Notes under the pieces: model-generated
The model's input: the letters and a program-made list of their open reading frames with translations, nothing else
Told to the model about the DNA's origin: nothing
Databases searched by the model: none
Shown here: positions 1-64,000 of the stretch, piece by piece
Layout: each line of letters starts with the position of its first letter
Position numbering within the stretch: the first letter of the stretch is position 1
NCBI GenBank assembly: GCA_026394555.1
Contig: JAPKXZ010000075.1
Coordinates: 62,001-126,000 of the forward strand
DNA: 64,000 nt
Source of the DNA: Methanothrix sp.
Lineage (GTDB): Archaea > Halobacteriota > Methanosarcinia > Methanotrichales > Methanotrichaceae
Direction: 5' to 3'
Translations under genes and position numbers: made by a program

Positions 1-96
1 ACGCCAGGGGGGCCGGAGGCCCGGTTGGTGGCATCGTTGCTGCGGTCGAGCTGAGATTGCAGGTAGTCGCTCGGTGGTTGGCATGCCCGCTGGCCT
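1..96. repeat. GC-rich dispersed repeat, copy A
   Basis: Bases 1-20 match bases near 4173-4192 exactly (the stretch ending GGGGGGCCGGAGGC). Bases 41-50 (TGCGGTCGAG) and 68-95 match a second repeat block found again at 3456-3513 and, in weaker form, at 1652-1695. The element carries short internal inversions such as GGCATGCC. No coding frame fits. It looks like a degenerate copy of a noncoding dispersed element. It touches the window edge, so its left limit is unknown. Confidence 0.5.
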
Positions 97-185
97 GGTG
101 AATCCGTTCGTAGCAGAGATGGCTGGGGGGACCTCTTCCTAGGGGCGAGAGAGCCCTCCGAGGTCACGACCGAAATCATCAGACA

Positions 186-353
186 TCAGTATCTCGATAT
201 GCTTAGGAGATGCAGCTTCCATACCACAATCAGGATTACAAATAGGGCAATGAGAATCTTGAGAGCCAAAAGATATTCATTTGCCCCAGCTATGTTAAAG
301 CCTGAAAGGAAATCTCCATCAATACCCACTGTCGAAATGGTATCACCCTTCAA
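186..353 (-). CDS. possible 55-residue single-pass membrane protein
   Basis: This open frame is read from the minus strand; its first possible start is a TTG. The first half is polar. The second half is one strong hydrophobic helix (around residues 27-47, with the run LKILIALFVILIVVW) followed by a short basic tail ending SISRY. A TATA-like stretch (TTTATTTATG on the minus strand, near 366-376) lies just upstream, which would suit a leaderless message. No family is recognised. It is divergent from the SHOCT membrane protein at 546. The main doubts are the weak start codon and short length. Confidence 0.4.
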   Translation of the reverse strand: MKGDTISTVGIDGDFLSGFNIAGANEYLLALKILIALFVILIVVWKLHLLSISRY

Positions 354-545
354 AATATATGCTGTACATAAATAAATCCTTTTCGATCATCTCATGCGCG
401 CACTGAATTGAAAACTACCCAATGTACCTGGACGTTCTAAAGCCATAACCAGCAATTGGAAAGAGAAATGGTTTTCTAATGCCATGCCTTTATATCTGTT
501 AACGTATTATACTTTTTTAGATTTAAGAACCGCGGAGTGCAGACA

Positions 546-779
546 ATGCCATACTATCCAATGATGGACTGGTATCCCTTCATGGGATTCTGGATGAATT
601 TTATTTGGTTAATAATTATTATAGTGATAGCCTATTTCATCTACAAGCAGATCAAAAGCGGAACGATTCTTGCACCTAGCAAAAGCGCCGAGGATCTCCT
701 GGCCGAGCGATACGCAAAGGGAGAGCTGACCAGAGAGCAGTTTATGGAGATGAAAGAGGATATAAAAAAATCCACTTAA
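546..779 (+). CDS. small SHOCT-domain membrane protein
   Basis: A 77-residue protein with one transmembrane helix (about residues 15-32, FIWLIIIIVIAYFIY) followed by a SHOCT motif (SAEDLLAERYAKGELTREQF). SHOCT modules are short C-terminal helices on many small bacterial and archaeal membrane proteins and are thought to mediate oligomerisation. The ATG at 546 is preferred over the in-frame GTG at 537 because GGAG at 534-537 sits eight bases before it. The N-terminus is rich in Tyr, Trp, Met and Pro. Its specific role is unknown. Confidence 0.75.
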   Translation: MPYYPMMDWYPFMGFWMNFIWLIIIIVIAYFIYKQIKSGTILAPSKSAEDLLAERYAKGELTREQFMEMKEDIKKST

Positions 780-931
780 GAGTGCTCGAAAAGCTCAACC
801 TTTCGCAGCCCTAAAGGATCGGGGCCAGGTTCCTGGGCGGGCAGGAAAAACGTGGGTGGGGCAAAGTCTCGCTCTCCAGTCAACAGTTAGCTTCTTAACC
901 TCATGAAGGAATTTAGCGCTGCGGTGGTTCA

Positions 932-1468
932 TTGAAACGCCTAATGATATTCATCGATAATTCTAACATCTTCCGAGGATCACGCCGGGAGGGCATCAAA
1001 TTTGATTACCAGAAGTTAGTGGATTTCTTGGCGGATTCGGGCATTCAGAGGCTAGAAAAATACGACTTAACACGAGTCATAATGTACTGTGCTGTTGACA
1101 GATCTCAGCCGGATGATCGGGTCAGAGCCCAAGAAGCGCTTTATTCTATCTTTAACAGTTTTATCAAGTTCGATGTCAAGACTTTTGACTTGAAATTGGT
1201 CCAAGCCGCTAATGGTGACATCACTGATAAATACGAAAAGGGGGTAGACGTGGCCTTGGTTACCGATCTACTCTTGTTGGCATCACGAAATGCGTTCGAC
1301 GTGGCCATCATATGCGCAGGAGATGCTGATTTCTTCCGAGCGGTCGAAGGCGTAAAAGAAATGGGAAAGGAGATATACATCGCAAGCTTTGATAATAGTT
1401 GCGCAACAAAGCTCAAGGATGCTTCGTTAGGTTATATTTCTTTAACAATGCACTCCACTAAAATTTAG
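932..1468 (+). CDS. NYN-domain (PIN-like) nuclease, LabA/DUF88 family
   Basis: A 178-residue protein that is essentially one NYN domain, a PIN-like metal-dependent RNase fold. Visible acidic positions are the N-terminal IDNSN, the middle KGVDVALVTDLL and the GDADFF segment, which together form the usual Asp-based metal site. Length agrees with stand-alone NYN proteins. The start is TTG 932; the ATG at 944 (residue 5) is an alternative. No operon partner is evident. The family is associated with RNA processing, but the target cannot be read from sequence. Confidence 0.85.
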   Translation: MKRLMIFIDNSNIFRGSRREGIKFDYQKLVDFLADSGIQRLEKYDLTRVIMYCAVDRSQPDDRVRAQEALYSIFNSFIKFDVKTFDLKLVQAANGDITDKYEKGVDVALVTDLLLLASRNAFDVAIICAGDADFFRAVEGVKEMGKEIYIASFDNSCATKLKDASLGYISLTMHSTKI

Positions 1469-1817
1469 TATTTTTTAGCGGAGAGCGAGCACCTTATGGA
1501 TGCCGAAGACCTTTTGGTTCACTCTCCGCGAGTTATTTCTAACACTACACAACGCACGTACGATATAAAACTTTTGCGTGATTGGCTATAGATCGTCTCC
1601 GTCCAGGTCCGGGGCGGGCAGGAGCACCGTGGCGGGAGTCCCGCACGGTCCCGCTTGCGGTCGAGCGGAGGCGCAGGTGGCCGCTTGTGGCCGCACGCGC
1701 GCAAGCCTAGTTCTCCGGAGGAGGAACGGATGCCGCTAGGGCGTCCTGTATGGCTGGCAGGGATCCGATGAAGCATAGATTGATAAATAATCAATTCATA
1801 TCTAAAGATAAATTCCG
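1469..1817. repeat. intergenic region with dispersed repeat copy C
   Basis: About 350 bases with no convincing gene. An 8-bp inverted repeat (GCGGAGAG at 1478-1485 and CTCTCCGC at 1522-1529) follows the NYN gene and could be its 3' end structure. Bases 1652-1695 contain CGCTTGCGGTCGAGCG and a GTGGCCGC-rich stretch that resemble the repeat at 3456-3513. A TATA-like GATAAATAAT near 1780 probably serves the next gene. Confidence 0.45.
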
Positions 1818-3371
1818 TTGTATGTCACGGAGGGATTACATATTAGAACGATTCCATTTTGCGTGGCTGCGATCCTCTTCCTAACGATTCTCCTTTTCGT
1901 AGGAATGGCCGTAGCCGAGAATGTATCGAACAAGATGACCAACGAGACTCCCACCAACCTAAACCTGTTCCTGTCACATTACCAGAAGATGCAATCCTCT
2001 AATTTCACATGGCTTGGCAACGATTCACTGGATATTGTGAAAGGCAACGTCGCCGGCGGAGATGTCCAGGCTTTCAAGACCGAGCTGGAAAAGATGGGAT
2101 TCACAGTACAGTTCGGGGGGCTAAAGATCATGAATATTTACGATCTGGTCGATGCAGGCATTCTCTTCAGCTGCAACGGCAATAACCCCAACGCACCATA
2201 TAAGGTCTACGTCCTCCCGCCAGCTCCCGGTCAGTTGGTGCCGAATGCCTTTACTGATAAGAATAACATGTCGCCCGTCTATAGGCTGCGGCCCGATGAA
2301 GCTCTGGTATTCATAGGAATGACGCCGCCTGAGTGTACTTACTTCAGCTACCAGACCTTCCAGTATTATCACTACTATCCTGTGACGGAACTCTTCAGAA
2401 AGACATTCTGCAACGTGGGAGATACGATAAATTTCCGTACCATCAAGACCAACGGCACCGAGGGTAATCCCTTCGATAAAGCGACGATCATCGTGTCCAC
2501 GGCAGATAAGGGAGCCGATGAGCATGTACGGGCAGCGGCAAAGTCAGCCGGATATTTGCCGGATATAATCAACACGGAGACCTTGCCTTCAGCTGTTCTC
2601 AGATTTGGCGTTGACAAGTACGATGACGCCTTCATTCTCCTGCACCGCATGTATTCTTTCCGGGATGGGCAAATCGGCAGTGCCTACATGAATAACCTGT
2701 CAGGTATAGTGCTGCGCATAACTCCCAATGAATCCGCCCTCATCAATTCCTACCCGATGCAAGAGCTCAGGGTGCGGGAAACGGGGAATGGAAGCGAGCT
2801 TGACCTAACGCCTGCCCTGAACGATTTGCGGCAGGCCATCCTGGATAAGTACGGCTCTGAGAATGCGACGGAACTGGTCACATCTCTCTGGTTCACCGAG
2901 GGTTATGATGCGATGCAGAGGGGGGTCAACATACTGGGCGCCGGGCGCGATGCAGCCTATCTGAACACTTCGACCTTTGTTCTGAGGGACGATCCGAATG
3001 ATTTCCTGATCGTTTATGGAGTCAACCATGCCGCTTCGGGCAAGGCGCTCTATTCCAACCTGGGAATTTACGGGTCAAAGTTTGACAACGGTGTGGTTGC
3101 GGTGAACAACAACCTCTTCGAGGGTACGGCCGAGAAGTACCTTCCTGCAAATCCGGCAGCAAAATACCTGTACGTCTGGAAGATAGCGCGACACTGCAAC
3201 AATGAGTCGAACTGCAGCGAGGTACCATGGGGCCAGAAATCGCGAGGCATCGAGCTGAACGAGACGGCTTACATGGGATTTAGGGCCTATGTCCAGAATG
3301 AGACCAATGTCGGGCCGAGCCATACAGAGCTGGCATACGATCGAGTGATCAAATTCGAGCCGAGGAATTGA
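1818..3371 (+). CDS. large exported or membrane-anchored protein, N-glycosylation rich
   Basis: A roughly 510-residue protein with an N-terminal hydrophobic segment (about residues 15-33, ending VGMAVAEN) that looks like a signal peptide or anchor. The rest is soluble. It contains about 14 N-X-S/T sequons (for example NVS, NET, NFT, NGT, NLS, NAT, NCS), which fits an archaeal cell-surface glycoprotein. Several Cys lie in the second half. No family is recognised. The first canonical start is TTG 1818, but a strong GGAGGG at 1829-1834 lies inside that frame, seven bases before an ATT codon at 1842, so the true start is uncertain. Confidence 0.75.
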   Translation: MYVTEGLHIRTIPFCVAAILFLTILLFVGMAVAENVSNKMTNETPTNLNLFLSHYQKMQSSNFTWLGNDSLDIVKGNVAGGDVQAFKTELEKMGFTVQFGGLKIMNIYDLVDAGILFSCNGNNPNAPYKVYVLPPAPGQLVPNAFTDKNNMSPVYRLRPDEALVFIGMTPPECTYFSYQTFQYYHYYPVTELFRKTFCNVGDTINFRTIKTNGTEGNPFDKATIIVSTADKGADEHVRAAAKSAGYLPDIINTETLPSAVLRFGVDKYDDAFILLHRMYSFRDGQIGSAYMNNLSGIVLRITPNESALINSYPMQELRVRETGNGSELDLTPALNDLRQAILDKYGSENATELVTSLWFTEGYDAMQRGVNILGAGRDAAYLNTSTFVLRDDPNDFLIVYGVNHAASGKALYSNLGIYGSKFDNGVVAVNNNLFEGTAEKYLPANPAAKYLYVWKIARHCNNESNCSEVPWGQKSRGIELNETAYMGFRAYVQNETNVGPSHTELAYDRVIKFEPRN

Positions 3372-3455
3372 TCTAGCTTCGGGCAGCGGGAGTGCGTCAG
3401 GCGCTCTCACCCTCACATATTTTTTAAAAATATAAAGCCCGTTCGGGCGGCTGCG

Positions 3456-3513
3456 CTTGCGGTCGAGCGTAGACGCGTGTGGGCCGCTCGGTGGCCGGGC
3501 ATGCCCGCTGGCC
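3456..3513. repeat. GC-rich dispersed repeat, copy B
   Basis: Carries CTTGCGGTCGAGCG followed by CGCTCGGTGG and GGCATGCCCGCTGGCC, nearly identical to bases 41-95 of copy A. It is preceded by a 12-bp palindrome, GCCCGTTCGGGC, at about 3437-3448. It lies between the convergent exported-protein gene and the toxin gene. Confidence 0.5.
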
Positions 3514-3544
3514 GGGAGCTGCAGGGTCGGCAGGACTTGAGAAC

Positions 3545-3847
3545 CTAATCCTCGATATCTATTTCCCACCGTTTTAAGATCTCAGCAGATTTTTCATAGA
3601 CAAAATTATGATGATCTACACACAAAAATGTAATTATATTGGATTTAAGAATATAAACAATCACATAAGGATCTACGTGAGAGCCACGGGCGTGCTTCAA
3701 TGCATGCCGCTTGGGGTCTCCTATGGATGGATTTTCGAGGATCTGGTTGATCTTGCTAAGAAGCCGCTTCTCCAGTGATTTGTTTTTCCTGGTAAGCTTT
3801 TTGAAGTTCTCTCTGAACTCTGGTGTCCGGTGAAACTTATATTTCAT
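3545..3847 (-). CDS. RelE/ParE-superfamily toxin
   Basis: A 100-residue basic protein with the RelE/ParE fold signature: N-terminal strand (YKFHRTPEF), two helices rich in Lys and Arg (FKKLTRKNKSLEKRL), then the PYVIVYILKSNIITFLCVDHH strands typical of YafQ/RelE/StbE mRNA interferases. Length is right for the family. The gene starts only about 10 bases downstream of the small antitoxin gene on the same strand, the usual type II order. Whether it cuts mRNA or acts on gyrase cannot be settled from sequence. Confidence 0.8.
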   Translation of the reverse strand: MKYKFHRTPEFRENFKKLTRKNKSLEKRLLSKINQILENPSIGDPKRHALKHARGSHVDPYVIVYILKSNIITFLCVDHHNFVYEKSAEILKRWEIDIED

Positions 3848-3856
3848 GGGATAACG

Positions 3857-4015
3857 TTACTCGACAAGGGTTCTGAGAAATTCATCTTTGTCTTCGAAGG
3901 TCTCAACCTCGCCGGTTTTATACTGCTTAATGGCTCGCGCCAGACAAGCTTCGAACTCCTTCAAAGCGGTTTCGTTGGCATCTTGGATGATTACCTTTTC
4001 TTCAACTCCAGACAT
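3857..4015 (-). CDS. small antitoxin partner of the RelE-like toxin
   Basis: A 52-residue acidic protein (starting MSGVEEKVIIQ and ending LRTLVE). It lies directly upstream of and on the same strand as the toxin gene. I chose the ATG at 4013-4015 because an AGG-rich ribosome site (GCGAGG) stands about ten bases upstream; the frame is open further upstream but that part is repeat-like. Its size, charge and position fit a type II antitoxin; the family is not recognised from sequence alone. Autorepression by the pair is likely from the usual behaviour of such operons. Confidence 0.65.
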   Translation of the reverse strand: MSGVEEKVIIQDANETALKEFEACLARAIKQYKTGEVETFEDKDEFLRTLVE

Positions 4016-4353
4016 GATGGATAATCCTCGCTGCAAAGCTATAAGGATTGCGAAAAGGCCATGCATGATACTTTGCAGGGATTCATGGCCCTGATTAGAG
4101 GGCGCCAAGGATGCAGCTTGGGCGGCGAAGATGGCTGGCAGGAATACGATCGAGCAGGATGACCGGGACGCCCTCACGCCAGGGGGGCCGGAGGCTCGCT
4201 TGGCGTAAGACCGAAGCGTGGTTCGCCCTATCGCAACGAGCTGGATGGACAAACAGAAGGTACTAATGAATCCATCGAGCTAAAATGGGGATTTAGAGGT
4301 TGGAAAGATGTTATAAGATAGCCCCCCGGCTTTGAGAATACCAAGAATGATAG
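4016..4353. repeat. intergenic region with dispersed repeat copy D
   Basis: No gene is visible. Bases about 4172-4205 contain the same 20-base block as the start of the window, here bounded by CGCCA and TGGCG as a short inverted pair. The segment ATGGCTGGCAGG near 4131 also recurs near 1751. The region supplies the promoter of the antitoxin-toxin pair. Confidence 0.4.
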
Positions 4354-6768
4354 TCAGATTTGATCTTTCAGCTCTCTGGCCTTGGCGAAAGCTGCCTCGG
4401 CTTCAACAGATTGATGAAGGTCGTTGTGTGCCTTGCCTTTAGCATTCCAAATCTTTTGTGATAATGGTGATTGTGGACTAATTTCAAGAGCTTTGTTAAA
4501 AGCAATAATTGCCTCATCATATTTACCCATACTACTAAGCGTACCACCTAAATTATACCAAGCATCTACACACGAAGGATTAAGCTTGGTGGCTTCATTA
4601 TATGCGATGATAGCCTCATCGCGCCTATTTAGTTTATACAGAATACTTCCTTTATTATTCCATGCCTCTGCACCTTGCGGATTTGATTTGATAGCCTTAT
4701 CATAAGCTGCGAGTGCCATATCATATTTGTTTAATCCATATATGGCATTGCCTAGATTCGTCCATGCAATTGGGTATAGGGGATTCATCTGTGTGGCCTT
4801 ATCAAAAGCATCGAAGGCATCGGCGTACTTGCCCAGATTACAGAATGCTATGCCTTTGTTGTACCAGGCATCAGAATTTTGTGGATTTATCCCTATGACC
4901 TTATCGTAAGCCTTGGTGGCTTCTTCAAATCGACCTAGGTTACTCAACGCAGATCCTTTGTTTGCCCATGCAGCTACAAATCTTGGGTCCAATTCAACGG
5001 CCTTCTCAGATGCTTCTAAGACTTCTTTGAATTTACCTAAGTTAAGTAGTATAGAACCCATATAGGTCCAGGCTATTGCAAGCTTAGGATCCAATTCAAT
5101 GGCCTTTTCAGCAGCTTCTAAAGCCTCTTCATTTTTGCATTGATTACCTAGAGAGACGGCCTTACCATACCAGGCCATTGCATTTTTAGGATCTAACTCG
5201 ACGGCCTTGTCAAATGCTTCTAAGGCTTCTTTGAATTTACCTAAGTTAACCAGGATCGAAGCTTTGTTGTCCCAAGCAGATGCAAATTTAGGATCCAATT
5301 CAATGCCCGTTTGAGAAGCTTCCAGAGCTTCTTCATATCTACTTAGATTATCTAGAACAGCGGCCTTGCTATACCAGGCCATGGCATCTTTGGGATCTAA
5401 TCTAAGAGCATTTTCAGACGCTTCTAAGGCTTCTTCAAATTTACATAAGTTAACTAAGATAGATGCTTTGTTGGCCCAACCAGATGCATGTCCAGGTTCA
5501 AATTCAATGGCCTTATTAGATGCTTCTAACGCTTCTTCATATCTACTTAGATTATTTAGGGCAGCAGCCTTAATCAGCCACGCCAAGGCATACTTGGGAT
5601 CCAATTTCAGAGAATATTCAGAATCGTCCAAGGCTTCTTTGAATTTACCTCGGTTAACCAGGATATACCCTTTGTTGGCCCAGGAAGGTGCAAGGCGAGG
5701 ATCCAATTCAAGAGCCTTTTCGATGACATTTAAAGCCTCATCATGTCTACCCAGCTTTTCTAGAGCAGCGGCTTTGTTGTTCCAAGCAGGCGCAAATTTG
5801 GGATTCATTTCGATAGCTTTTTCAGAAGCTTCCAATTCATCTTTAAATTTGCACAGGTTACCTAAAGCTACGGCTTTATTATTCCAGGCTATTGCATATT
5901 TTGGATCCAATTCAATGGCCTTTTCAGATGCGTCTAAACTTTCGCTGAATTTACCCAGGTTTACCAAGACTGAACCTTTGTTGGCCCAAGCTCGCACATT
6001 TTGAGGATCCAATTGGGTTGCGAAATGGTAATCTTCAAATGCTCGTTCAAATTTATTTTGTAGGTATCTAGCATTCCCTCTTGCTAAGTAGTGTTTAGAA
6101 TTCCCAGGATTATGCTCGATAGATCTATCGAATTGAAGCTCAGCTTCCTCTAATTTACCCAGCACAGATAAAGATAATCCCTTCTCATAACTGGATTCAG
6201 CTCTTATCAATGCATTTCCAGCTAATATTTGTGCCTGATCTTCAGTAATACCATAATTCTGTAAACAAAATCTCTGCTCACTATTCTGTACCTTTTTATT
6301 AACTAGACATTCTAATAGTTCTATTATTCTTTTATTATCCTGCTTCAATGCATTCATCGATTCTCGAATGCGCTTCAATTTAAGTTCAGCAGATTTATGG
6401 TATCTAAGGTCTAGTTGCGCTTTTAATTGAGGGACTGTGCTTAAATTGACTTCTAATTTATCAAAAAATTTTTGTAATACAAATTCCGCCGAACCTTCTT
6501 TTAAAATTGCATATTTTGATAATATCTTACCCAAATATTCAAAATCCAATTCCATCTCATCAATATGTTGTTCAAGGTGACGTTCAAATTCCGAAGAGCA
6601 AATAAATTTTTTGAAATCAGTTTTGGATAAATAGTAGATTCCGTTAAATTCTTCCAGAGTATTATTATAAATGGTATCAAAATCCTTTTGATGAATCTTG
6701 CTAATGCCAGTTATTGCCCCGGATTTTGCCAAATCATACGCAACCATTAGCATTAATTCAGATATCAT
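4354..6768 (-). CDS. long TPR-repeat protein
   Basis: An 804-residue protein. Residues 1-185 form a non-repetitive helical N-terminus (begins MISELMLMVAYDLAKSG) that I do not recognise. From about residue 187 to the end there are 17-18 tetratricopeptide repeats of 34 residues, each with the pattern AW-NKG-L-NLGK-EEAL-A-DKAIELDP. In the middle the repeats alternate between an ILVNLGKF type and an ALNNLSRY type, so the unit of recent duplication seems to be two repeats (204 bp). No signal peptide. Such proteins act as protein-protein scaffolds; no partner is apparent here. Base composition is more AT-rich than the neighbours. Confidence 0.92.
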   Translation of the reverse strand: MISELMLMVAYDLAKSGAITGISKIHQKDFDTIYNNTLEEFNGIYYLSKTDFKKFICSSEFERHLEQHIDEMELDFEYLGKILSKYAILKEGSAEFVLQKFFDKLEVNLSTVPQLKAQLDLRYHKSAELKLKRIRESMNALKQDNKRIIELLECLVNKKVQNSEQRFCLQNYGITEDQAQILAGNALIRAESSYEKGLSLSVLGKLEEAELQFDRSIEHNPGNSKHYLARGNARYLQNKFERAFEDYHFATQLDPQNVRAWANKGSVLVNLGKFSESLDASEKAIELDPKYAIAWNNKAVALGNLCKFKDELEASEKAIEMNPKFAPAWNNKAAALEKLGRHDEALNVIEKALELDPRLAPSWANKGYILVNRGKFKEALDDSEYSLKLDPKYALAWLIKAAALNNLSRYEEALEASNKAIEFEPGHASGWANKASILVNLCKFEEALEASENALRLDPKDAMAWYSKAAVLDNLSRYEEALEASQTGIELDPKFASAWDNKASILVNLGKFKEALEAFDKAVELDPKNAMAWYGKAVSLGNQCKNEEALEAAEKAIELDPKLAIAWTYMGSILLNLGKFKEVLEASEKAVELDPRFVAAWANKGSALSNLGRFEEATKAYDKVIGINPQNSDAWYNKGIAFCNLGKYADAFDAFDKATQMNPLYPIAWTNLGNAIYGLNKYDMALAAYDKAIKSNPQGAEAWNNKGSILYKLNRRDEAIIAYNEATKLNPSCVDAWYNLGGTLSSMGKYDEAIIAFNKALEISPQSPLSQKIWNAKGKAHNDLHQSVEAEAAFAKARELKDQI

Positions 6769-6943
6769 TTTAATATTGCATTCAAATGTTTAACGGCTAT
6801 TTGAACCTTATGGATTGGCTACAAAAAATTCAAGATTTAATAAAAACTTATCCCGACGATAGCTTTTCTTGACCTTAACTAGCCAGCAGATGAATGGACA
6901 GAAGCAAACGATTTCCATGAGGCCGCATGGCGAACAATTTTCA

Positions 6944-8662
6944 TCATTCCCCCAAAAACATCCTCACCAACCGAAACTCCCTCACATCCACCAGCCCCTT
7001 ATCCGTCAGCTTCAGCTCCGGGATCACCGGCAGGCAGAGAAAGGAGAGCGTCATGAACGGGTCCTCCAGCTTGCATCCCAGCCCGGCGACGGCTGCAATA
7101 CACTCCGCAATTCTCTCCGCCACATCTTGCATACTTCTCTCCGAGAGCAGCCCGGCCACAGGCAGAGGCAGGCTCGCCAGCACCTTTCCATCGGCCACCG
7201 CCACCAGCCCGCCGCCCATTTGCTTGACCGCCAGAACCGCGGCCAGCATATCTTCATCCGATACCCCGATGGCGACGATGTTGTGTGAGTCGTGGGCCAC
7301 GGAGGAGGCGATGGCGCCACGGGCGAGGCCAAAGCCCTGCACCAGTCCCAGTCCCACGTTGCCTGTGGCTTTATGCCTCTCCACCACCGCCATTTTCAGG
7401 ATGTCCCGGTCTATGTCGGAGACGACCTTTCCTTCTTTAATTTTGGGCGAAAGCTGCAGAGCCTTTGTGATGATCTGGTTTGGAACTACGCCAATAACCC
7501 TGGCCGGGCCCTTCTCTGCCTTTATCTCAAACGACCGCGGGCCGATGGGGCCGATGTGCATCGCTTTATGCCCGACATTGGCCGCAGCCTTGAGCGGGAC
7601 GATGAGTTCGCCGTCCTTTGCCACCACCTTTCCGTCTTTGATGACCAAAACGACGCGGGGATGCTCCAGACCATCTAAAACGGCAATGTCCGCCCTGTAA
7701 CCGGGAGCAATAGCCCCCAAATCCGAGAGGCCGAAGTACCGGGCGGCGTTGAGGCTGGCGATCTGCAGGGCGATGATGGGATCGAGGCCCTGCTCGATGG
7801 CCGTCTTCACCATGAAGTCGATATGCCCTTCTTGAAGGATGTCTGCCGGGTGCCGGTCGTCCGAGACGAAGAGGAATTGGCGGGCGTTTTTGGCATTGAC
7901 CAGCGGCAGCAGATCCTGGAGGTTCTTCGCCGCGCTGCCCTCTCGCAGCATGATGTACATGCCGGAGCGAAGCTTCTCTCGGGCTTCATCAATCGTGGTG
8001 CACTCGTGATCGGACCGGATGCCGGCAGAGATGTAGGCGGAGAGGTCGCGCCCCGACAGGCCGGGGGCGTGCCCGTCCACGGACCGGCGACCGGCCAGAG
8101 CCAGCTTCTTCATCATTTCCGGATCGCGGAAGATGACCCCCGGATAGTTCATGACCTCGGCCAGGCCCAGGACCCTCTCTTCCTCTATCAGCCCGGCCAG
8201 TGCATCAGCACCTAGGGCCGCTCCTGCGCTCTCTAGATTGGTGGCGGGAACGCAAGAGGGGAGCATAATAAAGACGTTCAAGGGAACATCTCTTGAGGTG
8301 TGCAGCATGTAGCGAATGCCAGCCTCGCCCCACACGTTGGCGATCTCGTGCGGATCGGCGACCACGGTGGTGGTGCCCCTGGGCACGACTGCCCGCGCGT
8401 ACTCGGGCACAGTGACCATGCTGCTCTCGATATGCACATGGCTGTCGATAAGTCCCGGCGCGATGATCTTGCCGTCCAGCTCCAGGGTCCGGCTGGCGCC
8501 GGCGCAGTCGAAGCCTGCTATCCGGCCTTTATGAATGGCCACATCCGCCCGGTACACCTCGCCGGAGAGAACATTGGCCACATTGCCCCCGGCCAGAAGT
8601 AGATCTACCTCGATTTCACCGCGCGCGGCAGCAATCAGTTCTTGCAAGGGAGCCATAACCAT
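6944..8662 (-). CDS. ade: adenine deaminase
   Basis: A 572-residue amidohydrolase that converts adenine to hypoxanthine in purine salvage. The metal-binding signature is clear: DSHVHIESSM, then VADPHEIANVWG, VDGHAPGLSG and the later SDDRHPADI. The C-terminal domain typical of the Ade family (MGGGLVAVADGKVLASLPL) is complete, and the length is normal. Two in-frame ATGs open the gene (8662 and 8656); AAGGAAG lies just upstream and favours 8662. It stands alone, divergent from the CDC48 gene. Confidence 0.95.
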   Translation of the reverse strand: MVMAPLQELIAAARGEIEVDLLLAGGNVANVLSGEVYRADVAIHKGRIAGFDCAGASRTLELDGKIIAPGLIDSHVHIESSMVTVPEYARAVVPRGTTTVVADPHEIANVWGEAGIRYMLHTSRDVPLNVFIMLPSCVPATNLESAGAALGADALAGLIEEERVLGLAEVMNYPGVIFRDPEMMKKLALAGRRSVDGHAPGLSGRDLSAYISAGIRSDHECTTIDEAREKLRSGMYIMLREGSAAKNLQDLLPLVNAKNARQFLFVSDDRHPADILQEGHIDFMVKTAIEQGLDPIIALQIASLNAARYFGLSDLGAIAPGYRADIAVLDGLEHPRVVLVIKDGKVVAKDGELIVPLKAAANVGHKAMHIGPIGPRSFEIKAEKGPARVIGVVPNQIITKALQLSPKIKEGKVVSDIDRDILKMAVVERHKATGNVGLGLVQGFGLARGAIASSVAHDSHNIVAIGVSDEDMLAAVLAVKQMGGGLVAVADGKVLASLPLPVAGLLSERSMQDVAERIAECIAAVAGLGCKLEDPFMTLSFLCLPVIPELKLTDKGLVDVREFRLVRMFLGE

Positions 8663-11251
<2,589 letters not shown>

Positions 11252-11273
11252 TGCATTTATCAAATGAAAGGGA

Positions 11274-11540
11274 TTGGTGAGGGGGATGGGAAAGGTGTTC
11301 TCGGGAAGCATTGCTGGAAAAGAGATCGTAAACATCGACGGCATGGTGTTAGGCGAGCTGGAGGATATGATCTTTGAGGTGCAGACCGGAAAGCTGGTGG
11401 ATCTGTTGGTCAAGCCGAACAAGGAGCTGAACCGCATGAAGTACAGGGAGGACGGAAAGTTTGTGCTCATACCCTTTGCTTCAGTGGTGGCCATCAAGGA
11501 TTACATCGTGATTGACGAGAGCCGGGCCATGAAGACGTGA
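11274..11540 (+). CDS. PRC-barrel domain protein
   Basis: A small (84-88 residue) protein made of one PRC barrel (SIAGKEIVNIDGMVLGELEDMIFEVQTGKLVDLLVKP). PRC barrels occur in photosynthetic reaction centres and RimM-like RNA-binding proteins. Short stand-alone versions are common in methanogens, with undefined roles. Start options are TTG 11274, GTG 11277 and ATG 11286; the ATG follows GAGGGGG with almost no spacer, so an upstream start may be used. It is probably cotranscribed with CDC48. Confidence 0.85.
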   Translation: MVRGMGKVFSGSIAGKEIVNIDGMVLGELEDMIFEVQTGKLVDLLVKPNKELNRMKYREDGKFVLIPFASVVAIKDYIVIDESRAMKT

Positions 11541-11607
11541 AGCAAGGCTCTATTTCGCCTCACTAACTCGGGAATCACTGCGCGGTGAGCTTTTAACGGA
11601 GGAAAAA

Positions 11608-11754
11608 ATGGCTGGAAATAATAAGATGCTAAAAGACATGCTTCCTTATGGCGGTGCCGTGAATATACACGGAGAGATTACCTGGCGTGTCACTGAGAAA
11701 GAGTTTAATGAGATGAAGCGAAACTTAGAAAGCATCTTTGATGACAGCCATTAA
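11608..11754 (+). CDS. 48-residue protein with LPYGGA motif
   Basis: A short gene with ATG 11608 and a strong Shine-Dalgarno (GGAGGA at 11598-11603). The product begins MAGNNKMLKD and contains LPYGGA, then GEITWRVTEKEF, ending in an amphipathic helix. A second member of the same family is encoded at 56476-56643 (LPYGGA, GRVVWAVTKEEH). The conserved pattern LPYGGA-x5-G-x3-W-x-VT-x2-E argues that both are real genes. No cysteine, no signal peptide. Function is unknown. Confidence 0.75.
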   Translation: MAGNNKMLKDMLPYGGAVNIHGEITWRVTEKEFNEMKRNLESIFDDSH

Positions 11755-11873
11755 AGTAGCAGTAGACTCAGTAATCTTCTTCTTTTGCTTTGAATCGAAT
11801 CGGGAAGACTTGAGTTTGCAAAGTCAGATTATGCCCGGAAAGGCTTAATTCTTCTTAGGACTAGCAGATTTCG

Positions 11874-12416
11874 ATGATGCAATTAAGATCATATTTAGCA
11901 GTCAGCATTCTGTTGCTGGCCGTGGCCGCAGGCTCTGCTTTCGCGGCAGGAGACGATAGCGCGACCAAAGTTCTTTTGAAGACCAGCATGGGCGACATCA
12001 CAATCCAGCTAAACGATGACATGCCTATTACGACTGGAAACTTCAAGAGCCTGGTGGAAAAGGGATTCTATGACGGGGTAATCTTCCACAGAGTCATCGA
12101 CGGCTTCATGATTCAGGGCGGAGATCCGGAGGGCACAGGCATGGGCGGACCGGGCTACAACATTGCAGATGAGTTCACCGATCACAACCGAAACGATCGC
12201 GGTACCATCGCCATGGCCAATTCCGGGCCGAACACGGGCGGCAGCCAGTTCTTCATCAATCTGGTGGACAACAGCTTCCTGGACAGCAAGCATCCCGCTT
12301 TTGGAAAAGTGATCGCGGGCATGGATGTGGTAGACGCCATAGGCAAGGTCCAGAAAGACGCCAATGACCGGCCGCTCACCGAGGTAAAGATAATCGAGGC
12401 GAAGATCGTCTCTTAA
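11874..12416 (+). CDS. exported cyclophilin-type peptidyl-prolyl isomerase
   Basis: A 180-residue protein with a cleavable-looking signal peptide (residues 1-24, hydrophobic AVSILLLAVAAGSAFAAG) and a complete small cyclophilin domain that isomerises prolyl bonds. Active-site segments include FHRVIDGFMIQGGDP, GTIAMANSGPNTGGSQFFI and FLDSKHPAFGKV. It is about 70 percent alike to the cytosolic copy at 12704 and differs chiefly by the signal peptide, so it probably assists folding of surface proteins. Tandem duplication is likely. Confidence 0.92.
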   Translation: MMQLRSYLAVSILLLAVAAGSAFAAGDDSATKVLLKTSMGDITIQLNDDMPITTGNFKSLVEKGFYDGVIFHRVIDGFMIQGGDPEGTGMGGPGYNIADEFTDHNRNDRGTIAMANSGPNTGGSQFFINLVDNSFLDSKHPAFGKVIAGMDVVDAIGKVQKDANDRPLTEVKIIEAKIVS

Positions 12417-12529
12417 ATTTTTATTTTGTTTATTATAATATTAGTAATAGTAATGATAACCGATGAAAAATAGCAGTTGAAAAGGAAGGCCCCTCGTTGT
12501 ATCGAGTGGGCAATAGAATGATCGAGTTC

Positions 12530-12661
12530 TATGTGAGTTCTCCGTGTGCTCTGTGTCTGCGGTGGTGCTAGTATCGTCAGCCGTTTGGTAATAACCAGCG
12601 GCTAACGACGATTCAACCGCAGAGTTCACATAGCTCACAGAAGAACGCACAGAGACGAACT
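12530..12661. repeat. imperfect palindromic dispersed repeat, copy 1
   Basis: Lies between the two cyclophilin genes. The centre TTTGGTAATAACCAG is flanked by arms ending in CGTCAGCCG and starting CGGCTAACGACG. The right side runs on through AACCGCAGAGTTCACA, TAGCTCACAGAAG and AACGCACAGAGACG. About 75 bases are closely repeated at 29262-29355, and a decayed relative is at 8769-8825. A further hairpin lies just upstream at about 12488-12512 (CCCCTCG/CGAGTGGG). Confidence 0.7.
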
Positions 12662-12703
12662 AACAAAACGAAAAAACATAGTAACAGGAGATGACAAAAA
12701 AAA

Positions 12704-13186
12704 ATGGCAGAAGGCAAATTAAGCGCAGTCGGAGTTAAGGTACGACTTATGACCAGCATGGGCGACATCACATTGCAGCTTTACGAGGACACGCCCATCA
12801 CATCAGGAAACTTCCAGAAGCTGGTTGAGAAGGGATTTTATGACGGAGTCATCTTTCACCGCATCATAGACGGCTTCATGATTCAGGGCGGAGACCCTAC
12901 CGGCACAGGCTGTGGGGGACCGGGCTATGCCATCAAGGACGAGCTCAACCGCAAGAACAAGAACGATCGCGGCACCATCAGCATGGCCAACGCCGGGCCC
13001 AACACAGGGGGCAGCCAGTTTTTTATCAATCTGGTGAACAACAACTTCTTGGACAGCAAGCATCCGGTCTTCGGAAAAGTGGTGGAGGGCATGGATGTGG
13101 TGGACGCCATGGCCAAGGTGAAGAAGGGAGCCAATGACAAGCCGGTGAAAGATGTGAAGATAGAGAGCGCGAAGGTGGTGGAATAG
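12704..13186 (+). CDS. cytosolic cyclophilin-type peptidyl-prolyl isomerase
   Basis: A 160-residue single-domain cyclophilin with the same catalytic segments as the preceding gene (FHRIIDGFMIQGGDP, GTISMANAGPNTGGSQFF) but no signal peptide, so it should act in the cytoplasm. Length is normal for the compact prokaryotic type. The upstream region holds a repeat element; GGAGATG about 12 bases before the ATG may serve as ribosome site. The DNA similarity to 11874-12416 indicates a local duplication. Confidence 0.93.
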   Translation: MAEGKLSAVGVKVRLMTSMGDITLQLYEDTPITSGNFQKLVEKGFYDGVIFHRIIDGFMIQGGDPTGTGCGGPGYAIKDELNRKNKNDRGTISMANAGPNTGGSQFFINLVNNNFLDSKHPVFGKVVEGMDVVDAMAKVKKGANDKPVKDVKIESAKVVE

Positions 13187-13382
13187 TAATTTTTTAATTT
13201 TTTGAGTTAAACGGCGGCGCACCAGTGCAGCAAGCTGTGGAGCATCCAAGACGTCACCACCTGAATTTACCTTTTAATCTCAATTAGCTTTTGCGTTTAC
13301 CTAAAAGATATATTCGTCTCAAGCATAAGATTCATATATTTTAGTAGCTATAACCAAGCCATACTTGTTCTGCTGTGGAGGG

Positions 13383-14861
13383 ATGAAGATAGCCAAATTG
13401 GATTTAGCGATACAGCTCTCCCAGATATTATACAATTGCACATATAAACGAGGGAGTATTAAAAAAATAATTACTCTGATAATTTTGGTATTTTTGAGTT
13501 ATCCGGCAATGAGCAACGATGGATACTGTATAGAAAGTCCTCAGCCCTTGGATTTTGTAAATTGTGAAGGAAGTAGCTGGCTACAAGATTTTAGCACAGG
13601 GTATCCCAATTCACCTTCTCTTCGTTCCGGACCAATTGGAAATGTAGGTGTAAGCAGTATTTGCATGGATGTGGTCGGCCCAACATCTATAAGCTTTTGG
13701 TGGAATAAAAGCACTGATTCGAAGAATATAGGAGAGTTCTATTTTTTAGTTGATGGGGAAATAAAATTTCCATGTAATTCAATTAAGTGGACTTATGCAT
13801 CATATACTCTGGATGATAAAAAAAATCATACAATTGAATGGCGATTTAGAAAATTCAAATCCTATCCGGAATATGCAGGTTATGGATTGATCGATGATTT
13901 GTGTCTCAGTAATAACCAGCATCTGAAGCAAGCGGAATTAGAATTGAATCGGAACTCAAATATAACCAATTTATCTGACGATATCCATAAATTGCAGAAA
14001 GATCAGAACGATCTCATTACTAATATGAAAAAACTTGGTTTGGGCCAAGATTACATATTTTCGAACCTGTCTCAAATAAAAATTATGGATAATTCAATTA
14101 AATCGTCCCTAGGGATTAATGAAACTACATATGTAAATGGTTATGGAAATGATTATTATTCTTATCGCACAATTAATGATGCAATTCAACACGTCCTGCC
14201 AGGGGGTACTGTGAAAGTCTTTCCCGGAGTATATCTAAGTCCAATATCCATTGACCGACCTTTAGACTTGGTAGGTCTTAATAAAAGTGCGACAAAAATA
14301 CTAGGTGATGCAAATATAATTGTTTACATAAATTCAAGCAACGTTCTTATTCAAGGTTTTACATTAAAAAATGGCAAAAAAGGAATATACGCGGAATCCG
14401 TATCAAATTGCATGATAAAAGATAACGATATAATCGATTGTAAAAAAGGCATAGTATTAGGAAATAATAGTAACTTAACAATAACTTCCAATAATATTTT
14501 AAATGCAAACATTGGAATACAATTGGATAGAACCTACAACAGTACTTTCGATAATAATGTAGTTAAGAAAACCAAACAATTCGGAGTGCATATATATAAT
14601 TCTAAAAATAATTTTTTAAGAAACAATACCATATCGGATACAGAAAGCGGGATAATATTAGAAAAGGAAAGCATTAGTAATACAATAGTAAGAAATTCGT
14701 TTATCAATAATACATGGGATATTTGCTTTTTATCTGATATTTTAGCTAAAAATAACAACATCCCAAAGTGCTGTGAGAATAAAAGCTGTCCGATGTGCCT
14801 GCCGATGGGATCCTACTTATGCAAAATGAATTGCTCTAATTGTGAAAATATGCGGGGTTGA
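13383..14861 (+). CDS. secreted right-handed beta-helix surface protein
   Basis: A roughly 490-residue protein with a late N-terminal hydrophobic segment (IITLIILVFLSYPAMS). A Cys-containing N-terminal domain follows, then a coiled-coil-like stretch near residues 190-240. A right-handed beta-helix of NosD/CASH type covers about residues 260-450 (repeats such as NIGIQLDRTYNSTFDNNVV). The tail is rich in Cys. Sequons are frequent. The ATG at 13383 directly follows GGAGGG; the TTG at 13365 lies about 26 bases after a TATA box (13333-13341), so a leaderless TTG start is possible. The next gene overlaps by four bases. DNA is much more AT-rich than the surroundings. Confidence 0.7.
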   Translation: MKIAKLDLAIQLSQILYNCTYKRGSIKKIITLIILVFLSYPAMSNDGYCIESPQPLDFVNCEGSSWLQDFSTGYPNSPSLRSGPIGNVGVSSICMDVVGPTSISFWWNKSTDSKNIGEFYFLVDGEIKFPCNSIKWTYASYTLDDKKNHTIEWRFRKFKSYPEYAGYGLIDDLCLSNNQHLKQAELELNRNSNITNLSDDIHKLQKDQNDLITNMKKLGLGQDYIFSNLSQIKIMDNSIKSSLGINETTYVNGYGNDYYSYRTINDAIQHVLPGGTVKVFPGVYLSPISIDRPLDLVGLNKSATKILGDANIIVYINSSNVLIQGFTLKNGKKGIYAESVSNCMIKDNDIIDCKKGIVLGNNSNLTITSNNILNANIGIQLDRTYNSTFDNNVVKKTKQFGVHIYNSKNNFLRNNTISDTESGIILEKESISNTIVRNSFINNTWDICFLSDILAKNNNIPKCCENKSCPMCLPMGSYLCKMNCSNCENMRG

Positions 14862-16183
14862 TTTTCATAAGACTTAAAATTGTGTATTCAATTTTAATTA
14901 TTTTTATAATGTTGACAAACTATGTTTTAGTTTTGGCAGAACCGTCAACCCCGACAACTCCCTCGGGCCATGCGGCAAATGATGGTGGGACTGAGAATAA
15001 AAAACCTACCTATACTAGTTCAGATAGAAACGCAGAACAAGAGAAAATAAAAAGCATACAATCAGAATTAAGTACAAATAATAAATTAAATAGTCTGCAT
15101 GATATTGAAAAAGGAAAACCAATCGATGTGACAATACAATTGAAAAGTTATGATGATAAAAATAGGATCGAATATATATCGGTAATTGAAGAATTGCCTC
15201 CTGAAATTGAATTTATCTCAGCGGACCCAGAAGCAAAATATGATAAGACGTCTCACAAAATAAAATGGGATTTAAGCGGATTATATGTATCTAAGAAAGA
15301 TCTAGCATTTAGTGTTTATGGCAGAGAAGGTGGCAGCTTTCAAATACCAACTACCATAAACGCACATATGATATTACAGGATGGAAGGAGGATCAGTGGA
15401 TATAAGGATGTAGATCCAATTTCAATAATTACATACAATAATGCTCCCGAAATAATCCAAAATCGTTATCCTGAATCAATAATCTTCCCGGTGTTCTCGG
15501 ATAGATCTGTCCACGTGTCAATAAGAGATATCGATAATGACAGCGTAAAATGCAACTTGTATGATAATAATTTAGAAATAATTAGTCCGATAAATGCTGG
15601 CACAAATAAAGATCTGACTTGGAATCTTCCTTTCTTCTGGTGGGGCACATATAGTTACACTATCAAAGCAGATGATGGTGAAAAAAAGGAATTCACAAAA
15701 CAAAGGGATTATCCTGGTGAAAGAATATTTAATGTTGTATATGGACTTAGCAATTTAGTTTATCTTCTCGCCCTATGTTCGATTGGACCTCTAATTCTGG
15801 CATTTGTTTCCTTCAAAGGCTACAGATTAAATAAAAAAGAGAAAAAAGGATCAATTCTTAAAATGGAGATGGATCTAGTTATTGAGCCGTTATACTTGAT
15901 TTTCAAAGAGAACAATAATATTGTAAACTATATGTCATTATCAATATCAGATAAGATAAACCATAAAGATAATTGTAACTTAAAAAGCATCGAACCAAGA
16001 ATAATAAACATATTAGAAAAGAAAGAATCCCATATTGATCCAAGATTGTTAGATTTATACAACGAATATAAGAAATGTTGCTCTGAGAAAGACTTTGCGA
16101 AAGCAAATTTGAATTCTAGCTTGATGTTTGATCATATATCAAATAGATACAAATATTTAAAACATGAATTATATGGAAAATAG
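14858..16183 (+). CDS. surface protein with one C-terminal-side membrane helix
   Basis: A 441-residue protein. It has an N-terminal signal segment (IVYSILIIFIMLTNYVLVLA) and a Thr/Pro-rich stretch. A beta-rich extracellular domain follows (residues about 80-170) of the DUF11-like type (DVTIQLKSYDDKNRIEYISV), then a second beta domain. A transmembrane helix (about 292-315, LVYLLALCSIGPLILAFVSF) leads to a charged cytoplasmic tail of about 120 residues. TTG 14858 overlaps the stop of the previous gene, with GCGGGG just upstream, so the two are coupled. It may anchor or present the beta-helix protein; this is inferred from position. Confidence 0.7.
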   Translation: MIFIRLKIVYSILIIFIMLTNYVLVLAEPSTPTTPSGHAANDGGTENKKPTYTSSDRNAEQEKIKSIQSELSTNNKLNSLHDIEKGKPIDVTIQLKSYDDKNRIEYISVIEELPPEIEFISADPEAKYDKTSHKIKWDLSGLYVSKKDLAFSVYGREGGSFQIPTTINAHMILQDGRRISGYKDVDPISIITYNNAPEIIQNRYPESIIFPVFSDRSVHVSIRDIDNDSVKCNLYDNNLEIISPINAGTNKDLTWNLPFFWWGTYSYTIKADDGEKKEFTKQRDYPGERIFNVVYGLSNLVYLLALCSIGPLILAFVSFKGYRLNKKEKKGSILKMEMDLVIEPLYLIFKENNNIVNYMSLSISDKINHKDNCNLKSIEPRIINILEKKESHIDPRLLDLYNEYKKCCSEKDFAKANLNSSLMFDHISNRYKYLKHELYGK

Positions 16184-16424
16184 ATCCTGTCTCCTAATAA
16201 GTGTGATGAAGATTGCTGCTATGAATAGCATTTAAGGCAAACTAAGTATAATAAGATCACCTAGCTATTTAGCGAGATTTAGTTGAGGTTTAGGGCCTCG
16301 TTTTTTGTATTGGTAAACCAGGGAATAATAGATTGAGCAGCAGGATCATAAGAGATGATTGCGGAAAACTTATCGAAACCTTTACCTACCACCCCGTCCT
16401 CCTTCAGTTATCAGGTGACCCCTA

Positions 16425-18290
16425 TTGCAATTACTCTTAATCCACTCTGATTTTATCGAGTTCGAGGCCAAGAAGCCTACGAAGATGGCGGAAGAAATCG
16501 ATGACTCGGCCAAGAAAGGCCGTCTGGAGGAAGCCCTTTGCGCCTTTATCGCCGTGGAGAAGTTCGACGAGGACGACCCGGATGCAGTCATAGCCGAAGG
16601 CGTAAAGCAGATCACGGACGTTGCCGGCCAGGTGAAGGCCGCCCGCATCATGCTCTATCCCTACGCGCACTTGAGCTCTCAGCTCTCTAGTCCCGCGACG
16701 GCGGTAAGGATTCTCAAAGGCATGCATGAGACCCTTTCCCCCGACTATGAGGTCATGCGCGCCCCCTTCGGCTGGTACAAGGCCTTTACCATCAGCTGCA
16801 AGGGCCATCCGCTCTCTGAACTTTCCCGTTCCATCCGGCTCGGGGAGGGCGAGGTGGTCTCCGAGGCCCTCAAGTCCGAGGCCACGGCCGTATCCTACTG
16901 GAAGGTGCTCGACACAGACGGCAACCTGATTGATGCCGACAAGTTCGACTTCACTGACCACGAGAACCTTGGGAAGTTCACCAACTACGAGATCTCCAAA
17001 GCCAGAGCCGTGGACCGAGTTCCTCCGCACGTGGAACTGATGAGACGCTTGGAGCTGGTGGACTACGAACCGGGCTCCGATCCAGGCAACATGCGCTTCT
17101 ATCCCAAGGGCCGGCTCATCAAATCGCTCTTGGAAAATTACGTGCTGGACAAGGCATCCGATATGGGCGCCATGGAGGTGGAGACGCCCATCATGTATGA
17201 CATGGAGCACCCCACCCTCAAGAAGTACCTGGACCGATTCCCGGCCCGGCAGTATCAGATCGATTCCGACAAGAAGAAGCTCTTCCTGAGATTCGCGGCC
17301 TGCTTTGGCCAGTTTCTCATGGGCCACGACATGACCATCTCTTACAAGGCCATGCCCCTCAAGATGTTCGAGATCACCCGCTACTCCTTCCGGCGCGAAC
17401 AACGGGGGGAGTTGGTCGGTATCCGCCGCCTCCGGGCTTTCACCATGCCCGATATGCACACCCTGGCCCGCGATATGAATTCCGCCATGGAGGAATTCAG
17501 AAAGCAGTACCTGGCCAGCATCTCCGTCCTCTCTGAGGTGGGCATCGATCTGGCCGACTACGAGGTGGCCATCCGCTTCACCAAAGACTTCTACAACGAG
17601 AACCGTGAGTTTATCGAGGGCCTGGTGGACATCGTCCATAAGCCCGTCCTCATCGAGATGTGGGATGAGAGGTTCTTTTACTTCGTGCTCAAGTTCGAGT
17701 TCAACTTCGTGGACACCCTGGACAAGGCCAGCGCTCTGGCCACAGTGCAGATCGATGTGGAGAACGCGGAGCGCTACGACATCACCTACATCGACGAAGC
17801 GGGAGAGAAACAGCAGCCCATTCTGCTCCATTGCTCCCCCTCCGGAGCCATCGAGCGGGTCATGTACGCCCTCCTGGAGAAAGCGGCCCGCCTCACCGAG
17901 GAAGGCAAGCTTCCCATGTTGCAGACCTGGCTTTCCCCAACGCAGATCCGGGTAATTCCCGTGGCGGAGAGGCACCAGGCCCGCGCCCAGGAGATCGCAG
18001 TTGAGCTAGGGTTCAGGACGGACATCGACGATCGCGATGAGACGGTAGGCAAGAAGATTCGTGATGCTGGCCGGGAGTGGATACCCTACGTAGTGGTGGT
18101 CGGAGACGAGGAGCTGGAATCCGGCAAGCTCTCCGTTACCATCCGCGCCGAATCTACACCCAAGTCTCCAGCCAAGTCCAAGATGACTGTGGAATACCTG
18201 CGTCGAAGAGTCACTGCCGAGACCGCAGACAAGCCCTGGCGCAGACTACCGCTGCCCATGAAGCTCACCGAGCGGCCCAAGTTCATTTAA
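16425..18290 (+). CDS. thrS: threonyl-tRNA synthetase, archaeal type
   Basis: A 621-residue enzyme that charges tRNA-Thr. The N-terminus (residues 1-140, starting [20 protein letters not shown]) is the archaeal editing domain related to D-aminoacyl-tRNA deacylase, not the bacterial N1/N2 module. The class II core has motif 2 ([18 protein letters not shown]), motif 3 (GAIERVM) and likely zinc ligands in RFAACF, DMHTLA and LLHCSPS. A C-terminal anticodon-binding domain follows. Start is TTG 16425, supported by the conserved N-terminus and GGTGA seven bases upstream. Confidence 0.95.
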
Positions 18291-18303
18291 ATTTAGGCAA
18301 AAA

Positions 18304-18376
18304 GCCGCACGACACAGGGGCGCAAGGCCGTGCTCCTGCGCTCGTGTCGTGTGGCTTAGATCTTTTCTTTTTTAAT
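18304..18376 (+). terminator. strong hairpin with T-rich tail after thrS
   Basis: GCCGCACGACAC at 18304-18315 pairs with GTGTCGTGTGGC at 18344-18355 (11 of 12 positions), with further pairing inside the loop. It is followed by TCTTTTCTTTTTT. It sits between convergent genes and could end both transcripts. Confidence 0.7.
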
Positions 18377-18394
18377 CAATATATATTATTACTA

Positions 18395-19534
18395 TTACGG
18401 CTCGGCCATGGGGTGCCGATCGACCCCTGGCCCGCCCGGCACATAGAAAATCCGTCCTAAATCGCTGTAGTAGTTGCCAGAACGGCCGTTGTCCCAGCGG
18501 TTGCTCTGCCCCATGTCGTAGGCATTGTAACCGTTATCGATGAGATGGTTGGAAAAGAGGAGATTCCAGCCGGAGGAAAAGGACAGATAGATGCCGTATC
18601 CGTTCTCCGTTGCCGTATTATTTTGCAGAGTGTTATTGCTGCTGTGACCTGCCAGTTGCAACCCCTTCTCATTGAATGAAACGCTGTTGCCCTGCAAAAC
18701 GTTGTCATTGCTATCATAGGAGAGGTAAATGCCCCGAGAATTGTCCGAGGCCGTGTTTTCCCGGATGATGTTCTTCCGAGAGCTGTCCAGATAGATCCCC
18801 GCGTCCCTATTTCGCACAGCATTATTCTTTTCTATCAGATTTTGGTTGCTGGACTCGGATAGGGAGATGCCGTACCAATCGTTGTAGCTGATGCTGTTGC
18901 CCCGCAGCGTGTTACTGCTTGATGATCGCAGCGATAGGGAGGTGTCGCCGTTGTTCATCAGATCATTGTCCAAAATGACGTTATCTCGGGAATAGGCGAG
19001 AAATATGCCGCAGTCGCTCTCTTCATTGATGTTGTTATCGCGGATATTATTATTAGCGATTGTATTTTGCTCGGAGGCATAGAGAGTGATGCCGTTGGTG
19101 TTGTTGTTTATGTTATTGCTGGAAATGTTGTTGGAGCGGGAATGATCCAGCCGAATGCCGTCCAGGCAACCACTAATTGTATTAGATTTTATAATATTAT
19201 TATGGGAAAGGACCTGGATGCCGTTACGGCGCGTGGTTCTAATCTCAAATCCCGATACATTTGCCCCGTCGGCTCGAATGATTATGGCACTATTCATTGC
19301 CCCGGCATCCAGAAGCGGACGGCCGATGCCCAGCAGGCTGATCGGTTTAGTTATGTTCAGGCTCTCTCGATAAACTCCGCTCTGAACCGATATGGTATCC
19401 CCGGAACTTGCCCCGTTTACGGCTGCCTGGATGCTCTCTGTGGAGCGAACGTTAATCGTAGCGGCGTCGACTAGTGGTGACAGAAAGATTATGGCTACTG
19501 CCAGCATGGCTAAATGCTTTGCTCTATGATTCAT
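18395..19534 (-). CDS. exported NosD-like beta-helix protein
   Basis: A 379-residue protein with signal peptide (residues 1-24, LAMLAVAIIFLSPLVDAA), then the start of a NosD/CASH fold (SIQAAVNGASSGDTISVQSG). More than ten 23-residue right-handed beta-helix turns follow (for example GIYLDSSRKNIIRENTASDN). It ends in GGPGVDRHPMAEP, which resembles the usual NosD C-terminal segment. Many Asn-containing sequons suggest glycosylation. Such proteins bind or process surface polysaccharide; the substrate is unknown. It is monocistronic and convergent with thrS. Confidence 0.88.
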   Translation of the reverse strand: MNHRAKHLAMLAVAIIFLSPLVDAATINVRSTESIQAAVNGASSGDTISVQSGVYRESLNITKPISLLGIGRPLLDAGAMNSAIIIRADGANVSGFEIRTTRRNGIQVLSHNNIIKSNTISGCLDGIRLDHSRSNNISSNNINNNTNGITLYASEQNTIANNNIRDNNINEESDCGIFLAYSRDNVILDNDLMNNGDTSLSLRSSSSNTLRGNSISYNDWYGISLSESSNQNLIEKNNAVRNRDAGIYLDSSRKNIIRENTASDNSRGIYLSYDSNDNVLQGNSVSFNEKGLQLAGHSSNNTLQNNTATENGYGIYLSFSSGWNLLFSNHLIDNGYNAYDMGQSNRWDNGRSGNYYSDLGRIFYVPGGPGVDRHPMAEP

Positions 19535-19619
19535 TGCCTATCCCCGATACTACTATCATGCTTCTAATCTTAAAACTTCCCCAAGTGGAAGGCTTTATGA
19601 CGCCGGCACATAGTCTCAC

Positions 19620-21482
19620 ATGCCTATGATAGAGCAGCCCCGTTTCCTGCCTGTGTCCCTGCCGGAAGCCCGAAAGCTAGGGATAGAGCAGTTTGATGTC
19701 ATTCTCATAAGTGGAGACGCTTACGTTGATCATCCCTCGTTTGCGGCTGCTCTCATCGGCCGGGTGCTCTGGGATGCCGGCTACAGCGTGGGCATCATCG
19801 CCCAGCCCGACTGCAAAAAGGATGATGACTTTGGCAAGCTGGGCCGACCGCGCCTCTTTTTTGGCATATCCTCGGGAAACGTGGATTCGCTGGTGAACAA
19901 CCTGACGCCCAATTTGAAGCGCCGCAGCTCTGATGTCTATTCGCCTGGCGGCGCTCTGCTCCGGCCGGACAGGGCAACAATTGTCTACACCAATAAGGTT
20001 CATGCCCTCTTTCCCGGCGTGGCAATTGTTTTGGGCGGGATCGAGGCCAGCTTGCGCCGCTTTGCTCATTACGATTACTGGTCTGACTCGGTGCGCCGGT
20101 CCATATTGGCCGACGCGCCCGCTGATATGATCATCTACGGCATGGGTGAAAATCCCCTGCGCACTGTGGCCCTGAGGCTGGAGAAGGGCGAGAGAATTGA
20201 GGAGATCCGGGATGTTGCCGGAACTACAGTCAAAGAGGAGATCAGCCGCTGGAGAAACAGCCCGCGCCAAGACTGCCTGGTCATTCCTGGCTTTGCCGAG
20301 GTTTCCACGGACAAGAGAAAATACGCCCAGGCCTTCGCCCTGCACTACCAAGAGCAAGACCCATTCCATGGCAGGACAGTCGTCCAGCCCCACCCCAAGA
20401 CAATCATCATCCAAAACCCGCCGGCCCGCCCCCTGCGAACTGAAGAATTGGACCGCATTTACGAGCTGCCTTTTGCCCGTGAGTCTCATCCCTCTTACCA
20501 GGAGCCCATCCCCGCCCTGGAGCCGGTGCGCTTCTCCATCACCAGCCACCGGGGCTGCTTCGGCTCCTGCTCCTTTTGCGCTCTGACCCATCACCAGGGC
20601 AGAATTGTGCAGAGCCGAAGCGCTGATTCCATTCTGCGCGAGGCGACCAGGCTGACGAAGATGAAGGCCTTTCACGGCATCATTTCTGACGTGGGAGGGC
20701 CGACAGCCAACATGTACGCCCTTTCCTGTTCGCGCTGGAAGAAGGGAGCCTGCTCCGATAAACTCTGCTCGGCAGACTGTCCTACATTGGACAAAGACCA
20801 TTCCCGGCAGGTCGATCTGCTCCGCAGGTTAAGGAAAATTCCCGGAGTGAAGAGGGTTTTTATCGGCTCTGGGATCAGGCACGACCTGATAATGGCCGAC
20901 CATTCCCCTTACCTGGAGGAGCTTTGCCGGCATCACGTCTCCGGTCACCTCAAGATTGCTCCCGAGCACATCTCCCCGTCTGTGACGAAGTGCATGCATA
21001 AGCCACCTCGCGAGGTGCTGGATGCCTTCCGGGTGCGCTTCTCCGCCGCCAGCAAAGCGGTAGGAAAGGAGCAGTACCTTCTGCCCTATCTCATGTCCGG
21101 CCATCCCGGCTGCACTGTGTTGGAGATGGTCGAGCTGGCCGAGTACCTGCGTGACAATCGTATGTACACGGAGCAGGTTCAGGACTTCACCCCCACGCCC
21201 ATGACCGTCTCCACGGCCATGTACTACACCGGCCTCGACCCCTTCACCCTCGCGCCCGTGCACGTGCCCAGGGGCAGGGAGAAGAGGATTCAGCGGGCCA
21301 TGCTGCAATACCGGGACCCCAATAACTACGATCTGGTCAAAGAGGGTTTGAGGATGGCGGGAAGGGAGGACCTCATCGGCGAAGGGAGGCGGTGCCTGAT
21401 ACCGGCGCGGCCCCCGGGCGGGTGGGGGCGAGAGAAGAGAAGGGATGAGGGAAATAGCCAGAAGGCAAAGAAGCAGAATTAG
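19620..21482 (+). CDS. YgiQ-family (UPF0313) radical SAM protein
   Basis: A 620-residue radical SAM enzyme. The N-terminal B12-binding-like region (residues 1-220) is followed by the cluster motif CFGSCSFC within SHRGCFGSCSFCALTHHQGR, then the YgiQ C-terminal part (SGHPGCTVLEMVELAEYLRD, QVQDFTPTPMTVSTAMYYTG). Length is as expected. The family is widespread but its reaction is not established. The last 25 residues are low-complexity and basic. A 63-residue gene follows 15 bases downstream. Confidence 0.9.
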   Translation: MPMIEQPRFLPVSLPEARKLGIEQFDVILISGDAYVDHPSFAAALIGRVLWDAGYSVGIIAQPDCKKDDDFGKLGRPRLFFGISSGNVDSLVNNLTPNLKRRSSDVYSPGGALLRPDRATIVYTNKVHALFPGVAIVLGGIEASLRRFAHYDYWSDSVRRSILADAPADMIIYGMGENPLRTVALRLEKGERIEEIRDVAGTTVKEEISRWRNSPRQDCLVIPGFAEVSTDKRKYAQAFALHYQEQDPFHGRTVVQPHPKTIIIQNPPARPLRTEELDRIYELPFARESHPSYQEPIPALEPVRFSITSHRGCFGSCSFCALTHHQGRIVQSRSADSILREATRLTKMKAFHGIISDVGGPTANMYALSCSRWKKGACSDKLCSADCPTLDKDHSRQVDLLRRLRKIPGVKRVFIGSGIRHDLIMADHSPYLEELCRHHVSGHLKIAPEHISPSVTKCMHKPPREVLDAFRVRFSAASKAVGKEQYLLPYLMSGHPGCTVLEMVELAEYLRDNRMYTEQVQDFTPTPMTVSTAMYYTGLDPFTLAPVHVPRGREKRIQRAMLQYRDPNNYDLVKEGLRMAGREDLIGEGRRCLIPARPPGGWGREKRRDEGNSQKAKKQN

Positions 21483-21497
21483 GCTAAATAGATCGTC

Positions 21498-21689
21498 ATG
21501 GATGATTTTGCGGACAGATACGGCAGCCATTTTGTGAAATTGGTGGACAGCGGGGCTTCCGGCAAGGTGTTTGAATTCGATCAGGTGCTGCTCATGCCGA
21601 CCGCTGCCGGCTATCGGGCTCTGGTGGAGCAGGCCCTTGGTCGAGATCACGCCCAGGATAATGAAATATCTATCGAGGAGATGGTCTGA
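21498..21689 (+). CDS. small acidic protein of unknown function
   Basis: A 63-residue protein (begins MDDFADRYGSHFVKLVDSG, ends NEISIEEMV) just after the YgiQ-type gene and probably cotranscribed with it. It has a sensible amino-acid composition, no cysteine and no membrane segment. I do not recognise a family. No clear Shine-Dalgarno precedes ATG 21498. Confidence 0.5.
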   Translation: MDDFADRYGSHFVKLVDSGASGKVFEFDQVLLMPTAAGYRALVEQALGRDHAQDNEISIEEMV

Positions 21690-21782
21690 GGGAGCCATAG
21701 AGAATCTCTCTTTTTTTGCCATGGCGGTAGCCGTTTATGCCCGAAGTGTCTCCGATCCGCCACACACAATTGATGTGGCCTA

Positions 21783-22001
21783 TTATTTTTCAAGAGCTTG
21801 ATCCGCAACGATTTTATCGATCTGGGCCAGGATTGGACGAATTTGTGTCTGCAAGATATCCCATAGCAGCTCTTCGTCCAGTCCGAAATATCTGTGAACA
21901 GAGAGGTCTCTCAGACCAGCTATCTTACGCCAGGGGACTTCAGGATAGCGTTCTCGCACATTGGGAGGGATGTGCTTGGCAGCTTCGCCAAGGATCACCA
22001 A
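21783..22001 (-). pseudogene. 5'-truncated HepT-like (DUF86) gene
   Basis: The frame encodes the C-terminal two thirds of a HepT/DUF86 toxin, the partner of MntA nucleotidyltransferases. It keeps [29 protein letters not shown] and the catalytic R-x4-H-x-Y (RDLSVHRY). The first 35-40 residues of the family are missing. The frame continues upstream without a usable start ([10 protein letters not shown]) and then hits a TAG under the next gene. No MntA partner is next to it. TTG 22001 has no ribosome site. A remnant is the best explanation. Confidence 0.7.
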
Positions 22002-22063
22002 TTTGAAATAGGCCTCTGCCGAAAGGGAGAAATAAGTTGGGGAGAAGAAAAGGATATGACTCT

Positions 22064-23110
22064 ATGAAGCAGATCTTTGCACTGGTTGCGGTCTTCACTT
22101 ATTTTGTCATATCAGTTGGTCTGGCCTTTGAGCTGTCTCCGGCAAATCCGGCTCCTGGGCAAGAGGTGACCTTGACTGGAACGGCAAAGCCCGGGGAAGA
22201 GCTCTCTTTTCAGTCTAGCTTCACCATGAATCTGCCGGTTACGGGGGGAGAGTATGGATATGAGACAACGATCCAGGTTCCCCAAAAACCCAACCGCTTC
22301 ACGGTATCGGCTAATAATGTGCAGGACTTTTATGCCGGTGTGAAGTTTGGCATCTGGATCACCAAGAGCTTCCAGGCCAGCGGCGGAACTGCCCGCATCT
22401 CCCAGGCGGATGTGCCGCCCGGCAGATATAACCTGAAGATGTTTGGCAAAGCCTTGCCCGGCTCCACAGAGGTCCCGGTAAATATCGAGGCCCAGACGCA
22501 GGTGCAGGCAGACTCGGCCGGCAAATATAAACTGGCTATCGACACCTCGGGCATACCGGCTGGAGATTACCGCATACAAGGGGCGGGTGATGCAAAGACC
22601 ATTCGTCTGGGTGGCGGCACAGCGTCTGTTTCACCTTCAATCAATAGCAACGAATGGAATAAAAACGAAGCATCATCGGAAAAACCGGTTTCAAAGCCTG
22701 TTGAGATCAATCGCGAGACTGTCGAGTGGTATGCCGGTCAGATTGGTTTTGAGATCAAAAACGCCAGCCAGTACGATGAAGCAGAAATGCTCCTTAAGAA
22801 AAGGCTCTTTGGAGGCTATTGGAAGATTATTAGCAGGGGCGAGCCTCTTACCGAGGAGGCAGGCGACTGCCCAGAAAAATATTGCCTGGTGAGAGGCGCT
22901 GATGCCTGCGACGTCTGCCGGGAGAAAGACATAATCTTAAGAGGGGGCCAGCCTTCCAAGCAAGCGAGCCGAAGCGAGACCGGCCTTCCCGCGCTCTCCG
23001 CCAACCAGAGTTCATCGCAGTCCGCAAAGTCCGAGCCAAGTAGCGGCTTTTTAAGCACGGTCGCAAATTGGATTAGGGGACTACTGGGCATGCTACTCCT
23101 AGGGCTGTGA
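22064..23110 (+). CDS. exported protein with C-terminal membrane helix
   Basis: A 348-residue protein with signal peptide (residues 1-20, IFALVAVFTYFVISVGLAF), two Ig-like beta regions (LSPANPAPGQEVTLTGTAKP; VPPGRYNLKMFGK), a linker, a four-Cys segment near residue 285 (CPEKYCLVRGADACDVC) and a final hydrophobic helix (LGMLLLGL). The ATG at 22064 is chosen over the GTG/ATG region at 22037 because AGGA lies nine bases upstream and the signal peptide starts there. The next gene overlaps by four bases, so the pair is an operon. It resembles the MEMAR-type surface proteins only loosely; no function is assigned. Confidence 0.75.
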   Translation: MKQIFALVAVFTYFVISVGLAFELSPANPAPGQEVTLTGTAKPGEELSFQSSFTMNLPVTGGEYGYETTIQVPQKPNRFTVSANNVQDFYAGVKFGIWITKSFQASGGTARISQADVPPGRYNLKMFGKALPGSTEVPVNIEAQTQVQADSAGKYKLAIDTSGIPAGDYRIQGAGDAKTIRLGGGTASVSPSINSNEWNKNEASSEKPVSKPVEINRETVEWYAGQIGFEIKNASQYDEAEMLLKKRLFGGYWKIISRGEPLTEEAGDCPEKYCLVRGADACDVCREKDIILRGGQPSKQASRSETGLPALSANQSSSQSAKSEPSSGFLSTVANWIRGLLGMLLLGL

Positions 23111-24102
23111 AAGATATAGATAAGATGATGAAGATCCCGTCCGACCTGTTAACCGCTGTAATTGTAGCGTTAGCCACACTGCTCTTTACCCTGACACCTC
23201 TATCCATCCTTCCCGTGCGCATACCCCTGGGCCTGGTTATGGTGCTCTTTGTGCCGGGCTACACCCTCATCGCCGCCCTTTTTCCTAAAAAGGCGGATCT
23301 GGAAGGGATCGAGAGAACGGCTCTCTCCTTCGGGCTCTCCATTGCTGTGGTGCCGCTCATTGGTTTAGGCCTTAACTACACACCCTGGGGAATCAGGCTG
23401 ACTCCAGTGGTCGTCTCCCTGGCCATATTCACCATAGCCATGGCGGCAGCGGCCTACTGGCGGCGCATGCATCTTCCCGCAGGGGAGAGGTTTTCCATCC
23501 AATTTCGCGAGACTATTACCTCCTGGAAGACGGAAATTCTGGCAGACGAAAAGAGTCGGCTGGATAAAGCCCTAACTGTAATATTAATAATAACTATATT
23601 TTTATCCATTGCCGCCCTGGTTTATGTGATAGTGACCCCCAAGCAGGGGGAGAAGTTCACGGAGTTTTATATCCTGGGGCCGGGCGGCAAAGCCTACGAC
23701 TACCCGACAAGCGTAGTGGCAGGAAATAGCAGCACTGTGATTGTGGGCGTGGTAAATCACGAATATGTGCTGGTAAACTACACCATGAGCATCTCCCTGA
23801 ACAACACACCCGCGAATAACACCACACTTAAAGATAATTTCAGGGACGATTTTCCCTTCATCTATCCAATACTGAGCATGAATCTGACCCTTGCTCACAA
23901 CGAGACCTGGGAAAAGCCGGTAACCTACGTCCTCAATCATACCGGCGACCTGCAAAAGCTGGAGTTTTTGCTCTACAAGGAAGGAAACTTCACCAGCTCT
24001 TACCGGGATCTGCATCTTTGGGTGAATGTGTCTCAAAATGGATTGAATCCGACAGAAGAAGCAGTGTACCTGGCCAGGGCCAATTTTGCCGGTCGAAAAT
24101 AA
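23107..24102 (+). CDS. DUF1616 membrane protein
   Basis: A 331-residue protein. Four transmembrane helices lie in the first 130 residues (DLLTAVIVALATLLFTLTPL; LGLVMVLFVPGYTLIAALF; a third near 80; a fourth near 105), a fifth near 160-180 (LTVILIITIFLSIAALVYVI), then a 150-residue outer domain with sequons (NYT, NNT). This is the DUF1616 arrangement of archaeal membrane proteins often found near S-layer or polysaccharide genes. GTG 23107 overlaps the stop of the preceding exported-protein gene, so translation is probably coupled. Confidence 0.88.
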   Translation: MKDIDKMMKIPSDLLTAVIVALATLLFTLTPLSILPVRIPLGLVMVLFVPGYTLIAALFPKKADLEGIERTALSFGLSIAVVPLIGLGLNYTPWGIRLTPVVVSLAIFTIAMAAAAYWRRMHLPAGERFSIQFRETITSWKTEILADEKSRLDKALTVILIITIFLSIAALVYVIVTPKQGEKFTEFYILGPGGKAYDYPTSVVAGNSSTVIVGVVNHEYVLVNYTMSISLNNTPANNTTLKDNFRDDFPFIYPILSMNLTLAHNETWEKPVTYVLNHTGDLQKLEFLLYKEGNFTSSYRDLHLWVNVSQNGLNPTEEAVYLARANFAGRK

Positions 24103-24122
24103 ACTGCAAAATGCCGGAGCAG

Positions 24123-24233
24123 CTATATTTCTTCAGACTTTGACTTTGGCTTGCTGATGTCTTCTTCTTCCTTCTTCTTTTTAATCTCATCCACTTCATC
24201 GCGAAACTGCATGTAGTCCTCAAAGCAGCCCAT
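24123..24233 (-). CDS. 36-residue charged protein
   Basis: Reads MGCFEDYMQF then a Lys/Glu-rich helix (DEIKKKKEEEDISK) and ends SKSEEI. GGGGAG lies 11 bases before the ATG, and a minus-strand TATA-like GATATAAATAAT is centred near 24277, giving a plausible short leader. It is divergent from the gene at 24346. Short length and low complexity keep the confidence moderate. Confidence 0.45.
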   Translation of the reverse strand: MGCFEDYMQFRDEVDEIKKKKEEEDISKPKSKSEEI

Positions 24234-24345
24234 GATACCATCGTCTCCCCTGTCCTATGGCCCTTATTCGCGGCTATTATTTATATCAGGTTCTTAAATC
24301 CAGTGGATTCGAGAACAAAAATGCCTGCAATCCAGGAGAGATGGG

Positions 24346-24738
24346 ATGAATGAGCAGATAAGTAAGGCGGCGGCGAAGGCCTCTCAAGATGAGGTCTTCC
24401 AGGCCCTGGCCTACGCCGCATTGAAGGCCCGGGCGGCCAGAATTGCCCCCAACCAGATCATCCGCATCAGAGAGTTCGATCTGATGGTAGCGGATGACGA
24501 AAACGGCGATGGTCTCGTGGTGCAGATCATCCTGCCCCTGGAGCAGATGGAAGGACTGGCCCTGGCCAGTGCCTGCGAGCTGGGCGGCTCCGCCGCCAGC
24601 GGGAGCGATCACGAGCGGCGGAAGTGGCTGGCTGCTTTCTGGGACGAGCTGGCAAGGTATTTGGCCAAATGGCAGGACATCAAAATGCGACGGGGGCCGG
24701 GTGAGAATGTGACATTCGAGAAGGCGGTGAGCAGGTGA
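24346..24738 (+). CDS. 130-residue soluble protein of unknown function
   Basis: An alpha/beta protein without cysteines or membrane segments: helix (KAAAKASQDEVFQALAYAALKARAARIAP), strand region (IIRIREFDLMVADDENGDGLVVQIILPL), then a helix (RKWLAAFWDELARYLAKW). ATG 24346 has AGGAGAG six bases upstream. A YgiT-type zinc-finger gene follows after seven bases, so they probably share a transcript. I do not recognise the family; a toxin role paired with YgiT is possible but the sequence does not resemble MqsR or DUF4258. Confidence 0.65.
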   Translation: MNEQISKAAAKASQDEVFQALAYAALKARAARIAPNQIIRIREFDLMVADDENGDGLVVQIILPLEQMEGLALASACELGGSAASGSDHERRKWLAAFWDELARYLAKWQDIKMRRGPGENVTFEKAVSR

Positions 24739-24745
24739 AGCTGGG

Positions 24746-25021
24746 ATGGATAAATTACTGCCTGAGGAAAAAAGAATGATTCCAGATACTTGTGGTTGCT
24801 GCAAGAGCAAGCTGCACGAAGGCAAAAATGAATTTGTTGTTAAAGTAAAGAACGAAGTAGTAGTCATCAGAGAAGTTCCTGCTTTTGTGTGTGATTGCTG
24901 CGATGAGGCGTATATCACTCCTGAAATCTCTGAAAAGATAGATGAGGTTATGGAGGAATTTTTTGCGGGAAAGCTCCTGGCAAAGCCTCTAGCTGCGGGA
25001 GAAGTGACGCTAAAGGCATAA
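24746..25021 (+). CDS. YgiT/MqsA-type zinc-finger protein
   Basis: A 91-residue protein with the YgiT zinc finger: CGCC near residue 17, a strand pair with VKVKNEVVVIREVPA, then CDCC (FVCDCCDEAYITPEI). This is the N-terminal metal-binding half of MqsA antitoxins. The DNA-binding HTH half of MqsA is missing, which is normal for stand-alone YgiT proteins that pair with DUF4258 toxins. No such toxin is adjacent. The 130-residue protein just upstream is the only candidate partner. Confidence 0.8.
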   Translation: MDKLLPEEKRMIPDTCGCCKSKLHEGKNEFVVKVKNEVVVIREVPAFVCDCCDEAYITPEISEKIDEVMEEFFAGKLLAKPLAAGEVTLKA

Positions 25022-25119
25022 GCCTGGACGAGGGCAAATTTCCGCAATATACATGTTCACCGAGCTGATCGACATCACTGAAAAGGGTGGGTAGTTTGGG
25101 GATTATTTAACTAGGATTT

Positions 25120-25290
25120 GATTTGTGTCGCATAGATGGTTAGTCTGTGCAAAACAATGACATCTTCATCTCATACACGCGACACAAATCATTGTTTCGT
25201 GATCTGCGAGAGTGGCGTGCGAGATTTGCTGCCTGGAGTGAATTTGTGCGTCATCCGTGTCGCACAAATTGGTTTGTGCGACATATTTGG
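25120..25290. repeat. cluster of TTTGTG-CG inverted repeats
   Basis: Two perfect inverted pairs: GATTTGTGTCGC (25120-25131) with GCGACACAAATC (25179-25190), and AATTTGTGCG (25241-25250) with CGCACAAATT (25261-25270, loop of 10). A fifth copy, TTTGTGCGACA, follows at about 25273. This makes five TTTGTG(T)CG cores in 165 bases, alternating in direction. It may be an operator cluster or a short mobile element. The rest of 25022-25464 shows no gene. Confidence 0.65.
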
Positions 25291-25464
25291 CAAAATATGA
25301 CGCGCAAATGAAAAACAAAATCGAATCCGCGGAATTTCAATGAAGAGCTCGGACTCCATGAGGGTGCTAAAAATAGTAATAGGTTAATAGTTTCTATTTC
25401 CGGCCGGCCAGACCGCAGTGGTTCAGGAAACGATTGCCTTGTGGTGATCTATTTGCAAAATAGG

Positions 25465-25536
25465 GGCCGGGACCGGGATTCGAACCCAGCTCGAGGGATC
25501 CACAGCCCCTCAGGATAACCACTACCCTATCCCGGC
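25465..25536 (-). tRNA. tRNA-His (anticodon GTG)
   Basis: The minus strand folds into a 72-nt cloverleaf. Acceptor GCCGGGA pairs with TCCCGGC. The D arm has AGTGGTTA as its loop. The anticodon stem AGGGG/TCCCT encloses loop CTGTGGA, anticodon GTG. The T loop is TTCGAAT. The discriminator base is C, as expected for archaeal tRNA-His. CCA is not encoded. Position -1 is T, so the identity base G-1 is not encoded and must be added after transcription. Confidence 0.93.
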
Positions 25537-25552
25537 ACGCCAGAAGTGCAGT

Positions 25553-26291
25553 CTACTGCGAGGAGATAAAACTTTCCCCGCAATAGGCTCGCCCTGTGAC
25601 ATCCACTACCAGAGAGACAAGATCCTCCAGGCGGTTGATGTAGTAGACGCGGCCCAGGCTGGCCAGAGCTTCTTCCACGTGCTTATCCCCGTAAGCTTGG
25701 TCGATGCAGAAGAGCACGAAATTGCCCGCCACCGAGGCTTTTTTGATATCATCCCATTCCTGGTAAAGGTTCTGGATGTGGGTGTCGGTGATGCAGAGGA
25801 TCAGGCATCCGGGACGCTCTTCCGCCAGCGCTCTAATCGCCTTTCCCGGTATGTGGGTGCGAGTGGAGAAGAACTCTACTAGCACATCCTCCACGGCGTT
25901 AAGATCCCTCGTCCTGGGAAGGGCCAGATATTTTTCGCTGAAATTTATGGCCGCGATCTCAATGCAGTAGCTTTGATCGCGATACCAGTGCCGAAGGTCC
26001 CCCTTCAGGCCCAGAACGGCCAGCACCTCTTCATACTGGCAAAGGTCGAGGCCAGCGGCATAGTTCAAGGGCGCGTTATTGGCGTTGCCGTTCAAGATCT
26101 CCAGGCATCTGATCTAACCCGCGCCCCAGGACGCCGGGCAGAAACGGCTCCAGGATCTTTGCCGTCTGGCGGCACTGCCTCTGCCAGAGGCTCCGCTCTC
26201 TAATGTCTGGAGAAAAGACCCGTCCTAAAAAGGTGGCTACAGTGCCTGCGATATTAAAAACACGCGAATAAAGAGGAACAGCAAAAGCCAA
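25553..26291 (-). pseudogene. decayed vWA-domain protein gene
   Basis: Two frames carry consecutive parts of one protein family. The upstream frame (to 26076) encodes QTAKILEPFLPGVLGRGLDQ. The downstream frame (26095-25553) continues with PLNYAAGLDLCQYEEVLAVL and ends as a vWA domain (AVEDVLVEFF, GCLILCITDTHIQNLYQEWD, NFVLFCIDQ). The frames overlap by about 20 bases, so a frameshift separates them. The downstream part jumps from a YRDQSY segment straight to AAINFSEKY; the MIDAS motif DxSxS that should lie before the latter is absent, which implies an internal deletion. The 180-residue frame could still be translated. Confidence 0.6.
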
Positions 26292-26325
26292 TGATGTAGG
26301 AGGGAATAAAATGCTTGACTTTTGC
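26281..26325 (+). other. array hairpin 1
   Basis: Stem of 7 bp (GCAAAAG/CTTTTGC). The loop contains GTAGGAGGGAATAAA followed by ATG at the foot of the right arm. That ATG would give the heptapeptide MLDFCQY before a TAG. It is the most diverged copy. Confidence 0.6.
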
Positions 26326-26391
26326 CAATATTAGTTACGACGCCTGACGAATATAAGCTTTTCGCCTTAGGCGATCAACGTGGTTGATAAT

Positions 26392-26445
26392 GGGAGGGAG
26401 CAAAAGTCGATTCCTTGGGAGGGATTGTGATCTTTCGACCTTTGC
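26392..26445 (+). other. array hairpin 2
   Basis: Stem of 11 positions with one mismatch (GCAAAAGTCGA/TCGACCTTTGC). GGGAGGG occurs both just before the left arm (26392) and in the loop (26417), so four GGG tracts fall within 32 bases and a G-quadruplex is an alternative fold. The loop GGAGGGA stands before GTG 26427. Confidence 0.65.
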
Positions 26446-26516
26446 TTAAAACCATAACGACATTAAACGAATATAAGATTATCGGTCTGAAAAAGCCTTT
26501 CTTGCATCTTGCTAGA

Positions 26517-26572
26517 AGGAGGGAGGGCAAAAGTCCACTTTGTAGGAGGGATTGATGGTCATCGACTTTTGC
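26517..26572 (+). other. array hairpin 3
   Basis: Perfect 9-bp stem GCAAAAGTC/GACTTTTGC. The loop has GTAGGAGGGATT, and the left arm is preceded by GGAGGGAGGG. An ATG (26555) starts four bases after the loop GGAGGGA and opens the leader frame described separately. Confidence 0.7.
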
Positions 26573-26665
26573 CTTAAACCAACTTCGACATATGACGTTA
26601 TAAACCTTTTGGTGGCGTTCCAAAAGCTCTCGAATCAGGCAAAAGAGTCAATACATTTGCCGTAG
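26555..26665 (+). CDS. possible 36-residue leader peptide before phosphofructokinase
   Basis: ATG 26555 follows GGAGGGA with four bases between. The frame reads MVIDFCLKPTSTYDVINLLV and continues to a TAG at 26663-26665, only 12 bases before the ATG of the phosphofructokinase gene. The start of the peptide (IDFC) is encoded by the right arm of hairpin 3, and hairpin 1 similarly encodes MLDFC. This could be a translated leader, or a frame fixed by the hairpin itself. Confidence 0.35.
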   Translation: MVIDFCLKPTSTYDVINLLVAFQKLSNQAKESIHLP

Positions 26666-26677
26666 AGATAATCAATT

Positions 26678-27616
26678 ATGATCTACACGATTACCCTCAA
26701 TCCGGCCCTGGATCGAACCCTCTGGATCCAGAAGGTACGCGATGATGTATCCAATCGCATCTTGGAGGAGAAGACCTTCGCAGGAGGCAAAAGCGTTGAT
26801 GTCTCTAAAGTGCTCAAGAATCTGGGTGTGGACAACATAGCGTTAGGATTCGTGGGAGGCTTCGCCGGCCGGGAGCTGGAGGGTAGATTGCTCAACGAGG
26901 GCATTCAGACGGATTTTGTTCATGTCTCGGGCGAGACGCGCACCAACATCATCATCCACGAGAAGGAGACGGGAAAGCAACTGGCCTTTAATGCCCGTGG
27001 CCCGGAGGTAAAGCCGTCTGAACTTATGGAGTTCGTGGAGCTGCTGGAAAGGCTGCCTTGCAGCGATCTGGTGGCCATTGGGGGCAGCCTTCCCCTGGGC
27101 GTCACCCCTGAGATTTACCGAAAGATCATAACAATAGTAAAGAGGTGCCAGTCCACTGTGGTGCTGGATGTGGATGGCGTTGCCCTTCGCGCCGGAATTT
27201 TGGCCCGACCCGATGTCATCAAACCCAATATTCATGAGCTGTCCGAGCTGGTGGGCAAAGAGCTCGATGGTCTGGATGAGGTCCGAGCTGCCGCTCGAGA
27301 GATCAACCGGCAGGGCGTAAGAATCGTTCTCGTATCCATGGGGGGAAAAGGCATCCTGCTGGTCTCGGAAGGCCAGGAGTATCTGGCCGTGCCGCCCAAT
27401 GTGGATGTGCAGAGCACCATTGGAGCGGGAGACTCCTCCGTGGCAGGCTTCATAAGCGGCCTGATGCAGGGCAAGAGTCTGAAAGAGTGCCTGGTCTATG
27501 CTGCCGCAGCCGGGACGGCTACCACTCTACATCAGGGTACGGCCCTGGCCCAAAAGGAAGATTTCGAGCGGTTGGTGCCACAGGTGAAGCTGACTGTACT
27601 CTCCGAGAGGGCATAA
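26678..27616 (+). CDS. PfkB/FruK-family phosphofructokinase
   Basis: A 312-residue ribokinase-fold sugar kinase of the 1-phosphofructokinase/LacC/PfkB branch. It shows the N-terminal TLNPALDRTLWI, substrate loop AGGKSVDVSKVLKNLG, and the catalytic anion hole and base TIGAGDSSVAGF. It should phosphorylate fructose 6-phosphate or fructose 1-phosphate with ATP; the next gene is an aldolase, which favours production of fructose 1,6-bisphosphate. ATG 26678 has no strong ribosome site, in contrast to the GGAGGGA loops upstream. The stop overlaps the aldolase start (TAATG). Confidence 0.88.
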   Translation: MIYTITLNPALDRTLWIQKVRDDVSNRILEEKTFAGGKSVDVSKVLKNLGVDNIALGFVGGFAGRELEGRLLNEGIQTDFVHVSGETRTNIIIHEKETGKQLAFNARGPEVKPSELMEFVELLERLPCSDLVAIGGSLPLGVTPEIYRKIITIVKRCQSTVVLDVDGVALRAGILARPDVIKPNIHELSELVGKELDGLDEVRAAAREINRQGVRIVLVSMGGKGILLVSEGQEYLAVPPNVDVQSTIGAGDSSVAGFISGLMQGKSLKECLVYAAAAGTATTLHQGTALAQKEDFERLVPQVKLTVLSERA

Positions 27617-28527
27617 TGGCAGCCAATATCATAGTTCCTCTGGATGTGCCGGAAGGATGCCGCTCCAAATACAGGGATAACTATCTACAGATCACCAAAG
27701 GCAGCGGGCGGTTGATGCTCTTTGCTGGAGATCAGAAAGCAGAGCATCTCAATGACGATTTTTTCGGGCCGGGGATAGACTCACAAGATAATGATCCCGA
27801 GCATCTTTTCCGCATCGCGGCTACAGCTAATGTCGGCGTCTTTGCCGCTCAGCTCGGCCTCATGGCTCGCTTTGGCATGGACTATTCCCATGTGCCTTAC
27901 CTGGTGAAGCTGAACTCCAAGACCAATCTGGTGAAGACGGCCCAGAGAGAGCCCTCTAGTCCGCAGTGGATCGATATTTCCCAGGTTGTCGATTTTAAGG
28001 AGAGCAGCCGCCTCAACATCCTGGGAGTGGGCTATACTATCTACTTAGGAAGTGAGCACGAAGGAGCGATGCTTCGCGAGGCGGCACGGTTGGTCTTCCA
28101 GGCCCATCAGGCGGGACTGGTGACGGTGCTCTGGATCTACCCCCGTGGCAAAGCGGTAAAGGACGAGAAAGATCCTCACCTCATCGCCGGAGCGGCAGGC
28201 GTGGCGGCAACGCTTGGCTCCGACTTTGTCAAGGTCAACTACCCAGAGAAGGCAGGAGAGGATTCGGCTTTGATCTTCCGGGAGGCGGTGCAGGCGGCGG
28301 GCCGCACAAAGGTGGTCTGCGCCGGAGGGGGGAGCACCGATGCGCGACTATTTTTGCAGAGGCTTCATGACCAGATCCACATCAGCGGCGCGTCAGGAAA
28401 TGCTACCGGCCGAAACATCCACCAGAGGCCACTGGCAGAAGCAGTGCGTCTGTGCAACGCCATTTACGCTATAACCGTGGAGAATGCCGGTGTGGATGAG
28501 GCCTACAAGATCTATCTGGGAGACTAA
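27616..28527 (+). CDS. class I fructose-bisphosphate aldolase-like protein (DhnA family)
   Basis: A 303-residue TIM-barrel aldolase of the archaeal class I type. It has FAGDQKAEHLND near the N-terminus, LVTVLWIYPRGKAVKD, the Schiff-base region DFVKVNYPEKAG and a phosphate-binding glycine stretch (VVCAGGGSTDA; SGASGNATGRN). ATG 27616 shares a base with the stop of the phosphofructokinase gene, so the two are coupled. Splitting or forming fructose 1,6-bisphosphate is inferred from family and context; a related family makes aromatic precursors, so the substrate is not certain. Confidence 0.85.
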   Translation: MAANIIVPLDVPEGCRSKYRDNYLQITKGSGRLMLFAGDQKAEHLNDDFFGPGIDSQDNDPEHLFRIAATANVGVFAAQLGLMARFGMDYSHVPYLVKLNSKTNLVKTAQREPSSPQWIDISQVVDFKESSRLNILGVGYTIYLGSEHEGAMLREAARLVFQAHQAGLVTVLWIYPRGKAVKDEKDPHLIAGAAGVAATLGSDFVKVNYPEKAGEDSALIFREAVQAAGRTKVVCAGGGSTDARLFLQRLHDQIHISGASGNATGRNIHQRPLAEAVRLCNAIYAITVENAGVDEAYKIYLGD

Positions 28528-28544
28528 AATCAAGGAGATCCTAA

Positions 28545-29264
28545 ATGGCGAAGCTGGTATTGCTGCGGCACGGCCAGAGCCTCTTCAACCTGGAGGGCAG
28601 GTTCACAGGCTGGTTGGATATTGATCTGTCCGAGAGGGGCAGAGCGGAGGCCCGGGAAGCCGGCAGGCTCATGAAGAATTCCGGCCTCTCCTTTGACATC
28701 GCCTTTACCTCGGTCTTGAAGCGCGCCATCAGAACGCTTTGGATCGTGCTGGATGAGATGGATCTGATGTGGATTCCGGCTCTGCCCTGCTGGCGGCTCA
28801 ATGAGCGTTTTTATGGAGAGCTGCAGGGGAAGAGCAAGCAGGAGACGGAGGAGCGGTACGGGATGGCGCAGGTGCAGAGCTGGAGGAGAAGCTTTTCGGA
28901 GAGGCCGCCGGCTGTTGCCCTCGATGACGATCGCTATCCTGGCAGGGATGATCGTTACAGGGATGTGCAGGAGAGCCTGCTGCCCAAAACCGAGTCCCTG
29001 CAGGACACGCAGGAGCGCGTGCTGCCCTTCTGGCGGGCCCTGATTGCCCCGGAGCTGGAGAAGGGCAAGAACGTGCTGGTGGTCTCGCACGGCAACACCA
29101 TTCGCGCCCTGGTCAAGCATCTGGAAAACATCTCTGATCTGGAGATCGAGGGGGTGGAGATCGCCACGGCCCGGCCTCTGGTCTACGAGCAGGATGATCA
29201 GATGCGCCTCGTTTGCCGCCGCTATCTGGGAAGTGCGCCGGATAACCGGCAAAAGGGAAAATAA
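28545..29264 (+). CDS. gpmA: 2,3-bisphosphoglycerate-dependent phosphoglycerate mutase
   Basis: A 239-residue dPGM of bacterial type that interconverts 3- and 2-phosphoglycerate. The active site is visible: LVLLRHGQSLFNLEGRFTGW (catalytic His in RHG), LNERFYGELQGKSK, and VVSHGNTIRALVKHLE (second His). Length is normal for GpmA. Start ATG 28545 has AAGGAG seven bases upstream. It follows the aldolase by 17 bases. Most archaea use the cofactor-independent enzyme, so a dPGM in a glycolytic cluster suggests acquisition from bacteria. Confidence 0.93.
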   Translation: MAKLVLLRHGQSLFNLEGRFTGWLDIDLSERGRAEAREAGRLMKNSGLSFDIAFTSVLKRAIRTLWIVLDEMDLMWIPALPCWRLNERFYGELQGKSKQETEERYGMAQVQSWRRSFSERPPAVALDDDRYPGRDDRYRDVQESLLPKTESLQDTQERVLPFWRALIAPELEKGKNVLVVSHGNTIRALVKHLENISDLEIEGVEIATARPLVYEQDDQMRLVCRRYLGSAPDNRQKGK

Positions 29265-29355
29265 ATGGTGGTATCGACAGCCATTTGTTATAACCAGTGG
29301 CCAACGACGTTTCAACCACAGAGTTCACAGAGCTCACAAAGTACGCACAGAGGCG
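29262..29355. repeat. imperfect palindromic dispersed repeat, copy 2
   Basis: The core TTTGTTATAACCAG is flanked by CGACAGCCA and TGGCCAACGACG, then AACCACAGAGTTCACAGAGC, TCACAAAG and ACGCACAGAGGCG. It is closely similar to 12530-12661 over about 75 bases. It separates gpmA from the HPr-kinase-like gene and includes the gpmA stop region. Confidence 0.7.
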
Positions 29356-29376
29356 GAATTTAGGGGAGTGTCAGGA

Positions 29377-30321
29377 ATGGCTTATGCAGTAGAGATCATA
29401 TCAATGGAACAGAAAGAAAAGCTGGTTGAGCAATACGGCAATCAGGTGCTCTACGAGATCAAGTCGGAGATTTACGGATGCTGCATCAAGCTTCTCACGG
29501 GCAGTTCTTCCGTCAAGAATGCCTGGGAGGAGAGCTTCTATTTTGACTCCCAGAACGTTCGCTCCCACGGGCGGCTTTATGTTCTGGTGGACAAATCCTT
29601 GGGCGAGAACCAGGTCTACTACGATCCCCATTCCAAGAGCTGCTTTTTGTTCAATATGGACTATTACGGATGGATAAAGTCCCTGGCGCTCTCCGTGGCC
29701 GGAGACATCCTGGAGGACAATCACGGCATCTACTCCGTGCACGGGGCCTGTCTGGATATACGGGGCCAGGGAGTTTGCATTTTAGGTGGATCGGGGGCGG
29801 GCAAGACCACGCACACCTACGGGCTGCTGAGAAGCCCTAAAGCACGCGTCGTCTCCGACGACTGGTTCTTTGCCCGGATCTTTGGGGAGGAGATATTAGC
29901 CTATGGATCTGAGAAGAACTTCTACATTCGTGCCGATCTGGCCGATATCTGGAAGGAATTTTCCGGGCTGGTCGATAAAGCCGTCTTCGACGAAAAAGGC
30001 CGGGCGGTGGTGGATCTACGCTGGGTAATCGGCAAAGGCCGCATCCTGCCGCTCACCACGATGGAGAATGTGATCCTGCTGAGGCGCGATCCCGGCCAGG
30101 AGGAGACGGTGCGGGAGCTTAACGGCCAGGAGGCGCTGGCCATACTGGAGGCAAACGGCTACTTCAATCCCCACCTGTTGGTGAAAAGCGACTTCAAGCG
30201 CCGCCTCCGAAGCCACTTCTTCCAGGCACTCTTCGCTCGGGCCCGGGTTCATGAGGTCAACACCAGAGGGACGCCGGAGGAGAGCCAGAGGGCGATTCGG
30301 GAGATCTTGGGAGGCGGGTGA
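29377..30321 (+). CDS. HPr-kinase-like P-loop protein
   Basis: A 314-residue protein. The C-terminal half has the HprK/PEP-carboxykinase-type P-loop (CILGGSGAGKTTHTYGLL, residues about 128-145) followed by VVSDDWFFARI, comparable to the metal-binding Asp pair of HprK. The N-terminal half (residues 1-110) is a separate domain that is not the bacterial HprK N-domain. ATG 29377 has GGGGAG eight bases upstream. It follows three glycolytic genes. Bacterial HprK responds to fructose bisphosphate, but no HPr or PTS gene is in the window, so a kinase acting on another protein is inferred only. Confidence 0.75.
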   Translation: MAYAVEIISMEQKEKLVEQYGNQVLYEIKSEIYGCCIKLLTGSSSVKNAWEESFYFDSQNVRSHGRLYVLVDKSLGENQVYYDPHSKSCFLFNMDYYGWIKSLALSVAGDILEDNHGIYSVHGACLDIRGQGVCILGGSGAGKTTHTYGLLRSPKARVVSDDWFFARIFGEEILAYGSEKNFYIRADLADIWKEFSGLVDKAVFDEKGRAVVDLRWVIGKGRILPLTTMENVILLRRDPGQEETVRELNGQEALAILEANGYFNPHLLVKSDFKRRLRSHFFQALFARARVHEVNTRGTPEESQRAIREILGGG

Positions 30322-30527
30322 AGTGACGTGGGGAGCGGACTGCGCCGCCCGTCTCCTGACTAATTCCGAGGGTGGGGGCAGATGTCAAAGGCAGGCCGGA
30401 GCAAGAGGTTATGGCTATTGAGCCAAGGCTGGAAGTTAAGCTAAAAGTCAGTTCAATGCTCCACATATTACCTTCGCCCCGCACCGCATAGCTTTAGATA
30501 CTTTGTCTTCTTACCACCTCTCTGATA

Positions 30528-33500
30528 ATGCCCGCCGATCCTGTTGCCAAATGGGCGGAGTTCCTCCGCTCCCGTTACTGGGATGAGCTGCTGAAGCTGG
30601 CCGACTCCTACCCCGACGAGCGCAGCCTGAAGATTCGCTTCTCAGACATTGACAAGTTCGATTCCGAATTTGCCGAGGAGCTGCTGGAAAACCCGGAGCA
30701 GATCCTGGAGGCGGCCCACGCTGCCCTCCTGGAGCTGGACCTGCCCATGGATGTTTACATGGACCGGGCCCATGTGCGCATCGTGGAATTGCCCCGTCAT
30801 TTCAAGACCCGTGAGCTAAGAAGCGATCACATCGGCAAATTACTGGCCATCGACGGGCTGGTGCGCACCGCCACCGAGGTCCGGCCCAAGATCATCTCTG
30901 CCGCTTTCCAGTGCCAGAGGTGCGGCTTCACCTTCTTCAAGGAGCAGGCGGGCAACAAATTCGAGGACCAGAGCCTCAAGTGCATGAACCAGGCCTGCGA
31001 CCGGGGCGGCCCCTTCAAGCTCTTGCTGGCCCAGTCCAAGTTCGTGGATGCCCAGAAGATCAGGGTGCAGGAGTCCCCTGAGGACTTGCGGGGTGGAGCG
31101 CAGCCGCAGACGCTGGACGTCGAGCTGGAGGACGACCTGGCCGGCAGGATCTTTCCCGGCGACCGCGTTATCGTCAACGGCATACTCAGGTCCTATCAGC
31201 GCTCTTCTCCTCAGCAGGGCAAGAGCACCTACTTTGACCTCGTTCACAAAGGCATCAGTGTGGAGATGACGGAGCAGGAGTTCGAGGATATTGAGATCGA
31301 TCCCGAGGAGGAGAGGCAGATCATGGAGATGTCCTGTGATCCGGAGATCTACGAAAAGATCCGTGGATCCATCGCTCCCTCCATCTACGGCTACGACGAT
31401 GTGAAAGAGGCGTTAGCGCTGCAATTGGTCTCCGGCTTCGAAAAGCACCTGCCGGACGGAGCGCGCATTCGCGGCGACATCCACATCTTGCTGGTGGGCG
31501 ATCCAGGGATTGCCAAATCTCAGCTCTTGCGTTACATGATCAAGATCTCGCCTCGCGGCATCTACACCTCGGGCAAGAGCTCCACCTCTGCCGGCCTGAC
31601 AGCCACTGCGGTCAAGGATGAGTTGGGCGACGGACGATGGACCATCGAGGCCGGAGCACTGGTTCTGGCGGACAAGGGCATCGCCGCCATAGACGAGATG
31701 GACAAGATGGACAACGAGGACAAGAGCGCACTGCACGAGGCCATGGAGCAGCAGAGCTATCATCCTCTAACAGAGATCCAGCTAGCCGACGGGCGAAAGG
31801 CGCGTATCGGCGAGTTTGTAGACCGGATGATGGCGGACCGGCCTTTAGATATAAGTCCTGGAAAGGACTGCGAGATACTGCCGCTCCATGAGGATGTTAA
31901 AATAAAAAGCACCGACATGAGCCGCATCTTCGATCTGCCGGTTGATAGAGTGAGCAGGCATCGGGCTCCAAGTCATTTTATAAAAATTAGATATTCCAAT
32001 GGCCGCGAAATAATTGTTACTCCGGAGCACCCGATATACATTGCGAAAGACGGAATTGCATGTGTACCAGCCTGCGATGCCAAAGTTGGATACTATGCGC
32101 CCGCCCCAAGATCGCTTCCGATTAATGAAAATTCTAGAAACCTCATTCAAGTTAAGAGGCAGCATTCTGGCGAAAAGCTACTGACCTTTCCCGAAAAGCT
32201 CAATCGCGACCTCGCTAGAATCCTGGGATATCTCCTTGCGGAGGGCCATTTTTACAAAGGCTCCAGCCATGAGATCGGCTTTACAAACAAGGATGAAGGC
32301 CTACTTAAGGAAATGTCGAGCCTCATGCAAAAGTCATTTGGCATTGAAGCATCTCGGAACCAAAGAAGCGACGGCGTAGTCACCCTGAGGTTCATATCAA
32401 CTCATTTGTTCAGATGGTTCGAGGCTAATTTTCTAGAGATGATGCAAACTGGAAGAGGAAGACGAATGCCTGTTGCCGTCTTTCAGGGGACAAAGGATAA
32501 TATTAAAGATGTATTAATCGCAGCATTTCTTGGCGATGGCTGTGTGCACTCAACTTCAGTCGCTTATTCAACCGTATCACGTGGACTAGCTGAAGATTAT
32601 CAGGATCTGCTTCTCAGGCTTGGCATATCATCAAGAATCTACATGGACCGGAAAGCAAATGCCTTCAAAGTCTGCATAATGGGCGATTCACATAAGAAGT
32701 TCGAGCAGCTTTTCTTCGAGCCCGGTTACGAGAAGCTAGAAAGGATGAGGTGCATCACTTCGGCATGTAGCAGGTCCATTCGCCATCATGATGTTCTTCC
32801 GACGGAGACGGCCTATTCAATATTACAAATGAAAAAGTCTTTGGGCCTCACGAATGACGGACGCTTTAATGAGCACTTGGACAACGGATATGGATTGACC
32901 ATTGATAAGGTGGCGGAATATGCTTCGGATCTGAAGAACAGATATAATGATGTGATGACCTTCATAAATGACGATTTAACTCTGCTTGAAATGAGGTCAG
33001 AATTGGGCTGGTCACAGAGTTACCTGGCATCTGTGGCTGGAGTTACACGGGGGAATATCAATTACTACGAACAAGGCGGCTATGATGAGTCAAGAAGGAC
33101 CGCAATAGCAAGAAATATTTTCCAGCGAATCCATGCCCACTTGGAAGAAACCGGCATGAGTATTAAAGCTCTTGAAGATAAGCTCTCCTCGGATATCAGA
33201 TATCTTAGGATCACTGATGTAAAAGTTGTTCCAAATGAGGACCAATACTTCGCAGATTATGTTTATGATGTAACTGTCGAGCCCACCCATACCTTCATCT
33301 CGCAAGGCATTGTTCTGCACAATACCATCAGCGTCGCCAAGGCAGGTGTCATGGCCACTCTCAAGTCGCGCTGCTCACTGCTCGCTGCCGCCAATCCCAA
33401 GCTGGGCCGCTTCGACAAGTTCGAGCCCATCGCCCCCCAGATCAACCTCACTCCTGCACTCATGTCCCGTTTCGATCTGATCTTCGTTTTGACCGACGAT

Positions 33501-34181
33501 CCGGACACCAAGAGGGATTCGGCCATTGCTCAACACATCCTGAAGAGCAACTATGCGGGTGAGCTGGCTACCCAAGCCGCCTGGAACCCGGATATCTCTC
33601 AAGAGGACATCGACAATGCCCTGATGGTGATAATGCCGGTCATTGATCCGGAGATGCTGCGAAAGTATGTGGCCTATGCCCGAAAGAACATATTCCCAAC
33701 CTTGAGTGATGGGGCCAAAGATTACTTCCTCAAGTACTACGTCGGTCTGCGCAGCCAAGGCCAGGACTCCAACAAGCCTGTGCCCGTCACCGCCCGGCAA
33801 CTGGAGGCGCTCATACGCCTGGGTGAGGCCAGCGCTCGCCTTCGCCTCTCCGATAAAGTCACCCTGGATGATGCCAAGCGGGTAGTCAAGATCCTAGAAG
33901 CATGTCTGCGGAAAGTTGGCGTCGATCCGGAGACGGGCTTTTTGGATGCTGACATCATTGCCTCTGGCACCACCAAGAGCACCAGAGATAGAACCAAATC
34001 GGTGATCGACATCATAAGGGATGTGAGCCGTGAGCAACAGGGCCCGGCCCCCAGGGACGCCGTCCTGGACAGAGCCGTGGAGCTGGGCATAGAAAGAGCT
34101 AAAGCGGAAGAGATCATAGACCGCATGAGAAGAGATGGGGACGTATTTGAGCCCAGGCCGGGAATGCTGAAGCTGCCTTAA
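30528..34181 (+). CDS. mcm: MCM replicative helicase containing an intein
   Basis: A 1217-residue precursor; the spliced protein would be 694 residues, the usual archaeal MCM size. The N-terminal part has the OB fold and zinc finger (CQRC ... CMNQAC, residues 127-154). The AAA+ core has Walker A GDPGIAKSQ, Walker B LADKGIAAIDEMDKM and arginine finger MSRFDLIF. A winged helix ends the protein. An intein interrupts the core between EAMEQQ and TISVAKAG. MCM unwinds DNA at forks. DUF424 and NMD3 genes follow, then dnaG. Confidence 0.96.
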   Translation: MPADPVAKWAEFLRSRYWDELLKLADSYPDERSLKIRFSDIDKFDSEFAEELLENPEQILEAAHAALLELDLPMDVYMDRAHVRIVELPRHFKTRELRSDHIGKLLAIDGLVRTATEVRPKIISAAFQCQRCGFTFFKEQAGNKFEDQSLKCMNQACDRGGPFKLLLAQSKFVDAQKIRVQESPEDLRGGAQPQTLDVELEDDLAGRIFPGDRVIVNGILRSYQRSSPQQGKSTYFDLVHKGISVEMTEQEFEDIEIDPEEERQIMEMSCDPEIYEKIRGSIAPSIYGYDDVKEALALQLVSGFEKHLPDGARIRGDIHILLVGDPGIAKSQLLRYMIKISPRGIYTSGKSSTSAGLTATAVKDELGDGRWTIEAGALVLADKGIAAIDEMDKMDNEDKSALHEAMEQQSYHPLTEIQLADGRKARIGEFVDRMMADRPLDISPGKDCEILPLHEDVKIKSTDMSRIFDLPVDRVSRHRAPSHFIKIRYSNGREIIVTPEHPIYIAKDGIACVPACDAKVGYYAPAPRSLPINENSRNLIQVKRQHSGEKLLTFPEKLNRDLARILGYLLAEGHFYKGSSHEIGFTNKDEGLLKEMSSLMQKSFGIEASRNQRSDGVVTLRFISTHLFRWFEANFLEMMQTGRGRRMPVAVFQGTKDNIKDVLIAAFLGDGCVHSTSVAYSTVSRGLAEDYQDLLLRLGISSRIYMDRKANAFKVCIMGDSHKKFEQLFFEPGYEKLERMRCITSACSRSIRHHDVLPTETAYSILQMKKSLGLTNDGRFNEHLDNGYGLTIDKVAEYASDLKNRYNDVMTFINDDLTLLEMRSELGWSQSYLASVAGVTRGNINYYEQGGYDESRRTAIARNIFQRIHAHLEETGMSIKALEDKLSSDIRYLRITDVKVVPNEDQYFADYVYDVTVEPTHTFISQGIVLHNTISVAKAGVMATLKSRCSLLAAANPKLGRFDKFEPIAPQINLTPALMSRFDLIFVLTDDPDTKRDSAIAQHILKSNYAGELATQAAWNPDISQEDIDNALMVIMPVIDPEMLRKYVAYARKNIFPTLSDGAKDYFLKYYVGLRSQGQDSNKPVPVTARQLEALIRLGEASARLRLSDKVTLDDAKRVVKILEACLRKVGVDPETGFLDADIIASGTTKSTRDRTKSVIDIIRDVSREQQGPAPRDAVLDRAVELGIERAKAEEIIDRMRRDGDVFEPRPGMLKLP
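31755..33323 (+). mobile_element. intein with LAGLIDADG homing endonuclease in mcm
   Basis: A 523-residue in-frame insertion from Ser (codon 31755) to His-Asn (ends 33323), with Thr as the +1 residue. Splicing block A reads SYHPLTEIQLADGRKARIGE, block B includes IIVTPEHPIYI, and blocks F/G are VYDVTVEPTHTFIS and GIVLHN. The endonuclease motifs are LGYLLAEGHF and LIAAFLGDGCV. A helix-turn-helix (WSQSYLASVAGVTRGNINYY) lies near the end. Its DNA is clearly more AT-rich than the mcm exteins, as expected for a recently mobile element. The first residue is Ser, not Cys. Confidence 0.93.
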
Positions 34182-34308
34182 ATACCAGCAAAGGAATGAT
34201 AGTGGTATCTCATAGAGCCGGAAACTAAAAAACGGCAAATAAGAGCCAATAAACTAATTCATCATGATTGCCATGTCCGATATGCCTGAAGAGACGGAAA
34301 GGAAAGAG

Positions 34309-34599
34309 ATGTATTTGAAAAGCCACCAACATGGAGCACATACCCTCATTGCAGTCTGTGACTGCGATATCATGGGAAAGAAATTTTCCGAGGGCCATTT
34401 GTGCATAGATGTCAGCCCTGATTTTTTTGGAGGCGAAAAGGCCTCTAGTACCGAGGTTGAAGCGGCACTCGCTGCGGCAACAATGGCCAACTTCGTGGGC
34501 TGCAAAACAGTCGAGCATGCCATATCCTTGGGCTATGTGGAGAGAGACTGTGTCCTCTCCATCAATGGAGTTCTTTACGCTCAGATGGTGAGAATGTGA
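34309..34599 (+). CDS. DUF424 family protein
   Basis: A 96-residue archaeal protein: MYLKSHQHGAHTLIAVCDCD, then GKKFSEGHLCIDVSPDFFGG and a helical C-terminus with ATMANFVGCKTVEHAISLG. The conserved archaeal version starts at MYLK, and GGAAAGG lies just upstream, so I prefer ATG 34309; ATG 34264 would add 15 residues. It overlaps the NMD3 gene. The function is unknown; the constant proximity to translation genes hints at ribosome work. Confidence 0.85.
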   Translation: MYLKSHQHGAHTLIAVCDCDIMGKKFSEGHLCIDVSPDFFGGEKASSTEVEAALAAATMANFVGCKTVEHAISLGYVERDCVLSINGVLYAQMVRM

Positions 34600-35636
34600 T
34601 GCAAGCCATCTGTCACCGGTGCGGCCTGCCAACTGATGAAGGGCTCTGCCGACAATGCACCCTGGAAAAAGCAAAGATGGTTATCTGTCCCGACCAGGTC
34701 GAAGTGGTCATCTGTTCCGTTTGTGGCGCCCGGCAGGCAAAAGCCAGGTGGCTGCTTCCAGACAGCCGCTCTGTGGAAGAGCAGGCCCATCAAGCGGCAA
34801 TAGACGCACTTTGCCTTCATAAAGAGCTGGCGGAGCCGCAGATTGAGCTTGACCTCCGAAAAGTTGGAGCCACCCGATATCTGGCAAAAATCAATATCAA
34901 CGGCAGTTTCAGAGGCCAGAGCATAAGTGAGCAATGCGAAATTCCTGTCCGCATTAAACTGATGGCCTGCGATCGCTGTAGCCGCATGGCCGGCAAGTAC
35001 TTCCAGTCCACAGTCCAGCTACGCGGAAATACCGTCCGATCCATGACACAAAGAGAGATTGAAGAGGGCAAGAAGACCGCTCAGGATATGGCCGACTCCG
35101 GTTATCACGGGGGAGATCATCTATCCTTTATCCAGGAGATGAAGGAGGTCAAAGGCGGCTTGGATATCATCCTGGGCTCAACGCAGCTAGGCAGGCGCAT
35201 GGCCCGTGCATTTGTCGAGCGCTTTGGCGGCAGGCTCCTGGAAACTGCCAAGCTGGTAGGCAAAAAGGACAGCCGCAATGTGTATCGTTCTACCCTGTTG
35301 ATCAGGTTCCCAAGACTTAAGAGAGGTGACATTGTATCTTTCCGGGGATCGTTCTTCTCTGTGGCCGGCTTTGACGGCAAGGCGACGCTCATCTCCTCCC
35401 TTCGAGAGCGCCGCAGGTCTTCCATGAACGAGGAGGACTCAGAGACGGTAGCGATTTTGGGGAATATTGCCGATGCACTAGCGGCGACTGTGATATCCAA
35501 AGATGATGACGTTCTGGAGATCATGGACCCGGAGACTTACAGGACAGCTTTCGCGGCTCGTCCCAGGGATTTGCAGGTTGAGCCCGGAGAAGAGGTAAAG
35601 GTAGTAAGAACAGCGGATGGATTCATAGTCTTGTAG
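34599..35636 (+). CDS. NMD3-family ribosomal protein export/assembly factor
   Basis: A 345-residue archaeal NMD3. The N-terminal zinc-binding region has CHRCGLPTDEGLCRQC, CSVCGARQAK and CDRCSRMAGKY; the middle domain has VKGGLDIILGSTQLGRRMAR; a beta-rich end follows. In eukaryotes NMD3 carries 60S subunits out of the nucleus; the archaeal protein presumably acts in 50S subunit maturation. ATG 34599 overlaps the TGA of the DUF424 gene by one base (GTG 34596 is an alternative). Confidence 0.9.
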   Translation: MQAICHRCGLPTDEGLCRQCTLEKAKMVICPDQVEVVICSVCGARQAKARWLLPDSRSVEEQAHQAAIDALCLHKELAEPQIELDLRKVGATRYLAKININGSFRGQSISEQCEIPVRIKLMACDRCSRMAGKYFQSTVQLRGNTVRSMTQREIEEGKKTAQDMADSGYHGGDHLSFIQEMKEVKGGLDIILGSTQLGRRMARAFVERFGGRLLETAKLVGKKDSRNVYRSTLLIRFPRLKRGDIVSFRGSFFSVAGFDGKATLISSLRERRRSSMNEEDSETVAILGNIADALAATVISKDDDVLEIMDPETYRTAFAARPRDLQVEPGEEVKVVRTADGFIVL

Positions 35637-36046
35637 TAACTTTTTTCTATCGAGAATAAGTTTGCAGACTCTATACCTACCACAAGGTTCTTAAACTAGT
35701 TTCGTACAATTTTAAGTGGTAGAAGCACGCATTTGAGCAACAAATCACATGATAATTAAGCCCTGGGTGGAACTTTGGGCGATGATATGCCAGCTAAGTG
35801 GGGATAAAATAGCTCATGTGTGGGCATTTCTATCAGATGCTCCATGATATTGGTAAATGGACACTGAAATAGTTAGATGAACCTCATATTCACCATCATT
35901 CACTGCTCACTGCCTGCCTGTAATACGGCATGGCTACAATTGCGACAATGAGTCGCGAATTGGTCTCTGTAGGTCGCAGATAGCTTTGGCTTCTTGGGTT
36001 TGAGTGTGAATTTTATCTATCTATTTTAAAATAAGAGGTGTCTTAT
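35637..36046. other. long intergenic region before dnaG
   Basis: About 410 AT-rich bases without a convincing gene. TATA-like stretches occur near 36010-36028. A weak C-box-like GATGATAT near 35779 was considered as a C/D RNA but no matching D box was seen. The segment probably contains the dnaG promoter. Confidence 0.3.
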
Positions 36047-37378
36047 ATGCAAAATGTTGATACAACTAAATATGTTATTTATGCGGATATAACGGCGGAG
36101 GGGATAGTGGAGCGGCCGGATGTGGTCGGCGCTATCTTCGGCCAGACCGAGGGCCTTCTGGGAAGCGACCTCGATCTAAGGGATCTCCAAAAAACAGGAA
36201 GGTTAGGCAGGATCGACGTCCAGATTACATCCAGCGGCGGAAAGTCCAGCGGCACCATTTCTATTCCTTCCAGCTTTGATAAGGTCGAGACGGCCATATT
36301 GGCTGCCGCCCTGGAGACCATAGACCGGGTGGGACCCTGCATCGCTCGCATCGCTGTAAATCGCATCGAAGATGTGCGCGCCGCCAAGAGGAGATATGTC
36401 ATAGAACGGGCCAAACGCATCCTGGTGGAGATGTTCGACGAGAACATCCTGGAGACGGAAGAGATCACCGAGGAGATAAAGCAGTCCGTTCGCGTGGAGG
36501 AGATAACTCACCTGGGCAAAGACAACTTGCCTGCCGGTCCCAACGTACTGGACTCCGATGCCATTCTAGTGGTTGAGGGTCGGGCGGATGTGCTTAATCT
36601 GCTCAAGTACGGCATCAAGAACGCCGTGGCCGTAGGCGGAACCAATGTGCCGCCAACCATCGCCGATCTGTGCGCCAAGAAGGTCGTTACTGCCTTCACT
36701 GATGGCGACCGGGGCGGAGAGCTGATCATTAAAGAGCTTCTTCAGGTAGCAGACATCGACTTTGTGGCCAGGGCTCCGGAGGGAAAGAGCGTAGAGGACA
36801 TGACCCAAAAAGAGATTGTCCGGGCGCTGCGCCAGAAGATCCCTGTGGAGCAGGTGCTGGATCAATATAAGATCAAAAACCAACCAAAGAAAAGGCGTGA
36901 GATCACCACCAAGAGAAAGAGCCTCATCCGCGAGAAGCCCTTCTGCGTGCGAAACACGGCGGAGAGGGCCGAGGCTATTGCGCCGCGTCGGGTCATGCCT
37001 CGCGAAGTCGTGCCTAAAGTTGTCCCGGCTCCCGTCCCAGTAATAGAAGAAGTAATTGTTGCGGCTTCTGAACCGGTTCCTGAGCCTGAGCCACAGAGAG
37101 AATGGTTCCGACAGCATGTAGATGAACTGGATGGAACTCTTTGTGCCAGGATAATGGATCGGAATCAAAATGTCCTCCGGGAAGTAGCAGTAAGAGATCT
37201 GGCCAGAGAGCTGAAGGAGACAAATGGGGACGTGAACGGCGTGATCTTCGATGGCGTCGTAACGCAGCGCATCTTAGACATAGCCGCGGATAAGGGCCTG
37301 GAATATCTCATCGGCGCCAAGATGGGAAATATCGCCAAGAGCCCGTCCTGCGTTAAGGTTCTAACCAAAGAGGCGTAG
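36047..37378 (+). CDS. dnaG: archaeal DnaG-type primase
   Basis: A 443-residue protein with the archaeal DnaG N-terminus ([19 protein letters not shown]) and a TOPRIM domain (residues about 165-260). The catalytic Glu is in [17 protein letters not shown] and the Asp residues are in [14 protein letters not shown]. In archaea this protein is associated with the exosome as well as primer synthesis. ATG 36047 is chosen because GAGGTG lies six bases upstream. A basic, Pro/Glu-rich linker (residues 280-340) separates the C-terminal domain. Pth2 and TruD genes follow. Confidence 0.93.
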
Positions 37379-37437
37379 CATTCTCGCCTCTTTTCCTTCA
37401 CCTTTTTAGCACATTTTTGTAAGTGAGGTTACATCTG

Positions 37438-37791
37438 ATGGAGTTCAAGCAATGCATTGTGATTAGAGAGGATCTGAAGCTCTCGGCGGGAAAATTGGCA
37501 GTGCAGGTGGCCCATGCTGCCGTTATGGCGGTGGAGAGAGCTGAAAAAATGGACCGATCTACTGTCTCAGAATGGAAGGCCGAGGGCCAAAAAAAGGTAG
37601 TCCTGAAGGTGCCGGGGGTGCCCGACCTTTTCCGATTGCGAGAGGACGCAGAGAGGGCGGGGATAGCCTGTGCCATTGTTGCCGATGCCGGGCTGACCGA
37701 GATTCCTGCCGGTACCATAACCGCACTAGGCCTGGGTCCTGCTCGCGGAAAGTTGATGGACAAAGTGACGAGCAAGCTCAAGCTTGTCTGA
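37438..37791 (+). CDS. pth2: peptidyl-tRNA hydrolase, Pth2 type
   Basis: A 117-residue enzyme that releases peptides from stalled peptidyl-tRNA. The family pattern is clear: QCIVIREDLKLSAGKLAVQV followed by AHAAVMA, then VVLKVPGVPDLFRLREDAER and GTITALGLGP. Length is typical. ATG 37438 is preferred over GTG 37423 because GAGGT stands eight bases upstream. It lies between dnaG and truD, all on one strand with short gaps. Confidence 0.95.
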   Translation: MEFKQCIVIREDLKLSAGKLAVQVAHAAVMAVERAEKMDRSTVSEWKAEGQKKVVLKVPGVPDLFRLREDAERAGIACAIVADAGLTEIPAGTITALGLGPARGKLMDKVTSKLKLV

Positions 37792-37827
37792 TGCGCATGA
37801 TGACATTTTTGATCTTCTGAGGCGTGA

Positions 37828-39114
37828 ATGATTTCGGCAAGTGATTGGGACCGTGCCTTGGGCATGGATTATTACATCACAGACAGCCCTGGCTGCGGGG
37901 GCGTCATTAAGAGCTGTGCTGAGGACTTCATAGTTTCTGAGGTATTCGAAGAGCTGGGCTACGAAGGCGGAAGGTATCTGGTCTTAGATGTGGAGAAGAC
38001 CAACTGGGATATGCATCACCTCATCCGGGAGATGGCCAGAAAGCTTCGTATCAGCCAGAAGAGATTCGGCTGGGCCGGCACCAAAGACAAAAGAGCGGTA
38101 ACAAGCCAGCGCATCAGCATCATGAACCTGGATGAATCGGAGCTCACAAAGATTAACTTGCCTGATCTGAAGATAAAGGTGCTGGGCAGGACAAACCGGG
38201 CCGTGGGTCTGGGAGATCTACTGGGCAATAGTTTTCGCATCACGATTAGAGAGCTATGTTGCCCAGATCCTGCCGCCCGAATGACTGGCATCACCGAGGA
38301 GATAGAGAAGCAAAGGGGCGTTCCCAACTACTTCGGCGTGCAGAGGTTCGGGGACATCAGGCCGGTCACCCATAAAGTGGGCGAGGCTCTGGCAAGAGGC
38401 CATATCGAAGAAGCGGTCTTTATCTATCTGGCTCTGCCTTTTCCCGGCGAGCTGGATCGGACGAGGGAGGCCCGGGAAAGGCTCTGGACCAATCGAGACA
38501 TTCCTGCCGCCCTAAGGGAGTATCCTGAGTACCTGCGTTACGAGGTGGCCATGCTAAACTTTTTGGCGGAGCATCCCGGCGATTATGCTCACTCATTTGA
38601 TGTTCTTTCCGTCAATTTAAAGCGACTCTTTGTACATGCTTACCAGTCCTATCTCTTCAATCGGATTCTCAGTTGCCGTCTGGCTGCTGCAATGCCGCTG
38701 CATAGGGCAGTGGTGGGCGATGTGGTCTGCTTTGGCAAAGACGGCATGCCTGATATGGATAAAGTGCAGAAAGTGACCACTGAAAACCTGGAAGCCATAG
38801 ACCGGCTGTCCGGGAGGGGCAGAGCATTTCTTACTCTTCCGCTTATCGGATTTGAGACAATTTTGGCGGAAGGCGCGCAGGGTGAAATCGAGAGGGCTAT
38901 CCTCAGGGCAGAAGGCATTTCACCTGAGAACTTTAATATTCCGGAAAATTTGGACCTGGGCTCAAGAGGCACAAGGCGCGCTGCCCAATGCCCTGTCAAA
39001 CCGCAAATCATCGTCGAGGAAAACCGAGCGGAGCTGCAGTTCGTTCTGCCCAAAGGAAGCTATGCCACAGTAGTATTGAGAGAGTATATGAAGAGGAATG
39101 TGCCTTGCAACTAG
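37828..39114 (+). CDS. truD: tRNA pseudouridine synthase TruD
   Basis: A 428-residue enzyme that converts U13 of tRNAs to pseudouridine. It has the conserved FIVSEVFEELGYEGGRYLVL start, the catalytic Asp in WAGTKDKRAVTSQRISI and RFGDIRPVTHKVG. The inserted TRUD domain is present in the middle. Length is normal for archaeal TruD. ATG 37828 has GAGG five bases before it. Its last ten bases overlap the start of the next gene, showing a tight operon. Confidence 0.95.
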   Translation: MISASDWDRALGMDYYITDSPGCGGVIKSCAEDFIVSEVFEELGYEGGRYLVLDVEKTNWDMHHLIREMARKLRISQKRFGWAGTKDKRAVTSQRISIMNLDESELTKINLPDLKIKVLGRTNRAVGLGDLLGNSFRITIRELCCPDPAARMTGITEEIEKQRGVPNYFGVQRFGDIRPVTHKVGEALARGHIEEAVFIYLALPFPGELDRTREARERLWTNRDIPAALREYPEYLRYEVAMLNFLAEHPGDYAHSFDVLSVNLKRLFVHAYQSYLFNRILSCRLAAAMPLHRAVVGDVVCFGKDGMPDMDKVQKVTTENLEAIDRLSGRGRAFLTLPLIGFETILAEGAQGEIERAILRAEGISPENFNIPENLDLGSRGTRRAAQCPVKPQIIVEENRAELQFVLPKGSYATVVLREYMKRNVPCN

Positions 39115-40004
39115 AATTAGATGATCCATACGTTGTGGTCTACAAGCAGATCCATGCCGTGGTTGATGATGAAGGCAGCCGGGTAGAGCTCATGGAACGT
39201 TCCCGTTGCTACGGTGGATCAGCCTGGGCCAGATACCATTACTCTAAGGGACCCTTGGTGAAAAGCTCTCGCAATTTGGGCGAATGGTTCCGCTATATGA
39301 TAACACCTGGCAAGGTCGATTTGGATCTTGTCTCCTCCAAGAGATCGGCGGGCATCGAGTCGGTAATAGTCAACAGCAAGGAGGTGGAGGTGACTTATGC
39401 CGGTCTAGGCGGGGGCGGCGTAGGCGCTACCCTCTCCCGTGCAAAGGCAGAGGACGTCTTGCGCTATGATGTAACGGAGTGCGGCGGAGGGCGCGTCGCC
39501 CGCGGCACCATCGTTTTACCTAGAAGAGAGAGGCTGATCATTGGAGTTGATGATACTGATTCCAAGACGGAAGGTGCGACATGGTCCCTTATTCACAACA
39601 TCTCTAGGAAGGTTGATCGACCTATGGCGCGCTATATCTCTCACTCCCTGGTACAGCTCTTTCCCGTGCCGACAAAGACCCAGAACTGCGTCTCCACGGC
39701 AGTGGAGTTCGCCTGCCTGCCTGGCCAAGCAGAAGCCATGCTCTCTGATTTCAAAGCACTGCTGAGGAAGTACTCCGTCTCCGAGCAGACCGGCATGGCC
39801 GTCTTCCGGGACTTTGATCCATGCTCGCTTCTGGCCTTTGGCCAGAGGTGCAAGAAAGAGAGGGTGCAGTACGAGGACGCTCTGGAAGCGGCTAGGGAGA
39901 ATGGAGTTCAGATCATGATGAACGGTCAGGGATTGATTGGTGCCGTGGCGGCATTGCCCTTCTCCGCCCAGCCGGATGAGTCCATTGTGCCTGCAATTCC
40001 ATGA
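39105..40004 (+). CDS. methanogenesis marker protein 11
   Basis: A 299-residue protein matching the methanogen-specific marker 11 family. It has LDDPYVVVYKQIHAVVDDEG, CYGGSAWARYHYSKGPLVKS and a second half with LIIGVDDTDSKTEGATWSLI, which resembles the TiaS-type nucleotide/tRNA-modifying fold. Start TTG 39105 has GAGGAA seven bases upstream and overlaps truD by ten bases. The role is unknown, but the family is restricted to methanogens and relatives, so it supports the assignment of the organism. Confidence 0.82.
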   Translation: MQLELDDPYVVVYKQIHAVVDDEGSRVELMERSRCYGGSAWARYHYSKGPLVKSSRNLGEWFRYMITPGKVDLDLVSSKRSAGIESVIVNSKEVEVTYAGLGGGGVGATLSRAKAEDVLRYDVTECGGGRVARGTIVLPRRERLIIGVDDTDSKTEGATWSLIHNISRKVDRPMARYISHSLVQLFPVPTKTQNCVSTAVEFACLPGQAEAMLSDFKALLRKYSVSEQTGMAVFRDFDPCSLLAFGQRCKKERVQYEDALEAARENGVQIMMNGQGLIGAVAALPFSAQPDESIVPAIP

Positions 40005-41455
40005 AGTCGATGAACGGCCTGTGGGCAGCGGTCCAGGCGGCCCAGGATGCAGGAGTCGAGATTCGAACTTATGTTCCTGGCTATCCCATAACTGATCTGG
40101 CAGCTGCGCTCGGGGCCGAGATCTCGGTTAATGAAAAGGTGGCCCTGGAGATCGCCCTGGGGGCGTCAGCTACGGGCCGACGCGCCCTGGTCATCGTCAA
40201 GCAGGTGGGCATGAATCTTCTGGCCGATCCACTGGTCATCTCGGCCACGCACACCATCGGCTCGGGGCTGGTGATCATCGCCGGAGATGATCTGGGCCCG
40301 AGATTTTCACAGGCGGAGATGGATAGCAGATTCTATGGGCCACTAGCTGAGATTCCGATGCTCGATCCCTGCAGCCCGGCCGCTTTGCACGCATCTATTC
40401 TGGAGTCCTTTACCCTCTCCGAGCGGCTGAGAATTCCGGTTATCGTTCGGGTGACAGCACGTCTTCTGGCCGACGAGGGCCCATTGATCCCGGCGCGGCC
40501 CAGCCTGGCTGCTGCCCAACAGTTCGAGAAAGGGGCCCTTGAGTTGACCATGCGCGGCCGGCATCAGAGGCACCACGACCGCATCCTGGTCGATGCAGAG
40601 AACGCCTCCGAGTCCACGAGCCTAAACAGGATGGCGATATCCGGGGAAGTGGGCATCATAGCCGGTGGCCGTCCGGCGGCTCTGGCCGAAGGCCTGGGAG
40701 TATCGCTTCTCTCTTTGGGCTACAGCAATCCACTGCCGGCAAAGCTCCTCTGCCGCTTCATAGATGGTCATCGTCTTATCCTGGTGGCAGAGGAGCCGGA
40801 GCCCTTCATTGAGTCGCAGCTGGCATTGAGCCCCAAAGTGCGAGGAAAGCTCACCGGCCATCTGCCCCGCGGGCCGCTGGAGAGGGCAGACATCATCCGG
40901 GCGCTGGAGGGTCTGGAAGAGACCCCGGAGAAAAAACCGCAGGTCTACGAGAGCCTGGCAAAAAGGGGCTACAAGGGCGTTTGTGAGGACTGTCCCTTCA
41001 TACCCATTTTCCGGGCGCTGGGCAAAATCGACGTCACCGTAGCCGGGGATGCGGGCTGCGCCATCCGCGCCACACGCGAGCCCTACCAATCGGTGGACGT
41101 GGTCTACGGTCTGGGCTCGTCCATTGCAGTCGCCTCGGGCTTTGCCAAAAAGGGCATTGCCGTGGTGGGTGACTTTGCTCTGGCCCACTCGGGCCTGTTG
41201 GGCCTGATCAATGCCATCTGGCAGAAGCGCGATGTTCTCGTCATCGTCCTCAAGAACGATGTGGCGGCCATGACGGGCGGGCAGGAAGCGCCCGACCTGA
41301 CAAAGCTGGTGGAGACGCTGGTGCCGACGCGCCGCCTGGAGCTGCCCGTATCTGAGGAAGAGGTGGAGGCTGTGGTTAGCGAAGAGCTGAAAGGACCGGG
41401 GATTTTGGTCGTGGTGGCATTGGGTAAGTGCACGAAGCAAGCATCCAAGAAATAG
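40001..41455 (+). CDS. IorA-like thiamine diphosphate enzyme without ferredoxin domain
   Basis: A 484-residue protein related to the alpha subunit of indolepyruvate:ferredoxin oxidoreductase. The pyrimidine-binding half (YVPGYPITDLAAALGAEISV) is followed by CEDCPFIPIF and the TPP half (VAGDAGCAIRATREPYQSVD, KNDVAAMTGGQEAPD). The two C-terminal 4Fe-4S clusters of true IorA are absent; the protein ends at CTKQASKK. No IorB gene is nearby. ATG 40001 overlaps Mmp11 by four bases (ATGA). This suggests a methanogen-specific 2-oxoacid enzyme coupled to Mmp11; the substrate is not known. Confidence 0.8.
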   Translation: MKSMNGLWAAVQAAQDAGVEIRTYVPGYPITDLAAALGAEISVNEKVALEIALGASATGRRALVIVKQVGMNLLADPLVISATHTIGSGLVIIAGDDLGPRFSQAEMDSRFYGPLAEIPMLDPCSPAALHASILESFTLSERLRIPVIVRVTARLLADEGPLIPARPSLAAAQQFEKGALELTMRGRHQRHHDRILVDAENASESTSLNRMAISGEVGIIAGGRPAALAEGLGVSLLSLGYSNPLPAKLLCRFIDGHRLILVAEEPEPFIESQLALSPKVRGKLTGHLPRGPLERADIIRALEGLEETPEKKPQVYESLAKRGYKGVCEDCPFIPIFRALGKIDVTVAGDAGCAIRATREPYQSVDVVYGLGSSIAVASGFAKKGIAVVGDFALAHSGLLGLINAIWQKRDVLVIVLKNDVAAMTGGQEAPDLTKLVETLVPTRRLELPVSEEEVEAVVSEELKGPGILVVVALGKCTKQASKK

Positions 41456-41621
41456 TATAGAGAAGGCGTTCCGCTGGTGAAAGGCTTTCTCATTTCCAAT
41501 TCTTCAGATAGGGCTATACGGTTTTAGTTGCTGCAGTTATCGATGCTACATCCACAAAGGGCATAGCTCCACCCGTGTACATGGGCAATTTGCCATCCCA
41601 CTTCTCCGCCTATCGCGGTTC

Positions 41622-41843
41622 TCAAATCAATTCCTCTCTGTTTGCCAGCAAAGCTTCTTGGCGCAGAAAGTCGGGCGAGTCCCTCACCGCTTCCAGAACC
41701 TTCTTTGCCGCCGAGCACCTCTCCACCTTGGTGACATCGGCGGCCATCTGCACCAGGTCCTCGACATCGATCTGGCCCATCTTGAATTTGGTAACGAGAA
41801 TGCCGGTCATGATGGCATCACTATGCTTAGCTTTCTTAGCCAA
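41622..41843 (-). CDS. 73-residue helical protein of unknown function
   Basis: A small protein (MAKKAKHSDAIMTGILVTKF, then GQIDVEDLVQMAADVTKVER, ending ANREELI). It begins at TTG 41843, with GGAG about ten bases upstream. The frame is open further upstream but has no better start. It is fully helical in appearance, without Cys pairs or membrane segments. No family is recognised and there is no obvious operon partner. Confidence 0.55.
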   Translation of the reverse strand: MAKKAKHSDAIMTGILVTKFKMGQIDVEDLVQMAADVTKVERCSAAKKVLEAVRDSPDFLRQEALLANREELI

Positions 41844-42239
41844 TTTTTTCAGAGCTCCATCGGCCAGGACAGGTGTCTTTGTCCGAGCCTTCTCAGGTGG
41901 TGGACGATGCTCTAATAGCCTTTCCCTCCAACCTCCAACCGCCCCTTATCTATAATGATTATATAAACAGTTTGCCGTGTTTTGTGCTGCAAGAACGGGA
42001 GCGAGCCGAAAGGTGAAGCTTTCAGTGGCCGCCAATTGTTGGAATCGGAGCAATTGCAGGAACGCAGGGGGGAGCCATGCGTGCGCTCATGCGGGTGCAC
42101 TTGTGCCCATGCGGGCAGCCGTCTGTGGGCTTGGCAGGGCTTTATTCCGGGCGCGAGATTTTGGAAAGCGACAATTGGCTGATACTATTAGCAGATTGTT
42201 TGATCAATAAAGAAAAGACGCCCGGGCCCAGCCCGTCGT
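41844..42239. other. GC-rich intergenic region, possibly structured
   Basis: No convincing gene. Bases 41975-42235 are unusually G-rich for an intergenic segment in this genome and hold several short self-complementary stretches (for example GGGTGCAC with GTGCCC near 42090-42110, and GGGCAGCC/GGCTTGGC-type repeats). The minus-strand side contains the likely upstream part of the 73-residue gene. It could be a structured RNA or decayed coding DNA. Confidence 0.25.
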
Positions 42240-44372
42240 CTATCCGCCCTTTGCAGGCTCGTCCACCCCGCAGGCAGCGATCTTCTCGGCCAGCTTGGCC
42301 AGCACATCTTTTCTCATGCCGCCCACGAATTTGATCGATCCCACTACCAAATGCCCACCGCCGGAGACGCCGCCATTGGGAATCTCCTCCATCAGCTCTT
42401 TTACCATTTGGGGAATGTTCATCTTTACGGCTTTGCTGCGCAGCACGGCAAAGTCCGGTCCGTAGCCGATGGTGACAACGGGCTTTCCGGCATACTTCTT
42501 GCAGAGCCGATCGTGCACCTCGCCACTGGTCTTGCCGGGCGGAGGGAAGGTGAACTTGTGGGCGAAGTTCTCCACATCCAGCACATTCATGATGATGCCG
42601 TTGGGAAGACGCGTGCTCTTCACATTGCCCATGCTGGCCCGCAGTTGCTCGTCAATGGCGGCATTGGCCTGCTCGCACAAGAGCTCCACAATCCTCTGGT
42701 GGCGGTCCAGCCGGCCCAGGCATAAAATGTCGTTTATCAGCCCCCGTCCGTCATTGAAACGCTGCCAGAATGCCTCGTAATCCAGGGCTAACGCCACCTT
42801 CTTCAGGTCCTCTCTGCTGTACTTGTCCTCGACCAGCTTTATGTAGGCTGCCGCCTCCGGCGCTTCGCTTCGATCGCCCACGGCTGATACCGCCGGGAAG
42901 TGCTTGATCTTGCTTTCCACGGCAGGGTAGATCATGCGGGCGATCTCTGTGGCCAGCATGCCCGTGGTCAGGCCGAAGTCGCCGCCGGCGTGCGCGGGAT
43001 TGACATGAGCGATAAGATACTGGTCCACAATCTTGTGGGGATGATGGTGATCTACGACCAGCATATCCATTCCGTAGACCTGGGCCTGGCGCATGGCCGG
43101 AACATCCTCTTCCGTGGAGCCGTTGTCCATCAAAACGATGAGCGGCATCTTCTGGCCGTGCCTGGTCTGATCCTCCAGAGCGTAGGTCAGATCCTTGGTC
43201 ACATCCTCCAGCTCGTAAAAGGGCGCTTTGCTGGGGGCGCGCCGGTAGTTGTGGTATTCGGCATCAGGCCCGCCCACCTCCGTGATGAGCGGCAAAATGG
43301 CCATCTCAATGGCAACAGCAGCAGTGATGCCGTCGGCATCGGCGTGATGGCGGACAACGATGGGCTGTGACTTGAGAACCGCCCGGCGAATCTCCTTGGC
43401 CACTTGCTTCATCGCCGGCATGAGCCTGGTCATGATCTCGCTTTTCACCAGAAACTCGATCTCGGAGGGCTCAGCGCGTCTGTCAATCGACTGTTCAATC
43501 AGCTCCTTGACTGTGGATGCCTCTCCACCCCAAAGGCGCTTCATGGACTTGATCTCGACCTGAACCTGATTGTTGCGCAGGCTCACCTCGCCGATGACGC
43601 GCACCATCATCTCGTTGTCGATATCGGCGTAGGCCCGCACACCGGCCCGCTCAAAGGCGGCACAAAAGACCAGTCCGCAATCGTCCGCGATGGTGAAGAT
43701 GGTCGGGCCCCCCGTCTGCTTGACCTGGATGACCTCCCCCTTGATCATGATCTGCTTACCCACTAACTTTTGCAGATCCGAGGTCTTGGATATGGGAAGC
43801 TCCTTTTCCACCTCAAAAGTGTTGTACTCCTTCAGCTCGGCCGGCTCCAGCTCAATGTTGCCGTTAGCAAGAATATTTCGCACCGTAACGAAGATGGCAT
43901 CACCCACCTCTGGCTTGCTCTTCAGGTACTTGTTGTGGGCGAGGCCCCTCACGCTCTCGGATAGATCCACAAAGGCCCCAAAGCTGGCCAGGCCATTGAC
44001 CTTTCCCTGATAAATCTCGCCTACAACGACATCTCTGACATCGCAAGCAGGATCGAGAATATGCACGAGCGGCTTTTTGGCACAGCGTTCACATAGCTCT
44101 TTTTTGCTGGTGAGCTTGGACTTGCACACCACGCACAGGTACTCGCGCCCCAGGCCCTCGCAGGTCGGGCAGCTCTCTGTAACCGGCATCTTGCCCGAGC
44201 CTTGGCAGACGCTGCATTTCGTGGAGCCGCTATCAATAAGCTCCTTCATATCCTTATCCGATGCCTCTCCCAGGGAGATGGACTCGGTCTTTCCGCTGCC
44301 ACTGCAGTTGGGACAGGGCTTATCTCCTACCACCAGGTAGCCCTTGCCCAGGCAAATCTCGCACAGGTTCAT
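42240..44372 (-). CDS. DHH-family (archaeal RecJ-like) phosphoesterase with zinc-finger and S1 domains
   Basis: A 710-residue protein. Residues 1-105 carry four CxxCxGxG-type DnaJ-like zinc motifs (CLGKGY, CPNCSGSG, CSVCQGSG, CPTCEGLG) plus further CxxC pairs. Residues 118-185 form an S1 domain (GEIYQGKVNGLASFGAFVDL), and 205-285 an OB-fold. The DHH domain then starts (VVRHHADADGITAAVAIEM; LIVLMDNGS; VVDHHHPH), ending with DHHA1 (GGVSGGGHLVVGSIKF). It should cleave single-stranded nucleic acid from the end. The layout is the usual archaeal one. It is divergent from the Trm56 gene. Confidence 0.9.
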   Translation of the reverse strand: MNLCEICLGKGYLVVGDKPCPNCSGSGKTESISLGEASDKDMKELIDSGSTKCSVCQGSGKMPVTESCPTCEGLGREYLCVVCKSKLTSKKELCERCAKKPLVHILDPACDVRDVVVGEIYQGKVNGLASFGAFVDLSESVRGLAHNKYLKSKPEVGDAIFVTVRNILANGNIELEPAELKEYNTFEVEKELPISKTSDLQKLVGKQIMIKGEVIQVKQTGGPTIFTIADDCGLVFCAAFERAGVRAYADIDNEMMVRVIGEVSLRNNQVQVEIKSMKRLWGGEASTVKELIEQSIDRRAEPSEIEFLVKSEIMTRLMPAMKQVAKEIRRAVLKSQPIVVRHHADADGITAAVAIEMAILPLITEVGGPDAEYHNYRRAPSKAPFYELEDVTKDLTYALEDQTRHGQKMPLIVLMDNGSTEEDVPAMRQAQVYGMDMLVVDHHHPHKIVDQYLIAHVNPAHAGGDFGLTTGMLATEIARMIYPAVESKIKHFPAVSAVGDRSEAPEAAAYIKLVEDKYSREDLKKVALALDYEAFWQRFNDGRGLINDILCLGRLDRHQRIVELLCEQANAAIDEQLRASMGNVKSTRLPNGIIMNVLDVENFAHKFTFPPPGKTSGEVHDRLCKKYAGKPVVTIGYGPDFAVLRSKAVKMNIPQMVKELMEEIPNGGVSGGGHLVVGSIKFVGGMRKDVLAKLAEKIAACGVDEPAKGG

Positions 44373-44476
44373 CCTGGTGATTGACGCACCATTGGAATTT
44401 AGCTATTTTGCAAGGGCCCGGCTGCGGCGCAAAGATATGCAAGCCAATAAATAAGATGCCGCCCCTCCAGGGGGGC

Positions 44477-45010
44477 ATGCGAGTCGTGGTTTTACGCATC
44501 GGCCACCGGCCGGAGAGAGACAAGAGGATCACCACCCATGTTGGCCTGGTGGCCAGGGCCTTTGGAGCGGAAGAGATGCTCCTCTCGGGGCGCGACCCTC
44601 ACGTGGAAGAGAGCTTGGCCGATGTGGCGAAACGCTGGGGTGGAGCATTTCGCCTCCGGCCGGATGTCTCCTGGAAAGGAGAGACGGTGCGCTGGAAGGA
44701 GGCGGGAGGAAAGGTGGTTCACCTTACCATGTACGGCTCCAACCTGCCCGATGTGATCGACATGGTTCGCGAATGTGAGAATATCCTGGTAGTGGTGGGC
44801 GCAGAGAAGGTTCCTGCCGAGATGTACGATCTGGCGGACTGGAATGTGGCCGTGGGCAACCAGCCCCATTCCGAGGTGGCGGCACTGGCGGTCTTCCTGG
44901 ATCGGCTCTTTATGGGTCGGGAGCTTCAGGAGGCATTTGAGGGCGGCCTTAAGATTGTGCCCACGGCTCGAGGAAAACAGGTATTGTATCCGGAATACTG
45001 CCAGGAATGA
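44477..45010 (+). CDS. tRNA (cytidine-56-2'-O)-methyltransferase Trm56
   Basis: A 177-residue SPOUT-class enzyme specific to archaea, methylating C56 of the T loop. Diagnostic segments are VVVLRIGHRPERDKRITTHV, ARAFGAEEMLLSG, ILVVVGAEKVPAEMYDLADW and AVGNQPHSEVAALAVFLDRL. The ATG at 44477 is the correct start by family length; the frame extends upstream but that part is unrelated. AGGGGGG precedes it, and a TATA-like CAATAAATAAG lies about 27 bases upstream. The ATP-grasp gene overlaps its stop by four bases. Confidence 0.92.
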   Translation: MRVVVLRIGHRPERDKRITTHVGLVARAFGAEEMLLSGRDPHVEESLADVAKRWGGAFRLRPDVSWKGETVRWKEAGGKVVHLTMYGSNLPDVIDMVRECENILVVVGAEKVPAEMYDLADWNVAVGNQPHSEVAALAVFLDRLFMGRELQEAFEGGLKIVPTARGKQVLYPEYCQE

Positions 45011-46113
45011 GAGTATTAGTAATTGGCATCAACATCAGACATATTGCCTTTTCCGCTAGCCGGGCCGGCCATGAGGTCTTCGCGGTTGATTGTTACTGCG
45101 ATGTGGATCTGGCCAGATGGGCAAAAGAGACGGCTAAAATGCCGCGCGACGGGGCAAAAGAGCACCTACAGTTTTATGTGGAAAAGTTTCGTCCCGATGC
45201 CGTGGTGCTGGGACCAGGTCTGGAAGAGGCGTCTGTTCGAGGAGTGCCTGTGCTCAATAACCCGCCTGAAAAAACCGCTCAGGTCTCAGATAAGCTCTGG
45301 TTGGCAGGTTGGCTGGAAGAGAAGGGCTTTCCCTTCATAAAGACAGAGATTGTCGATGTCGCGCATAATCTGCGTTTTCCCTTCCTGATCAAGCCGCGCA
45401 AGGGCGCTGGAGGGGTGGGATGCCGGATAGTTGAGAGGCCTTCAGAGCTTAAAATGCATGTGAGCACGGAAAAGAGCATGCAAGAGGGCATGGAGGATGA
45501 CCTGATCGCCCAGGAGTTGATCATTGGCTGTCCCGCCAGTGTCTCGGTCATTGGGAGCGGTCGCGCCGCGCGCGCCATTGCCATCAACGAGCAGCTCATC
45601 GGCCTCTCCTGGGCCGGGGCGAAAGGGTTCAGGTACAGTGGGAACATCACTCCTCTTGCACATCCGCAATGCGGCATAGGGCAGATGGCAGAAGAGATTA
45701 TAGCGAAGCTGGGGCTCGTGGGCAGCAATGGTGTTGATTTTTTGCTCACCGAAAAAGGTCCCGTGGTGGTCGAGGTCAATAGCCGCTTTCAGGGCAGCCT
45801 GGATACGGTGGAATTGTCCGGCGGAGACAATGTCTTCCAGGCTCATCTTCAATCCTTTTTGGGAAGGCTTCCCGAGCGTCCAGCCCCACCTCGTTGCACC
45901 GCAGGCAGAATCATAGTCTATGCCCCCCGCGATCTGACCATTGAGGCGGATCTGGTCCGAGACTGGACGACAGATGTGCCAGGGAAGGGATCGCGAATAG
46001 CCGCAGACGATCCAATCCTGTCCATATTGGCCACGGGATCAGGCAGAGACGAAGTTATGGCCCAGCTAAAGACGAGAACGGCAGTGATAAGCGAGATAAT
46101 AAACGCAAAATAG
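45007..46113 (+). CDS. ATP-grasp carboligase-like protein
   Basis: A 368-residue ATP-grasp enzyme: N-terminal Rossmann-like part (VLVIGINIRHIAFSASRAGH), ATP-binding segment (FPFLIKPRKGAGGVGCRIVE), LIAQELIIGCPASVSVIG, and the metal site GVDFLLTEKGPVVVEVNSRF. It belongs to the predicted carboxylate-amine ligases of archaea. One such ligase makes the tyramine-glutamate bond of methanofuran; whether this is that enzyme cannot be told here. ATG 45007 overlaps Trm56 (ATGA), so the two are cotranscribed. Confidence 0.8.
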   Translation: MRVLVIGINIRHIAFSASRAGHEVFAVDCYCDVDLARWAKETAKMPRDGAKEHLQFYVEKFRPDAVVLGPGLEEASVRGVPVLNNPPEKTAQVSDKLWLAGWLEEKGFPFIKTEIVDVAHNLRFPFLIKPRKGAGGVGCRIVERPSELKMHVSTEKSMQEGMEDDLIAQELIIGCPASVSVIGSGRAARAIAINEQLIGLSWAGAKGFRYSGNITPLAHPQCGIGQMAEEIIAKLGLVGSNGVDFLLTEKGPVVVEVNSRFQGSLDTVELSGGDNVFQAHLQSFLGRLPERPAPPRCTAGRIIVYAPRDLTIEADLVRDWTTDVPGKGSRIAADDPILSILATGSGRDEVMAQLKTRTAVISEIINAK

Positions 46114-46161
46114 TGATAATATAAATATATTTGTTTTTGAAGTGCCAGGTATTGGCTCAGA

Positions 46162-46290
46162 TTACCAGGATACTACCCTGTAGAGCCAGTTGCTGATCAG
46201 TGTCCAGACCTTGACAAAGCCAGATCCTTTCTCCAGCTTTTTTTTGTCATTTTCGCTGTACTTTTTTCCATCCTTCATCCACGAGTCCAT
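46162..46290 (-). CDS. 42-residue basic protein, probably leaderless
   Basis: Reads MDSWMKDGKKYSENDKKKLE and continues to a hydrophobic Trp-rich tail (VWTLISNWLYRVVSW). A minus-strand TTAAATTC box centred near 46316 lies about 26 bases before the ATG, ideal for a leaderless archaeal message. The basic N-terminus and amphipathic end suggest binding to membrane or nucleic acid. No family is recognised. Confidence 0.5.
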   Translation of the reverse strand: MDSWMKDGKKYSENDKKKLEKGSGFVKVWTLISNWLYRVVSW

Positions 46291-46436
46291 GATATAGGAT
46301 TATTTCTCGTTTGAATTTAACAATGTCGGTCTACATTGATGGCGCCATAGGCGCAAAAGTGCTAGGAATACATATTCCGGCGTCAGTATAAAAAGATAAT
46401 GCTTGATAAAGGTAATATAGCATAAGGGGGACTGTA

Positions 46437-47012
46437 TTGGTAGAGATAAATGCAGGGGATGAAATGAAGTCACCAGAAAGAATTACCATCGCGTTAGATG
46501 AAGAGACGGCCGGCCTGTCCAAGAAGATGAAGGAAGACCTGGGCATGTCCCAGAGCGAGCTGATGCGAGAGTCCCTGAAGTTCTTTGGCAAACACAAGAT
46601 GCTTTTTGACTTCGCCGAGGACAAGAAGGTTTACACCCATGCAGAAATGCTCTCCGCAGGCGAACATGTAATTCTGGATATCGATCACTGGATAATGTTT
46701 CTAAGCTTCATTGAAACTCATCCGGACAAGGAAAAGTTCTGGAATATGCATAAAGAGGTCTGCCGGGCTCATGCCGAGCAGTTCAAACACAAGCTCTTCA
46801 ATGCGGAGAGCATCTTGAGAAGACTTGAGATCTGCAACCTCTTTAATATGAGCAAGACCGGCAAAAATGAGTTCACCCTCATCTTCGGCTCGGATGCGCC
46901 CAAGAAATTCGTGCGCATTGAGCTGGAGGAGATCTTTGCCGGCATGGGCTTCCTGGTTGAGATCAAAGATGACTTCTCAAAGCTGAGGGTTAAGGTAATT
47001 CATGATCTATAG
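46437..47012 (+). CDS. ribbon-helix-helix transcriptional regulator with C-terminal sensor domain
   Basis: A 191-residue protein. Residues 10-50 form a CopG/NikR-type ribbon-helix-helix (SPERITIALDEETAGLSKKM, MSQSELMRESLKFFG). The remaining 140 residues are a separate alpha/beta domain (HVILDIDHWIMFLSFIETHP; TLIFGSDAPKKFVRIELEEI) that may sense a ligand; I do not know the ligand. TTG 46437 has AGGGGGA just upstream and a TATA-like AGTATAAAAAG at about 46385; ATG 46464 is an alternative that starts right at the DNA-binding part. Confidence 0.75.
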   Translation: MVEINAGDEMKSPERITIALDEETAGLSKKMKEDLGMSQSELMRESLKFFGKHKMLFDFAEDKKVYTHAEMLSAGEHVILDIDHWIMFLSFIETHPDKEKFWNMHKEVCRAHAEQFKHKLFNAESILRRLEICNLFNMSKTGKNEFTLIFGSDAPKKFVRIELEEIFAGMGFLVEIKDDFSKLRVKVIHDL

Positions 47013-47184
47013 TAAATTCCTTTTTGAAGGATAATCTGCCGGAGAAGCGATCCGATTCTAGAGAGCTTTCTGTCCCGAGTGCCTTCAAGCAGAAGTTTAT
47101 GAAAAATATTATAATGACGTGCTAGCCGAATGCAGCCAAAATATATATGCTAACTGAGATTACACAAGTGCTGCGAGGGAGATT

Positions 47185-47853
47185 ATGACCTTAATCGTGC
47201 TCAACTTCAAGACCTATCGTGAATCGACCGGTCCGGAGGCTCTACGCCTGGCAAAGATCTGCGAGGACATTTCTCGGGATTATTCCGTGCAAATAGTGGT
47301 TGTGCCCCAGGTAGCCGATATCCAGACCATCTCAAAAGCCGTTAAGATACCGGTCTATGCTCAGCATGTAGACGGAGTTGGATATGGCGGCTTTACGGGC
47401 CATGTGACTGCTGCATCCTTGAAAGCTGCGGGAGCTGTCGGATCTCTCATCAACCACTCCGAGCGAAGGCTCAAGTTGGCTGATATTGAGGCCTCCATCT
47501 CCGCCGCTCGCCAGGTCGGCCTAAAGACCATCGTCTGTACCAACAACGTGGCCACAACCCGTGCCTCGGCTGCACTGGAGCCGGACTACGTGGCTGTGGA
47601 GCCGCCGGAGTTGATCGGCAGCGGCATTCCTGTATCCAAGGCCAATCCACAGGTAATTTCACAGTCCGTTGATGCCGTCAAACGAATTGCACCGAAGGTA
47701 GGTGTGCTCTGCGGTGCGGGAATAACCCATGGCGAAGATCTGAGAAGCGCTCTAGAGCTGGGATCGGTTGGGGTCTTGCTCGCTTCCGGAATTATCAAGG
47801 CAAAAGACCCGCGCAAGGCTTTGGAAGACCTGGTGACGGGAGCCAGAAAATGA
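47185..47853 (+). CDS. tpiA: triosephosphate isomerase, archaeal type
   Basis: A 222-residue TIM, the short archaeal form. It shows LIVLNFKTYRESTG (catalytic Lys in NFK), GSLINHSERRLKLADI (catalytic His), YVAVEPPELIGSGIPVSKAN (catalytic Glu), and phosphate loops GAGITHGEDLRSA and GVLLASGIIKAKDP. A TATA box (AATATATATG near 47145) and GAGGGAGA before the ATG are present. It interconverts the two triose phosphates, and it complements the phosphofructokinase-aldolase-mutase cluster at 26.7 kb. The acylphosphatase gene overlaps its stop. Confidence 0.96.
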   Translation: MTLIVLNFKTYRESTGPEALRLAKICEDISRDYSVQIVVVPQVADIQTISKAVKIPVYAQHVDGVGYGGFTGHVTAASLKAAGAVGSLINHSERRLKLADIEASISAARQVGLKTIVCTNNVATTRASAALEPDYVAVEPPELIGSGIPVSKANPQVISQSVDAVKRIAPKVGVLCGAGITHGEDLRSALELGSVGVLLASGIIKAKDPRKALEDLVTGARK

Positions 47854-48116
47854 TAACGGTGCACGTTCGTGTCTCGGGTCGAGTGCAGGGTGTTTTCTAT
47901 CGCGCCTTTACTCAAGAGCGGGCAAGGGCTCTGGGGGTGAATGGCTTTGTGAGAAACATTCCCGGCGGTGGAGTGGAGGCTATGCTGGAGGGAGAGAGAA
48001 AGAGCGTAGGAGAATTGCTCAAAGCCATGAAGTGTGGACCCACCGGAGCCATAATCCTGGGGATGGAGTTCTCCGAGTTGGAAAGCAAAGGATACGAGGA
48101 TTTTGAAATAAAATAG
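47850..48116 (+). CDS. acyP: acylphosphatase
   Basis: An 88-residue enzyme hydrolysing acyl phosphates. The catalytic loop VSGRVQGVFYRAFTQERA (Arg in GRVQGVFYR) and Asn in GVNGFVRNIPGGGVEAMLEG are intact. It overlaps tpiA by four bases (ATGA), so translation is coupled. The nearest substrate in the pathway would be 1,3-bisphosphoglycerate, which is inference from context. Confidence 0.95.
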   Translation: MITVHVRVSGRVQGVFYRAFTQERARALGVNGFVRNIPGGGVEAMLEGERKSVGELLKAMKCGPTGAIILGMEFSELESKGYEDFEIK

Positions 48117-48127
48117 GATGTGATCTC

Positions 48128-48298
48128 ATGCTTACCGTCAACAGATACAAATGCTGCTACTGCGGTGCCTGCGTCGGAGTCTGCCCGACATGTGCCCTGG
48201 AGCTGGTGGAGACCTGGCTCGAGGTCTCAGCAGAGTGTAAGGAGTGCAGCCTGTGCACCAAGATATGTCCAGTGGGAGCCCTGGAGGTCAAGGCATGA
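48128..48298 (+). CDS. 2[4Fe-4S] ferredoxin
   Basis: A 56-residue ferredoxin with two cluster motifs: CCYCGACVGVCPTCALE and CKECSLCTKICPVGALE. It starts MLTVNRYKCC. Its ATGA overlaps the geranylgeranyl reductase start at 48295. In Methanosarcina a ferredoxin encoded next to the same reductase is the electron donor for saturation of archaeal lipids, so the same role is expected here. Confidence 0.93.
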   Translation: MLTVNRYKCCYCGACVGVCPTCALELVETWLEVSAECKECSLCTKICPVGALEVKA

Positions 48299-49470
48299 AG
48301 TGCGACTTGATCGTAGTAGGAGGGGGGCCGGGCGGATCAATGGCCGCCAAGACGGCAGCTCTCGCCGGCCTCAAGGTCGTCATGCTGGAAAAACGCCAGG
48401 AGATCGGCGATCCGGTGCGCTGTGCGGAGGGCGTTAGCAAGAGGGCCTTATGCCGCATGATGAAGCCCGAGCCGGAATGGATATCTTCCGAGGTAAAGGG
48501 CGCTAGAATCTATGCACCGGACGGGACGAGCATAGTCATGTCCGAGGACAAGAGCGGCGACGAGGTGGGCTACGTCCTGGAGAGGAAGATCTTTGATCGA
48601 GGCCTGGCCATGCAGGCAGCCCAGGCGGGGGCAAAGGTCCTGGTCAAGACCAGAGCTTTGGGTCTGCTAAAGAAGGACGGAGTCATTTGTGGAGTGTCCG
48701 CACTTCGTTTGGGCGAGCCCCTGCAGATCGAGGCGCCCCTGATCATCGGTGCGGACGGAGTGGAGTCCAAGGTGGGACGTTGGGCAGGTATCGATACCAC
48801 CTTGAAGCTGCAAGATATCGAATCTTGCGCCCAGTTCCTAGTGCATGATGCATCTATTGATGACGAATACACCGAGTTCTTTTTGGGAAACAGCATCGCT
48901 CCCTCAGGATATGCCTGGTCGTTTCCCAAGGGCGAGAAGCTGGCCAACATTGGTCTCGGAATTCAGGGATCGCGGTCCAAGGGCGGCGAAGCTATGCGGC
49001 TGCTCTGCCAGTTCATGAAATCTCACTTTCCCAATGGCAAAGTGGTGGAGATGGTGGTGGGAGGAGACCCCTGTTCCGGGCCCATTGACTCTGCAATTGC
49101 AGACGGCGTGATGCTGGTGGGAGATGCGGCTCATCAGACCGATCCGCTCACGGGGGGAGGCATTCTCAATGCCATGCGGGCGGGAATCATTGCCGGAGAG
49201 GTGGCAGCAAAGGCGTTAGCCGCAGGCAATGTCCGCCGTACGGGACTGCAAGAGTACGAGGACCGTTGGCGAGACGATTTCGGCAAGACGATAGCCAAGA
49301 GCTTCCAGTTCAAGGAGTTCTTCGTCAAGCTTACCGATAATGACCTAAATCAGCTCCTCGGCTCTCTGGCCAAGGAGGACATAACCAAGATGGACCTGCC
49401 CGGCATGCTGCGCGTTCTCTTCCGGCTCAACCCGAAACTGCTCTGGGGGCTGAAAAGCATGATAATTTAG
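48295..49470 (+). CDS. geranylgeranyl reductase (digeranylgeranylglycerophospholipid reductase)
   Basis: A 391-residue flavoprotein that saturates the isoprenoid chains of archaeal lipids. The FAD-binding motif VVGGGPGGSMAAKTAA is followed by LEKRQEIGDPVRCAEGVSK and later GVMLVGDAAHQTDPLTGGGI. The N-terminus MKCDLIVVGGG fixes the ATG at 48295, overlapping the ferredoxin stop. The cluster tpiA-acyP-ferredoxin-reductase is closely packed on one strand. Confidence 0.93.
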   Translation: MKCDLIVVGGGPGGSMAAKTAALAGLKVVMLEKRQEIGDPVRCAEGVSKRALCRMMKPEPEWISSEVKGARIYAPDGTSIVMSEDKSGDEVGYVLERKIFDRGLAMQAAQAGAKVLVKTRALGLLKKDGVICGVSALRLGEPLQIEAPLIIGADGVESKVGRWAGIDTTLKLQDIESCAQFLVHDASIDDEYTEFFLGNSIAPSGYAWSFPKGEKLANIGLGIQGSRSKGGEAMRLLCQFMKSHFPNGKVVEMVVGGDPCSGPIDSAIADGVMLVGDAAHQTDPLTGGGILNAMRAGIIAGEVAAKALAAGNVRRTGLQEYEDRWRDDFGKTIAKSFQFKEFFVKLTDNDLNQLLGSLAKEDITKMDLPGMLRVLFRLNPKLLWGLKSMII

Positions 49471-49962
49471 CTTCTTTGGGGGAAGACTTTTTCGCGGCTT
49501 CACACGAGATCCTGGGTATCATGCGAAGACGCGAAGTCCCGATGAGAGAAGGACAATTCTTGCCCTATCCATTTTGATTTTCGCCCTAATCGATGATCGA
49601 CGAAAAAAACAATGATTGAGGCACTTGCCTGGGGCCGCATCTTTGCAGACCTTGAGGGAAATCCCTATCCATAGTGAGCGAAACTCGCCGGACTCAACTC
49701 AAGCCGTATTGCTACCTGCCTGAAATTAAAATAATGGGACAAAACGGTCCCATTATGCTGTAAATTTGCCGGCAGTTATTCTAAATGTAGCGTCTTCTTT
49801 GAACAATTCACTATTGTCATTGATTTCTACCCACAGGTGACGGTCGTGATGCAGTCTTTGGTTGATGTTTTGGTTGTCTCCCAATGCGTGCGATCATGTC
49901 TTCTTCGCGTCTTCGCGCGAGATCCTGAGATCACGCGAAGACGCAAAAAATTATTGAGTCAT
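49471..49962. repeat. intergenic region with two copies of a GCGAAGACGC repeat
   Basis: Copy 1 (49491-49533) and copy 2 (49904-49946) share TTCGCG, CGAGATCCTG and GCGAAGACGC. Copy 2 is an almost perfect inverted repeat: GCGTCTTCGCG (49907-49917) with CGCGAAGACGC (49934-49944). Between them lies a perfect 10-bp hairpin, ATAATGGGAC/GTCCCATTAT (49731-49740 and 49747-49756, loop AAAACG). No gene is visible. Confidence 0.65.
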
Positions 49963-50511
49963 CTACGCCAGTACCGAGGTGCCGTCCTCTCTCTTGGGCA
50001 GCCGATCCGCATCGAAGACTACCACTATCTTCTCCTTATCCGCATCAATGGCTGCCACACCCATGTGGAAGATGTAGCGCATGGTCCTCGGTCCGTCCGG
50101 AATTCGCAGTTTATGCTCGCGGCGCAGCAGAATGGCGCTGGCTGCCTGGAGAGAAGGGCTGCTTTGCAGGAATAAAAGGCCGGGCAGGTTGAGGCGATGG
50201 TGGCTTGTGGTGGGATATTTCTCGCCAATCAATTCGCCCAGCTCTTCGCGACGAATCATCACCTCCAACTCGCCGCTCTTCACGACAATCCGGCTCTCGT
50301 CGGCATGCACCTGGTCAATGTGAGTACGGAGCGCACAGAGCACATAGCTATCCCCGCGTCCTTTGTTTTCCGGGGGTAGAAGGGCTTCCAGCTTTTTCAT
50401 AAAGGGGCGCAAAAGAGGGCTGGTCCCGGCAAAGAGGGCCCCAGGGAGATTTCTAACCTCGGTTCGGGCCAGCTCATGGAGATCCTTCTCGCGGACCATT
50501 ATGGATATCAT
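49963..50511 (-). CDS. 182-residue protein of unknown function
   Basis: A soluble protein with an N-terminal helix (MISIMVREKDLHELARTEVR), a PGALFAGTSPLLRPFMKKLEALL segment and a beta-rich second half (LRIPDGPRTMRYIFHMGVAA, EKIVVVFDADRLPKREDGTS). No cysteine pairs, membrane helices or catalytic motif are evident. It is monocistronic. I do not recognise a family; the paired pattern of strands suggests a ligand- or nucleic-acid-binding fold, but this is a guess. Confidence 0.7.
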   Translation of the reverse strand: MISIMVREKDLHELARTEVRNLPGALFAGTSPLLRPFMKKLEALLPPENKGRGDSYVLCALRTHIDQVHADESRIVVKSGELEVMIRREELGELIGEKYPTTSHHRLNLPGLLFLQSSPSLQAASAILLRREHKLRIPDGPRTMRYIFHMGVAAIDADKEKIVVVFDADRLPKREDGTSVLA

Positions 50512-50901
50512 GATGATACATTAGCCTGCGAGGAAATATAGATTGCAGGTGACAATCGTGGCGAGCTATCTGTGCCGTATAATAATTTTCTTTATAAATA
50601 ATATTACGATCAAATATATATCTATTCTTTCCCAATTAATTATTTAATCTCATTCTGATAAGGGCTCGGCTAAGGTCCGGCAAAATCACCCTGGCGGTGC
50701 AACTCCATTAATGGGCATTTGGAAATTGCCAAAAATATAAAATCTCAACTCAATGCATTCTTACCTGGGTAGACACCTAAATGTAAATGCCGTTTGCTTT
50801 TAAAGTTATTATCTAATGTATTAGTCTAATTAAGTAAAATTAAAGATATTCCCTTTCAAAACAAATTATTTATATCATTACGTATTTGTGACAAGAAAAA
50901 T
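50512..50901. promoter_or_regulatory. AT-rich regulatory region before the winged-helix regulator
   Basis: About 390 bases without a gene. Very AT-rich (for example TTTATAAATAATATTACG near 50590). A GC-rich island (GGGCTCGGCTAAGGTCCGGC near 50663) stands in the middle. A TATA box, TTATTTATATC, at about 50866-50876 lies 26-30 bases before ATG 50902, which suggests a leaderless or short-leader message. Confidence 0.45.
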
Positions 50902-51291
50902 ATGGTGCCGATTATGAAAGAGTCCACTGTAAAGATCCTGGATGACAAGGACATGGAATTTGTCGAAACGCTTCGATCCCTGAGCGTTCCGCGCAACGTT
51001 GCAACGCTCATAACCTTTCTGGCTAATGTGGATGAAGCTTCATCTCGCGAAATAGAGATGGGCTCCGACCTGCGCCAGCCGGAAGTGAGCATTGCCATGC
51101 GTACCCTACGTGAAAACAGCTGGATAGAAGAGAAAGAAATCAAGCGCGAAGGCAAAGGCAGACCAATGAAGGTCTATTCGCTAAAAGCGGGCATTGATGC
51201 GATCATAAAGCATTTCGAGGATGAGAAGCTGCACGAGTCTGCCCAGGCTATGGAGAGCATCCAGAGGCTAAAGCAACTCATAGCATCCTAG
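50902..51291 (+). CDS. winged-helix transcriptional regulator
   Basis: A 129-residue protein with a winged HTH (residues about 30-95: LITFLANVDEASSREIEMGS, RQPEVSIAMRTLRENSWIEE, wing KREGKGRPMKVYSLKAG) and a C-terminal helix (EDEKLHESAQAMESIQRLKQ) for dimerisation. The type resembles ArsR/MarR-like regulators of Methanosarcinales. The FeoA gene lies convergent and overlapping by four bases at the 3' end. The TATA box upstream supports the ATG at 50902 (ATG 50914 possible). Confidence 0.8.
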   Translation: MVPIMKESTVKILDDKDMEFVETLRSLSVPRNVATLITFLANVDEASSREIEMGSDLRQPEVSIAMRTLRENSWIEEKEIKREGKGRPMKVYSLKAGIDAIIKHFEDEKLHESAQAMESIQRLKQLIAS

Positions 51292-51542
51292 ATAAAACCA
51301 GGAGGGGGGCGAGCAAGTACCTCCACCTCGATTTTTGCAGCAATATTGCGGCCCAATGAGATCTTCGAGCCGTTTACCTCAATTACTACCGGTCCGCCAA
51401 AGGGCTGAGAGGCAATTTTACGGATGTGCCTTCCTTTCCTTATGCCCATGGACTCAAACCTCTTCTCCCAATTGACATCACCAATTATCATGACTTCCAG
51501 GGTCTGATTGCAGGGTGCCTTGGTAAGCTCTATATGCACCAT
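51288..51542 (-). CDS. FeoA-domain protein
   Basis: An 84-residue SH3-like FeoA domain protein: TLEVMIIGDVNWEKRFESMG, IRKGRHIRKIASQPFGGPVV, SKISLGRNIAAKIEVEVL. FeoA proteins assist the FeoB ferrous iron transporter or act as small regulators; no feoB is in the window. It stands about 50 bases after hisF on the same strand, with which it may share a transcript. Confidence 0.88.
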   Translation of the reverse strand: MVHIELTKAPCNQTLEVMIIGDVNWEKRFESMGIRKGRHIRKIASQPFGGPVVIEVNGSKISLGRNIAAKIEVEVLARPPPGFI

Positions 51543-51596
51543 TTCTGATATATCCTCTCCGTCCTACTGTTTTCTAGTTCTTTGCATAAATCTCAC

Positions 51597-52409
51597 TCAG
51601 ATGCGCACGTTCACGCCCCTCTCTTTGAGATATGTCTTCACGTTTCTGATATTCCACTCCCCGAAGTGAAAGATGCTCGCCGCCAGCGCAGCCGATGCAT
51701 CGGTCTTCTTGAAGACCTCCAGCATGTGATCAGGACTGGCGCAGCCTCCCGAGGCGATCACAGGCACGTTCACCCGTTTGGCCACAGCGTTTGTGAGAGG
51801 GATGTCGAAGCCGTCATAGGTCCCATCCCGGTCCATGCTGGTGAGAAGAATCTCTCCTGCTCCCAGGGACACCGCTCTGCTTGCCCAGGCGATGGCGTCA
51901 ATGCCTGTAAACTGCCTGCCCCCATAAAAGGAGCATTCAAACCAGCAGGCTCCTTGCTCAGTTTGCACAATGTGCCGGCCTTCTTCTAAAGTGTAGCGCC
52001 GCTTGGCATCGATAGCCAGTACAACAGCCTGATTTCCATATCGATCGGATATCTCGCTGATCAGCTCAGGACGCTTTAGGGCAGAGGTGTTCACAGTGAT
52101 CTTGTCTGCCCCGGCATTGAAGACCTCTCTTGCCTGCTCCACACTATTTATGCCGCCGCCTACCGCTAGTGGCACAAAGACCGAGCGCGAGGTCTTTTTG
52201 ATGACGCTGGTCATGGTCTCCCTTCGCTCGTGAGATGCCGTGATGTCCAAAAAGACGATCTCATCGGCACCGTCCTCATAGTATTGGCCGGCCAGCTCCC
52301 AAGGGACCCCTGCATACCTTATCTGCTGAAACTCGATGCCCTTAACAACTCGACCGCCCGGCACACCCATGTCGCAGTCCAAACAGGGAATGATTCTTCT
52401 CGCTAACAT
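51597..52409 (-). CDS. hisF: imidazole glycerol phosphate synthase cyclase subunit HisF
   Basis: A 270-residue TIM barrel of histidine biosynthesis that closes the imidazole ring with ammonia from HisH. Catalytic Asp residues lie in [12 protein letters not shown] and [19 protein letters not shown]; phosphate loops are VPLAVGGGI and [14 protein letters not shown]. Length is normal. The start overlaps the hisH stop by seven bases, which matches the obligatory HisFH complex. Confidence 0.97.
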
Positions 52410-53008
52410 CGTATGGCCCTCACAAAGTTCTCCAGGATTCTCAGGCCCTTGGCGCCCGACTTCTCGGGGTGAAACTGAGTGGCAAAGAGATTATCCCGGG
52501 CTATTGCTGCAGTGACATCCACCCCATGCTCCGTCGTAGCAACGATTCGCGATTTGTCTTCAGGCTGCCCGTAATAGGAGTGCACAAAATAGAACATATC
52601 GCCGTCTTCAATCCCCTGCAGCATCTCTACCGGACGCTTGATGGAAAGGCTGTTCCAGCCCATTTGGGGGATCATAACCGATGAAGGCAGCTTTACCACT
52701 CTTCCCCTAATCCATCCCAATCCTCGGGCGGCAGGGCTTTCTTCGCTCTCCTCAAAGAGGACCTGTAGCCCTATGCAAATAGCAAAGATGGGGGTTCCAC
52801 ATTCTCGCGCACTACTAAGAGCACCCTCAAAGCGGCAGAGTCGATCCATGCATTGCCCAAAGGCCCCCACGCCCGGAACCACAATGCCTCCTACTCCGGC
52901 AAGTTCGTCGGGCTCGCTTATAATCTTCGGTGAGCCACCCACGTAGTCCAGAGCGTTATAGATGCTGAACAGGTTGCCCATCCCGTAATCCACTATGGCA
53001 ATCGTCAT
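52403..53008 (-). CDS. hisH: imidazole glycerol phosphate synthase glutaminase subunit HisH
   Basis: A 201-residue class I glutamine amidotransferase supplying ammonia to HisF. Catalytic Cys in [17 protein letters not shown], His-Glu pair in [16 protein letters not shown]. The N-terminus [20 protein letters not shown] fixes the ATG at 53006-53008, with AAGGA seven bases before it; the longer frame upstream is not part of the protein. It is followed by hisF. Confidence 0.97.
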
Positions 53009-53393
53009 CGTTTTTATCCTTCTTGCATTTGCACCAATTGATCCTATTGCATTTGGCACTGGTCGCCGGAAAAGCTTTTCCGTTCTGCGAAGCAGCATTG
53101 TTGAGCCAACCCTCATTTCGGCATGCAATTGAAATTTAGTAACCAAGTTTTATTATGAATATTTACGAATTAGAGTTGCAATGACAATACCATCCTCCAA
53201 CGAGGTCTTCATATACCGGTTTCTTATAACAAATTTTGTAATTGCAAAAGCTTAAATAGGCCACCATGGCATTTCCGGCCTCCTTCATAGTTTATAAAGT
53301 TAACCCATAATTTTTAAATAGCTAAGGGTGGACATTTGCTCTCATCAGTCAAACATAAAGATTTGGGTAGATGCTAAACGGAGATGCTAAAAA
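53009..53393. promoter_or_regulatory. divergent region between hisH and glutamate dehydrogenase
   Basis: No gene. A 14-bp palindrome, GGAAAAGCTTTTCC, occurs near 53069. AT-rich TATA-like stretches near 53305-53315 (ATAATTTTTAAATAG) probably serve gdhA; GGAG nine bases before ATG 53394 is the ribosome site. Confidence 0.4.
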
Positions 53394-54641
53394 ATGTCCA
53401 AACCGAATCCCTTTGAGATATCCCAGAAACAACTCGCCGATTGTGCAAAGATTCTGAACCTGGATGCCGGAGTGCATGAGTTTCTTAGGCACCCCAGGCG
53501 AGAGTTCCACGTATCTATCCCGGTACGCATGGACGACGGCAGCCTGAAGATCTTCCAGGGCTTTAGAGTTCAATATAACGATGCTCTGGGCCCCTGCAAA
53601 GGCGGCATTCGCTTCCATCCTGATGAGACCGTGGACACCGTGCGTGCTCTCTCTGCCTGGATGACCTGGAAGTGTTCTCTTCTCGGCCTGCCCCTGGGCG
53701 GCGGCAAAGGCGGAGTCATCTGCAACCCCAAGGAATTGTCCATGGGCGAGCAGGAGCGCCTCTGCCGTGGCTACGTTGATATGCTGTGGGAAAACATCGG
53801 CCCGGCGAAGGACGTGCCCGCACCTGATGTTTACACCACTCCTCAGATGATGGCCTGGATGATGGATCAGTACTCCAAACATGTCGGCTCAAACAGCTTT
53901 GGCATGATCACCGGCAAGCCTCTGGTCGTGGGCGGATCCCTGGGTAGAGGCGACTCCACAGCACGAGGCGGCCTGTTCACCCTTAGAGAGGCAGCCAAAG
54001 AGTTCAACATCGACCTGGCCAAGTCCACCGTAGCCATTCAGGGATACGGCAATGCCGGCAGCTTTGCCCATTCTCTGGTCAAAGAGCTCTTCGGCAGCAA
54101 GGTAGTCGCCGTCAGCGACTCCAAGGGCGGCGCGTTCAATGCAGCCGGCATAGAAGCCGATGTGGCAGCCCGCGTCAAGGCGGAGACCTCCACGGTCGCC
54201 AATATCCCCGGCGCCAAGAAGATCAGCAACGAAGAGATCCTGGAACTGGATGTAGACATTCTCATTGCAGCCGCTTTGGAGAACGTCATAACCAAGGATA
54301 ACGCCGGCAAGATCAAGGCCAAGGTCATCATTGAGCTGGCCAACGGCCCCACCACACCGGAAGCAGACGCCATCCTCTTCCAGAACAAGGTGCACGTCAT
54401 TCCCGACTTCCTGGCCAATGCTGGCGGTGTGACTGTCTCTTACTTTGAGATGGTTCAGAACATCGCCCGCTACAGCTGGACCCTCGATGAGGTCTACACA
54501 CGGCTTGATGAGAGGATGACAGAGGCCTATCAGGCCGTCCTGTCCGCATCCAAGCATTATAAGGTAAACATGCGTCAGGCAGCCTACACCGTAGCTGTAT
54601 CCCGGGTCGTCGAGGCCATGAAGATACGCGGCTGGGTTTAG
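53394..54641 (+). CDS. gdhA: glutamate dehydrogenase
   Basis: A 415-residue Glu/Leu/Phe/Val dehydrogenase linking 2-oxoglutarate and ammonia to glutamate. The substrate lysine lies in LGLPLGGGKGGVICNPKEL, with FRVQYNDALGPCKGGIRFHP before it. The nucleotide-binding domain has VAIQGYGNAGSFAHSLVKE and VVAVSDSKGGAFNAAG. Length is normal. A truncated copy of its 3' end is at 55061-55414. Cofactor preference cannot be decided by eye. Confidence 0.96.
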   Translation: MSKPNPFEISQKQLADCAKILNLDAGVHEFLRHPRREFHVSIPVRMDDGSLKIFQGFRVQYNDALGPCKGGIRFHPDETVDTVRALSAWMTWKCSLLGLPLGGGKGGVICNPKELSMGEQERLCRGYVDMLWENIGPAKDVPAPDVYTTPQMMAWMMDQYSKHVGSNSFGMITGKPLVVGGSLGRGDSTARGGLFTLREAAKEFNIDLAKSTVAIQGYGNAGSFAHSLVKELFGSKVVAVSDSKGGAFNAAGIEADVAARVKAETSTVANIPGAKKISNEEILELDVDILIAAALENVITKDNAGKIKAKVIIELANGPTTPEADAILFQNKVHVIPDFLANAGGVTVSYFEMVQNIARYSWTLDEVYTRLDERMTEAYQAVLSASKHYKVNMRQAAYTVAVSRVVEAMKIRGWV

Positions 54642-54843
54642 TTAGTAGTAATCTGGATTAGATCAAAACCACCAACAGCAGCAGAGGTGCTTTGCGCCCC
54701 TCCCCTCGGGCAAGAGCCCATTATAGGGACGCAGGGACCTCATATTTTTAGCAGGATAATATTGAATCGTTTTTAATAAATTTTTTGAATTGGTTTTTAT
54801 TATATTTCATACCTAATAATAGAAATCAATAACACCTCTATTC

Positions 54844-54993
54844 GTGAGCGGTTCGGCATTGAGCCAAAAAACAGCGATAGTCGCCTCACGGCTTATCCCT
54901 GAAGCGGTTGATGTCGGTGTCGTGCTGCCCTACGACCCAGATGCGGCCCCTAAGTTGATGCGCTACATTCCATTCTGGGCCAACCCTAGGTGA
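54844..54993 (+). pseudogene. short relict frame before the gdhA fragment
   Basis: A 49-codon frame from GTG 54844 encodes QKTAIVASRLIPEAVDVGVV followed by LPYDPDAAPKLMRYIPFWAN. It reads like real protein but is too short and lacks a ribosome site. It lies in the poorly conserved region between gdhA and its truncated copy and may be the tail of a lost gene. The family is not recognised. Confidence 0.25.
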
Positions 54994-55060
54994 GACGCGA
55001 TTGCTTGATGAGTACTTGATGGGACGGATCAGATGACAATAGACACCAGCTAACGAGGCC

Positions 55061-55414
55061 TTGAAAACGGGCCTTCCCTGCGAAGTCAAGATCATTGTGG
55101 AGATGGCCAACGGCCCCACCACTTCGGAAGCTGACGCCATTCTCTTCCAGAACAAAGTGCACGTCATTCCCGACTTCCTGGCCAATGTCGGTGGCGTCAC
55201 CGTCCCTTACTTCGAGATGGTGCAGAACATCATGCGCGGCTGCTGGTACTTCGAAGAAGTCTACCCGAAGCGGGATGAGAGGATGACCATGGCCTACCAG
55301 GGCGTTCTTGCCGCTTCCCCCCCCAAGAAGTACATTATCAACATGCGCCAGGCAGCCTATACCGCGGCTGTGGCCCGAGCGACCGATCACCTTGACTTCA
55401 GCGATTTCCAGTAG
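55061..55414 (+). pseudogene. duplicated C-terminal fragment of glutamate dehydrogenase
   Basis: From codon 10 on, the frame repeats the last quarter of GdhA (GdhA residues about 310-410): IVEMANGPTTSEADAILFQN, HVIPDFLANVGGVTVPYFEM, MRQAAYTAAVARAT. It lacks the substrate-binding domain and most of the nucleotide-binding domain, so it cannot be an active dehydrogenase. The sequence has diverged but kept an open frame. It looks like the surviving end of a tandem duplicate. Confidence 0.85.
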
Positions 55415-55517
55415 TGTCCACAGCATTTTTGCCGCTCCAGGGCAAGATGGTATCTATCGTTGTTCATTTCGTATAAGGCCAACGCGCCGCGTGAACCTCG
55501 GCGCAGCCATCCGGTTG

Positions 55518-56159
55518 TTAGGGACTCTTCTTTTTTCCAGTGGTAATCTCATCTGCAAGTTTAGGCAGAATGTAGATGGTTTTCAGCAGAGTCTCAGCGA
55601 TATCGAGAGCGGCAACGAGTTCTAGTGATTTTGCCGGCACGATCTTGTGAGCCGCAACATTTCCGAGAAATCGGTGTGCATGGAGAATCTTCGCCTGATT
55701 AATGGAAAGAACACCTTCGGAAGAAAGCGCATCTATCATATTCTCAAGGTTTGAGCCTTTCACTTTCTGATCGGTACACACTCCTTCAATCAGTGCGCGT
55801 AAACCTATTGCAGCGAGGATGACGGAGGAGTTGTTCATTGCACTCAGAATTTCCCGGTAGATGCGACCAATGGTTGGGGGTAGGTAGTAGTAATTCTCCA
55901 AGGGCCGTCGCCCCGCCATTCTAGGGGGATACAATTTTACAGTGGGTATTGGCTCACCGGTTTCCGGATCATAATCGTCTTCGCCCAAGGTCTCTTCGCG
56001 AAATGAGATTGTGTCACATCCACAGCACATTACGATTTGATAGTCTGTACTCCAGTTGTATTCATCCTTATGGGAGGACTTTGTTGTCTGTGTGGCAAGA
56101 ACTTCATGATTGGTCTCCTTGCTGCACTGTTCGCATAGCACATGTATTTTGTTGCTCAT
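55518..56159 (-). CDS. DUF4145 protein with N-terminal zinc ribbon
   Basis: A 213-residue protein. The N-terminus has CEQC (residues 9-12) and CCGC near residue 45, a zinc ribbon. The C-terminal half is the all-helical DUF4145 domain (SSVILAAIGLRALIEGVCTD, LHAHRFLGNVAAHKIVPAKS). DUF4145 modules occur in defence and mobile-element contexts, often beside restriction genes, with no known activity. No partner gene is adjacent. The start is ATG 56157-56159. Confidence 0.85.
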   Translation of the reverse strand: MSNKIHVLCEQCSKETNHEVLATQTTKSSHKDEYNWSTDYQIVMCCGCDTISFREETLGEDDYDPETGEPIPTVKLYPPRMAGRRPLENYYYLPPTIGRIYREILSAMNNSSVILAAIGLRALIEGVCTDQKVKGSNLENMIDALSSEGVLSINQAKILHAHRFLGNVAAHKIVPAKSLELVAALDIAETLLKTIYILPKLADEITTGKKKSP

Positions 56160-56341
56160 CTGTTCGTCTCCCTAACATTTGAATTAAGCAGCGTCGATTT
56201 GCGGCATCGGCTTGAATGATTCGTTATCCTTGAGCTATGAATGCATCATGGTGTTGACCTCTCCTCTTAGTTTGCCTCTCTTCTGGTCCTTCGAGCATTT
56301 CTATCGCCACACCTGCTGATAATAAATACATTGCGATTTAT

Positions 56342-56432
56342 GGTTCTGTTGCATTCTTGGGTGGTGGACTGGAGAAACCAGCATCAAACGACCATATAAC
56401 ATTTCGTACCACCACATGATGCAACAGAACAC
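56342..56432. repeat. palindromic repeat with terminal inverted repeats, intergenic copy
   Basis: An element of about 88 bp. The left end GTTCTGTTGCAT and the right end ATGCAACAGAAC are perfect inverse copies, continued by GGTGGTGG and CCACCAC. On the opposite strand it aligns over its full length with 62568-62657 inside the 3' end of fwdB; the terminal 25 bases match at 23 positions. It looks like a small nonautonomous mobile repeat. The remainder of 56160-56475 has no gene. Confidence 0.7.
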
Positions 56433-56475
56433 ATTTTCGCAATCCTTATAACTCAGTAAGTCGGATTTATCAGTC

Positions 56476-56643
56476 ATGGCAGGAGCAGTAGAGGAATCTG
56501 TTGTTGGGCAATATTACGATCCCTCCAAGAACCAACTGCCCTACGGAGGAGCCACGGATCTCCGTGGCCGGGTCGTCTGGGCTGTAACAAAGGAAGAGCA
56601 CGACAAGATGCTGGCCAGAATCAATCACCTATTTCCGGAATAA
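56476..56643 (+). CDS. 55-residue LPYGGA-motif protein
   Basis: Second member of the family seen at 11608-11754. It starts MAGAVEESVV, contains QLPYGGATDLRGRVVWAVTK and ends INHLFPE. A TATA-like CTTATAA at 56447-56453 lies about 26 bases before the ATG, consistent with a leaderless transcript. Conservation of LPYGGA, the Trp and VT-x2-E with the other copy supports it being real. Function unknown. Confidence 0.75.
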   Translation: MAGAVEESVVGQYYDPSKNQLPYGGATDLRGRVVWAVTKEEHDKMLARINHLFPE

Positions 56644-56665
56644 TCTGGTTACCTCTGATAAAAAC

Positions 56666-56749
56666 ATGCAGCGATTTAATCTTCCCGATGATTCCGGCCT
56701 GGAAATAATCCCACCAGACCAACTCAAGCATCTCCTGGATAGTCGTTAG
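56666..56749 (+). CDS. possible 27-residue peptide
   Basis: ATG 56666 follows the 55-residue gene by 22 bases. It reads MQRFNLPDDSGLEIIPPDQL and ends KHLLDSR. The composition looks coding, but there is no strong ribosome site and the length allows chance. It could be translated from the same message as the LPYGGA gene. Confidence 0.25.
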   Translation: MQRFNLPDDSGLEIIPPDQLKHLLDSR

Positions 56750-56835
56750 ATCTCCTACTGAGAAATGCCAGCAGGCCAAGCTTCATTCGGATTTAGAATT
56801 TCTCCCGATTTTAAAAATAATCGGAAGTAAGTCGC

Positions 56836-58248
56836 TTATCCCGTACTCCACTTCCCATCCGTCTTCAGCCACCGGTCCATGTCCGCTGCCGCTGTCTTGC
56901 CCTCGCCCATGGCGCTGATCACCGTGGCCCCGCCGCTGGTGATGTCTCCTCCGGCCCAGACCCCTTCCATGGTCGTGCGGCCCCGTTCGTCCACCACCAA
57001 CGTGCCCCATTTGGTGGTCTTAAGCTCTGGCGTGCTGGAGGCGATGAGGGGATTAGGCACCGTGCCTACGGCGATGACCACCGTATCCACATCGACGAGA
57101 TGCTCCGAGCCCTTCTTCACCCGCGGGCTGCGCCGCCCGGAGGCATCGGGCTCGCCCAGCTCCATTTCTACGACCTCCATGGCCCTGACCATGCCCCGTT
57201 CGTCGCCCAAAAAGCGGGTGGGATTGGTGAGGAAGTCAAAGATCACATCCTCCTCCATGGCGTTCTCCACCTCTTCCAGTCGAGCCGGCATCTCCTCGCG
57301 AGAGCGGCGGTAGATGACATGCACCTCGTCCGCCCCCAGGCGCATGGCGGAGCGGGCTGCATCCATGGCCACGTTTCCACCGCCCACCACTGCTACCTTC
57401 TTGCCCTTCTTGATGGGCGTATCGTATTCCGGGAACTTGTAGGCCTTCATCAGGTTGACTCGGGTCAGGTACTCGTTGGCAGAGTAGACGCCGCTCAAAT
57501 TCTCGCCGGGAACATTAAGAAAACGGGGCGCTCCGGCACCTATTCCCAGGAACACGCCGTCATAATCCCCTTTGAGCAGCCCCTCTACCTGCACCTGTCT
57601 GCCTACTACTGAGTCCAACTCCAGTTCGGCGCCCAATGATTGGACGTATTCAATCTCCGCTCGGACGATGCCTTTAGGCAGGCGAAACTCGGGAATGCCG
57701 TAGACCAGGACGCCGCCGCCATCATGCAGTGCCTCGAAGATGGTAACTTTATGCCCGAACTTGGCCATGTCTGCTGCTACCGTCAGCCCAGCCGGTCCAC
57801 AGCCTACCACGGCGACCTTCTTTCCCGTGGCCGCACCGACCTCGCACTTGGGCCTCTCTGCCTGGCATAGCTCCCAATCGGCCACATAGCGTTCCAGACG
57901 ACCGATGGCCACGGGCGCTCCCTTCTTGGCCAGGACGCATTTGCACTCGCACTGCACCTCTTGGGGACAGACCCGGCCGCATATTCCGGGCAGGCTGTTC
58001 TTTCTCTTGAGGGACCGCGCCGCTTTCGGCATGTCCCCATCCCGCAGGGCACAAATGAAGCTGGGTATCTCCACGCCTACCGGACAGCCTTCAATGCACT
58101 TGGGCTTCTTGCATTGAAGACATCTGCTCGCTTCTTCTGCCGCCTGCTCTGGACTGTAGCCCAGGGCAACCTCCTGGAAGTTGCTTTTCCTCTTCTCGGG
58201 AGATTGCTTGGGCATCTCCACCCGGTTTAAATTAATCTTGCTGGACAT
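56836..58248 (-). CDS. GltD/NfnB-like NADPH-dependent flavoprotein
   Basis: A 470-residue protein of the glutamate synthase small subunit / sulfide dehydrogenase family. The N-terminal Fe-S domain has CLQCKKPKCIEGCPVG and CGRVCPQEVQCECKC. The FAD motif VVGCGPAGLTVAADMAKFGH and the NADPH motif VVGGGNVAMDAARSAMRLGA are intact. The start at 58248 (MSSKINLNR) is chosen because the TATA-like TTTTAAATAG on the minus strand is only about 10 bases before the longer ATG at 58296. No large glutamate synthase gene is adjacent; the divergent neighbour is a formate dehydrogenase subunit, so electron exchange with it is possible. Confidence 0.88.
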   Translation of the reverse strand: MSSKINLNRVEMPKQSPEKRKSNFQEVALGYSPEQAAEEASRCLQCKKPKCIEGCPVGVEIPSFICALRDGDMPKAARSLKRKNSLPGICGRVCPQEVQCECKCVLAKKGAPVAIGRLERYVADWELCQAERPKCEVGAATGKKVAVVGCGPAGLTVAADMAKFGHKVTIFEALHDGGGVLVYGIPEFRLPKGIVRAEIEYVQSLGAELELDSVVGRQVQVEGLLKGDYDGVFLGIGAGAPRFLNVPGENLSGVYSANEYLTRVNLMKAYKFPEYDTPIKKGKKVAVVGGGNVAMDAARSAMRLGADEVHVIYRRSREEMPARLEEVENAMEEDVIFDFLTNPTRFLGDERGMVRAMEVVEMELGEPDASGRRSPRVKKGSEHLVDVDTVVIAVGTVPNPLIASSTPELKTTKWGTLVVDERGRTTMEGVWAGGDITSGGATVISAMGEGKTAAADMDRWLKTDGKWSTG

Positions 58249-58381
58249 CTTTTCCACACCGCGCTTCTGAAGGCTTGATATCTTCTGGCTGATCATCCTT
58301 GTGCTATTTAAAAAAGATTTTCCTTTCAGAGCAATCTTCTAATACAATTAATCCTCACCATTGCCCGGCGCGGTTGGGAAC

Positions 58382-61135
58382 ATGACTGAAATTAGACTGA
58401 CCATCGACGATCGAGAGGTAGTGGTCCCAGAGGGAGCTACAGTTCTCGATGCTGCCCGCAAAGCGGGATCTTATGTACCAGCACTCTGCGACTACCCGGA
58501 CCTCAAGCCTATCGGCTCCTGCAAGCTGTGCATCGTTTCCGTAAAGGGCCGGGATTTCTATCCTACCGCCTGCAATACCCCGGCGGAAGAGGGGATGGTG
58601 GTGCATACCAAGACAGAGGAGCTGCAGGAGATGAGAAGAAATACCCTGGAGATGCTCTTGGCTCTCACCAATCATCCCACCAGCTGCCTCTTCTGCGAAA
58701 GGAAAAATGAATGCGGCGACCTGCGCGAATGCATGCGCAAATTCCCGGTCACCGTGGGCTGCAAGTACTGCCCCAAGAATGAGGAGTGCGAGCTGCAGGA
58801 GGCGGTGCGGTTCGTGGGGTTGGAAAACATCAGATACCAGATCTCTTTTAAGAATATACCGGTTTTAAGAGAACCTTTCTTCGATCGCAATTACAGCCTC
58901 TGCATCATGTGCGGCCGATGTATGCGAATCTGTCAGGAGGTGCGCGGGGTGGGTGTGCTGTCCAGCAATCCCGATTTTCATCGCATGCACTGGATCGGCC
59001 CCGAATCCTTGCAGGAATCGGACTGCAAGTTCTGCGGCGCATGTGTGGATGCCTGCCCCACCGGTGCACTTTATGGCCGGTCTGATAAATGGATGCGACC
59101 AGATAAGACGGTTGCCACCGTTTGCCCCTACTGTGGCGTAGGCTGCCGATTAGAGCTTAGAGTCAAAGAAGACCGAATTATCTCTATCCATCCGGACAAA
59201 GAAAGTCCGGTAAATCGTGGGCAGGCATGCGTTAAAGGCCGTTTTGGCCTGGAGGAGATTGTCCATCATCCCGACCGTTTGACCACACCCCTGATAAGAC
59301 GTAACGGCAGACTTGAGGAGGCCAGCTGGGAAGAAGCACTCGACCTAGTCGCCAAGAGGTTCACCGAGATCAAAAATAAATACGGTCCTAATTCACTGGG
59401 AGCATTTTCCTCTTCCAGGTGCACCAATGAAGAGAACTACCTTGTGCAGAAACTTGCCCGGGCCGCCTTCGGCACTAACAATGTGGACAACTGCGCGCGA
59501 GTCTGCCATGCCCCTTCCGTAACTGGGCTGGCGGCATGCTTTGGAAGCGGAGCCGCCACCAATTCCTTTGACCAGATTGAAGACGCCGATGTCCTGTTCA
59601 TTATCGGTTCCAACACTACCGAGGCTCATCCGATCGTAAGTCTGAAGATAATCAAGGCAGCTTCCAAGGGCGCAAAGATCATCGTGGCTGACCCCCGCAA
59701 GATCGAGTTGGTCGGCCTGGCAACAGTATGGCTCAACCTGAAGCCGGGAACTAATATCGCCCTGCTTAATGCAATGATGAATGTCATACTCCGGGAAGGG
59801 CTGGAAGATCGTGACTTTATTGCCGGGCGTACCGAGGGCTTCGAGAAAATGCAAACGGTGGTTATGGAATATCCGCCTGATCGGGCTGCCAAGATAACCG
59901 GAGTCTCTGAGGAAGATATCATAAAAGCCGCCCGGATCTATGCTAAGGCGAAAAAAGCAATGATTATCTATAGCCTGGGAATGACCGAACACATTACAGG
60001 AACCGCCAATGTAATGTCCCTGGGAAACCTGGCTATGCTAACGGGTAATGTGGGACGCCAGTCGACCGGGGTAATGCCACTACGTGGTCAAAATAACGTG
60101 CAGGGGGCCTGTGATATGGGGGCTCTTCCCAATGTTTACGTTGGTTATCAGCCGGTAGCGGACCCGAAGATACAGTCCAAATTCGAAGAAGCCTGGAAGG
60201 TCAAATTGTCTGCAACTCCTGGTCTGACCTCCACCCAAATATTAGAGGGTGTTACAGAAAGTGGAATTAGGGGGCTTTATATCCTGGGGGAAGACCCCGC
60301 CCAGACCGATCCTGATACCAATCGAGTCCGTGCTTCACTTGAATCCCTGGACTTCCTTGTTGTCCAGGAGATTTTCCCTACTGAGACTACTAACTATGCC
60401 GACGTTATCCTGCCTGCCGCCAGCTTTGCGGAGTGTGACGGAACCTTTACCAATGGTGAGCGGCGCATTCAACGGGTGCGTAAAGCGATACCTGCAATTT
60501 GTGGCCAGGAAAACTGGCAAACCATTTGTCTTATTGCCCAAAAGATGGGCTATCCCATGAACTATAGTCACCCTTCGGAGATTATGGACGAAATTGCAAC
60601 TCTAGCACCGATGTTTGCCGGAGTGAGCTTCGCGCGGCTGGGAAGCGCGGGTCTGCAGTGGCCCTGTCCGTCTATGCTGCATCCGGGCACAGAGACGCTT
60701 CATGTGGGGAGTTTCAGTTGTGGCCTCGGAAAATTTAACGCCGTGCAACACAAATATCCTGCCGAGCAGACTGATTCTGATTATCCTTTGATTCTTACCA
60801 CCGGCAGGAGAAGAGAGCATTACAACTGTGGCTCCATGACCCGGCGCTCTCGTGGAATCATGTATGTATGGCCGGAGGAGACTATAGAAATAAGCCCTGC
60901 TGATGCAAAAGAGCTTGGGGTTGAAGACGGAGAGACGGTTCTGGTCAGGTCCCGACGCGGGGAAGTTAGAACAAAGGCAAGAGTTACCGATAAGTCATCG
61001 CGCGGCGTAGCCTTTATGTCCTTCCACTACCAGGATGTTCTTACTAACCTTCTTACCAACGCTGCCCTTGATCCCCAGGCAAAGACGCCGGAGTATAAGG
61101 CATGTGCCATAAAGATAGAGAAGATCACTTCATGA
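58382..61135 (+). CDS. formate dehydrogenase alpha subunit with NuoG-like N-terminal clusters
   Basis: A 917-residue molybdopterin enzyme. Order: [2Fe-2S] domain (ALCDYPDLKPIGSCKLC), His/Cys cluster regions (CLFCERKNECGDLREC; CKYCPKNEECEL), two 4Fe-4S clusters (CIMCGRCMRIC; CKFCGACVDACP), then the FdhA core starting CPYCGVGCRLEL. The metal ligand position is Cys: NVDNCARVCHAPSVTG, where some FDHs have selenocysteine. The C-terminal bis-MGD domain is complete. It should oxidise formate or reduce CO2. No FdhB follows. ATG 58382 is preferred over TTG 58361. Electron partners are unknown. Confidence 0.9.
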   Translation: MTEIRLTIDDREVVVPEGATVLDAARKAGSYVPALCDYPDLKPIGSCKLCIVSVKGRDFYPTACNTPAEEGMVVHTKTEELQEMRRNTLEMLLALTNHPTSCLFCERKNECGDLRECMRKFPVTVGCKYCPKNEECELQEAVRFVGLENIRYQISFKNIPVLREPFFDRNYSLCIMCGRCMRICQEVRGVGVLSSNPDFHRMHWIGPESLQESDCKFCGACVDACPTGALYGRSDKWMRPDKTVATVCPYCGVGCRLELRVKEDRIISIHPDKESPVNRGQACVKGRFGLEEIVHHPDRLTTPLIRRNGRLEEASWEEALDLVAKRFTEIKNKYGPNSLGAFSSSRCTNEENYLVQKLARAAFGTNNVDNCARVCHAPSVTGLAACFGSGAATNSFDQIEDADVLFIIGSNTTEAHPIVSLKIIKAASKGAKIIVADPRKIELVGLATVWLNLKPGTNIALLNAMMNVILREGLEDRDFIAGRTEGFEKMQTVVMEYPPDRAAKITGVSEEDIIKAARIYAKAKKAMIIYSLGMTEHITGTANVMSLGNLAMLTGNVGRQSTGVMPLRGQNNVQGACDMGALPNVYVGYQPVADPKIQSKFEEAWKVKLSATPGLTSTQILEGVTESGIRGLYILGEDPAQTDPDTNRVRASLESLDFLVVQEIFPTETTNYADVILPAASFAECDGTFTNGERRIQRVRKAIPAICGQENWQTICLIAQKMGYPMNYSHPSEIMDEIATLAPMFAGVSFARLGSAGLQWPCPSMLHPGTETLHVGSFSCGLGKFNAVQHKYPAEQTDSDYPLILTTGRRREHYNCGSMTRRSRGIMYVWPEETIEISPADAKELGVEDGETVLVRSRRGEVRTKARVTDKSSRGVAFMSFHYQDVLTNLLTNAALDPQAKTPEYKACAIKIEKITS

Positions 61136-61149
61136 AAGACTAAAGCGAT

Positions 61150-61191
61150 TAGTCAGCCAACATTCCTGCCAGGTAAGTGAGGGGCTGACTA
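61150..61191 (+). terminator. hairpin after the formate dehydrogenase gene
   Basis: TAGTCAGCC (61150-61158) pairs perfectly with GGCTGACTA (61183-61191). No T-run follows, so it may be a 3' stability element, not a true terminator. It lies between convergent genes. Confidence 0.4.
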
Positions 61192-61296
61192 CATAGATTT
61201 ATCTGCTCTTGGTTATAAATATCCCGAGCAGTTCGAAATGGAGGTTGCATTAAATACGGTTGCTTAGCTAATTGTCCACTCATAGGCTTAGTCCAA

Positions 61297-61794
61297 TCAT
61301 TTGACTGCCTCATCTATCCACAAAATTTGACCTTCACGGGTGATGAAGATAACCACATCTCTCGGCAGTCTCTGTCGCTTGAAGAGAAAAGGCGCTTTGG
61401 CCTTGAGTCTCACTATCAGGTCTAGTGAATTGGCCGGAAGATGTATGCCCACCAGGTCGGCTTCCCTGAAAATCATGTCAGGCATCCGGAGAACATCTGT
61501 GCCCGCCGGAATTTGTGATATTATGGGTGCTTGGACTTTCATCCAATCGTGAATGGTCCTCCTGGATGCTATTATATTCTGATGAGCTCTTTGTTCCAGT
61601 TTGCTGATGTTGGCGCGAGTGGTGCCCATCATTTTGGCTACCTCCTGTTGGGAGAAATCCTGTAAGCGAAGCCGCAATACCTGCATCTGACGTTCGGTCA
61701 GGAATGATTTTATCTCCTCCTTAAGTTCCGTGACTTCATCCTTTCCAGGCATACTGCCGACTATGTCTTCCACTGGTAGGTAATAAAGATGCAT
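61297..61794 (-). CDS. Tfx-family DNA-binding regulator
   Basis: A 165-residue protein with an N-terminal HTH (SFLTERQMQVLRLRLQDFSQ, QEVAKMMGTTRANISKLEQR) and the Tfx C-terminal domain (GTDVLRMPDMIFREADLVGI, HLPANSLDLIVRLKAKAP). In Methanothermobacter, Tfx binds DNA next to the fmdECB operon. Here the gene is the third of fwdB-fno-tfx, so regulation of the same methanofuran-level step is likely. The start could be ATG 61794 or ATG 61752, where the family usually begins closer to the HTH. Confidence 0.88.
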   Translation of the reverse strand: MHLYYLPVEDIVGSMPGKDEVTELKEEIKSFLTERQMQVLRLRLQDFSQQEVAKMMGTTRANISKLEQRAHQNIIASRRTIHDWMKVQAPIISQIPAGTDVLRMPDMIFREADLVGIHLPANSLDLIVRLKAKAPFLFKRQRLPRDVVIFITREGQILWIDEAVK

Positions 61795-61819
61795 GAGATA
61801 TTAATGTGGCAAGATTTGT

Positions 61820-62485
61820 CTAAGCATCTCTCCTCTCCGAGACGATGCAAATGCCGGCATCCTTGATCTTGTTCTTCCTGGCTGCGTTGAGAAGCATTGG
61901 TGTGAGGCTCTCGACTAGGGAGGATGCGGCCAGAGGCCCGATCTTTATCGGTCGCAGGCTTTTGATCTCCCGAGTCAGATCGAATACAAGTTCAAGCGCT
62001 TCAGGGTAGTCGCTGCACATGAGAGTATCAGCCTTCAATTCCCAGTCTTTAGCCTGGAGAGCTGCGGCGCTGATGGTATGAAAGGCTGACACGATTTTTA
62101 TGCCCTCGGGAAGCATTGTCTTGACCCGCTGGGCCGCGCTTCCCTCCGCAGGCGGGCAGTACTGGAAGAACTTGCCGTTATAATTCATGGGCACAATGGG
62201 CGAAATGACCACCTGATTGTCATAGCTCTCTTTCAAATCGCCGGTCACCGATGTGAGGCGATCGTATGGAACGCATAGCACGGCCACGTCCGAAGCGGCG
62301 ATGGCGCTGTCGTTGTCCGTCCCCCATGCCGTTCCCTCCTGATCCAGGATCTGCAGGACTGCTTTGGCTCTCTCCTCGGCCTTATCGGCCTTTCTTGAGC
62401 CAATGATAATCTCGTGATTTGCAGCCCAGCGAACGGCAAAGCCTGTCCCGATATTCCCGGTTCCACCTACAAGTGCAATTTTCAT
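61820..62485 (-). CDS. fno: F420-dependent NADP reductase
   Basis: A 221-residue enzyme exchanging electrons between F420 and NADP. The N-terminal motif KIALVGGTGNIGTGFAVRWA binds NADP, with IIIGSRKADKAEE (Ser-Arg for the 2'-phosphate). PIVPMNYNGKFFQYCPPAEG and IVSAFHTISAAALQ form the F420 site. The ATG at 62485 matches the family start; the frame extends upstream but adds unrelated residues. It is transcribed after fwdB (35-base gap) and before tfx (25-base gap). Confidence 0.93.
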   Translation of the reverse strand: MKIALVGGTGNIGTGFAVRWAANHEIIIGSRKADKAEERAKAVLQILDQEGTAWGTDNDSAIAASDVAVLCVPYDRLTSVTGDLKESYDNQVVISPIVPMNYNGKFFQYCPPAEGSAAQRVKTMLPEGIKIVSAFHTISAAALQAKDWELKADTLMCSDYPEALELVFDLTREIKSLRPIKIGPLAASSLVESLTPMLLNAARKNKIKDAGICIVSERRDA

Positions 62486-62520
62486 GGCAAACGGCCTCTT
62501 AGCAGTTGGGCAATGCCCAA

Positions 62521-63987
62521 TTATGGACAATTGTATTTGTTGATCTTGTTTATGTTCCAGTCGAAAAGGTGCTCTGTTGCATCCTGTGGTGGTACAACAT
62601 CTGGCGTGGTCAAATGATATTGGTTTTGCCCGGCCACCACCTCGAGATTTAACAAAGCACCAAAAACCTGCTTGAGGATATGTTCATTGCTATCTGCGAA
62701 GGAAAATGGAGAGTGCATGATGGATTTGGAGTGGATGCAGACGCCGTCAAAACGATGCAGTGTGCCTTCGCACTCTATGGCATCTATGACGCCAGGCAGA
62801 ACCACATCTGCGAGCAGAGTCATGGGGCCAGGGATGACATCAATGCAAACTGTAGGGATTTCGGCTAGATATTCGGCACAGGCAGCTGGCAGATGAGCGT
62901 CTAGATTGGATGAGACAAGCAGGGCTGCATCTATATCTCTCTCTCTCAGAAGATTTACGGTCGTATATTCGCCGGGATTGTAGCGCGGGTACCCCCTGGA
63001 AAAATCCAGGCCGAATGGAAAGCCGTAGAGGGCGGATGCGATCTGGTTGAAGCCACATGTGTTGCTATTGTCACTCAATGGGCCTATGACGAACTTGGTG
63101 AATTCGTTCAGCTCCGCGGCCAAGTGGAGGGCCAGCTCAACATTGCGATGCATTCCATTGGATGATGCAATCCCCGATCCAAGATAAATGACACCGCAAT
63201 TGCAGCTCTTCATAATCTCCAGAATCTCATTCATCTGGTCGATAGAGATGCCGGTGACCTTCTCCACGGAAGGATGGGGCGATCTGCCATGCAAGAGGGT
63301 GAGCAGGGCGGAGAGAAGCTCATAATCAGTGCCTGCATTGAGCTGAATATGAAAATCGGACATATCCGCAGTGATTGATCGCCTGGGATCTACGGTGATG
63401 ATTGTCCGGTCGGACCGGCCTCTTCTTGTCCAGTAGCCTCTGGGATAGATAGCATAAAGGGACATGTGCCTGGGCATGGATTCCAGAGGATTTGCGCCCC
63501 AATAGACGGCCAAATCAGACCGGATCTTGCTTAAGCCTGCAGTTGCGCCCACCTGCCCCGCCTCCTGGACACCCATAACGGTGGGGCCGTTGCCGACCGA
63601 TGTGCTGGAGTCTACCACACCTCCCAGATACTCCCCCAATAAAAGCCCGACCTGCATGGCTTCGCAGGTGATATCGCTGCCCAAAAAGATCAAAGGGCGC
63701 CTGGCAATTGCGAGAATGCGGCCTGCCTTCTCCGGGGCTTCGTCCCAGGAGGCTTTCCTGAACTTGTCGCGATCCTGATGATCTCTTATCAAAGGTACTC
63801 GAATCCGTCGGTCGCTGGTCGCCTGCAGGAATTTGGCGTGCCCCATCTTGCAGGCATTCTTTATTATTAGATCAGGTTGATCTTCATTTCCTTTTTCTTT
63901 TGCATTCCCATTTCCGATGAAATCTATCTGGATATCATCGCAGCATGCACCGCAGCCCGGACAGATCACATTCCTGATGGTCATCAT
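62521..63987 (-). CDS. formylmethanofuran dehydrogenase subunit B paralogue with altered active site
   Basis: A 488-residue molybdopterin protein of the FwdB/FmdB family. The N-terminal cluster CPGCGACCDDIQ plus NACKMGHAK binds 4Fe-4S. The region that normally reads VCHGPS, where Cys ligates W or Mo, here reads STSVGNGPTVMGVQ, so the ligand cysteine and neighbouring His are replaced by Gly-Asn. YWGANPLESMPRHMS and VDPRRSITADMSDFHI follow. The protein is 50-60 residues longer than usual, and the tail (VPPQDATEHLFDWNINKINK) is partly encoded by a palindromic repeat. The other Fwd subunits are not next to it. Confidence 0.85.
   Translation of the reverse strand: MMTIRNVICPGCGACCDDIQIDFIGNGNAKEKGNEDQPDLIIKNACKMGHAKFLQATSDRRIRVPLIRDHQDRDKFRKASWDEAPEKAGRILAIARRPLIFLGSDITCEAMQVGLLLGEYLGGVVDSSTSVGNGPTVMGVQEAGQVGATAGLSKIRSDLAVYWGANPLESMPRHMSLYAIYPRGYWTRRGRSDRTIITVDPRRSITADMSDFHIQLNAGTDYELLSALLTLLHGRSPHPSVEKVTGISIDQMNEILEIMKSCNCGVIYLGSGIASSNGMHRNVELALHLAAELNEFTKFVIGPLSDNSNTCGFNQIASALYGFPFGLDFSRGYPRYNPGEYTTVNLLRERDIDAALLVSSNLDAHLPAACAEYLAEIPTVCIDVIPGPMTLLADVVLPGVIDAIECEGTLHRFDGVCIHSKSIMHSPFSFADSNEHILKQVFGALLNLEVVAGQNQYHLTTPDVVPPQDATEHLFDWNINKINKYNCP
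62568..62657. repeat. palindromic repeat within the 3' end of fwdB
   Basis: On the plus strand it starts GCTCTGTTGCATCCTGTGGT, followed by GGTAC, and ends near CCGGCCACCACCTCGAGATT. It aligns with the intergenic element 56342-56432 in reverse, with the outer arms best conserved. It encodes about 30 residues of the FwdB tail in frame. Confidence 0.6.
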
Positions 63988-64000
63988 TCTCTCGCAAAAA

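Follow-up and report, generated by a model that had tools for sequence, protein, structure and literature searches.

The window, by which we mean the whole 64,000-nucleotide stretch of Methanothrix DNA analyzed here, appears to carry three tandem minus-strand genes of a multicopy family of trans-acting, anti-Shine-Dalgarno (anti-SD) small RNAs (sRNAs) that would be co-regulated and would repress translation, and we put the probability of this reading at roughly 0.7. By sequence evidence, the family is a real, multicopy archaeal sRNA family and apparently an undescribed one: Rfam release 15 contains no family matching the hairpins at either gathering or relaxed thresholds, and no description of the family was found in the open literature searched. 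As a sequence-only reading of this DNA had described, the window contains three hairpins that are nearly identical; they occupy 26281-26326, 26399-26446, and 26526-26573, are spaced by 119 and 127 nt, and are built around the same 7-nt loop core. Because their folding energies are unremarkable relative to those of shuffled sequences (z of -0.4 to -1.7 on the plus strand), folding energy was rejected as proof of the structures. It is conservation, and not the window alone, that proves the hairpins real: nine further copies in the host genome at E <= 1e-4, together with copies in all 50 Methanotrichaceae genomes, place them far beyond chance.

Each copy has, on the minus strand, a BRE (CCGAAA), a TATA element (CTTATAT or TTTATA), and the conserved dyad TCGNCAAWTGNCGTA. 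After an unconserved gap of about 10 bases come a GGCAAAAGUC stem, the loop UCCCUCCUAC, a GACUUUUGCC stem, and the tail CUCCCUCCUUUUU; in an alignment of 111 copies, the consensus past the gap reads GGCAAAAGUCGA, a variable stretch, UCCCUCCUACA, a second variable stretch, GACUUUUGCC, and UCCCUCCUUUUU. The box that had been read as AATATAAG upstream of each hairpin is really a minus-strand CTTATATT, accompanied by a BRE. The TATA element precedes the minus-strand hairpin by about 24 nt, and BRE and TATA stand at a fixed distance ahead of the RNA, which is the arrangement of an independent archaeal sRNA gene. In the information profile, conservation covers the promoter elements (BRE and TATA), the dyad, the stem, the core of the loop, and the tail and is absent from the gap just before the predicted start. 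Small independent transcription units would be expected to show this pattern, in which promoter and transcript are conserved and the gap between them is not. Judged from the usual TATA-to-start distance in archaea, transcription would begin near the GGC of the stem.

All parts of the three units lie on the minus strand. In unit 1, the BRE (ACCAAAAGG) and TATA (TTTATAA) occupy 26598-26614 and the dyad ACGTCATATGTCGAA, a possible operator between TATA and the predicted start, occupies 26584-26598; the predicted sRNA covers 26513-26573, with stem halves GGCAAAAGTC and GACTTTTGCC (26573-26564 with 26535-26526), the loop anti-SD sequence TCCCTCCTAC at 26551-26542, and the tail CCTCCCTCCTTCT. The promoter of unit 2, with BRE (ACCGATAA) and TATA (CTTATAT), lies at 26471-26487 and its dyad TCGTTTAATGTCG, again a possible operator, at 26458-26470, ahead of a predicted sRNA at 26387-26446 whose stem, AGCAAAGGTCGA and TCGACTTTTGCT, includes one G.U pair and whose loop ATCCCTCCCA (26425-26416) is followed by the tail CTCCCTCCCATTAT. 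Unit 3 has its BRE (GGCGAAAAG) and TATA (CTTATAT) at 26351-26366, a dyad and possible operator TCGTCAGGCGTCGTA at 26336-26350, and a predicted sRNA at 26267-26326 with the stem GGCAAAAGTCAA and TTGGCTTTTGC, the loop TTCCCTCCTAC at 26306-26296, and a weaker tail, TGTTCCTCTTTATT. The unit 1 TATA itself (TTTATAA, 26598-26604) is near-symmetric and may also serve pfkB on the plus strand.

The base pairs of the stem identify the strand. Among 110 distinct copies read on the minus strand, the stem cells comprise 989 Watson-Crick pairs, 84 G.U pairs, and 6 A.C combinations; the 84 G.U cells would become mismatches if the opposite strand were read, which identifies the minus strand as the functional one. 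Counted on the named structure, 98.4% of cells are paired, two-sided changes occur in 5 of 10 pairs, and none of 500 shuffles equals this result. The weak covariation of the stem halves that had been noted is correct within the window, and true two-sided changes emerge across families: aligning the three window units with 17 relatives of other families, four families in all, gives 98.6% paired cells, with two-sided changes at 4 pairs versus 0 in every slid control, and one relative (L154) has a complete C-G to U-A exchange in its stem. Fitting of alignment A2 to the model favors the model's structure; the stems in it are unambiguous by eye. The earlier proposal of serial small RNAs with promoters of their own is strongly supported by sequence, on the strand opposite to the one it had assumed.

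Promoter orientation and the strand test also change the identity of the loop, which had been read as GGAGGGA and on the minus strand is its complement, UCCCUCC, so that loop and tail alike are anti-SD sequences. In the predicted fold, the anti-SD core lies in the loop of 104 of 106 copies, with a median unpaired probability of 0.99, and in the tail of 88 of 106 (median of 0.99 or more), an exposed motif such as defines the cuckoo, ar14, and ar15 RNAs. Within the window, the predicted loop of unit 2 is less open (0.4-0.5) and its tail is open, and the tail of unit 3 lacks the full anti-SD core. The host makes use of SD sequences, with GGAG/GAGG clustered 3-13 nt before unambiguous ATGs in a position profile of 55 genes. 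Given this clustering and the exposure of the core in predicted loops and tails, the RNAs most likely act in trans by blocking ribosome-binding sites.

For transcription, targets, repression, and regulation, we infer the following scheme. Each unit would yield an RNA of some 60-65 nt from a BRE/TATA promoter of its own. The RNA is predicted to form a 10-12 bp hairpin with UCCCUCC displayed in its loop; the single-stranded tail after the hairpin, CUCCCUCCUUUUU, would provide a second anti-SD site and probably also an oligo-U stop. Loop and tail would pair in trans with GGAGG SD sequences and block 30S binding, which would lower the translation of sets of mRNAs. Variation around the loop core would give the copies overlapping yet different targets, and the palindrome common to the promoters, in the interval between TATA and start, would allow one DNA-binding regulator to switch the whole set. 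Within the roughly 430 kb of host sequence examined, the strict palindrome CGNCAAWTGNCG is present at four sRNA promoters and in two other places only; because it is almost confined to sRNA promoters in this sampled part, a dedicated regulator acting at the dyad (form TCGTCAATTGACGTA, a candidate operator) is plausible.

With regard to targets, orthologous units of the array preserve their loop flanks from one species to another, which suggests that the units have individual targets. The anti-start-codon triplet CAT precedes the loop core in 40 of 105 copies versus about 21 expected, an enrichment of only about twofold. The best predicted duplexes, computed over 430 kb of one genome without a null model, involve fpoH, an fpoK-like gene, and a formate/nitrite transporter, the fpo genes being named by eye. 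A cross-genome search with the unit 1 loop complement gave no convincing conserved initiation-site target, its near-matches falling mostly off start sites and one of them apparently within the coding region of a conserved gene. An extended unit 1 target, TAGGAGGGATTGATGG, searched with at most 2 mismatches in 9 genomes, was rejected as its recurring match apparently lies inside HDAC-like coding sequence.

The sequence of the stem is nearly invariant across copies, and this conservation is stronger than simple mRNA base pairing needs, which suggests that something besides mRNA pairing also reads the stem itself. An alternative built on this feature is that the RNAs are real and made from the minus strand, but that the partner of their C-rich sites is the ribosome itself or a protein and not individual mRNAs, in which case they would be decoy or storage RNAs with the invariant stem as a protein-binding handle. 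The generic loop core, for which no clear conserved target was found, is in keeping with such a role, and DUF1699 genes, recurrent near the copies, offer a candidate partner. We nevertheless consider this explanation unlikely, in that the core is exactly anti-SD and is exposed in both loop and tail of the predicted fold, and in that the preserved loop flanks of orthologous units point to individual targets. DUF1699 (PF08004) is encoded about 0.1-1.6 kb from sRNA copies in many genomes, in several arrangements and partly co-duplicated (L010:440-874, L008:493-927, L011, L024, L026, L031, L076, L085, L110, L115, L118, L123, and L202). Among 14 named control genomes, it is found in Methanosarcina acetivorans only, and its matches to solved structures are weak ones to ribosomal protein S6 alone (E = 0.002); it is a possible partner or regulator of the sRNA family.

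The trans-acting reading also draws on the distribution of the family. The host genome (G000; 2.5 Mb in 75 contigs) contains 12 copies by covariance model R1 at E <= 1e-4, and the covariance-model search of related genomes that the sequence-only reading had proposed finds copies in 50 of 50 Methanotrichaceae genomes, at 2-18 per genome with models R1 and R2. Across 238 genomes of the class, model R2 alone detects 3-16 copies in each of the 50 Methanotrichaceae, mostly one and rarely two copies per positive genome in three other families, and no copy in several families. One copy is the usual number in Methanoperedenaceae, ANME-2, and many Methanosarcinaceae. A pattern scan of public genomes supplied the names Methanosaeta/Methanothrix, Candidatus Methanoperedens, ANME-2, and Methanosarcinaceae (for example Methanolobus and Methanomethylovorans), with group labels tied to taxon names via sequence-type matching and not via the name on each genome. 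Three models and a pattern found no relative in the Methanosarcina-like genomes (group g18, presumed to be that genus). The archaeal loci of the public scan were confirmed by the model, and its bacterial matches were rejected, save weak two-strand palindromes. Two palindromes in the Thermoguttaceae MAG SKYB124 (L169 and L173) have the same stem pattern, weak on both strands, and are either an unrelated repeat or contamination. One outlier from beyond the class emerged when 295 genomes of the phylum were sampled: at L329:899-1018, on the minus strand, a similar hairpin has the anti-SD loop GUCCUCCUCCUACACC and the dyad TCGACAAATGAC; it represents either a distant relative or convergence.

Outside Methanotrichaceae, the tails of the single-copy relatives lack CCUCC, and the simplest history would be one ancestral RNA that was multiplied in Methanotrichaceae and gained its anti-SD tail there. 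The single copies have a stable location: those of Methanosarcinaceae (L124, L126, L141, L148, and others) lie close to a UPF0173/DUF2117-like pair and a sodium/solute symporter, and those of ANME-2 (L143, L147, and L149) adjoin pyruvate:ferredoxin oxidoreductase-like genes, with the genes named by eye. The high copy number, along with five host copies that have long flanks in common from recent duplication, could instead be taken to indicate a dispersed hairpin repeat or a non-autonomous mobile element without RNA function. This explanation is very unlikely, as old copies are alike in promoter and RNA only and in nothing beyond, the strand-specific G.U pattern and the two-sided changes show selection on the RNA, and the single copies are syntenic in Methanosarcinaceae and ANME-2.

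The array recurs upstream of phosphofructokinase in relatives, where its absence would have counted against the sequence-only reading. In 11 genomes from four genera it is a neighbor of pfkB-fba-gpm and is in every case divergent from pfkB, and in two further genomes single units lie beside pfkB; in the window, the divergent pfkB-family sugar kinase gene, whose position beside the array is syntenic in relatives, is at 26678-27616 on the plus strand. At 13 loci, the array or a copy is followed on the opposite flank by a gene for a MoxR-like AAA ATPase. The present genome lacks this gene, and the next open reading frame downstream of the array (25553-26095, minus strand) is a remnant of the region that follows it in relatives. 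The recurrence of the MoxR-like gene is consistent with a 5' leader of that gene or of pfkB, in which the hairpins would regulate translation or termination, and a leader hiding or displaying SD sequences had also been suggested. We find such a role scarcely credible. Because the array is divergent from pfkB, with its units pointing away from that gene, it is not a pfk leader, and in no syntenic locus do the units stand upstream of pfkB on the same strand, as a 5' leader or riboswitch would. The array persists here without the MoxR-like gene, and most copies lie elsewhere. Across 110 copies, the next downstream gene is on the same strand in 65 and opposed in 45, a mixed orientation that indicates stand-alone genes rather than leaders.

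The supposed fourth, reduced unit at pfkB proved to be a different hairpin, GGCAAA...TTTGCC at 26638-26661, that belongs to the pfkB leader on the plus strand. It is kept in the pfkB leaders of 5 genomes and has neither an anti-SD sequence nor a TATA element. It has GGCAAAAG in common with the sRNA stem and could bind the same factor. Elsewhere in the window, at 30528-34181 on the plus strand, an MCM helicase open reading frame of 1217 aa is apparently interrupted by an intein with a homing-endonuclease-like part, as judged by eye only.

A plus-strand RNA with GGAGGGA loops, serving as a CsrA-type sponge or for SD display, has the GGA core in its loop but comes close to negligible, given that TATA and BRE are oriented oppositely and that the 84 G.U stem cells would become A.C mismatches. 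The CsrB/RsmZ sponges do resemble the array in that both repeat a hairpin whose loop carries a short shared motif. Their GGA, however, is in the loop of the transcribed strand, where the Methanothrix units have CCU/CCUCC, and each Methanothrix unit is its own gene, so that the sponge suggested earlier does not fit.

We liken the predicted action of the Methanothrix RNAs to that of the alphaproteobacterial cuckoo/αr14 RNAs, whose sequences are unrelated. Cuckoo, CcsR, ar14 (NfeR1), and ar15 similarly have hairpin loops with an anti-SD CCUCC core and occur in several, including neighboring, copies. NfeR1 of Sinorhizobium was shown experimentally to silence mRNAs via redundant anti-SD motifs (PMC10746234), and CcsR1-4 are adjacent copies (PMC10253847). 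Whereas CcsR1-4 are cut from one transcript, the Methanothrix units have one promoter and one dyad per copy, and whereas ar14 as described has several hairpins per RNA with CCUCCUCCC in each loop, a Methanothrix unit has one hairpin and a single-stranded tail. Cuckoo, ar14, and ar15 moreover belong to another domain of life and have no detectable sequence relation to these units: the Rfam ar15 model scores the hairpins at 15.8 bits versus a cut-off of 40 (E = 1), and the cuckoo, ar14, and ar15 models yield nothing at gathering in the window and none in relatives.

Among archaea, the intergenic sRNA154 and sRNA41 of Methanosarcina mazei are reported to mask ribosome-binding sites (review, PMC5867862). 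They are set apart from the Methanothrix family by their description as single genes, and their host genus, as represented by group g18, presumed to be Methanosarcina, yielded no relative of the family in three tests. Methanolobus psychrophilus R15 has nine conserved cold-induced sRNAs with a promoter-linked "cold box" (PMC5378194) and thus, like the Methanothrix units, a set of similar sRNAs in a related methanogen that share a promoter-linked motif. The Methanolobus-type genomes searched have essentially one copy each of the Methanothrix family, so the nine cold-box sRNAs are probably another set.

A broader reading, which we hold only tentatively, is that Methanotrichaceae expanded an ancient archaeal sRNA, originally single-copy, into a dispersed regulon in which as many as 18 anti-SD RNAs share one dedicated palindromic operator. 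Such a regulon would be a global and tunable brake on SD-led translation, and DUF1699, a protein of Methanosarcinales type that is a recurrent neighbor of copies, would be its regulator or RNA-binding partner. To our knowledge, the targets of only a few archaeal sRNAs are known, and multicopy families of anti-SD sRNAs are on record from alphaproteobacteria. The present family is found in every Methanotrichaceae genome searched, including those of the acetate-using methanogen Methanothrix, with relatives in the methane-oxidizing Methanoperedens and in ANME-2. The covariance model can be used to annotate such RNAs and the palindrome as bait for a dedicated regulator, and the family makes the control of archaeal translation by many redundant RNAs a testable proposition.
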